Assembly: GCA_029887765.1 (NCBI GenBank)
Contig: JARXPF010000005.1
Coordinates: 1 to 32,735, forward strand
Direction of reading: 5' to 3'
From: Candidatus Methanomethylicota archaeon
Lineage (GTDB): Archaea; Thermoproteota; Methanomethylicia; Methanomethylicales; Methanomethylicaceae
Length of the DNA stretch: 32,735 nt
In this document: one piece after another, positions 1 through 32,735 of the stretch
How positions within the stretch are numbered: the first letter of the stretch is position 1
How the letters are laid out: each line of letters starts with the position of its first letter
Translations under genes and position numbers: made by a program
Notes under the pieces: model-generated
What the model was told of the DNA's origin: nothing
Seen by the model: the letters and a program-made list of their open reading frames with translations, nothing else
The model's database searches: none

Positions 1-19
1 TGGAGAAATTGCTTTTTTA

Positions 20-33
20 TTTTTCATGAAAAA
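20..33. repeat. palindrome TTTTTCATGAAAAA, copy 1 of 3
   Basis: Perfect 14-bp palindrome with core TTTCATGAAA. The same core recurs at 148-161 and 1726-1739, all in the noncoding flanks of the RuvB-like gene and its sRNA. It may be a dimeric regulator site or may be chance in AT-rich DNA. The first 223 bases otherwise hold no gene that I can see. Confidence 0.4.
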
Positions 34-147
34 GAGTAAGAATAGTTTGAATATATAAGTATTTTGGATGAAAATTATTTATGAAAAATTATTTTTATAA
101 AAAATATCATAATTCTTAATTACTTCAATAAAAAATTTAATTTAAAA

Positions 148-161
148 ATTTTCATGAAAAT
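148..161. repeat. palindrome ATTTTCATGAAAAT, copy 2 of 3
   Basis: Perfect 14-bp palindrome sharing the TTTCATGAAA core with the copies at 20-33 and 1726-1739. It lies about 63 bp before the ATG of the RuvB-like gene, close enough to the promoter region to act as an operator. That role is inference only. Confidence 0.4.
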
Positions 162-223
162 AAAGATAAAATTAATATCTTTGAAAATTATTATTAAATC
201 ATCTAATTCTATTGGTGATTATT

Positions 224-1594
224 ATGAGTGGAGAAATTATAGTTAAAGAGGTAGAGAAAAAAATAGAAAGAGGCCTAAGTCTTCACAATCATATAACTGG
301 ATTAGGACTTGATGAAAAATTAAGAGCAATTCATATAGCAGATGGTTTAGTTGGTCAAGAAGAAGCAAGAGAAGCTTCAGGAATTATGGTAGAACTCATT
401 AAAAAAGGAAAAAGAGCAGGGCATGGATTATTACTTATTGGCCCACCTGGGACTGGAAAAACTGCAATTGCTGTAGGTATGGCTAGAGAACTTGGTAGAG
501 ATGTACCATTTGTTTCAATATCAGGAAGTGAAATTTATGGAACAATAATAAAGAAAACTGAATTTTTAACACAAGCAATGAGAAGGGCTATTGGACTTAG
601 ATTAATAGAACAAAGAGAAGTTTATGAAGGTGAAGTAACTTCATTAGAAATTGAAAAAGCACCCCATCCTTATAATCCCTATGTTCAAGTCGCACTTGGT
701 GCATTATTAACATTAAAAACTAAAAAAGAAGAGAAAACCATAGAAGTTAGTGATAGAATTGCAAATCAATTATTAAGATTAAATATTAGAATTGGTGATG
801 TTATAGAAATAGATGCTGAAACTGGAAGAATAAATAAAATTGGAAGAAGTAGAGAAATTGAAAGTAAATGGAAAGGAGAATATAGAGTAGGGAGGCTTGT
901 AGAAAGACCTGATGGTCCAGTATTTAAAACAAAGAAAATTTCTCATACACTTTCACTTCATGATATTGATATGGCGAATATAAGAGTAGGAAGAGCATTA
1001 TTATTTAGAGAAGAAGAAATAACTGATGAAGTAAGAATGAAAGTAGATGAAGAAGTAGAGAAATTAATTAAAGAAAAGAAGGCTCAATTAGTACCAGGAA
1101 TATTATTCATAGATGAAGCACATATGCTTGATATAGAAGCCTTTTCTTTTTTAAATAGAGCATTAGAACAAGAATTTGCTCCACTTCTTGTTTTAGCAAC
1201 TAATAGAGCTATAACAAAAATTAGAGGAACTGATGTATTAGCTCCTCATGGCATACCAATTGATATGCTTGATAGATTACTTATAGCAAAAACAAAACTT
1301 CCTTCAAGAGAAGATATTATGAAAATTTTAGAAATAAAAGCAATAAATGATGGTATTGAACTTGATAAAACAGCACTTGAATTTCTTACTGAAATTGGAG
1401 TAAAACATACATTAAGATATGCAGCACAACTTTTACAACCATCTAAAATAATAGCAGAAATAATGAATAGTAATATTGTTAAAATAGAGCATATTGAAAG
1501 AGCTAAGAATGTATTCATGGATGTAAGAGATTCAATGAAATATTTAGAAGAAGAATTAAGTAAAGATCCTATTTTCTCTCAATTTTTAAAATAA
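224..1594 (+). CDS. TIP49/RuvB-like AAA+ ATPase (RuvBL family)
   Basis: AAA+ ATPase of the TIP49 (RuvBL1/RuvBL2, Pontin/Reptin) family; 456 residues is the usual length. The Walker A motif GPPGTGKT lies near residues 73-80. The family insertion domain follows, then a Walker B segment ILFIDEAHML near residue 300 and a sensor region LVLATNRA. In eukaryotes these proteins form hexameric rings acting in chromatin remodelling and in box C/D snoRNP assembly; the archaeal role is poorly known. The start is ATG at 224 because GGTGAT (214-219) sits four bases upstream; TTG 212 and GTG 215 are in frame but lie within or before that SD. A box C/D sRNA begins about 35 bp after the stop on the same strand, a striking match to the eukaryotic role. 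The family call is firm; the cellular role is inferred. Confidence 0.93.
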   Translation: MSGEIIVKEVEKKIERGLSLHNHITGLGLDEKLRAIHIADGLVGQEEAREASGIMVELIKKGKRAGHGLLLIGPPGTGKTAIAVGMARELGRDVPFVSISGSEIYGTIIKKTEFLTQAMRRAIGLRLIEQREVYEGEVTSLEIEKAPHPYNPYVQVALGALLTLKTKKEEKTIEVSDRIANQLLRLNIRIGDVIEIDAETGRINKIGRSREIESKWKGEYRVGRLVERPDGPVFKTKKISHTLSLHDIDMANIRVGRALLFREEEITDEVRMKVDEEVEKLIKEKKAQLVPGILFIDEAHMLDIEAFSFLNRALEQEFAPLLVLATNRAITKIRGTDVLAPHGIPIDMLDRLLIAKTKLPSREDIMKILEIKAINDGIELDKTALEFLTEIGVKHTLRYAAQLLQPSKIIAEIMNSNIVKIEHIERAKNVFMDVRDSMKYLEEELSKDPIFSQFLK

Positions 1595-1629
1595 ATTTTT
1601 AAATTTCTTTTTTATAAATATTAATTTAA

Positions 1630-1682
1630 ATGAAGAGAACTCCCGGCACTGAAATATAGATGAAGAATACTTACCCATCTGA
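1630..1682 (+). ncRNA. box C/D guide sRNA (methylation guide)
   Basis: All four boxes are present with archaeal spacing: box C ATGAAGA (1630-1636), 12-nt guide (1637-1648, GAACTCCCGGCA), box D' CTGA (1649-1652), 7-nt linker, box C' ATGAAGA (1660-1666), 12-nt guide (1667-1678, ATACTTACCCAT), box D CTGA (1679-1682). The C boxes depart from RUGAUGA by one base, but the same variant is used in the second sRNA of this window (8379-8432). Such RNAs bind L7Ae, Nop5 and fibrillarin and direct 2'-O-methylation of the target base paired to the fifth guide base before box D or D'. The guide complements are TGCCGGGAGTTC and ATGGGTAAGTAT; I could not assign rRNA or tRNA targets by eye. It follows the RuvB-like gene by 35 bp and may be processed from its transcript. 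Confidence 0.87.
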
Positions 1683-1725
1683 TTTTTATTGAATTTAATT
1701 TTAAAAATCTTAATATTATAATTTC

Positions 1726-1739
1726 AATTTCATGAAATT
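1726..1739. repeat. palindrome AATTTCATGAAATT, copy 3 of 3
   Basis: Perfect 14-bp palindrome with the same TTTCATGAAA core as 20-33 and 148-161, here downstream of the sRNA. It lies in the 278-bp noncoding stretch 1683-1960, in which I also see a hairpin at 1827-1849 and no convincing gene. Confidence 0.4.
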
Positions 1740-1826
1740 AAAAATGAATAAGTATTGATTTAATCATAAACAATAATGATTGTTATTAATAAAATGTCAA
1801 TAATATTATTAAAATTTTTAACAATA

Positions 1827-1849
1827 TTACTATGTTATAAGCATAGTAA
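1827..1849. repeat. 8-bp stem, 7-nt loop inverted repeat
   Basis: TTACTATG (1827-1834) pairs perfectly with CATAGTAA (1842-1849) around a 7-base loop. It lies between the C/D sRNA and the convergent tRNA gene and may act in transcript ending or be incidental. There is no T-tract directly after it on either strand. Confidence 0.35.
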
Positions 1850-1960
1850 GTGAATAAGAGGTCTAAGGAAAAACTCTTTATCATAAAAAATACATCTATT
1901 AATAATTCATAAAATATTAATAATTCACAAGCTTTTATATAAAATTACATACATTTTAAA

Positions 1961-2034
1961 GGGCCTGGCGGGACTTGAACCCGCGATCCTCGGCTTCGGA
2001 AGCCGATGCTTTATCCTTACTAAGCTACAGGCCC
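1961..2034 (-). tRNA. tRNA-Arg (anticodon CCG)
   Basis: Read on the minus strand, a 74-nt cloverleaf: acceptor arm GGGCCTG paired with CAGGCCC, anticodon stem TCGGC/GCCGA around loop TTCCGAA giving anticodon CCG, and T arm GCGGG/CCCGC around TTCGAAT. It decodes CGG arginine codons. There is no intron and no encoded CCA tail. It is convergent with the RuvB-like/sRNA unit and lies 10 bp beyond the 3' end of the small zinc-ribbon membrane protein gene on the same strand. Confidence 0.97.
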
Positions 2035-2044
2035 TAAAATTATA

Positions 2045-2275
2045 TTAAAGAGAGTAATAAATAATCATTATAACAAGTATTGTAAAAATAGCAATTAAGT
2101 AATAAGTCATTATTTTTTGAAATTTTTTCTCACGTTGTAATTTAGATATTTCTTTTTGATATTCTGGTTTACATTTTAAACAATAATTTCTACTTGAAAC
2201 TTCTATCATTCTTCCACAATATATGCAATGTTTATGAGGATAAATGTAAGGTTTTTCTTCTTTTAATTGACTCAC
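2045..2275 (-). CDS. small zinc-ribbon, single-TM protein (DUF2116-like)
   Basis: A 76-residue protein. Cys pairs CIYCG (about residues 18-22) and CLKC (about 33-36) form a probable treble-clef or zinc ribbon. A basic, helical linker follows, then one C-terminal transmembrane helix (about residues 54-74). This layout matches the archaeal DUF2116-type proteins of unknown function, probably a tail-anchored protein with a cytosolic zinc domain. The start is GTG (2273-2275), only two bases after the htpX stop, so it is almost surely co-translated with htpX. The family match is from memory of the pattern. Confidence 0.72.
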   Translation of the reverse strand: MSQLKEEKPYIYPHKHCIYCGRMIEVSSRNYCLKCKPEYQKEISKLQREKKFQKIMTYYLIAIFTILVIMIIYYSL

Positions 2276-2277
2276 TA

Positions 2278-3129
2278 TTAACCTACTCCCATAGCCATAG
2301 CTTTCAATCTTTCAATTCTCTTCCAAGTAGGAGGATGTGTTGAAAATAATTCAAGTAAAGAATCTCCTCTAAATGGATTCACTATCCATAATGGACTTGT
2401 AGATGGATTTATATTAAGCATAGCTCCAGATTTAACAAATCTTTCTATTTTTTCTAAAGCACTTGCAAGTGATAAAGGTTTTTTAGAAATCATAGCACCA
2501 CTTTTATCTGCTTCATATTCCCTACTTCTAGAAATTGCCATTTGTACTAATAAAGCAGCAAATGGTGCTAATAAACTTAGTAAAAATGCTAATATTCCAG
2601 TATTTCTATTTCTACTATCACTAAAGAATATACTATATCTTCCTATTAATGCTAAATAACTTATAGCTCCAGCAATTGTAGCAACTATAGATTGAATTAA
2701 AACATCTCTATTCTTTATATGAGAAAGTTCATGTGATATTACACCTTCAAGTTCATCTTCATTTAAAATTTCTAATAAGCCTTTAGTTACAGCAACTACA
2801 GAATTCTTTGGATTTCTTCCTGTAGCAAAAGCATTTGGAATACGAGAATTTATTATTGCTACTTTAGGTTTAGGTAAACCAGCTGATATAGCTAATTTTG
2901 ATACAATTCTATGAAGTATAGGATATTCAGATTCATTAACAATTTTAGCTCTTGTCATAGAAAGTACAATTTTATCACTATAGAAATAAGCTATAAAATT
3001 CATTATTCCAGCTAATATTAATGCAAATAATGCTACAGATTCAGGAGCACCAAACATTAATCCTATTACATATCCTAAACCTACAAATATTAATGTTAAG
3101 AATAACATCATAAGAGCAAGTCTAAACAT
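2278..3129 (-). CDS. htpX: HtpX-family membrane zinc metalloprotease (M48)
   Basis: A 283-residue integral membrane protease that degrades misfolded membrane proteins. Two N-terminal transmembrane helices lie at about 5-27 and 31-50. The catalytic zinc motif is HELSH at 133-137, two further hydrophobic segments follow, and the third ligand is a Glu in the SREYEAD segment. Length and order are those of HtpX. The ATG at 3127-3129 has a strong SD (AGGAGA, about 3135-3140). It lies between the ABCE1 gene (25-bp gap) and the DUF2116-like gene in a minus-strand run that probably starts at the acidic-protein promoter near 5490. The call is firm; substrates are unknown. Confidence 0.93.
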   Translation of the reverse strand: MFRLALMMLFLTLIFVGLGYVIGLMFGAPESVALFALILAGIMNFIAYFYSDKIVLSMTRAKIVNESEYPILHRIVSKLAISAGLPKPKVAIINSRIPNAFATGRNPKNSVVAVTKGLLEILNEDELEGVISHELSHIKNRDVLIQSIVATIAGAISYLALIGRYSIFFSDSRNRNTGILAFLLSLLAPFAALLVQMAISRSREYEADKSGAMISKKPLSLASALEKIERFVKSGAMLNINPSTSPLWIVNPFRGDSLLELFSTHPPTWKRIERLKAMAMGVG

Positions 3130-3153
3130 ATTAATCTCCTAAATTAAGAAAAA

Positions 3154-4962
3154 TTAAGAACCACTATTTAAATTTTCAACTTCTTGAATTTGAATATAAT
3201 AATATTCATTAATTTCTTTTTGATATCTATCAAGCCAAGATCCTTTTTTATTTACTCTTGGTCTTCCAGTATCTGGATCTCTTCTAAAAGTTATATCTAC
3301 TTCTTTAAGAAATTGATTCATACCTTTTCTTAATGTAGTAGGAGGATTAGCATAACCAATTTTTCCAGGATTTCCTGTAAATACCATAATACTATCTGCC
3401 ATAAGATCAATGGCAACTACATCATGTTCAACTACGAGAGCTGCAGCTCTTTTTTTCTCTACAACTCTTTTTATACATCTTGCTACAGCAAGTCTATGTT
3501 CTACATCTAAATGAGCTGTAGGTTCATCTAAAAGAAATAATTTTGCATCTTTAGATAAGCATAAAGCTACTGAAACTCTTTGTAATTCACCTCCACTTAA
3601 AGTATTAACTCTTCTTTCAAGAAGAGGTTCTATTTCTAAAGGAAGGAGAATTTCTTCTTTAAACCATTGATCATTTAATAATTCTGAATTTATTAATTCT
3701 TTTATAGTTTTATCAGTATTTGGAAAAACATATTGAGGTTTATAGCTTATATTTATTCCAAATTTTTCAATATAACCTTCTTTTGGTTCAATTAATCCTG
3801 CAATAGTTTTAACAAAAGTAGTTTTACCAATACCATTTGGACCTACAACTCCTACAACTTCTCCTTTATGTATTAATCCTGGCATTGCAATTAATTCAAA
3901 ATTTTCAATATTAACTTTAAAAGAAGGCCATCTTAATAATAAATCCTCACTTTTCCATTCTCTTGGTATAGGAGAAAGATTAAATTTTATTTCATAAGGT
4001 CTAAATCTTATATTTTCATCTGGTATATAACCATTTATATATAAATTTATACCAACTCTAACTCCATGAGGTTTTGAAACTATTCCATAAACTCCTGGTT
4101 TACCATAATATATACATACATAATCAGATAAATAATCTAAAACTGCTAAATCATGTTCAGCTACTAATACATATTTAGATTCTTTTGCAAGATCTCTTAA
4201 AAGAGAAGCCATTCTTAATCTTTGATATATATCAAGATAACTTGATGGTTCATCAAATATATAAACATCAGCATCTCTAAGAGCTGCTGCAGCTATGGCA
4301 ACTCTTTGTAATTCACCTCCACTTAATGCATGAATATCTCTATCCATAATTGAATTAAGTGAAAGTTTTTCACAAACTTCTTTTAAAACTCCTCTTTCAT
4401 CTATGCGTTTTAATATTTCACCAACACTACCTATAATATTCTTTGGAGCTTCATCTATGTATTGAGGTTTCATAACTACTTTTAATTTTCCTTCAGAAAG
4501 TTTTTTAAAATAATTATAAAGCTCAGAACCTCTAAAATATTTTAATATAGATCGCCAATCTGGAGGACAATCATAAAAACCAAGATTTGGTTTTATAGCA
4601 CCTCCAAGTATTTTTAATGATGTAGATTTTCCTGCACCATTTGGTCCTAATAATCCTAAAATCATTCCTTCTTTTGGAATTGGTAATCTATAGAGCTTAA
4701 ATGAATTTGGACCATATCTATGAACACATAATTCTTCTAATTCATCTGGAAGATTTACTATATTTATTGCATTAAAAGGACATTTTTTAATACAAATTCC
4801 ACAACCAGTACAAAGTTGTTCAGATATTATTGGACGTTTTAATTCTTCATCAAATTTTATTGCCTCAGCTCCACTTCTTACTATTGGACAAAATTTTATA
4901 CATTCTCTATTACATTTTCCGGGTTTGCAGAAGTCCATATCGACAACTGCAACCCGGATCAT
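3154..4962 (-). CDS. abce1: ABCE1/RLI ribosome-recycling ATPase
   Basis: Soluble twin-ATPase that splits ribosomes after termination, acting with aRF1/aPelota. Two [4Fe-4S] clusters are bound at the N-terminus: C12, C17, C21, C25 with C51, C54, C57, C61. The first ATPase has Walker A GPNGAGKST (about 106-114) and signature LSGGELQR. The second has GPNGIGKTT and another LSGGELQR, and D-loops and His switches (AEHD, VEHD) are visible. At 602 residues it is full length. The ATG has SD GGTGATT just upstream. It begins 8 bp after the TFS/Rpb9-like gene, linking a transcription and a translation factor in one unit. Identification is essentially certain. Confidence 0.97.
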   Translation of the reverse strand: MIRVAVVDMDFCKPGKCNRECIKFCPIVRSGAEAIKFDEELKRPIISEQLCTGCGICIKKCPFNAINIVNLPDELEELCVHRYGPNSFKLYRLPIPKEGMILGLLGPNGAGKSTSLKILGGAIKPNLGFYDCPPDWRSILKYFRGSELYNYFKKLSEGKLKVVMKPQYIDEAPKNIIGSVGEILKRIDERGVLKEVCEKLSLNSIMDRDIHALSGGELQRVAIAAAALRDADVYIFDEPSSYLDIYQRLRMASLLRDLAKESKYVLVAEHDLAVLDYLSDYVCIYYGKPGVYGIVSKPHGVRVGINLYINGYIPDENIRFRPYEIKFNLSPIPREWKSEDLLLRWPSFKVNIENFELIAMPGLIHKGEVVGVVGPNGIGKTTFVKTIAGLIEPKEGYIEKFGINISYKPQYVFPNTDKTIKELINSELLNDQWFKEEILLPLEIEPLLERRVNTLSGGELQRVSVALCLSKDAKLFLLDEPTAHLDVEHRLAVARCIKRVVEKKRAAALVVEHDVVAIDLMADSIMVFTGNPGKIGYANPPTTLRKGMNQFLKEVDITFRRDPDTGRPRVNKKGSWLDRYQKEINEYYYIQIQEVENLNSGS

Positions 4963-4970
4963 GGAATCAC

Positions 4971-5249
4971 CTAATCTTCAGTTTCTTCAGTTTCTTCTTC
5001 ATAACTCTCAAGAAATACTTTATAATATTCAGCCATGAGTTCTTTTTCTTCTTCTTTTCTCTTAATTTTCACTGGTTCTTCAACAATTAACATTTTTCTT
5101 CTTTTTCCTTCTTCAACTTGTTGAACTATTTTATAACTTTCACTTTTTTCTAAATCTTTTTCAAAACCACATGATTTACACTTAAGAATAACTTTGTCAT
5201 TTTTTTTCACTGGCATTAATAATTTTCCACAATTTTGACAAAACTCCAA
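4971..5249 (-). CDS. TFS/Rpb9-like protein with N-terminal zinc ribbon only
   Basis: A 92-residue protein. The N-terminus carries the zinc ribbon of archaeal transcript-cleavage factor TFS / Rpb9 / RpoM (CQNCGKLL ... CKSCGF, about residues 4-28). The usual C-terminal ribbon, with the catalytic Asp-Glu hairpin of TFS, is absent. Instead there is a charged helical stretch ending in a glutamate-rich tail (residues 82-92). It therefore cannot stimulate RNA cleavage in the known way and may be a polymerase-binding regulator or Rpb9-like subunit. The start is taken as TTG (5247-5249) with SD AGGTGA six bases upstream. It is preceded by the acidic repeat protein and followed by abce1. The fold call is likely; the function is open. 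Confidence 0.72.
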   Translation of the reverse strand: MEFCQNCGKLLMPVKKNDKVILKCKSCGFEKDLEKSESYKIVQQVEEGKRRKMLIVEEPVKIKRKEEEKELMAEYYKVFLESYEEETEETED

Positions 5250-5284
5250 TATTATTCACCTAAAAAATTTTAAAGAAAGGAGGA

Positions 5285-5440
5285 TTACCATTCCTCCTCC
5301 TCTTCTTCTTCGAATTCCTCTTCCTCTGGCCATTCCTCTTCTTCGAATTCCTCTTCTTCTTCAAGCCATTCTTCTTCGAATTCTTCCTCTTCTTCAAATT
5401 CTTCTTCTTCGAATTCCTCATCTAGTTCTGGTTGGAACAT
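5285..5440 (-). CDS. 51-residue glutamate-rich protein of 11-residue repeats
   Basis: An open frame of 51 codons from ATG (5438-5440) to TAA (5285-5287) with a textbook SD GGAGGT (5450-5455) and a TATA-like element at about 5484-5491. The product is nearly all Glu with spaced aromatics. Phe falls at residues 10, 21, 32 and 43, exactly 11 apart. A second hydrophobic residue sits 4-8 residues later: F15, W25-L26, W37, W51. The DNA shows the same period: GAATTC at 5312, 5345, 5378 and 5411, each 33 bp apart. The 11-residue spacing suits an amphipathic helix or hendecad coiled coil with a strongly anionic face. I recognise no family. It heads the TFS-like/ABCE1/HtpX unit. The SD, promoter and position argue that it is real; its function is unknown, though binding a basic surface (ribosome, polymerase, histone) would fit. 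Confidence 0.82.
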   Translation of the reverse strand: MFQPELDEEFEEEEFEEEEEFEEEWLEEEEEFEEEEWPEEEEFEEEEEEEW

Positions 5441-5449
5441 GGATTTTTT

Positions 5450-5491
5450 ACCTCCAAGCAAAGGATTTTGGCAAGTTTGTTCTATTTAAAT
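5450..5491 (-). promoter_or_regulatory. promoter and SD for the acidic protein/ABCE1 unit
   Basis: On the minus strand a TATA-like TTTAAATA (5484-5491) lies about 43-50 bases before the ATG, and the SD GGAGGT occupies 5450-5455. A start of transcription near 5460 would give a short leader. The rest of the 5441-5728 gap is AT-rich and shows no further gene, only the presumed promoter of the THUMP gene on plus. Confidence 0.6.
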
Positions 5492-5728
5492 ATAACGATT
5501 CCATAAGAGAATGATTATTTTGAGATTAAAAATTCCTTCAAATAATAAATAATTAAAATAAGAAATAAATTAAAGAAGGAAAGATTGTTATATATTCAAT
5601 ATAGCATTGAAAAATTAATTTATTAATTTCTATATAATGAAGAATTTTACATGAAATAAATTAAGAAAATTTTAACACTTAAAATTTAAAAATAATATTA
5701 GAAAATAAAGTAGAAAGAGGTTTTATGA

Positions 5729-6247
5729 TTGAAGGAATTTAATATAATATTAACTAGTAGAAGAGGAAATGAAAATCAATGTTCAAAAGAATTTATAATT
5801 TTAGCTAAAAAAATTGGTTATGAAGTTGATATTGATAGAACAAAATTCTCTGGAGTTTTATTATGTAAAATAGAAGGCGATCCTATAGAATTTGTAAGAA
5901 AAGCTAGGAAAATAATTGAAGAAGATCCTTGGAGATTTAGATATATTCAAAGAATTATTCCTATTCAATGGATATTAGATTTTAATTCTTTAAAAGAAAG
6001 AGCAAAATCTATTGAAATTCCTGAAGGATGTTCATTTAAAGTAGTAGTTAATAAAAGAGGAAGTGAAATTAGTAGTAAAGAAATTATTGAAACAATAGCT
6101 TCATTTATAAATAGAAAAGTTGATTTAGAAAATCCAGATTATATTATACAAATTGAAATTATAGAAAATTATATAGGAATGTCAATAATAAAAAAAGAAG
6201 ACATAATTTCTATTCCAAAAATACAAGAAGAAATATTATCTAAATAA
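5729..6247 (+). CDS. THUMP-domain RNA-binding protein (Tan1/THUMPD1-like)
   Basis: A 172-residue protein. The N-terminal half (about 5-75, beginning NIILTSRRGNE) resembles the N-terminal ferredoxin-like part of THUMP modules. The C-terminal half (about 95-172: FKVVVNKRGS ... NPDYIIQIEII ... IGMSII) is a typical THUMP domain, which binds the tRNA acceptor region. A stand-alone THUMP protein of this size matches the Tan1/THUMPD1 adaptor for tRNA N4-acetylcytidine formation. The start is taken as TTG 5729 with AGAGG about 9 bases upstream; an ATG at 5725 is out of frame and stops after five codons. The last 12 bp overlap the 3' end of the convergent cgi121-like gene. The THUMP call is fairly sure; the acetylation role is inferred. 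Confidence 0.78.
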   Translation: MKEFNIILTSRRGNENQCSKEFIILAKKIGYEVDIDRTKFSGVLLCKIEGDPIEFVRKARKIIEEDPWRFRYIQRIIPIQWILDFNSLKERAKSIEIPEGCSFKVVVNKRGSEISSKEIIETIASFINRKVDLENPDYIIQIEIIENYIGMSIIKKEDIISIPKIQEEILSK

Positions 6248-6754
6248 TTCAGAAAGAGCAATTTTTTCTAAAACTAAAGATTGAATAGCAATTTCTTCTT
6301 TTTCATAAATTGATTTTGCAATAGAAAATTCTAATTCTTTTATATTAAAAGCTTCCATTAATTTTTTAATTTTTTCTTTAGTTATTTTTATTAATGATTC
6401 ATCTTCTTCACCATATTTTAATAATTCATTTATAATAGATTTATCATTTATTATTAAAACTATACATTCTTTTAAATTTTGATTTATTCCTATTTTATTT
6501 ATAGCATCTTTTATTTGTCTTGTAGCAGAAGCATATAAAAGAACTTCCATAACTAAGGATTTTGCAATATTTTTATTTTTTTTCCATGATCTAATAGCAA
6601 ATTTTAAAGAAGTTAAAATATGTTCATATCCTGCTATAAGATTAGCATTTAATAATTGAACATTATTCGATATTAATTTTAAAATAGAATTAGGATCTCT
6701 TAATCTAATAGGAATAATGAAGAAATTAATTCCTTCATAACAATCACTATACAT
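6236..6754 (-). CDS. cgi121: Cgi121-like KEOPS subunit
   Basis: A 172-residue protein with the Cgi121/TPRKB signature, EVLLYASATRQIKDAI followed by KIGI (about 72-92), preceded by an LIAGYEHILTSL segment. KEOPS transfers threonylcarbamoyl to A37 of ANN-decoding tRNAs; Cgi121 binds Bud32 and the tRNA 3' end. The ATG at 6752-6754 has SD GGTGAT three bases upstream. It is the last gene of a minus-strand run (S17e, sRNA, SerK-like, MoaD-like, phosphoribosyltransferase) and lies 4 bp after the phosphoribosyltransferase stop. No other KEOPS subunits are in the window. The call rests on motif recognition and is likely. Confidence 0.78.
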   Translation of the reverse strand: MYSDCYEGINFFIIPIRLRDPNSILKLISNNVQLLNANLIAGYEHILTSLKFAIRSWKKNKNIAKSLVMEVLLYASATRQIKDAINKIGINQNLKECIVLIINDKSIINELLKYGEEDESLIKITKEKIKKLMEAFNIKELEFSIAKSIYEKEEIAIQSLVLEKIALSELFR

Positions 6755-6758
6755 TAAA

Positions 6759-7304
6759 TCACCTTTTCTTTAAAAATTCCATATATTCCTTAGGTATGCC
6801 TATGGAAAGAAGTTTTTCTTCATCTTTTAAAATTTCAGTTAAATATTCTATACTTTCTCTAAATTCCCAAGGATAAATAATCCAAGCATCAGTTAATTCA
6901 ACATAAAAATCTGGAGCTATTTTAGACCATGGCTTCATATGAAGTGTAGCAAGTTTTATTTCCTTTGCCCCCATTGAATCAACATGATTTTTAGCAAGTA
7001 ATAAACTCTCACCAGTATCTGCAACATCATCAACAATAAGAACAGATTTTCCATAAGGAGATTCTGATATTGGTTGAGTTATAACTGGTTTTCCATTTCT
7101 CTTTCCTATACTTTTATAAAATTCTATTTTCATTGAAGCTAAATTTTTTACATTTAAAAGATCAGATAAAAGACGAGCAGTTACCCATCCACCTCTTGCT
7201 ACACCAACAATAATATCAGGAATAAAATTACTTTCAATAATCTTATGTGCAAGATTTAATGTTAAAAATTGTATATCTCTCCAATTTAAAGTTATAATTT
7301 TCAT
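6759..7304 (-). CDS. purine-type phosphoribosyltransferase
   Basis: A 181-residue type I phosphoribosyltransferase. The PRPP-binding loop is VLIVDDVADTGESL (about residues 85-98) and the PPi loop GVARGGW lies near 33-39. It resembles the archaeal xanthine/guanine-type group (COG2236-like) that salvages purine bases to nucleotides. A start at ATG 7302-7304 is chosen over the in-frame ATG at 7314-7316. An SD (GGTGGAT) lies just before it, made from the terminal Gly-Gly codons of the MoaD-like gene, and this start leaves a 1-bp gap. Substrate specificity cannot be read from the sequence. Confidence 0.85.
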   Translation of the reverse strand: MKIITLNWRDIQFLTLNLAHKIIESNFIPDIIVGVARGGWVTARLLSDLLNVKNLASMKIEFYKSIGKRNGKPVITQPISESPYGKSVLIVDDVADTGESLLLAKNHVDSMGAKEIKLATLHMKPWSKIAPDFYVELTDAWIIYPWEFRESIEYLTEILKDEEKLLSIGIPKEYMEFLKKR

Positions 7305-7305
7305 A

Positions 7306-7590
7306 TTATCCACCATGAACAGATGGAAGAATTACTATTTCATCTCCATCATTAATTTTTGAATTTTCTCCTTCAATTAAATTTATATCCTTTCCATTTA
7401 TGAAAACAATTACATCAGGTCTAATATTTCCATTTTTATCAAATAATCTTGATTTTAATGCTTCATTTTCTTTTAATTTTAAAAATTCTAATAAATCTTT
7501 TAATTTATCTCCATTTATTGAAATTTCTTTAATAGGTTCTTTTGAAAGTCCTCTTAATACTGCTAAATATTTTAATTTAATAGTTGGTAT
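7306..7590 (-). CDS. MoaD/ThiS-family ubiquitin-like protein (no canonical start)
   Basis: About 94 residues with the beta-grasp pattern IKLKYLAVLRG ... DVIVFINGKDI ... DGDEIVILPSVHGG, ending in the C-terminal Gly-Gly that is adenylated or thiocarboxylated in MoaD/ThiS/SAMP proteins. It could be a molybdopterin-synthase small subunit, a sulfur carrier for tRNA thiolation, or a protein modifier. The frame has no ATG, GTG or TTG near its start: the SD AGGTGA is followed in frame only by ATA ATA CCA, so initiation is probably at ATA (7588-7590 or 7591-7593). The SD overlaps the stop of the SerK-like gene. A short out-of-frame ATG (7595-7597) leads to a stop after six codons. The family is firm; the start is unusual. 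Confidence 0.85.
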   Translation of the reverse strand: MPTIKLKYLAVLRGLSKEPIKEISINGDKLKDLLEFLKLKENEALKSRLFDKNGNIRPDVIVFINGKDINLIEGENSKINDGDEIVILPSVHGG

Positions 7591-7596
7591 TATGCA

Positions 7597-8367
7597 TCAC
7601 CTAAAAGAGGTTTTAGATTCAAAAATATAAAGTTCTTCCTCATTTTTACTAATATTGAATCTTCCATTTTTAAGTAATATTTCTAATTTCTTAGATGCAA
7701 TTTCTAATTCTTCCATTAACCAATTTATTGGAATATTTAAACCTAAAACTCTATATGGAAGAATATGACGAGTAGATTTCTTAGGAAATGGATTATTTTG
7801 TTTAGCAGCATTAATTACTTCATCTTTAGTTATTGATGGTACTGCTAAAATAACTTTTACCATTCCAGATTCTAAAAGTTGAAAAGCTTCATTATCTTTT
7901 GCATAATATATTCCATAATCTTTATATTTTTCAGTTAATGAATCAAGTAATCTATATGCATTATAAATACCATTCCAATCAAATACATAAGAAGATTCAT
8001 TAAAAATTATAGCAAGTGAAGCTTCTCTTAATTTTAACATATTAAGTGCAGTTTCTCTATCAGTAGATTTAGCATTTGATATAATATCCATAGAAGGAAT
8101 TTTAGTTAAACAACGATACCAACAAGCTATTTTTAATTTTTGAGATTTATAATTGTAAAGTACAGAAGGCATATATTTACAACCTAATTCTTTAAGTGCA
8201 AAATATCTATGAGTACCATCTAATATTACAAAAGACTTGTCTGCTATTGCTATTGGATCTTTAATAATTCCTTCTTTTTTAATTGAATCAATAATTTTTG
8301 ATAATAAAATAGAATCATATTCTTCATGTGGTTTTATTTCTTCAATTGGAATAAGTGAAATTTTCAT
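7597..8367 (-). CDS. ParB/Srx-domain protein, SerK/SbnI-like (possible serine kinase)
   Basis: A 256-residue protein. The N-terminal ParB/sulfiredoxin fold (about 1-100) includes an LDGTHRYFALKELG segment near residues 49-62 that matches the nucleotide-binding DGHHR-type motif of the archaeal ADP-dependent serine kinase SerK and bacterial SbnI. A Trp near residue 83 and an acidic residue near 32 could correspond to functional residues of SerK, but I cannot align them. If SerK-like, it makes O-phosphoserine for cysteine or Sep-tRNA metabolism. The ATG at 8365-8367 follows a GTGAT SD; GTG 8374-8376 is less likely. A C/D sRNA ends 11 bases upstream. The gene is followed by the MoaD-like gene, so a sulfur or cysteine theme is possible. 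Fold likely, reaction inferred. Confidence 0.68.
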   Translation of the reverse strand: MKISLIPIEEIKPHEEYDSILLSKIIDSIKKEGIIKDPIAIADKSFVILDGTHRYFALKELGCKYMPSVLYNYKSQKLKIACWYRCLTKIPSMDIISNAKSTDRETALNMLKLREASLAIIFNESSYVFDWNGIYNAYRLLDSLTEKYKDYGIYYAKDNEAFQLLESGMVKVILAVPSITKDEVINAAKQNNPFPKKSTRHILPYRVLGLNIPINWLMEELEIASKKLEILLKNGRFNISKNEEELYIFESKTSFR

Positions 8368-8378
8368 AATAATCACAG

Positions 8379-8432
8379 TCAGTGGAGGTGCTTATTCTTC
8401 ATCGTTTCCTCAGAGCAGGTCAACTTCTTCAT
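8379..8432 (-). ncRNA. box C/D guide sRNA in the SerK-like gene leader
   Basis: Read on minus: box C ATGAAGA (8426-8432), 12-nt guide AGTTGACCTGCT (8414-8425), box D' CTGA (8410-8413), 7-nt linker, box C' ATGAAGA (8396-8402), 13-nt guide ATAAGCACCTCCA (8383-8395), box D CTGA (8379-8382). Both C boxes use the same variant as the sRNA at 1630-1682. Target complements are AGCAGGTCAACT and TGGAGGTGCTTAT, not assigned. It lies 30 bp after the S17e stop and 11 bp before the ATG of the SerK-like gene, so it is embedded in a same-strand transcript and probably excised. The second guide contains CACCTCC, the 16S anti-SD sequence. Confidence 0.87.
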
Positions 8433-8462
8433 TCCAAATAATAATTTAACTGAAGTAATAAT

Positions 8463-8699
8463 TTAAGATGCCGCTTTTTCAGCTTCTTGAGCTGCAATTG
8501 CTGCTTCTCTTTTCTTTTTAGAAGCCATGATTCTAGTTATATATCCTGCAACTCTATTTCCTAAATGTTTACTTCTTATTGTTGAATATTGATATACTAA
8601 TTTTTTATTATTTTCAAAATCTGTTGTAAACATATTTGGAAATTCTTCTATTAATTTTGTAGCAATTATCTTAACTTTACTAATTCTAACTTTGCCCAT
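8463..8699 (-). CDS. rps17e: ribosomal protein S17e
   Basis: A 78-residue small-subunit protein of the archaeal/eukaryotic S17e family. It has the conserved N-terminal MGKVRISKVKI start, the NKKLV segment and SKHLGNRVAGYITR (about 44-57). An Ala/Glu-rich helical tail follows. The length is normal for archaea. The ATG at 8697-8699 has a TTAGGG-type SD. It is divergent from the histone gene (67-bp shared promoter region) and is followed on the same strand by a C/D sRNA. Confidence 0.95.
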   Translation of the reverse strand: MGKVRISKVKIIATKLIEEFPNMFTTDFENNKKLVYQYSTIRSKHLGNRVAGYITRIMASKKKREAAIAAQEAEKAAS

Positions 8700-8766
8700 A
8701 AAACCCTAAGAATTTAAAACGATAATTTAAAATTTTTGATTAAATAATTTTTAAAAAGGGATTAAA
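8700..8766. promoter_or_regulatory. divergent promoter region S17e / histone
   Basis: A 67-bp gap between divergent genes. On minus, TTTAAATT-like TATA sequences precede S17e; on plus, TTTTTAAAAA and SD AGGGAT precede the histone ATG. The sequence is too AT-rich to fix single boxes by eye. Confidence 0.45.
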
Positions 8767-8997
8767 ATGCCAGATATTGCTTTTTCTGCTATTGATAGAA
8801 TTATGAGAAAAGCTGGAGCTGAAAGAGTAAGTGAAGATGGAGTTGAAGCTCTTAGAGATGTTATAGAAACTTTAGCATTAGAAATTTCAAGAGAAGCCAT
8901 AGCTTTAGCAAGACATGCAGGAAGAAAAACTGTAAATGCTGAAGATGTGAAATTAGCAAGTAGAAAACTTCTTGCATTAACAAAACTTGGAATTTAA
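8767..8997 (+). CDS. archaeal histone (HMf family)
   Basis: A 76-residue minimal histone fold with no tails. Helix 1 contains IDRIMRKAGAERVSEDG, the long helix 2 contains ALEISREAIALARHAGRKTVNAEDV, and a short helix 3 follows (KLASRKLLAL). Basic Arg/Lys in the L1 and L2 loops (RVSED, RKTVNAED) match the DNA-contacting positions of HMfA/HMfB. It dimerises and wraps DNA as hypernucleosome-like fibres. The ATG has SD GGGAT. It is followed 62 bp later by the thermosome gene, which has its own TATA-like element. Certain identification. Confidence 0.96.
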   Translation: MPDIAFSAIDRIMRKAGAERVSEDGVEALRDVIETLALEISREAIALARHAGRKTVNAEDVKLASRKLLALTKLGI

Positions 8998-9006
8998 TAA
9001 GAGAAA

Positions 9007-9018
9007 TCTATATATAGA
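9007..9018 (+). promoter_or_regulatory. TATA-like element for the thermosome gene
   Basis: The palindromic TCTATATATAGA lies 42-53 bases before the thermosome ATG, a suitable distance for a TATA box with a short leader carrying SD GGTGAT. A T-run at about 9031-9039 lies between them and could also end the histone transcript. Confidence 0.5.
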
Positions 9019-9059
9019 AGTGGTTCTTCTTCTTTTTTTGCTTATTGTGGTGATATTAT

Positions 9060-10703
9060 ATGGTAGCTGCTCAAATTGGTAGTGTTCCAGTTTTAATATT
9101 AAAAGAAGGTACTCAAAGAACTCATGGAAGAGAAGCTCAAAGAGTAAACATAATGGCTGCATTAGCAATTGCTGAAGCAGTAAAAACAACACTAGGACCA
9201 AAAGGAATGGATAAAATGCTTGTAGATACACTTGGTGATGTTACTATAACAAATGATGGTGCTACTATACTTGGAGAAATAGAAGTTCAACATCCTGCTG
9301 CAAAAATTATGGTAGAAGTTTCAAAAACACAAGATGAAGAAGTTGGAGATGGAACAACTTCTTCAGTAGTATTAGCAGGAGAATTACTTAAAAGAGCTGA
9401 GGAACTTATAGAGAAAAATATTCATCCAACATTAATAATACAAGGTTATAAAAAAGCTGCTGAAAAAGCTATTGAAACACTTTCAAAAATTGCTATTTCA
9501 GTTAATATAGACGATGATGAAACATTAAGGAAAATTGCTTTTACAGCAATGAATAGTAAAGCTTCAGCAGGAATTCCTGAAATATTTGCAGATATGGTAG
9601 TAAAAGCAATGAAACAAATTGCTGAAAAACGTGGAGATAAGTACATTGCTGATATTGATTATGTACAAATAGTAAAGAAACAAGGAGGAAGTGTAACTGA
9701 TAGTATGCTAGTATATGGAGTTATTGTAGATAAAGAAATAGTTCATCCAGGAATGCCAAAGAAAGTCACTGATGCTAAAATTGCATTAATTGATGCACCA
9801 CTTGAAATTGAGAAAACTGAAATTGATGCAGAAATTAGAATCTCTGATCCTTCACAAATGAAAGCCTTTATTGAAGAAGAAGGGAGAATGCTTAGAGAAA
9901 TGGTTAATAAAATAAAGAGTGTAGGAGCTAATGTTGTATTTTGTCAAAAAGGAATTGATGATTTAGCTCAACATTACTTAGCTAAAGAAGGAATTGTTGC
10001 TCTTAGGAGAGTAAAGAAATCAGATATGGAGAAATTAGCAAAAGCTACTGGAGCTAGAATTGTAACAAATCTTGATGACTTAACACCAGCAGATCTTGGT
10101 TATGCAAAACTTGTTGAAGAAAGAAGATTTGGAGAAGATAAATTAACTTTTGTTGAAGGTTGTAAAAATCCAAGAGCTGTAAGTATACTAATTAGAGGAG
10201 GATTACAAAGAGTAGTTGATGAAGCTGAGAGAACTTTACATGATGCATTATGTGCAGTCTCTGATGTAATTGAAGATGGAAAAATTGTTGCTGGAGGAGG
10301 AGCTCCAGAAATGGAAGCTGCTAAAGTATTAAAAGAATATGCTGCAAGTGTTGGTGGAAGAGAGCAATTAGCAATAGAAGCTTTTGCAGATAGCTTAGAA
10401 GTAATTCCAAGAACATTAGCAGAAAATGCTGGATTAGATCCAATTGATATTATTGTTGAATTAAGATCTCGTCATGAAAAAGGAGAAATCTGGGCTGGTG
10501 TTGACGTGGTAGAAGGAAAAGTAGTGAATATGCTTGAAAAAGGTGTTGTAGAACCATTAGTAGTAAAAACTCAAATGATTAAATCTGCAGTAGAAGCTGC
10601 TTCAATGATATTAAGAATAGACGATGTCATTGCAGCTGCCAAGACTTCAACTCCATCAAAAGCTCCTGAGACAAAGCCAGAAGAAACTAGTGAAACTGAT
10701 TAA
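9060..10703 (+). CDS. thermosome (group II chaperonin) subunit
   Basis: A 547-residue CCT-type chaperonin that folds proteins in an ATP-driven double ring with a built-in lid. Visible motifs are [13 protein letters not shown] (about 43-55) and NDGATIL, both in the equatorial nucleotide site, and [15 protein letters not shown] with the catalytic Asp. The late AGGGAPEME segment is also present. The C-terminal tail is short and acidic ([10 protein letters not shown]) rather than Gly/Met-rich. The start is ATG 9060 with GGTGAT five bases upstream; GTG 9063 is the next codon. Only one subunit gene is in the window. The AK6 gene follows, 26 bp later. Certain identification. Confidence 0.97.
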
Positions 10704-10729
10704 TTTTTTATTTTTTTGGAGGTTTTTTT

Positions 10730-11293
10730 ATTAATATTGTAATAACTGGAACGCCTGGTGTAGGAAAAACAACTATTGCTAAAATTCTTTCTAATAGACT
10801 TGGATTAAAATTAATAGAATTAAATAAATTTGTAAAAGATATTAATGCTATTATTGGATTAGATGAAAAAAGAGAAGCTGAAATAATAGATGAAAGAAAA
10901 GTTAGAAAAGAATTGTTAAAAATTTTAAGTAAAAATAGTGGATATATAATTGAAGGACATTGGGGAGAAATTGTACCAAAAAAATATGTAGATTATGTAA
11001 TAGTAATAAGAGCACATCCATTAGTTTTAATGGAAAGATTAAGAAAAAAAGGATATAATGAAGAAAAAATTAAGGAAAATGTACAAGCTGAATTATTAGA
11101 TTATTGTTTAATAAAAGCTGTGGAAGTTTTTGGTGAAGAAAAAGTCTTTGAATATGATAATACTAAAGAAGATATTGAAGAAAGTGTTAATAATATTATA
11201 AAAATAATTAAAGAAGGAATAGGACTTAAACCAGGAAGTATTAATTGGATAAGTAAACTTGAAGAAGAGGGAAAATTAAGAGAAATTCTTTAA
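10730..11293 (+). CDS. AK6-type adenylate/NMP kinase (ATT start inferred)
   Basis: A 187-residue P-loop NMP kinase of the AK6/Fap7 family (archaeal putative adenylate kinase). The N-terminus IVITGTPGVGKTT (Walker A about residues 6-14) opens the fold. IIEGHW and YVIVIRAHPLVLMERL follow, matching the Walker B-like Asp and LID regions. Fap7 also acts in 40S maturation, so a dual role is possible. No ATG, GTG or TTG precedes the P-loop in this frame; the first is TTG 10913, which would delete the active site. A perfect SD GGAGG (10718-10722) is followed seven bases later by ATT AAT ATT GTA, so ATT at 10730 is the apparent start. It lies 26 bp after the thermosome stop, probably in the same transcript. 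Confidence 0.88.
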   Translation: MNIVITGTPGVGKTTIAKILSNRLGLKLIELNKFVKDINAIIGLDEKREAEIIDERKVRKELLKILSKNSGYIIEGHWGEIVPKKYVDYVIVIRAHPLVLMERLRKKGYNEEKIKENVQAELLDYCLIKAVEVFGEEKVFEYDNTKEDIEESVNNIIKIIKEGIGLKPGSINWISKLEEEGKLREIL

Positions 11294-11345
11294 ACATCGG
11301 TAATTTTATTATATAGATATAAAACTTCCTTATAGGGGGATAGAA

Positions 11346-11768
11346 ATGTCAACTATGAGTACAAAAAGATACATTAGTGAATTAAATAATTTCATTGATA
11401 GAATTGTTAAAGTTATAACCATGAGAGGTACAGTATATGAAGGAAAATTAATTGGATTAGATTTTTCAAATCTTAATATATGTCTCAGTGATGTATTAAT
11501 TGAAGGAGAGAAATATCCAAGAGTTGTAATAAATGGAAATGCTATATCAGAAATTATATTAAAAGAAAAGCCATTTGATTTAAAAGGACTTTCTGATAGA
11601 TTATCAAAACTATTTCCAAATATGGTTAAATATTATGAAGATGCTGGATTTATAATGGTAATGGATAGAATAAAAGTCACTGCTGAAGGTGTTGAAGGAT
11701 CAGGACCAATGTATGAAAGAGTTAAAAAAGTTTATGATCAATATGTCATAGAACAAAAGAGTGCATAA
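11346..11768 (+). CDS. Sm-like protein with C-terminal extension (SmAP3 type)
   Basis: A 140-residue protein. The N-terminal Sm fold (about 12-75) has Sm1 (RIVKVITMRGTVYEGKLIGLD then NICLSDV) and a short Sm2 (VVINGNAISEI). A further C-terminal domain of about 60 residues matches the SmAP3 layout known from Thermoproteota, which forms ring assemblies and is thought to bind RNA. The ATG at 11346 has SD GGGGAT. A TATA-like ATTATATAGATA lies at about 11310-11321, so it may have its own promoter. tgtA starts 3 bp after its stop, pointing to one RNA-related operon. Family likely; function unknown. Confidence 0.82.
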   Translation: MSTMSTKRYISELNNFIDRIVKVITMRGTVYEGKLIGLDFSNLNICLSDVLIEGEKYPRVVINGNAISEIILKEKPFDLKGLSDRLSKLFPNMVKYYEDAGFIMVMDRIKVTAEGVEGSGPMYERVKKVYDQYVIEQKSA

Positions 11769-11771
11769 ATA

Positions 11772-13256
11772 ATGTGCTTTGAAATTAAAGAAAGAGATTT
11801 AGCTGGTAAAATTGGAATATTAAAAACTAGAAGAGGAAATATAGAAACTCCTTATGTAATGCCTGTAGTAAATCCAATTAGGAATATAATAAAACCATCA
11901 GAGCTAAAATCAGAATTTAAATTAAATATGATTATTACAAATTCATATATAATATTCAAGCATTATGGAAAAGAAGCTAAAGATGTTCATGAAATTACAG
12001 GATTTGATGGAATTATTATGACTGATTCTGGAGCTTATCAATTACTTGTATATGGAAAAATAGATGTTTCTAATAAAGAAATTTTAGAATTTCAAGAAAA
12101 AATAAAAAGTGATATTGGAGTTATATTAGATATTCCTACAGGTGGAATTATAGATAGAAAAAATGCAGAATATACAGTAATGGAAACTTTAAGAAGAGCT
12201 AAAGAAAGTATTTCTTTAAGAAAAGATAATACAATGCTTTGGGCTGGTCCAATACAAGGTGGAAGATTTTTAGATTTAATAGAAATGTGTGCAGAAAAAA
12301 TGGGAGAACTTGATTTTCATATACATCCTTTAGGTAGTCCTACTCAAATAATGGAAAATTATGATTATTCAACACTTGTAGATATGATAGTTATTGCAAA
12401 AAGAAAACTTCCTCCAGAAAGACCATTTCATTTATTTGGAGCTGGACATCCAATGATGCTTTCATTAGCAGTAGCTCTTGGATGTGATTTATTTGATTCT
12501 GCAGCTTATGCTTTATTTGCTAAAGATGGAAGATATATGACACAAAATGGAACAATTAGAATAGAAAATTTAAAAGAATTGCCATGTTGTTGTCCTATTT
12601 GTAATAAATATGATATTAAATATTTAATGGAAATTAATAAAAATGAAAGAGAAGTTTTATTAGCAAAACATAATTTATATGTAGTAATTGAAGAAATTAA
12701 AATAATAAAAGAAGCAATAAGAGAAGGAAGATTATGGGAATTACTTGAAATGAGATGTCGTTCTCATCCAAGATTATATGAAGGTTTTAAAAAAATTTTA
12801 AAATATTCAAAATATTTAGAAGAACAAGATCCTATAATAAGTAAAAGAGGAATTTTTTTCTATGATTATCTTTCTATGAATAGACCTGAAGTAATAAGAT
12901 ATAAAAATAGACTTGAAGAAAGATATGAAAAACCTGAAAATAAAGAAGTACTTTTATTATTACCAATGCCAAAAAGTAAACCATTTAATAAATCTAAAAT
13001 TTTTAAAAAAGCTATTAAAATAGTAGGAGAAAATGTACATATTTGTTTTTATGGAGATCCTTTTGGAATAATTCCATCAGAATTAGCTGAAACTTTTCCT
13101 TTATCACAATTTGAATCTTCTTTAGAAAATATAGGAATTTGGAAAGAAGATGTGAAAAAATTTGCTAAGAATTATAAAGAAGTAATAATTCTTGGAGAAA
13201 AAATTAATGGATTTAAATCAATAAAAAATATTGATGAATTAAAGGTGAAAGAATGA
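11772..13256 (+). CDS. tgtA: archaeal tRNA-guanine (preQ0) transglycosylase TgtA
   Basis: Exchanges guanine-15 of tRNA for preQ0, the first step to archaeosine. The 494-residue protein has a TIM-barrel catalytic domain. The nucleophile is in TDSGAYQ (D85), DIPTGG and GPIQGG segments follow, and FDSAAYALFAKDGRYMT carries the second key Asp. Zinc ligands are in CCCICNKYD plus a later His. The C-terminal half has the archaeal linker domain (GDPFGIIPSELAETFP), but the protein ends without an obvious PUA domain. Such short forms occur in some lineages. It overlaps the PHP gene by 4 bp. Certain family. Confidence 0.94.
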   Translation: MCFEIKERDLAGKIGILKTRRGNIETPYVMPVVNPIRNIIKPSELKSEFKLNMIITNSYIIFKHYGKEAKDVHEITGFDGIIMTDSGAYQLLVYGKIDVSNKEILEFQEKIKSDIGVILDIPTGGIIDRKNAEYTVMETLRRAKESISLRKDNTMLWAGPIQGGRFLDLIEMCAEKMGELDFHIHPLGSPTQIMENYDYSTLVDMIVIAKRKLPPERPFHLFGAGHPMMLSLAVALGCDLFDSAAYALFAKDGRYMTQNGTIRIENLKELPCCCPICNKYDIKYLMEINKNEREVLLAKHNLYVVIEEIKIIKEAIREGRLWELLEMRCRSHPRLYEGFKKILKYSKYLEEQDPIISKRGIFFYDYLSMNRPEVIRYKNRLEERYEKPENKEVLLLLPMPKSKPFNKSKIFKKAIKIVGENVHICFYGDPFGIIPSELAETFPLSQFESSLENIGIWKEDVKKFAKNYKEVIILGEKINGFKSIKNIDELKVKE

Positions 13257-13852
13257 GAATAATACTTGATCCTCATATTCATACAAATAGTTCACCAGAT
13301 AGTACAATTACTATAAATCAATTATTAAGTGGAATTCTTGCAGCTGGAATAAATGCAATTGCTATAACAGATCATGAAAATATGGAAGGTTATAAAAGAT
13401 TAAAAAATAGTCCTTCTTTTAAAAATATTTTATTAATACCTGGTATAGAAATTACAACTAAAATAGGAGATTTAATAATTCTTGGATTAGAAAATCCAAT
13501 TATTTCTCAAGATCCCTTAATATTAATAGAAAAAGTTAAGCAAGAAGGAGGAATTGTTATAGCACCACATCCATTTGATGAAAATAGAAAATCCATAGGA
13601 AATCTTTGTGCAAAAATAGGAGTAGATTTAATTGAAGTTTATAATGGAAGAAGTAGTCCTAAAGCTAATAAAGAAGCTAGGGAATTTGCAAATGCATTAA
13701 ATATAAAAATGATAGGAGGAAGTGATGCACATAGAAAAGAAGAATTAGGTAGTGTTATAAATATTCTAGAATGTGAAAAAACTATTGAAGATGTATTAAA
13801 TGAAATTAGGAAAGGTTGTAAAATTGTTGTAAGAAAAACTAAAATTTATTAA
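13253..13852 (+). CDS. PHP-domain metal-dependent phosphoesterase
   Basis: A 199-residue stand-alone PHP domain. Metal-binding motifs in order are DPHIHT (H8, H10), ITDHEN, a Glu in PGIEIT, APHPFD, and GSDAH near residue 157. PHP enzymes hydrolyse phosphoesters such as histidinol phosphate, RNA or nucleotide ends; the substrate here is unknown. An ATGA overlap with tgtA and SD AGGTGA within the tgtA 3' end show translational coupling. It ends 6 bp from the convergent PAC2 gene. Confidence 0.88.
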   Translation: MRIILDPHIHTNSSPDSTITINQLLSGILAAGINAIAITDHENMEGYKRLKNSPSFKNILLIPGIEITTKIGDLIILGLENPIISQDPLILIEKVKQEGGIVIAPHPFDENRKSIGNLCAKIGVDLIEVYNGRSSPKANKEAREFANALNIKMIGGSDAHRKEELGSVINILECEKTIEDVLNEIRKGCKIVVRKTKIY

Positions 13853-13858
13853 AGTTTA

Positions 13859-14566
13859 TTATATATAAAGCATTTTATGATCTTTTTTAATTCTTTCTTG
13901 TCTTTGTTTAAGTAATTCTTGAATTTCTTCTTCTATTTTATGAGCATCACTTATTAATTGAGAAGTATCTATAGATAATCCAGTGAGTTTATTTATAAAT
14001 TCAATAGCAATTGCAGCTGCCATAGGATCAGGTCTTGCTGGATTTGCATAAGGAAGTAAAGCTATTGCTGGAAAATTATTTATTTCAAAATGAGATAGCA
14101 TAATTGCTAATGGTCCTACTACAAAAAGTCCTTTTTCTAAAATAGGTATATCAATATTCATTTTAAAACTACTTGTTGGAACACATCTTATTTTATCATT
14201 TTCAGAAGTCTTAAGTCTTCCATCAAGTCCTCCTATTAAATAAGCAGTACTAAACTTTTCTTTTATTGCCCAATCTGCTAAAATTCTTGAAAATTTTTGT
14301 CTTTCTTTTGCATGAGGGGGGACATTTGTTAAAACAAAGATACAATTCTCATATTTATAAATTTCAAATGGAAGAGATATTCTATCTTCATCCATACAAA
14401 CAAAAGGTGGCATTAAATCTGTAGTAATATAACCTATTAATTCTGCTTTTAAATTTGTAACAGCATGTTTTATTGTTATAAAACCTGTAGCTCCTAAGCC
14501 ATGAAATCCAGTTATTAATATTGAATTTTTAAGTGAAACTTTTTTCATATGAAATTCTATTGACAT
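13859..14566 (-). CDS. PAC2-family protein
   Basis: A 235-residue protein of the PAC2 (proteasome assembly chaperone 2, formerly DUF75) family. Recognisable parts are NSILITGFHGLGATGF near residues 14-29, the AYLIGGLDGR strand and loop, FVVGPLAIML, ALLPYANPARPDP and a C-terminal helix of Lys/Glu/Gln. The family helps proteasome assembly in eukaryotes; the archaeal role is not settled, and some members pair with ATP-grasp enzymes. The ATG at 14564-14566 has SD GGAGGA. It is divergent from the beta-CASP gene with a 78-bp shared promoter region. Confidence 0.82.
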   Translation of the reverse strand: MSIEFHMKKVSLKNSILITGFHGLGATGFITIKHAVTNLKAELIGYITTDLMPPFVCMDEDRISLPFEIYKYENCIFVLTNVPPHAKERQKFSRILADWAIKEKFSTAYLIGGLDGRLKTSENDKIRCVPTSSFKMNIDIPILEKGLFVVGPLAIMLSHFEINNFPAIALLPYANPARPDPMAAAIAIEFINKLTGLSIDTSQLISDAHKIEEEIQELLKQRQERIKKDHKMLYI

Positions 14567-14644
14567 ATAAAATCCTCCAATTTTTTAACGAAATGTTACT
14601 TTTAAATATTTTTATAATTTATCAAAATTTAAGGAGGAATATGA
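14567..14644. promoter_or_regulatory. divergent promoter region PAC2 / beta-CASP
   Basis: A 78-bp gap. Both ends carry near-perfect SDs (GGAGGA on minus, AAGGAGGA on plus). TATA-like runs (TTTTTATAATTTA on plus; ATTATAAAAATATTTAAAAG on minus) occupy its middle, so both genes probably start here. Confidence 0.5.
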
Positions 14645-15895
14645 TTGATAAAAGTATTAGTACTTGGTGGAGGAAGAGAAGTAGGAAGATCTGGATTTGA
14701 AATTAAAGTAGATAATATTAAAATTCTTCTTGATTATGGAATTATGATTAAAGAAAATAAACCTTTATTCCCTTTACCTACAAATGCTAAAGATTTAGAT
14801 GCAATAATTATAACTCATGCACATTTAGATCATTCAGGATCAGCTCCAATGTTTTATGTATCATATAGTCCAAAAATATACATGACTGGAATTACAAAAG
14901 AGCTTACAGATTTATTAATAAGAGATTTACTTCATTTATCATCTTATTTTCTTCCATTTGAAGTACTTGAATTAAAATTAATGATGAATAAAACTAAAGT
15001 AATTAAAAATGAATTATTTATAAAAGAATTAAAAATAAAAGCAATTAAATCTGGCCATATACCTGGTAGTATAAGTATTTTAATAGAACATAATGGAAAG
15101 AAAATTTGGTATTCTGGAGATATTAATACTAGGAATACAGCATTATTAAATAAAGGTGAAATTCCTGAAGAAGAAATAGATTTAGCAATAATTGAAAGTA
15201 CTTATGGACTTGTAGATCATCCACCAAGAGAAGAATGTGAAAGAAAATTAATAGAAATTTTAAATGAAGTAATAGAAGGAGGGGGAAGAGTCCTCATTCC
15301 TGCTTTCTCAGTTGGAAGATCTCAAGAAATATTATGTATTTTACAAAAATATAATTTTAAATATCCAATAGCTATAGATGGAATGAGTAGAACAGCAACA
15401 AAAATTATAGCAAATTGGCCTAATGAAATTAAAAATCCAAAATTATTAAGAAAAGCTATGTCAAGAGCATTTTGGATAAAAAGTCAAAAAGATAGAAATA
15501 AAGTATTGGAAAAACCAGGTGTAATAATAACTTCATCAGGATTTTTAACTGGAGGACCTTCTACATATTATATGGAATTTTTAAAAAATAGAATTGAAGA
15601 TTGTGTAATATTAGTATCATATCAAATACCAGGAACACCTGGAAGAATTTTATTAGATGAAAAAGTCTATGGACCTCAAAAAGAAAAAGTAAAATGTAGA
15701 GTTGAATGGATAGATTTTTCATCACATTGTGGAAGAAAAGAATTATTAGAAATTGTTAAATCATTAAAAGGAAATCCAAAAATACTTTGTGTACATGGAG
15801 AATCAGATTCTTGTAAAGGATTAGTTGATCAAATAAAAAATGAAATTGGACTTGAAGCCATAGCTCCATCTATGGGAGAGTCTTTTACTATTTAA
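14645..15895 (+). CDS. beta-CASP metallo-beta-lactamase ribonuclease (aCPSF2-like)
   Basis: A 416-residue RNA-processing nuclease without N-terminal KH domains, so of the aCPSF2 type (KH-bearing FttA/aCPSF1 is about 630 residues). Motif 2 is THAHLDHSG (about 57-65), with later metal ligands in SGHIPGS and YSGDI. Beta-CASP motifs include ESTYG, PAFSVGRSQE and a terminal HGES. It may act as an endo- or 5'-exonuclease in mRNA turnover or 3'-end processing. The start is taken as TTG 14645 with GGAGG about 8 bases before; ATG 14641 is out of frame. Its 3' end overlaps nuoM by 4 bp (convergent). Confidence 0.9.
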   Translation: MIKVLVLGGGREVGRSGFEIKVDNIKILLDYGIMIKENKPLFPLPTNAKDLDAIIITHAHLDHSGSAPMFYVSYSPKIYMTGITKELTDLLIRDLLHLSSYFLPFEVLELKLMMNKTKVIKNELFIKELKIKAIKSGHIPGSISILIEHNGKKIWYSGDINTRNTALLNKGEIPEEEIDLAIIESTYGLVDHPPREECERKLIEILNEVIEGGGRVLIPAFSVGRSQEILCILQKYNFKYPIAIDGMSRTATKIIANWPNEIKNPKLLRKAMSRAFWIKSQKDRNKVLEKPGVIITSSGFLTGGPSTYYMEFLKNRIEDCVILVSYQIPGTPGRILLDEKVYGPQKEKVKCRVEWIDFSSHCGRKELLEIVKSLKGNPKILCVHGESDSCKGLVDQIKNEIGLEAIAPSMGESFTI

Positions 15896-17367
15896 CTTCC
15901 TACTATTACTGAATTTAACATATTTACTAGAGGTCCAGGATATATACCCATTATAAAAGATATTAACATTAAGAAGAAAAGTGGAATAGTCATTGATAAA
16001 GGTGCTTCTTTTACATTTTCTAATTCTTTTGGTAATGGACCGAAGAATATTCTTAATGCTGGCCAGAAGGAGTAAATTACTGTAAGAAAAGTAGCAAATA
16101 TTGCTACAAGTGCTACAGTAAGACCAATTATTGAATCTGCTTCTTTGAATACACCTACAAACATTATCCATTCTCCTTGAAATCCACTAAGAGGTGGAAA
16201 AGCTGATAAAACCATAGCTCCCATAATACATAATGTTGCAGTTAATGGCATTTTCTTTGCTAATCCTCCCATTTTTCTTATATCTCTTAATCCAGTTTGA
16301 CAAATTAATATTCCTGCAACTGAAAGTAAAACAGATTTTCCAAGTATATGACTTAAGAAATAGAAAATTCCACCAACTATACCCATACTTGTTAATGTAG
16401 CTATTCCTAATATTGAATATGCTGTTTGACTTATAGTAGAAGCAGCATAAAGTCTTTTTACATCATCTTGAGCTAATGTTAAAAATGCACCATATATCAT
16501 TGTTATGATTGCAATTATTAATAATGGAAAAGCAAAGATTTTGAAAATATTAAACATTTCCATGTATAATAAACGAACAAGTACATAATTTCCTAAACCA
16601 ACTACAATAGCAATTATAGCTGCAACAGGATGTTCTCCATGAGCATAAGGAAGCCATACATGAAAACCAAAAGTTGCCATTTTAATTAACCAACCAATTA
16701 ATATGAATAAACAAATCCAAAAGCCCATTTCATTATAAGAAGCTATTTTTAAACTAGAAATTTCAAAATTACCAGTAATTGAAAATAAAAGAGCTATTCC
16801 TATTAAGAACATAGCTGCTCCTATATGATTCCATATAAAGTACATCATAGCAACTCTATGTCTATCTATATATGCAAACATATCAAGCATTACATATAGA
16901 GGTATAATAACTAATTCCATGAATAAATATATTAAAATAAGATTAGCTGAAAGTGGAATACCAATTAATCCAATAACAAATAATAAATAAACTGAGAAAT
17001 AAACTGAATACATTCCTTTATTTTCTTTACCATAGAGTTCTTCTACTCTATGTTCAATAACATTAATAGAAAAAATAGCACATACTGCACATATAATATT
17101 CATTATTAAAGCTACTGGAAGACTTAAACCATCTGCTAAAAAGCCAAATTTTACATCAAAAATTGCTGTAGTCCATCTATATTCTTCATAAAGAGGACCT
17201 TTACCACTTAAAATATCAATTCCTATTTTTAACATTAATAAACTAGTATATAATAAAATTGCAAAAACTATCCATCCTAGATTTTTACCTAATTTTTTTC
17301 CAAGTAAAGCACATATTATAGCTGCAATTATTGGAATTATTATAATTTGAAGTAAAATATATTCCAT
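15892..17367 (-). CDS. nuoM: complex I-like antiporter subunit NuoM/FpoM
   Basis: A 491-residue polytopic membrane protein of about 14 helices, one of three Mrp-type antiporter-like subunits that move H+ or Na+. FLADGLSLP (about 76-84) is typical of NuoM. A TM5 Glu is present in FMELVIIPLY (about 148), and the TM7-8 region contains WLIKMATFGFHVWLPYAHGEHP and the later HILGKSVLL Lys. It is last in the minus operon J1-J2-K-N-L-M, 3 bp after nuoL. The ATG is preceded by GGGGGTG. Identification is sure; M versus N naming rests on overall resemblance. Confidence 0.9.
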   Translation of the reverse strand: MEYILLQIIIIPIIAAIICALLGKKLGKNLGWIVFAILLYTSLLMLKIGIDILSGKGPLYEEYRWTTAIFDVKFGFLADGLSLPVALIMNIICAVCAIFSINVIEHRVEELYGKENKGMYSVYFSVYLLFVIGLIGIPLSANLILIYLFMELVIIPLYVMLDMFAYIDRHRVAMMYFIWNHIGAAMFLIGIALLFSITGNFEISSLKIASYNEMGFWICLFILIGWLIKMATFGFHVWLPYAHGEHPVAAIIAIVVGLGNYVLVRLLYMEMFNIFKIFAFPLLIIAIITMIYGAFLTLAQDDVKRLYAASTISQTAYSILGIATLTSMGIVGGIFYFLSHILGKSVLLSVAGILICQTGLRDIRKMGGLAKKMPLTATLCIMGAMVLSAFPPLSGFQGEWIMFVGVFKEADSIIGLTVALVAIFATFLTVIYSFWPALRIFFGPLPKELENVKEAPLSMTIPLFFLMLISFIMGIYPGPLVNMLNSVIVGS

Positions 17368-17370
17368 AAT

Positions 17371-19410
17371 TTACACCCCCATTATGAAAATTATTATAAT
17401 TAAAGCCATAATTAATGAAATTATGTAAATTACATTTATTGATAATATACCTGTTTGAAGTTTTCTTACTCCATTATTTATACTTGAGAATATTTTTGGT
17501 ATTCCAATATTTAAAGCAGTATCCATACTATTTTCTAAATATTTTACTACAGGTTCTCTTGAAGCTAATATAGGATTAACAAATATTTTATGAAAGAATG
17601 AATCCATATACCATCTATTCCAAAGGAATTTTTGCAAAGACTTAATAATTGGATATTTATTAATAATAGAAGATACATCTAGTTTATAAGTAATATAAGC
17701 TCTATAAGCTGGAAAACCTCCAATTAATATCATTAATATTGAAATAATAATTGATGTTAATTCAATTTCAATTGAAGTATGATGTAATGCTTTTTCATTT
17801 AATAAACCAATATGTTTAAAGCTTTCTGAGAATAATTCAGAAAGCATTTCCTTCATCCATGGTCCAATAATTCCAATGAAAATAGTAATTATAGCAAATA
17901 TTCCATAAGGAATAAGCATTAATAATGGAGCTTCTCCATGATGTTCAATATGATGTTCAGTATGATTTTCACTATTATGAGATTTATTTTCATGAATTAT
18001 ATTACTTCTATGGAATATAATTCCCATACATCTTATTGTATAGAAACTTGTAAATGCTACAGTTATAGCTGCAATTATAAATAAAGCATATTGTCCACTT
18101 TCAAGACATGAAAGAAGAATTCCATCCTTACTCCAAAAACCTGAAAGTGGAGGGATGCCTATTAAAGCTAAAGATGCAATCCACATGAACATCCATGTAA
18201 ATTTCATTTCTCTACTTGAAAACTTCATATCAGTTATATATATTGAACCTGAAGCATGAATTAAAACTCCAGCACATAAAAATAGAGCTGCTTTAAATAC
18301 TCCATGATTTATAAGATGAAATATACCAGATGTAAATCCTTCTAGTAGTGAATATGGACTTAATCCAGCTACTCCAAGACTTAACATCATATATCCTATT
18401 ACACTCATTGTAGAATAAGCTAAAATTTTCTTTAATTCAATAGCAACTATTGCTTGAGATCCTGCAAGAAAAGCAGTAAAACATCCAATAATAGCAACTA
18501 TAGTAAAGAAGTTAATAGCTTCATTTATACCAAAACTCCAATATGCAATATAGAAAATTGGAAATACTCTTGCTATAATATAAACTCCAGCTTTAACCAT
18601 AGTAGCAGCATGAATTAAAGCAGATACTGGTGTTGGACCTGCCATGGCTTCTGGAAGCCATTCATGAAATGGAAATTGTGCAGATTTAGCAAATGGACCA
18701 CATAAGAAAAGAATTATTGTTATTGTTAATAAACCAGGAAATCTTGACATTTGAGACATCCAATTTGATGCATTATTATATAATTCTATGTAATTGAAAG
18801 TTCCAGAAAAGACATAAATAATTAATATACTTGCTAATAAAGCAACATCTCCTAAAGTTGTTACTAATAATGCTTTTAATCCACATCTTGAAGGTTTTTG
18901 AAATGGATAAGGTTCAGGACCACCTATCCAATATTTTCTTTCATCACTATAATAATGAGAAATTAAACCAAAACTACAAATTCCTACTATTTTCCAACCA
19001 ATAAAGAAGAATATGAAGTTATTTGCTAATACTAACATTAACATTCCAGCTATGAAGAATGACATAAAGAACCAATATCTATCCTCTCCTGGCTCTCCTT
19101 CCATATACTTAAATGAATAAATTAATATTAAGAAGCTTAAAAAACTAACAAGATTTGCTAATATTATACTCAATGGATCTAAAAGAATTCCTATATCAAG
19201 TAATCTTCCATCAGGAAGTAAGAACCAAATACCATGAAATTCATGAAATTCATGAATATATTTAAGCATAAATAATGCTGATATCCATGCCATAAATGAA
19301 AAAGATATTGTAACTAAATATCTAATTCTTCCAATACGTTTTGGTAATAGATAATGGCTTATTGATCCTATTGTTGGTAATATCCAACATAACCAAGGAG
19401 TTATTTCCAT
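17371..19410 (-). CDS. nuoL: complex I-like antiporter subunit NuoL/FpoL
   Basis: A 679-residue protein, the longest antiporter-like subunit, with the C-terminal lateral helix region that braces the membrane arm. Signatures include LLDPLSIILANLVSFLSFLI, FAKSAQFPFHEWLPEAM, GPTPVSALIHAATMVKAG and PPLSGFWSKDGIL. The helix-5 segment reads FFFIGWKIVGICSF (residue 140 Lys), where this family normally has a Glu that pairs with a Lys for ion movement. A His-rich loop (HTEHHIEHHGE, near residue 485) and a short HEFHEFH repeat near residue 53 are also unusual. The ATG at 19408-19410 has SD GGTGAT; 4 bp separate it from nuoN. Confidence 0.93.
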   Translation of the reverse strand: MEITPWLCWILPTIGSISHYLLPKRIGRIRYLVTISFSFMAWISALFMLKYIHEFHEFHGIWFLLPDGRLLDIGILLDPLSIILANLVSFLSFLILIYSFKYMEGEPGEDRYWFFMSFFIAGMLMLVLANNFIFFFIGWKIVGICSFGLISHYYSDERKYWIGGPEPYPFQKPSRCGLKALLVTTLGDVALLASILIIYVFSGTFNYIELYNNASNWMSQMSRFPGLLTITIILFLCGPFAKSAQFPFHEWLPEAMAGPTPVSALIHAATMVKAGVYIIARVFPIFYIAYWSFGINEAINFFTIVAIIGCFTAFLAGSQAIVAIELKKILAYSTMSVIGYMMLSLGVAGLSPYSLLEGFTSGIFHLINHGVFKAALFLCAGVLIHASGSIYITDMKFSSREMKFTWMFMWIASLALIGIPPLSGFWSKDGILLSCLESGQYALFIIAAITVAFTSFYTIRCMGIIFHRSNIIHENKSHNSENHTEHHIEHHGEAPLLMLIPYGIFAIITIFIGIIGPWMKEMLSELFSESFKHIGLLNEKALHHTSIEIELTSIIISILMILIGGFPAYRAYITYKLDVSSIINKYPIIKSLQKFLWNRWYMDSFFHKIFVNPILASREPVVKYLENSMDTALNIGIPKIFSSINNGVRKLQTGILSINVIYIISLIMALIIIIFIMGV

Positions 19411-19414
19411 TTTA

Positions 19415-20827
19415 TCACCCTCTTAATAAAATATTTGCAGCAGACATGGCAAAATTAATTAAACTATCAGGCCAAATTCCAAATATAATAATTAAAAATG
19501 CAAGAATTATTAAAGGAATTAACATTATAATTGGTCCTTCTTTTGCTTCTTCTACTTTCTTTGAAGATATTGGTTGAAGAATAGCTTTTATTGTTCTTAA
19601 ATAATAAACAGCAGATATTACACTATTAATAATAACTGCAATACCAAGCCAAGCCATATTAGCTTCTATAGTAGCCATTATAATAGTTAATTTACTTATA
19701 AATCCATTTAAAGGAGGAACTCCAATAAGTGAAAATAATGAAAGTGAAAATATTGCTCCAGTTAATGGCATTCTTCTTCCAATACCAGAAATTTCTCTCA
19801 TATCTCTAGTTTCTAATCTATACAATATCATACCAGAGCAAAGAAATGCTGATCCTTTCATTATAGCATGATTAAATACATGAAGTAATGCTCCAGTTAT
19901 TCCTAATAAATTTCCAGTAGAAATACCAGCAAGCATATATCCAATATGAGCAATACTTGAATATGCAAGAAGACGTTTTATATCAGTTTGAAGTAATGGT
20001 GTTAAATTTCCAATTAACATTGTTAATATACTTAAAATAGCTAATATTTCTAACCATTGATTATGAATGCTTGAAAAAATATTAAATCCTATTCTACATA
20101 TTGCATAAATTCCAGTTTCAATAACTACACCAGAAAGCATTGCAGAAATAGAAGATGGAGCTGCAGAATGAGCATCAGGAAGCCATGTATGTAATGGAAA
20201 TATAGCAGTTTTTATACCTAATCCTATGAATATGAATATTGCAGCAATATAAATCCAAATATTATTTACATTAGAAAGAATTTTAGATAAATCTTTAAAT
20301 AATAAAGTACCACACATGCCATATAATAAAGACATTCCAAATAAAATAGAAGCTGATCCAGCTGAACTCATTATTAAATATTTAAAAGCTGCTTCAACTG
20401 GTTCCCATTTTTCTCTTCTAAATGCTACAAGAGTATAAGAAGCAATACACATCATTTCCCAAAAAACAAAGAAAGAAAACATATCTCCTGCAAAAACACA
20501 TCCTATCATTCCTGAAATCATTAATAAAAGTAAAGAAAAGAAAAGTGGTACTCCTTCATCTTTTTCCATATACTTTATAGAATATATAGATGATAGAAAT
20601 CCTAACATTGAAAAAGCAATTGCCATAAAAATTCCAAGTTGATCAATAAACATTAATCCTGAACTTATTGGTATATTCATTGATAATATTTCCCATATTA
20701 CAATTCCTAAACCTATAGAAGCATAAATTCCACAAAGATTTGCTTTTTTTATTTTTTCTAAAATCCAACCTAAAGCAGGAGTAGTTATTGCAAAAATTAA
20801 TAAAGTATCAATTGGTAAAGAGAACAT
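19415..20827 (-). CDS. nuoN: complex I-like antiporter subunit NuoN/MrpD-like
   Basis: A 470-residue membrane protein with the antiporter core. TM5 is FFVFWEMMCIASYTLVAFR with its Glu retained; TAIFPLHTWLPDAHSAAPSSISAMLSGVVIETG and LHVFNHAIMKGSAFLCSG carry the usual Lys and His positions. The segment style is that of MbhH/HyfB/MrpD and archaeal NuoN. It follows nuoK (5 bp gap) and precedes nuoL, giving the order K-N-L-M, unlike the K-L-M-N order I recall for Methanosarcina fpo. The assignment among L/M/N is by resemblance and position. Confidence 0.88.
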   Translation of the reverse strand: MFSLPIDTLLIFAITTPALGWILEKIKKANLCGIYASIGLGIVIWEILSMNIPISSGLMFIDQLGIFMAIAFSMLGFLSSIYSIKYMEKDEGVPLFFSLLLLMISGMIGCVFAGDMFSFFVFWEMMCIASYTLVAFRREKWEPVEAAFKYLIMSSAGSASILFGMSLLYGMCGTLLFKDLSKILSNVNNIWIYIAAIFIFIGLGIKTAIFPLHTWLPDAHSAAPSSISAMLSGVVIETGIYAICRIGFNIFSSIHNQWLEILAILSILTMLIGNLTPLLQTDIKRLLAYSSIAHIGYMLAGISTGNLLGITGALLHVFNHAIMKGSAFLCSGMILYRLETRDMREISGIGRRMPLTGAIFSLSLFSLIGVPPLNGFISKLTIIMATIEANMAWLGIAVIINSVISAVYYLRTIKAILQPISSKKVEEAKEGPIIMLIPLIILAFLIIIFGIWPDSLINFAMSAANILLRG

Positions 20828-20832
20828 AATAC

Positions 20833-21135
20833 CTAACCCCTAAGTCTTCTTAAAACTCTAACATCAAGAGTTCCATAATGTCTATATGCATAAACTAATA
20901 TTATTACTCCAACTGCAGTTACTGAAGCTGCAAGTCCTATAGAAATAGTAACAATAGAATAAGCTAAAGGATCTATAAAACCAGGTATTGATTTAGAAAA
21001 AGCAATAAAGTTTATATTAGCAGCATTTATTAAAATTTCAATTCCAAGTAATAATCTAATCATATTTCTTTTAGTAGCAAGACAATACATTCCTAAAACA
21101 TAGAGTATTAAAGATAAAATTATATAATCATTCAT
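20833..21135 (-). CDS. nuoK: NuoK/FpoK-like subunit
   Basis: A 100-residue, three-helix membrane subunit. The conserved helix-2 Glu lies in LLGIEILINAANINF (about residue 32), and a second small-residue-rich helix (SIGLAASVTAVGVIILVYAY) follows. It forms part of the E-channel next to J and A. The ATG (21133-21135) overlaps the J2 stop in ATGA, with SD AGGAGG upstream, indicating coupled translation. Confidence 0.93.
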   Translation of the reverse strand: MNDYIILSLILYVLGMYCLATKRNMIRLLLGIEILINAANINFIAFSKSIPGFIDPLAYSIVTISIGLAASVTAVGVIILVYAYRHYGTLDVRVLRRLRG

Positions 21136-21392
21136 TTTTTACTACCTCCTTTAGGTCTAAACATAGCAAGACATGAAGCAGCTGCAGTAAACATAACAAA
21201 TGCTTGAGCAATTAAATCTTGCCAACGCTCTTCCCATATAAATTTACTATAACTTTTTCCAATATCTGAATTAATATCTACAAGATTTTTAGAATAATTA
21301 AATGTAGGAAATGGCTCTTTATATATTATTAATACTAAAGAAAAAATCATTATTCCTGTTATAATAAGTCCAAAAATTGAAATTTTATCCAT
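21132..21392 (-). CDS. nuoJ2: NuoJ C-terminal half (J2)
   Basis: An 86-residue membrane protein corresponding to the last two helices of NuoJ, encoded separately: one helix at about 7-24 and one at about 58-80 (LIAQAFVMFTAAASCLAMF). The hydrophilic loop between them is long. Splitting J into two genes is as in Methanosarcina fpoJJ and resembles MbhD/MbhE of hydrogenases. The ATG overlaps the J1 stop (TAATG), with SD GGAGGA at 21404-21409 region. Confidence 0.86.
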   Translation of the reverse strand: MDKISIFGLIITGIMIFSLVLIIYKEPFPTFNYSKNLVDINSDIGKSYSKFIWEERWQDLIAQAFVMFTAAASCLAMFRPKGGSKK

Positions 21393-21637
21393 TATTTCCT
21401 CTCCTCCTTAAGTGATGTTAAAGTTATTGCAGCAATGAATAGAGTAACAATTCCTCCAGCATATACTAATAATTGATATACTGCAATATAATGAGCATCT
21501 AAAAGCCAATAAAGAGCACCTATACTTATACACATAAGGCAAAATGATATAACAGCATATAATAATTTCTTAATTTCTATTGTTCCAATTGCGAAAATTA
21601 TTGTTAATATTATTAAGAGTAATTGTAGCGGGTCCGT
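21392..21637 (-). CDS. nuoJ1: NuoJ N-terminal half (J1), apparent ACG start
   Basis: An 81-residue frame encoding three helices and the conserved NuoJ element LDAHYIAVYQLLVYAGGIVTLF, which in complex I carries the helix-3 pi-bulge. It ends KEERK-stop at 21392-21394. No ATG, GTG or TTG precedes the first helix. The strong SD GGGGGAGG (21643-21650) is followed four bases later by ACG GAC CCG CTA CAA, i.e. exactly where an M-D-P-L-Q start would be expected, so ACG (21635-21637) is the apparent initiator. It is first in the minus operon, reading from the shared divergent promoter. Family sure; start inferred. Confidence 0.87.
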   Translation of the reverse strand, partial: TDPLQLLLIILTIIFAIGTIEIKKLLYAVISFCLMCISIGALYWLLDAHYIAVYQLLVYAGGIVTLFIAAITLTSLKEERK

Positions 21638-21669
21638 GTGTCCTCCCCCTACAAAAGACTTATATTAAT

Positions 21670-21687
21670 CATTTATATATATAAATG
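21670..21687. promoter_or_regulatory. palindromic bidirectional TATA element between the two nuo operons
   Basis: CATTTATATATATAAATG is a perfect 18-bp palindrome in the 69-bp gap between nuoJ1 (minus) and nuoA (plus). Its centre lies 28 bases from the nuoA ATG and 41 from the nuoJ1 start. Since a TATA box read from both strands is identical, one TBP site could drive both half-operons and help keep the subunits balanced. That is inferred from spacing only. Confidence 0.65.
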
Positions 21688-21706
21688 TTGATCTCGGTGG
21701 AAGTAT

Positions 21707-22033
21707 ATGGAAAACTTAATATTACCAATAACAGTAATATTAGCAATTTTATTAATATTAATAATTTTCATAATAGGTGGTAAAATTTCTCAAAAAGCTT
21801 TAAAAGATCCTGAAAAACTTGCTCCTTATGCTTGTGGAGAAGATGTATCATTTGAAGAAGCTAGAATAAATTTAGAAAAATTCTTAATATTTGCACTTTA
21901 TTTCTTAATTTTTGATGTTATTACTTTTATTATGGCTATTTCTTTTTTTGAAAGAGGAATTTTACCTGGTATTTATTCAATAGTAGCACTTGCTTCAATT
22001 TTAATATTAGTAATTGGAGGATTGCATAAATAA
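21707..22033 (+). CDS. nuoA: NuoA/FpoA-like subunit
   Basis: A 108-residue, three-helix membrane subunit. After the first helix comes the NuoA loop KLAPYACGEDVSFEEARINL (Cys at about 44), then a helix with the conserved acidic residue (ALYFLIFDVITFIMAI) and a third helix. Group 4 hydrogenases such as Mbh and Ech are not known to carry NuoA, so its presence with hydrogenase-like B and D is notable. The ATG has GGTGG upstream, and the stop overlaps the nuoB ATG (TAATG). Confidence 0.9.
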   Translation: MENLILPITVILAILLILIIFIIGGKISQKALKDPEKLAPYACGEDVSFEEARINLEKFLIFALYFLIFDVITFIMAISFFERGILPGIYSIVALASILILVIGGLHK

Positions 22034-22479
22034 TGTCTATAATAAAATGGGCTAGATTAAAATCTCCTTGGCTTATACATTTTAATACTGGTGGATGTAA
22101 TGGATGTGATATAGAATTTGTAGCAGCTATTACACCAAGATATGATGTTGAAAGATTTGGAATTCTACTTAAAGGAAGTCCAAGACATGCAGATATTCTT
22201 GGTGTAACAGGTCCTATAACTGCTCAAGTAGCTAAAAGAGTATTAAGAGTATATAAACAAATGCCTGAGCCAAAATTTGTAGTAGCAATAGGAACATGTG
22301 CTGTAAGTGGAGCTCCATTTAAAGATGGATATAGTGTTTATGGTGGAGTTGATACTATAATACCTGTTGATGTTTATATTCCTGGTTGTCCACCAAAGCC
22401 TGAAGCTATAATATATGGAATTGCTAAATTACTTGAAAAAATAGGTGGTGGTAATGGAGGATCTAATAAAAAAACTTGA
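22033..22479 (+). CDS. nuoB: NuoB-like small subunit with hydrogenase-type CxxC motif
   Basis: A 148-residue protein that ligates the terminal N2-type [4Fe-4S] cluster: C22, C25, C89, C119. The first motif is TGGCNGCDIE, the CxxC form of group 4 hydrogenase small subunits (MbhJ/EchC), not the tandem CC of true NuoB. The following TPRYDVERFGI and GSPRHADIL segments are also hydrogenase-like. It passes electrons between the ferredoxin-type NuoI and the active-site subunit NuoD. It overlaps nuoC by 26 bp. Confidence 0.93.
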   Translation: MSIIKWARLKSPWLIHFNTGGCNGCDIEFVAAITPRYDVERFGILLKGSPRHADILGVTGPITAQVAKRVLRVYKQMPEPKFVVAIGTCAVSGAPFKDGYSVYGGVDTIIPVDVYIPGCPPKPEAIIYGIAKLLEKIGGGNGGSNKKT

Positions 22480-22915
22480 ATTAATGAAAAATGAAATTTT
22501 AGAATTTAAAAGACCAAAAGATAGGAGAATTTTCATAAATATAAAAAGAGAGAGTTTAAAAAATTTTATAAAATTTTTAGTAGAAGAAATAGGTGTAAAA
22601 CATCTTTCAACAATTACTGGAATAGATTTAAATCAAGAAGAAATGGAATTATTATATCATTTTGCTTATAATAATTCAATTGCAATTACTATTGGAATAA
22701 AAATTCCAAAAAATAATCTTAAAGTTCCAACAATAATAGATATTATTCCAGGAGCTATTTTCTATGAACAAGAAGTTCATGATATGTTTGGAATAATATT
22801 TGAAGGTCATCCAGATTTATCTCCATTAATATTACCAGAAGGATGGCCTGAAGGAGTATATCCACTTAGAAAAGAATATAGTATTGAAAAATTAAGGGAG
22901 GTTTTGAAAAAATGA
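22454..22915 (+). CDS. nuoC: NuoC-like 30-kDa subunit
   Basis: A 153-residue hydrophilic subunit of the peripheral arm (NuoC/EchD/MbhK family). Markers are HLSTITGIDL (about 54-63), then GAIFYEQEVHDMFGIIFEGHPD (about 108-129) and YPLRKEY. It contacts B and D and has no cofactor. The start at ATG 22454 uses SD GGTGGTGGT; the in-frame GTG codons at 22445 and 22448 are parts of that SD. The stop overlaps the nuoD ATG (ATGA). Confidence 0.92.
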   Translation: MEDLIKKLELMKNEILEFKRPKDRRIFINIKRESLKNFIKFLVEEIGVKHLSTITGIDLNQEEMELLYHFAYNNSIAITIGIKIPKNNLKVPTIIDIIPGAIFYEQEVHDMFGIIFEGHPDLSPLILPEGWPEGVYPLRKEYSIEKLREVLKK

Positions 22916-24021
22916 GTTATGGAAGTACAATAAAAGTACCCTTTGGTCCACAACATCCAGCACTTAAAGAACCTGAATATTTTCTTTTTGAAATTGATGG
23001 AGATATTGTAGTAAATGTTAAACCAAGAATAGGCTATGTACATAGAGGAATAGAAAAAGCATTTGAAGCTAATACTTATTTTCATAATATATACTTAGCT
23101 GAAAGAATTTGTGGTATATGTTGTCATGCTCATACTACTTGTTATACTCAAGCTGTAGAAGGATTAATACCAATAGAAATTCCTCCAAGAGCAGCTTATA
23201 TAAGAGTAATAATGGCAGAATTAGAAAGATTACATAGTCATTCTTTATGGGTAGGTATTGCAGCACATGAAGCAGGATATGATACTATGTTCATGTATAT
23301 GTGGAAGGAAAGAGAAATAATTATGGATTTAATGGAAGAAATTTCAGGAAATAGAGTTACTCATGCTATGAATACAATAGGTGGTGTAAGAAGAGATATA
23401 ACAGATGAACAAGTAAATAAATTAAAAAAATTCTTAAATATTTTTGAAAATAATATTAAACAATATATAAAAGCTCTTGAAAATGAACCTACTTTTATAA
23501 AAAGAACAAAAGAAGTAGGAATTTTAAAACCAAGTGATGCAATTGCAACATGTGCTATTGGTCCAACACTTAGAGCAAGTGGAATAAAAAATGATGTAAG
23601 AAAAGATGATCCATATCTTGTTTATGATGAAATTCCATTTAATATTATTACAAATGATGGATGTGATGTTTTTGCTAGAACAATAGTAAGATGTGAAGAA
23701 ATGATAGAAAGTGCAAATATAATAAGATATTGCTTAGATCATATGCCAAAAGGAGAAATAAAAGTAAAAGTTCCAAGAACTTTTCCTCCAAATGAATCTC
23801 TTGGAAGAGTTGAAGCTCCTAGAGGAGAATTAATTCATTATACAAGATCAAATGGTACAGCAAAACCAGAACGTCATAAAGTAAGATCGCCTACATTAGG
23901 AAATTTATTATCAGTATGTAAAACTTTAATAGGAGCTCATATTGCAGATATACCATTAATATTAGCAGGAATAGATCCATGTTTTTCATGCATGGATAGA
24001 ATTATAATAAAGAAGGTGTGA
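22912..24021 (+). CDS. nuoD: NuoD-like large subunit retaining all four [NiFe] cysteines
   Basis: A 369-residue large subunit. It opens with PFGPQHPALKEP as in this family. The L1-type motif ERICGICCHAH has C67 and C70, and the C-terminal L4-type motif DPCFSCMDR has C357 and C360, i.e. the four cysteines that bind Ni and Fe in [NiFe] hydrogenases. True complex I has lost them. The protein ends nine residues after C360, with no long processed tail, as in group 4 enzymes. So a hydrogenase site is chemically possible, with H+ or ferredoxin as partners. No maturation genes are in the window. Co-transcribed with A, B, C, H and I. Confidence 0.94.
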   Translation: MSYGSTIKVPFGPQHPALKEPEYFLFEIDGDIVVNVKPRIGYVHRGIEKAFEANTYFHNIYLAERICGICCHAHTTCYTQAVEGLIPIEIPPRAAYIRVIMAELERLHSHSLWVGIAAHEAGYDTMFMYMWKEREIIMDLMEEISGNRVTHAMNTIGGVRRDITDEQVNKLKKFLNIFENNIKQYIKALENEPTFIKRTKEVGILKPSDAIATCAIGPTLRASGIKNDVRKDDPYLVYDEIPFNIITNDGCDVFARTIVRCEEMIESANIIRYCLDHMPKGEIKVKVPRTFPPNESLGRVEAPRGELIHYTRSNGTAKPERHKVRSPTLGNLLSVCKTLIGAHIADIPLILAGIDPCFSCMDRIIIKKV

Positions 24022-24024
24022 AAA

Positions 24025-24972
24025 ATGCTTGAAAATATTTTAAATATAATTATATTTCCTGGATTTTTATTTTTAATTATAATTTCATTTATATATGAAT
24101 GGATAGATAGAAAATTTTTTGCAAGAGTTCAAGCTAGATATGGACCTTTATATACAGGAAAATCTGGAATTTTACAACCATTTGCTGATTTTTTAAAATT
24201 ACTTTCAAAAGAAGATATTATACCAACAATTGCTGAAAAATTTATTTTTTCCATAACTCCAATTATTTATGCTTCTATTCCTTTAATAATTCTTTCAATA
24301 ATTCCAATAAATGGAAGAGCAATAATAAATTTTGAAGGAGATATTATATTTATTATGTTTCTATCTGCAATGGTAACACTTTCTGTATTTTTAGCAGGAT
24401 GGAGTTCTTTAGGAAGTTTTAGTAGAGTTGGAAGTATTAGATCGGCATTACAAATGCTTAGTTATGAAATTCCTTTTGGTTTATCTTTAATAGGACCTGC
24501 TATAGTAGCAAAATCACTATCACTTTCAAAAATAGTAGAATGGCAAATAAATAATTCTACATGGTTTTTATGGCTTCAACCAATAGGATTTGCAGTAATG
24601 TTAATAAGTTTATTAGCTGAGCTTGAAAGAATTCCCTTTGATATACCAGAAGCTGAAACTGAAATAGTAGCAGGATGGATGACAGAATATGGAGGTAGAA
24701 GATTAGCATTATTAAGATTAGGAAAGAATCTTGAATTATTAATGGCTTCTATGCTTATATCTTCAGTTTATTTAGGAGGAGGAGTTCAATTATACTTCAT
24801 TCCTCCTGTGGTGATTTTATTAATAAAGAGTATTATAGTATTAATAATAATGTCATTTGTAAGAGCAATATTTGCAAGATTTAGAATAGATCAAGTAACT
24901 TCTGGAATGTGGAGTTATCTTTTACCATTAATGATATTTCAAATAATGTTAATACAATTTGGAGTGGATTAA
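24025..24972 (+). CDS. nuoH: NuoH-like membrane subunit
   Basis: A 315-residue subunit with about eight helices that links the peripheral arm to the ion path. Conserved parts are RVQARYGPLYTGKSGILQPFADFLKLLSKED in the N-terminal loop and ELERIPFDIPEAETEIVAGWMTEYGG, the loop that lines the quinone/E-channel region in complex I. The acidic residues of the E-channel loop are kept. It is 3 bp from nuoD and 1 bp from nuoI. Confidence 0.95.
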   Translation: MLENILNIIIFPGFLFLIIISFIYEWIDRKFFARVQARYGPLYTGKSGILQPFADFLKLLSKEDIIPTIAEKFIFSITPIIYASIPLIILSIIPINGRAIINFEGDIIFIMFLSAMVTLSVFLAGWSSLGSFSRVGSIRSALQMLSYEIPFGLSLIGPAIVAKSLSLSKIVEWQINNSTWFLWLQPIGFAVMLISLLAELERIPFDIPEAETEIVAGWMTEYGGRRLALLRLGKNLELLMASMLISSVYLGGGVQLYFIPPVVILLIKSIIVLIIMSFVRAIFARFRIDQVTSGMWSYLLPLMIFQIMLIQFGVD

Positions 24973-24973
24973 A

Positions 24974-25333
24974 ATGAGTCTATTTAAAGAAGCATTTAAA
25001 CAAATTTTGAAAAAACCAGTTACAATAAAATATCCATTTGAACCTGGTATAGTTCCACCTGGGCTAAGAGGAAAACCTGTATGGGATATGAATAAATGTA
25101 TTCTTTGCATACTTTGTCAAAATGCTTGTCCAACATCTGCTATAAAAATGATTCCAAAAGGACCAGATGCAGGAATTATTTATAAACTTGATAGATGTAT
25201 ATTTTGTGCAGAATGTGCAGATGCTTGTCCAAGAAAAGCTATTACTATTACTAATGAATTTGAACTTGCTGATTTTTCGAAATCAAATATGACTTATCAT
25301 TATAAGAAGAGTGAAGTTCTTCAAAAGAAATAA
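24974..25333 (+). CDS. nuoI: NuoI-like 2x[4Fe-4S] ferredoxin subunit
   Basis: A 119-residue ferredoxin-type subunit with two [4Fe-4S] motifs: C42, C45, C48, C52 (CILCILCQNACP) and C75, C78, C81, C85 (CIFCAECADACP). It carries electrons between an external donor, probably ferredoxin since no NuoEFG or FpoF is present, and NuoB. The start is ATG 24974 with SD GGAGTGGAT; TTG 24959 would lie inside nuoH. Its last 83 bp overlap the 3' end of the convergent VirD4-like gene. Confidence 0.94.
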   Translation: MSLFKEAFKQILKKPVTIKYPFEPGIVPPGLRGKPVWDMNKCILCILCQNACPTSAIKMIPKGPDAGIIYKLDRCIFCAECADACPRKAITITNEFELADFSKSNMTYHYKKSEVLQKK

Positions 25334-27107
25334 TTTCATATTTTGATGAAAATTTTCTTTCAGAAAGAACTATTAATTTTATTGGAATATTATAATTTAA
25401 ATTTGGTTCTTCATTATTTAAACATACATATGCTATATATCTATTAGAATAATCCCAAATATATGGATCTATTCTTTCTTTATTAATATATTTAGGAGGA
25501 TATACTATTACATAAGGTTTTGTAGAATTTACAATACAATAACATCCCTTCATTCTCTCTTTTCTAACAAAATTACTTATTACTTGAATTATTTTATAAT
25601 CTCCTGAAGGAAAATCTTTAAATTTATAATAAGAAATTGTAGTTAAAGCAATTTCATTATTATTAATATAAATCATTCCATCATAAATAAGTTCTTTTAT
25701 AGCATTTCTTATTTCTTGTTTAGAAAATTGTTTAAGTTCTTTTTCAATTATAAAAATTGATATTGGTCTTCCAAAATTTTTATAATAAATAAAAGATAAA
25801 ATAGAAAAACATATTGGAGTTATATCAGGAGTAGGAATAGAATCATTATTTTCAATATAATATGGTCTTCCATATATAGAAAGAGAATATTTTATAACTT
25901 CTTCTGGATTTGAAATTTTTAAATTAGAAATATCAATACAAATTCCAGTATTTACATATCTTTCTTCTCCTTTTCTTATAGAAAAAGCTAATTGATGTTT
26001 CATTAATGTCATTAAAGTATCTTTTGTTATATAACGAAATATTGGTTTAAAATATTGTTCAAGTTCTTCTGCAGTTTCTGCTCCAATTGAAAATGAAATT
26101 ATAGAATCACATAATTGTAATATAGCTTTAGTTAATGTTTTATCTTTTCCTCCTTCTCTATCAAATTGACTTAAATATTGAGCTGCTAAAGTCATGTAAA
26201 TTTTATATTTTCGTAAAGATTGAAGAATATCTTTAATTGAATCTGTAATAAATCTATAAGCTTCATCTACATATACATAAAATGGTTTTCTTTTTTCTTC
26301 AGATAAATCTTCTCTTGCCATTCCTTCTTGATATATTTTATTTAAAAGTAAAGCTCCTAAAAAATTTGCTACTTCTGTTGTAAGATTTCCTTCTGAAAGA
26401 TTTATTAAAATAATTTTTCCATTATCCATACATTCTCTAAAATTTATAGAAGATATTGAACAATCAAACATAGGAGAGAGAAGTTTTTCTTGAACAAGTC
26501 TATAAACTTTATTTGTAACAACTGTAAATGCTTCATCTTTTAAAATTGGAAATTCATTTATCCAATATTTTATTACTTTTTCATCTTTTACATTTGATAA
26601 AAGCATATTTCTTTTATGAGGATCTATAAGCATATCATAAAGATAACTTAATCTTGGATCAGGTTGATCCATAATTGCATAAATAGCATTTATTAAAATT
26701 CTCTCTAATCTTGGACCCCAAAATTCTCCATAAAGTTTTTTCATAGAATCTACAAATCCCATAGCAATTAAAGGTTTTTTTAAAAAATCTTTATATTCTA
26801 AAAGAGAAATTTTTACAACTCTTCCATATTTAAAAGCAGTTATTGGATCAATATAAACAACTTTATTCCAAATATCTTTAGGAATAATTGATAAAGTTTT
26901 TTTAATTAAATCTCCATGAGGATCTATTACACAAATTCCATCTCCTTTTTTTATATGTTGATAAATTTGAAATAACATAAAAGTAGATTTTCCAGATCCT
27001 GGTATTCCAAATATTACCATATGAACTCTATCTTCTCTTTTTAAAGTTATTAACTTCCCTCCTTCTCCTTTACATATTATAAATTCATCATTCATTTCTA
27101 AGTTCAT
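25251..27107 (-). CDS. VirD4/TraD/HerA-superfamily DNA-translocating ATPase
   Basis: A 618-residue FtsK/HerA/VirD4-type ATPase. It begins with a short beta-barrel-like strand set and DRVHMVIFGIPGSGKST (Walker A about residues 32-40), then VIDPHGD, a Walker B VYVDEAYRF near residue 280, and a sensor Gln in LAAQYLSQFD. A winged-helix-like segment and an extra C-terminal domain of about 120 residues follow. Such ATPases pump DNA, for example as coupling proteins of conjugation or in the archaeal Ced/Ted DNA-import systems. It lacks its own N-terminal membrane helices; the overlapping upstream gene has two. The start is ATG 27105-27107 (GGTGG upstream). It ends inside nuoI on the other strand. 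Confidence 0.83.
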   Translation of the reverse strand: MNLEMNDEFIICKGEGGKLITLKREDRVHMVIFGIPGSGKSTFMLFQIYQHIKKGDGICVIDPHGDLIKKTLSIIPKDIWNKVVYIDPITAFKYGRVVKISLLEYKDFLKKPLIAMGFVDSMKKLYGEFWGPRLERILINAIYAIMDQPDPRLSYLYDMLIDPHKRNMLLSNVKDEKVIKYWINEFPILKDEAFTVVTNKVYRLVQEKLLSPMFDCSISSINFRECMDNGKIILINLSEGNLTTEVANFLGALLLNKIYQEGMAREDLSEEKRKPFYVYVDEAYRFITDSIKDILQSLRKYKIYMTLAAQYLSQFDREGGKDKTLTKAILQLCDSIISFSIGAETAEELEQYFKPIFRYITKDTLMTLMKHQLAFSIRKGEERYVNTGICIDISNLKISNPEEVIKYSLSIYGRPYYIENNDSIPTPDITPICFSILSFIYYKNFGRPISIFIIEKELKQFSKQEIRNAIKELIYDGMIYINNNEIALTTISYYKFKDFPSGDYKIIQVISNFVRKERMKGCYCIVNSTKPYVIVYPPKYINKERIDPYIWDYSNRYIAYVCLNNEEPNLNYNIPIKLIVLSERKFSSKYEIISFEELHSSYNDKSYLISKNQQVQIH

Positions 27108-27990
27108 TTCTAACAACCACCAATGTTGAAATTGGTTTTTTCATAGGAATACATGGACTTGGAAAGGAAAAAATTGAAGCAAGTTCATAATCACTTAAAG
27201 CTATTATTTTATAATCTTTTATAAATAAAATTGGTATAATTAATAATAAAAATAAAGAAAATATTAATGGATTAAATAAATTAATAATAAATTTTAAATT
27301 AAAATTTTTCAAAAATATTAAAACTATAGCTAAAAATAAAGCTTTTAATAAAAGAGATTTATTACTTGAAATAATATGATTAGAAAATTTTTGAAATTTC
27401 CATTTATTTTGTTTTTTTATTTTATATTCAATAAGCCAATTTTTTGAAGTTTTTGGAAAAGATTGTAATGTTGCTCTTAATGATTCTTTTTTATTTCCAT
27501 ATATGAAAATATTACATTCAAATATTCTTGATGAATATTTTTCAATAGTATCTTTATTTTTAATAAATTTTAAATTATTTTTTGGTTTTGAAATTATTTC
27601 TATAGCTGTTCCAAGAGTTAAAATAGAAGAAATTATTGAATCTATAGGAATAGGAGGATGAAATATATTTTGTTGATCATCAGACCATTTTTTAGATATA
27701 GGAAAACTATAATGTCTTGCCATAGTAGCTTCAAGTCTATATTTATAATTTAAATTAGGAATATCACTTTCTCTTATTGAACATTTTAATAATATACTTA
27801 AATATTCTGATAAAGGAATAGCAATATTATCATCAACTTCAATTAAAAATCTAATAAAACCATTTTCATCTTTATCTATAAAGAGTCTAAATTCATTTGA
27901 CATTATTGAAAATAATTGAGAAAAATATTTAGGAGAGAAATAAGCAGGATCATTTAAAATTACATGATTTGGAATTAATTCAAGCCACAT
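27088..27990 (-). CDS. two-TM partner of the VirD4-like ATPase (possible split N-terminal half)
   Basis: A 300-residue protein. A soluble part (about 1-205) of alternating strands and helices is followed by two adjacent transmembrane helices (about 213-232 and 240-258) and a short tail ending near SDYELASIFSFPSP. In long VirD4-like ATPases of archaea and CPR bacteria, a comparable soluble-plus-membrane region with a LAxxF-P type motif precedes the ATPase domain. Here it is a separate gene whose end overlaps the ATPase start by 20 bp. I infer that the two products work as one machine. The start is ATG 27988-27990 with SD AGGTG; the upstream gene stops at 27980. No firm family match. Confidence 0.7.
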   Translation of the reverse strand: MWLELIPNHVILNDPAYFSPKYFSQLFSIMSNEFRLFIDKDENGFIRFLIEVDDNIAIPLSEYLSILLKCSIRESDIPNLNYKYRLEATMARHYSFPISKKWSDDQQNIFHPPIPIDSIISSILTLGTAIEIISKPKNNLKFIKNKDTIEKYSSRIFECNIFIYGNKKESLRATLQSFPKTSKNWLIEYKIKKQNKWKFQKFSNHIISSNKSLLLKALFLAIVLIFLKNFNLKFIINLFNPLIFSLFLLLIIPILFIKDYKIIALSDYELASIFSFPSPCIPMKKPISTLVVVRNELRNE

Positions 27991-28594
27991 AATTAACACC
28001 TATTGCAATTAAATGAGAAATAGCAAATAATGTAAAAGCTATTATAAGTGAATTTTCAAAATTTAAAAAAATTGATAAATCCATAGCTAAAATAAAAAGA
28101 CTAGGAAGTTCCCATAGAAAAATTATTAAAATTGATGATTTTATTATATTAAATTTATTTAATAAATATCTCATAATTGGATTACCTTCAATTTCACCTT
28201 TATTAATTAAAATTTTTGTAGAATAAATATCAGAAATAAGTGTTAATAAATAAAATATTAATGAAAAAAATAAATTTAAAAAATTAGCTATTATAAAAGA
28301 TAAAATAATACTTATAGAATTAATAATAATATTATTATTTTTAATATATTGATAACCACCATAAATTAAACCTAATAATATAATAACTGCTCCTAAAGTT
28401 TGAATCATTGATATTATTTTTTCAAGCATAGCTCCTAATCCAGAAGGTAAAGAAGGATTAGTTGAAAGATTTGAAATATCTTGATTAGTTAAAAAACTAA
28501 CTATAGAAGGAGCTAAAGAAAGTAATATACCAAATATAAAACATCCTTTTAATATTTCCATTCCTCTTTCTTTTGAAGATTCATCTCCTTTCAT
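27980..28594 (-). CDS. polytopic membrane protein with VirB2-like segment
   Basis: A 204-residue protein with about five or six hydrophobic segments. After an N-terminal helix (about 16-33) and a polar stretch comes LGAVIILLGLIYGGYQYIK (about 68-86), resembling the hydrophobic core of VirB2/TrbC pilins and archaeal Ced/Ted small membrane proteins. A second helix follows. The C-terminal half (DIYSTKILINKGEIEGNPIMRYLL onward, about 123-204) looks like a DUF5658-type membrane domain. It is the first gene of a three-gene minus operon with the VirD4-like ATPase, so a pore or pilus-base role is plausible but unproven. ATG with a GGGAT SD; an internal ATG at residue 12 (after AGAGGA) is possible. 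Confidence 0.65.
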   Translation of the reverse strand: MKGDESSKERGMEILKGCFIFGILLSLAPSIVSFLTNQDISNLSTNPSLPSGLGAMLEKIISMIQTLGAVIILLGLIYGGYQYIKNNNIIINSISIILSFIIANFLNLFFSLIFYLLTLISDIYSTKILINKGEIEGNPIMRYLLNKFNIIKSSILIIFLWELPSLFILAMDLSIFLNFENSLIIAFTLFAISHLIAIGVNYVA

Positions 28595-28612
28595 TTAAAT
28601 CCCAAAATTAAA

Positions 28613-28632
28613 ATTTTTTATAAATTTATAAA
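28613..28632 (-). promoter_or_regulatory. TATA-like promoter of the VirD4-like operon
   Basis: On minus, a TTTATAAATTTATAAA-type run lies 19-38 bases before the ATG at 28594, and SD GGGAT sits between. Position and composition suit an archaeal TATA box with a very short leader. Confidence 0.5.
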
Positions 28633-28715
28633 CTGGGAAAATTTATTATTACATTAACATAAATTATATTATCAAAAATTCATTCTATGAATAAGATTAT
28701 GGAATTTTAATTTAT

Positions 28716-28742
28716 TTGACAAAAAATCCGTCTTTTTGTCAA
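28716..28742. repeat. 10-bp inverted repeat with 7-nt loop
   Basis: TTGACAAAAA (28716-28725) pairs perfectly with TTTTTGTCAA (28733-28742). It lies about 120 bp upstream of the VirD4-like operon at the edge of the decayed region. It may be a terminator hairpin or a remnant mobile-element end; I see no transposase or second copy. Confidence 0.5.
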
Positions 28743-28790
28743 GCTCAATTATATAATAATTAGCTCATTTATAGATTGACTTTTATAAAA

Positions 28791-28979
28791 CTACTTGTTG
28801 TAATTAATACTAATACCTATCACCAAAACAACACAAATAGATATATCAAAGCTTAAAATATATCCATTAATAAATCCTACTAACATAAAAAATTGAGTAG
28901 AGGTATTGTTATCTAAAAATATAATGTTACATTCCATAAATAAGTTCTGTAACGATTTCGTACTTGAGGCCTTCGTCAA
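28791..28979 (-). pseudogene. small hydrophobic open frame, possible gene remnant
   Basis: A 62-codon frame with hydrophobic stretches (FFMLVGFINGYILSF and ICVVLVIGISI) and an LDNNTST segment. There is no clear SD and no family that I recognise; it sits in a region of decayed genes. It is more likely a fragment of a membrane protein gene than a working gene. Confidence 0.25.
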
Positions 28980-29048
28980 TGTTTACAAGTAGTTCCTAAA
29001 ATACTTAAGCTATAGCAGAAATAAACTGTAAAATACGACACTCCTCTA

Positions 29049-29080
29049 TTAAGTTGACTTATCAGTAGTTGTCGACTTAA
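29049..29080. repeat. inverted repeat after the methyltransferase remnant
   Basis: TTAAGTTGAC (29049-29058) pairs with GTCGACTTAA (29071-29080) with one G-T pair and a 12-nt loop. It overlaps the end of the decayed methyltransferase frame on minus and may have been its transcription-end hairpin. Confidence 0.45.
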
Positions 29081-29692
29081 GGTATTGAAAAAATCATGTA
29101 ATATTCATAATCTTTATATACAATCAAGAATGCTGATATTTTAGAATATATTAAGGATAATGGTATCAAAAGATGATGTAGAAATAAAATTATTTTATTT
29201 CGCTCCCATAGATTTATACCAACTCCTTTTACTTTAAATCCCAATTTCTTTGGTTCAGTGACTGTCCATTCACTCCGATGGATTTCATAAATATTTACTG
29301 CTTCTAAAACTTGATTAAACCATTAGGGTGGTTAGCATTATACAATTTTTAGTTATCCTATTTAGTGCCTGTATCATTTTATAACTATCACTTTTATTTA
29401 AATGTTAAATAACTTCAATAGCAAGTGAAATATCCACGCATTTGTTCTTGAAAGATAAATTTGATGTTAATGTCAAATATTTTTATATTTAAAATATATA
29501 TCGAAATTAGCAAGATTATGAAGATACCTCGAATTTATATCTACACCAATTAATGTCACATTATTTCTTGATAAAAGTGAAAATATTCTGAAGAAGCCAA
29601 TCAAACCCACAACCTATATCAGCAATAATTCTTACTTTTTGAGAATAAGAAAACTATAAAGGGGTAATTTCAAGAGGGTGTTGAGCATACAT
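29077..29692 (-). pseudogene. SAM-dependent class I methyltransferase, broken by frameshifts and a stop
   Basis: No intact frame, but pieces of a class I methyltransferase follow one another on minus. A start MYAQHPLEIT (ATG 29690-29692) leads to a stop in the same frame, then RIIADIGCGFDWLLQ (motif I, SAM binding, about 29600-29645) and, in another frame, NVTLIGVDIN (motif II). VDISLAIEVI (motif IV) comes next, then HRSEWTVTEPKKLGFKVKGVG and a C-terminal stretch to TAA 29077-29079. At least three shifts or stops are needed, so decay rather than one sequencing error. Its neighbours are glycosyltransferases, suggesting an old sugar-modification cluster. Confidence 0.75.
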
Positions 29693-30141
29693 TTTAATTT
29701 TTCCTCACTTTATCTATTTTTTGCTAAGTTATTTGTTATTATTTAAAAATATGTCGAGTATTGTTTATATACTGATTTGTTCTTAAATTCTCATTGTTAA
29801 GTTCTCTTCATAGCTTATATAACGATATCTATGTTATGTTTATACTCACATCATAAGATTTTTTATTTAAGCTATTTCAAAGCAAAGATTTGCCCAAATA
29901 AATAATAGAAATATCCAAGGCATATTACCTCAAAATAAGCATAATTATTAAATTGTTGGTTTACTGTAAGTAATTTAGATATCTAGAGAAACAAGACTTA
30001 TTCACATGCTAACCTTATAAAGATATGCTTTGTATAAATTACAAACAATAGAGATATGGAAAGTAAATATGTATAACAGTATTTTTTGAAACAATTAAAA
30101 ACTACGATCATGCTTCTTATATAACTATAAGAGCGCTGATT
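29693..30141. other. 449-bp region without an intact gene
   Basis: Both strands are full of stops. On minus a short stretch reads FEVICLGYFYYLFGQIFALK before a stop, hydrophobic enough to be a scrap of a membrane protein, but nothing can be named. No RNA gene or repeat stands out. Confidence 0.4.
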
Positions 30142-31190
30142 TTATAACTCATATTGCTTATGCCTTATATGTTTTAATGCTGTCAAGAAAGGCTTTTTTA
30201 CGGCATTCCACGTTCTTTTCATAAGTACAAATTCTCTACCACGTTTTGAATAATGATGGTAGTAATATTCCACATTACTAATATATTCTGCAACGTTAAC
30301 GGTCAATTCTCTAAAAGATCTAGCCAGTATCAAATCTCCTTTATAGTCCTGCCTATCCCAATATTTCTGATGTGTCAACAACTGGTATTCCAAGAGCCAT
30401 GGCTTCAAGAGCCACTAGATCTTCATCAATTCCTCTCTCTATGTAAAGATCTGCCGAAGCTAAGAGCGACAAGAATTTCTGACGTGGTATAGGTCCTATA
30501 ATTTTGACAGGACCAAAAGACGAGGTATGTCGTCTTGGATCAATAATAATTAATTCAAATTGCTGCTTAACCATACGTTTTACAATCTGTGCCAATATGA
30601 TCAAGCGACTTGTATTAAGAAGTCTTGGAGAGTCTACATAGGAAGTATAAGCGATTATTCGAGGCAGAGTTTTCCTAAAATCTAATACTGTTTTCAAGAG
30701 TTCTAGTTCTTCAGGAAATATCCATTGAGGTAATAAAACAAAGTGATCTGAAATCTTATTGGCTTCACAAACTGTTATACTAGGACAAACATATAAATCT
30801 ATAGTGTTAAGGGAAATAGCAGTCTTAAGCATTGTTATAATGATTGGGGCCAGTTATCTTATTCTTAGCCCCTACTCCATACAGCATCTGGCGAACCAGC
30901 TCATGAAAAACAAAACCATGTAAAAACAAAGCTATGGGGATTCCTAGTAATCTAGTTAATACGTGATTCGACCATGGAACGTTTCCAATGTATAAAGCAA
31001 TATCGTAATCCGTGAGATATTTAGTATTTAGAAAGCTATGATAAATAGATGTGAGAAAACCAAATCTTTTTTTGCCGAGTTTAATCGTACCCACATGAAT
31101 ACCCTCACTAATAATGCCTTTATGTAGATTATGAAAAATAGTAGCAACACCACCAGTAGCATTACTAGGTATTATGAGAGCTACTCTCAA
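30142..31190 (-). pseudogene. GT4-family glycosyltransferase, split by two frameshifts
   Basis: Three successive frames together make a normal GT4 glycosyltransferase of about 345 residues. 30825-31190 encodes the N-terminal Rossmann half (MRVALIIPSNATGGVA ... ALFLHGFVFHELV). 30353-30832 encodes the middle and the donor site (DLYVCPSIT ... YIERGIDEDLVALEAMALGIPVV). 30142 to about 30370 encodes the C-terminus (RQDYKGDLILARSFRELT ...). The joins lie near 30828 and 30360. The first start is TTG 31188-31190, overlapping the stop of the GT2 gene. The products may be dead, or the shifts may be sequence errors; protein conservation is good throughout. It probably added sugars to lipid or S-layer glycans. 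Confidence 0.78.
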
Positions 31191-32017
31191 TACATACCAC
31201 CTTTAATTAATTTTGTATATAAAGATTTCATTAATGTCTTTTCTATTAAAACCTGTTCTTTATGTTTTTCTGTTCTTGATAAACTTTCCTTTCTATATAT
31301 ATGTAATACAGGATTATTAGGCACATATATCATATCAAGGCCTTTCATTATCAATTGAAGACCAAAATAGCATTCATTTCCTATTCCTCTTTTTAGATAG
31401 AAGTGTTCTGGAAACCATACATCATGAATATACTCATTTTTATAACTCATATTTACACCTCTGAATGGTAATGAGTAACAGGTCCTAAAAGGTATGAAAG
31501 GACCATGAGTAATTTCGAGTCTTTTTGTAATATAGACACCCAGTCTATACTTTTTAAGTAATGGGTGTGGTTGTTCTAACCATGTTTTAATAAACCATCT
31601 AGAAAGTCTTATAATTGGTTTATCATCCGGTGTTGGATAAAGCCGTAGATTATCAATATTTATATAGAAATCTCTACTGAAAATTCCAACAATTTTTGGA
31701 AACCTATTATGAAGTTCTATAAATCTTTGAAGCCATTTTTTAGGTAAAATTACATCTTCATCGGTAAAAACCACTATGTCACCTTTTGCTTCTCTTTTGC
31801 CCATATTTAAGGCATGGGTAAAATATCCCTTTTTTTGTTCGAGAATTATGAATGATAGATTATATGATTTACACAACTTTTCAATAAAATTTATATTACA
31901 TGCTTTTAACACAAGTATTATTTCACTAGGCTTCATAGTTTGAGCCATAAGCCCTGATAATACATACTTTAAATAAGCACCTTCCTTACTTGGTATTATA
32001 ACTGAAACTCTAACCAT
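31187..32017 (-). CDS. family 2 glycosyltransferase (GT-A fold)
   Basis: A 276-residue GT2 enzyme. The N-terminus VSVIIPSKEGAYLKYVLSGLMAQT (about 4-27) is the nucleotide-sugar fold, and GDIVVFTDEDVILPKKWL (about 79-96) holds the DxD-type metal motif (TDEDV). RGVNMSYKN and RGIGNECYFGLQLIMKG match the acceptor side with the catalytic acidic residue. It has no transmembrane helix, so it is a cytosolic or peripheral transferase. The ATG at 32015-32017 has GTGAAT upstream and a TATA-like ATTTATAAAT just before. It is coupled to the broken GT4 gene. Base use is less AT-extreme than in the first 25 kb, hinting at transfer. Confidence 0.85.
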   Translation of the reverse strand: MVRVSVIIPSKEGAYLKYVLSGLMAQTMKPSEIILVLKACNINFIEKLCKSYNLSFIILEQKKGYFTHALNMGKREAKGDIVVFTDEDVILPKKWLQRFIELHNRFPKIVGIFSRDFYINIDNLRLYPTPDDKPIIRLSRWFIKTWLEQPHPLLKKYRLGVYITKRLEITHGPFIPFRTCYSLPFRGVNMSYKNEYIHDVWFPEHFYLKRGIGNECYFGLQLIMKGLDMIYVPNNPVLHIYRKESLSRTEKHKEQVLIEKTLMKSLYTKLIKGGMY

Positions 32018-32093
32018 TAATATTCACTGTGATTTGTAATTTATAAATATTAATAAAATAAAGTGTTCTCATTATATATAGCTTTATCACAAA

Positions 32094-32335
32094 CTAATTT
32101 TCTAATTTAACAATTAGGAAAGCCTTAGTGCAGTACTTGAGTTCGCTAGGCCTCAATACAGTCGCGCGTAGTATGTGATAGACGTAAACGAACAGTATCA
32201 TTGTAACAGAGCTAATGAAGTCTCTCATCTCAAAGTTCTTTGCTACAAGTGTAAATAAATTCTTGCCAGAAGCACTCCTAAGCTCTCTAATGCGTTTCAC
32301 GATGTAACCACTTACGTGCCATACTATAGCTTGGT
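32094..32335 (-). CDS. unidentified open frame, probably a fragment
   Basis: An open stretch of about 80 codons (IVWHVSGYIVKRIREL ... SGKNLFTLVAKNFEMRDF ... VLRPSELKYCTKAFLIV). GTG 32298-32300 is the first start codon, but the open frame runs a further 35 bp upstream, so the 5' end is missing. It faintly recalls the N-terminal helical domain of YhcG/DUF1016 nucleases, but I would not name it on that basis. Probably a remnant like its neighbours. Confidence 0.35.
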
Positions 32336-32408
32336 ACTACAGTCATGTCAGTATTCTCTCCATAAGGAAATCAAATATGCTATTCTCGTTTTTTACCACC
32401 TTTGAACA

Positions 32409-32681
32409 TTAATATGTTTTCCTTTTAATTCTCTGGATTAGTTGTTGCATAGCTCTCTTTTTCGCTATAAGTTTTAGTACATTTACCGTTGTTATTCTGA
32501 AGTCTGAGTCTTCTACAAATTTTCTTGCTAAAATCTCCATTATTGGTTTAAGCTTTACTGGCGCTTCTATTTGACCTCTCTCTATTTGTTCATTAAGTCT
32601 CAGAGCTGTTTTTACTACTTCCTCTGCTCCAAGTTCTCTTGCTAAACTTTTTAGATAGGCTAAAGGTAGAATAAGAATCCT
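32409..32681 (-). pseudogene. unidentified alpha-helical protein fragment, frameshifted 5' end
   Basis: An open stretch of 90 codons to TAA 32409-32411 with no usable start. It reads LAYLKSLARELGAEEVVKTA, then LNEQIERGQIEAPVKLKPIMEILARKF, and ends RAMQQLIQRIKRKTY. Charge pattern and codon use look like real coding DNA. Upstream, in another frame, DSGCILCRVVKDSYS appears to continue it, so a frameshift near 32670 is likely. Family unknown. Confidence 0.5.
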
Positions 32682-32735
32682 TCACAACCCTACAAAGAAT
32701 ACATCCACTATCTGTCAAAAACAACTTTATTCAAA

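What the first reader, a model, noticed from the sequence alone, without database searches (positions are those of the whole stretch)
5285..5440. Unannotated 51-residue poly-Glu protein with an exact 33-bp / 11-residue repeat
An ATG frame with a perfect SD (GGAGGT) and TATA-like box encodes a protein that is almost wholly Glu, with Phe at 10, 21, 32 and 43 and a second aromatic inside most repeats. GAATTC recurs every 33 bp (5312, 5345, 5378, 5411). It heads the operon of a TFS/Rpb9-like protein, ABCE1 and HtpX. An anionic amphipathic helix could mimic nucleic acid or dock on a basic surface such as the ribosome. It is below usual gene-calling length cut-offs. Position, repeat and SD are seen; the role is inference.
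Basis: partly seen in the sequence, partly recalled or inferred. Interest (0 to 1): 0.78.

Follow-up and report, generated by a model that had tools for sequence, protein, structure and literature searches.

The report
Conserved acidic-tryptophan micropeptide beside ABCE1
A tiny, almost all-glutamate protein that gene finders miss turns out to be kept across a whole phylum of archaea, usually right next to the gene for the essential ribosome-splitting enzyme ABCE1, so it is probably an overlooked partner of that machinery.

Summary
On the minus strand (5440-5285) it encodes 51 residues, 35 of them Glu, with a GGAGGT and a TATA-like box. HMMER, Pfam, NCBIfam, PHROGs and PDB searches find nothing, because the sequence is too simple. 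A DNA pattern for (E/D)3-W-x-(E/D)3 and reading of loci show a family: free-standing peptides of about 20-55 residues made of Glu/Asp spaced by Trp/Phe and nearly always ending in Trp or Phe. The pattern hits 34 of 40 genomes of the window's class and 267 of 398 of its phylum; the reversed control is near zero. ABCE1 lies within 4 kb of 116 of 157 non-redundant examples, directly downstream on the same strand in 108. Five genomes keep an identical 23-residue peptide over DNA that differs only synonymously. In several lineages the gene is divergent from ABCE1 or followed by a convergent gene, so it cannot generally be a leader peptide. Best reading: a trans-acting acidic-aromatic partner of ABCE1 or its ribosome complex, working like the stalk C-tail or the eIF3j acidic motif. 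Coding, conservation and linkage are shown; binding and function are inferred. A fixed amphipathic helix is not supported.

The parts
5285..5440 (-). acidic-aromatic micropeptide gene, 51 codons plus TAA
   Evidence: family
5450..5455 (-). Shine-Dalgarno-like GGAGGT, 9 nt upstream of the ATG
   Evidence: kept as GGAGG/GGGGG in relatives
5483..5490 (-). TATA-like TTTAAATA; a TTTAAATA/CTTAAATA-type box is kept at a similar distance in relatives
4971..5255 (-). downstream zinc-ribbon gene (Pfam Zn_ribbon_RPB9, one ribbon, acidic tail; not a full TFS)
3154..4962 (-). ABCE1 (Rli1), ribosome-recycling ATPase with Fe-S domain; the conserved neighbour of the micropeptide
2278..3129 (-). HtpX-like M48 peptidase, end of the local operon
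5729..6247 (+). divergent THUMP-domain gene, a frequent upstream neighbour in relatives

Best explanation
The frame is a translated, single-copy micropeptide gene, ancient in the phylum Thermoproteota. Its product is a short disordered acidic chain carrying Trp/Phe every 4-6 residues and ending in a free C-terminal aromatic residue. It most likely acts in trans as a multivalent linear-motif partner of ABCE1, or of the 30S/ABCE1 post-splitting complex: the aromatic residues, above all the last one, sit in hydrophobic pockets and the acidic residues bind a basic rim, tuning ABCE1 recruitment, ATPase or release. Steps shown: conservation at the protein level, terminal aromatic, linkage to ABCE1, a gene that need not be in cis. 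Steps inferred: expression, binding, target site, effect. My split: conserved translated protein functionally tied to ABCE1 about 0.85; direct ABCE1/ribosome-recycling partner as described about 0.45.
For: Relatives: an acidic W/F frame lies upstream of the zinc-ribbon gene in nearly every genome of the window's family; pattern in 34 of 40 genomes of the class and 267 of 398 of the phylum, reversed control near zero. Independent scan of named genomes by a peptide pattern that knows nothing of ABCE1: archaeal hits are mostly micropeptides and most adjoin ABCE1 (Bathyarchaeota, Desulfurococcales, Sulfolobales, Nezhaarchaeota, Methanomethylicota, Ignisphaera), bacterial hits are unrelated frames. 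116 of 157 non-redundant peptides have ABCE1 within 4 kb, 108 co-directional downstream. The link outlives the zinc-ribbon gene: in f3 and part of f6 the peptide precedes ABCE1 with no zinc ribbon between, and in Sulfolobaceae-like loci it ends about 30-50 bp before ABCE1. Five genomes with an identical 23-aa peptide differ at 3-12 nt, all synonymous. C-terminal W/F in 75 of 82 peptides found without requiring it, against 13% aromatic in the rest of the chain. Known precedents: aP1 stalk C-tail, acidic then hydrophobic, binds aABCE1 and other factors (PMC6791870); eIF3j, with a Trp in an acidic motif that docks in a hydrophobic pocket, assists ABCE1 (PMC2824034; PMC7196836).
Against: No expression or binding data. 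About a quarter of the peptides are not seen beside ABCE1 (Pyrobaculum-like f18, f34, f22, f35, f4; some only because the locus was cut short), and Asgard micropeptides are not. Similar peptides sit beside a strongly basic protein, D0, which suggests a broader class of acidic partners. Ammonia-oxidiser-like lineages have ABCE1 with no such peptide upstream, so it is not universally needed. Neighbourhood can persist by descent.
Confidence: 0.45

Rival explanations
1. Charge-neutralising chaperone or nucleic-acid mimic for basic RNA/DNA-binding proteins; ABCE1 linkage reflects co-regulation with translation genes rather than a specific contact.
For: Net charge about -36. In Bathyarchaeia-like, f4 and Asgard genomes the peptide adjoins D0, a protein with pI 9.4-11.1 and net +9 to +37 whose model resembles tandem Cas2-like folds weakly. 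One genome, G040, has both an ABCE1-linked and a D0-linked peptide.
Against: ABCE1 itself is not strongly basic (net +4). A fixed C-terminal aromatic and Trp every 4-6 residues go beyond charge alone.
Confidence: 0.2
2. Fe-S maturation adaptor for ABCE1: the C-terminal Trp acts like the targeting (TCR) tail by which eukaryotic Lto1 brings Rli1/ABCE1 to the Fe-S machinery.
For: ABCE1 is an Fe-S client; Lto1 uses a C-terminal Trp for this very client (PMC4523923); the TCR is [LIM]-[DES]-[WF]-COOH (PMC10623007). Here the last residue is W/F in 150 of 157 and the one before is Glu in 156 of 157.
Against: The third-last residue is acidic, not L/I/M (150 E and 4 D of 157). The TCR paper reports the signal missing from archaeal homologues. 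The internal Trp repeats have no role in this model.
Confidence: 0.15
3. Cis-acting leader peptide: translating an N-terminal poly-acidic run destabilises the ribosome (IRD) and couples ABCE1 expression to recycling capacity.
For: D/E runs near the N-terminus cause ribosome destabilisation in bacteria and yeast (PMC9718836); the acidic leader MgtL uses it and the ABC-F protein EttA modulates it (PMC11282234). The peptide precedes ABCE1 on the same strand in 108 of 116 linked cases.
Against: In Desulfurococcales-like genomes it is transcribed away from ABCE1, and in f34, f22, f65 and f9 the next gene is convergent, so it cannot regulate a downstream gene in cis there. The terminal aromatic and identical sequences over synonymous change fit a product.
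Confidence: 0.12
4. Not a gene: a purine-rich or repeat artefact.
For: Low complexity; no hit in any protein library.
Against: Conservation with synonymous-only change, ribosome-binding site, promoter box and position.
Confidence: 0.02

Closest known systems
Archaeal ribosomal stalk aP1 C-terminal tail
   Same: Short flexible acidic segment followed by hydrophobic/aromatic anchor residues that binds several translation factors, aABCE1 among them (PMC6791870; tail KKEEEVDLSGLSGMFGF).
   Different: aP1 is a ribosomal protein with a dimerising N-terminal domain; the micropeptide is free-standing and has repeated Trp in place of a Leu/Phe tail.
eIF3j/Hcr1 N-terminal acidic motif
   Same: Trp in an acidic stretch that docks in a hydrophobic pocket (PMC2824034); eIF3j assists ABCE1 recycling (PMC7196836; PMC12794334).
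   Different: eIF3j is a longer protein with a C-terminal half; its mapped Trp target is the eIF3b RRM, and archaea lack eIF3 (own knowledge).
Yae1-Lto1 / TCR C-terminal tripeptide
   Same: C-terminal Trp/Phe after an acidic residue, tied to Rli1/ABCE1 (PMC4523923, PMC10623007).
   Different: Third-last residue is acidic instead of L/I/M; no deca-GX3 domain.
Acidic leader peptides acting by ribosome destabilisation (MgtL)
   Same: N-terminal acidic run upstream of a gene.
   Different: Family members that are divergent from ABCE1 or followed by a convergent gene cannot act in cis.
LysW/ArgW carrier proteins
   Same: In f4 genomes an acidic W tail is joined to a LysW-like zinc ribbon (PF21344, 29.3 bits, cut-off 27).
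   Different: The window peptide has no zinc ribbon and no biosynthesis genes directly beside it.

Membership tests
Ribosomal stalk aP1 | N-terminal dimerisation domain plus hinge | tested here: not met
   The whole product is 51 aa, acidic throughout; no Pfam family.
Ribosomal stalk aP1 | C-tail binds translation factors | not testable with these tools
   Needs a binding assay.
eIF3j/Hcr1 | Trp centred in an acidic motif | tested here: met
   Repeated acidic-W motif in the family.
eIF3j/Hcr1 | C-terminal half of the protein beyond the acidic motif | tested here: not met
   Products of about 20-55 aa end in the acidic repeat.
CIA targeting (TCR) signal | C-terminal W or F | tested here: met
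   150 of 157; 75 of 82 in the set found without requiring it.
CIA targeting (TCR) signal | D, E or S at the second-last position | tested here: met
   156 of 157 Glu.
CIA targeting (TCR) signal | L, I or M at the third-last position | tested here: not met
   150 E and 4 D of 157.
Leader peptide (IRD type) | Upstream of and co-transcribed with the regulated gene | tested here: not met
   Met in 108 of 116 ABCE1-linked cases, but 7 are divergent and other lineages have a convergent next gene.
LysW | N-terminal zinc ribbon and EDWGE-type C-terminus | tested here: not met
   No Cys in the window peptide; f4 variants have the ribbon but end in W.
Transcription factor S (downstream gene) | Two zinc ribbons, TFS score above cut-off | tested here: not met
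   TIGR01384 37.2 bits against 64.75; four Cys only.

The most novel reading that the evidence does not exclude
Thermoproteota have a dedicated, previously unseen micropeptide cofactor of ABCE1, a functional counterpart of eIF3j, and related acidic-Trp micropeptides in Asgard archaea make such peptides an ancient archaeal class of translation-linked linear-motif proteins.
Probability: 0.3. Interest if true: 0.9.

Novelty: categorically new. Interest (0 to 1): 0.8.

Why it matters
ABCE1 is essential and deeply conserved, yet archaeal factors that modulate it are poorly known. A phylum-wide peptide linked to its gene would be a missing part of ribosome recycling. It has escaped notice for plain reasons: it is short, low-complexity composition hides it from homology searches, and the window peptide has no Lys or Arg, so trypsin-based proteomics cannot cut it. 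The family also shows that micropeptides of extreme composition can be strongly conserved while invisible to standard annotation.

Tried and rejected
HMMER search with the peptide itself: only the query plus one E=0.575 hit, a false negative caused by low complexity. Fixed amphipathic helix: rejected, periodicity at 75 and not 100 degrees. Exact 33-bp repeat as the functional unit: rejected, not kept in relatives. TFS as the functional neighbour: rejected, the peptide stays with ABCE1 where the zinc-ribbon gene is not between them. RNA element: no Rfam match in 2000-8000. Known structure: none in the PDB. Literature: no paper with an EEEWEEE-type micropeptide in the held library; the two text hits are plant NAC papers. 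ABCE1 of peptide-bearing lineages is slightly more basic than in peptide-less lineages (median net +4 against 0; positions 330, 77, 435, 117, 82 most different), but lineage confounds this and I do not lean on it. Euryarchaeota could not be sampled (no genome handle).

Full report
What is there. The frame at 5440-5285 (minus strand) is as described: 51 codons, 35 Glu, GGAGGT at 5455-5450 and TTTAAATA at 5490-5483. It is far from chance: 32 acidic residues in the best 40-residue stretch, at most 10 in 60 simulated windows. GAATTC recurs every 33 bp exactly, but the units between differ. The gene heads a run of zinc-ribbon gene, ABCE1 and HtpX.

Is it kept? A protein search with the peptide finds nothing because of its composition. 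I therefore fetched the zinc-ribbon locus from 60 relatives and read upstream: nearly every genome of the window's family has an acidic W/F frame there, for example MYKIEEEEFEEEWEEEEEEFEEEWPEEEEEWEEEEEWPEEEEEFEEEEEW and MEEDFDEWPEDEEDDEWPEDEEDDEWPEDEEDDLEEDEW. Since GAN codes Glu or Asp, the DNA pattern GANGANGANTGGNNNGANGANGAN finds the family directly: 34 of 40 genomes in the class with a zero control and 267 of 398 in the phylum with a near-zero control. Not every match is a micropeptide: in f12 genomes, for instance, the two matches read are the tail of a 510-residue membrane protein. Matches read from several dozen families are mostly free peptides such as MVFEEEWEEEEWEEEEWEEEW or MLFEEEWEEEEEEEWWEEEEEWEEEEW.

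Selection. In five genomes of family f6 the peptide MEEEWEEWEEEEEWEEEEWEEEW is identical while the DNA differs at 3-12 of 72 positions, every change synonymous. That is strong evidence that the protein is what is kept. Promoter-like box and ribosome-binding site are kept too.

Linkage. Of 157 non-redundant peptides, 116 have ABCE1 within 4 kb: 108 directly downstream on the same strand, 7 divergent. Part of the sample (the window's family) was collected through the zinc-ribbon gene, so I checked with an independent scan of 85,000 named genomes by a peptide pattern with no reference to ABCE1: 56 of 75 peptides from that scan have ABCE1 within 4 kb, and bacterial hits are unrelated frames. The zinc-ribbon gene is dispensable to the arrangement: in f3, part of f6 and Sulfolobaceae-like genomes the peptide precedes ABCE1 directly.

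Trans or cis. In Desulfurococcales-like f11 genomes the gene points away from the zinc-ribbon/ABCE1 pair, and in f34, f22, f65 and f9 the next gene is convergent. A leader-peptide role is therefore not general, although translation of such a sequence may well disturb ribosomes (PMC9718836, PMC11282234).

Shape. Aromatic spacing is mostly 4-6 residues, with peak periodicity near 4.8 residues and none at the helical 3.6. With 57% Glu in the conserved core this looks like a flexible multivalent chain. The last residue is W or F in 75 of 82 peptides from searches that did not ask for it, against 13% aromatic elsewhere in the chain.

Wider class. Acidic-Trp micropeptides also occur in Asgard archaea (pattern in 59 of 119 genomes; of the loci read, many are micropeptides and others are parts of larger proteins; none lay beside ABCE1) and in a nanoarchaeon, Nanobsidianus (L255). 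In Asgard, Bathyarchaeia-like and f4 genomes they often adjoin D0, an unannotated, strongly basic protein of about 250 residues, confidently modelled (mean pLDDT 90.6) with weak similarity to Cas2-type folds (best such hit E 0.045, probability 0.99). G040 carries both an ABCE1-linked and a D0-linked peptide. Lineages with an F/L version exist next to ABCE1 (f49); ammonia-oxidiser-like f12 and f48 lack any upstream of ABCE1.

Mechanism. I favour a trans-acting partner of ABCE1 or of the complex in which it works, by analogy with the stalk tail (binds ABCE1) and eIF3j (acidic-Trp docking, assists ABCE1). The Fe-S adaptor rival is attractive because of the terminal Trp and the client, but the third-last residue fails the TCR definition. 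Binding, site and effect are all inferred.

Novelty. No model in Pfam, NCBIfam or PHROGs, no PDB chain and no held paper matches the peptide. I call the family categorically new because nothing known can be shown to be its relative; what it may work like is known.

Noticed in passing
L337 343-3120 and L338 (reverse complement) 343-3126, genomes G047 and G144: ABCE1 carries an intein-like insertion of roughly 310 residues inside its Fe-S motif (CIGCGIC / CVKKCPF); start LDPNTPV, end AVGLIVHN.
   Followed up: partly
L130 3013-3768, L131 3170-3922, L074 4268-5065, L393, L396, L400, L402, L404, L405: D0: unannotated strongly basic protein of about 250 aa, shared by Asgard, Bathyarchaeia-like and f4 genomes, beside an acidic-Trp micropeptide; model looks like two Cas2-like ferredoxin folds plus a helical bundle. 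Possible acidic/basic gene pair.
   Followed up: partly
L072 3941-4198, L073 3988-4254, L074 3830-4108: LysW-like zinc ribbon joined to a long acidic Trp tail, downstream of two related genes that look TldD/TldE-like (the name is from memory, not tested).
   Followed up: partly
window 4971-5255 (-): The conserved gene between the micropeptide and ABCE1 is a single zinc ribbon with an acidic tail, not a full transcription factor S; the genome's better TFS candidate is at G000:C4:22030.
   Followed up: partly
L255 around 4651-4803 (Nanobsidianus stetteri Nst1): A nanoarchaeon encodes an acidic-Trp protein, MDWEDLKRKVEELKMMAPKESEDWDEEWEEDWDEGEEDWEEDWEEEEW, with no ABCE1 beside it; might be shared with its archaeal host lineage.
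   Followed up: no
L183, L184 (f18, Pyrobaculum-like): Here the micropeptide precedes, on the same strand, a small gene whose start (GRHVYGNLYGCD) recalls an S-adenosylmethionine decarboxylase proenzyme (from memory, not tested).
   Followed up: no
L141, L142 (f12): A 510-residue protein ends in a membrane segment followed by FLRKSK..EEEWEEEE; an acidic-Trp tail on a membrane protein in ammonia-oxidiser-like genomes.
   Followed up: no
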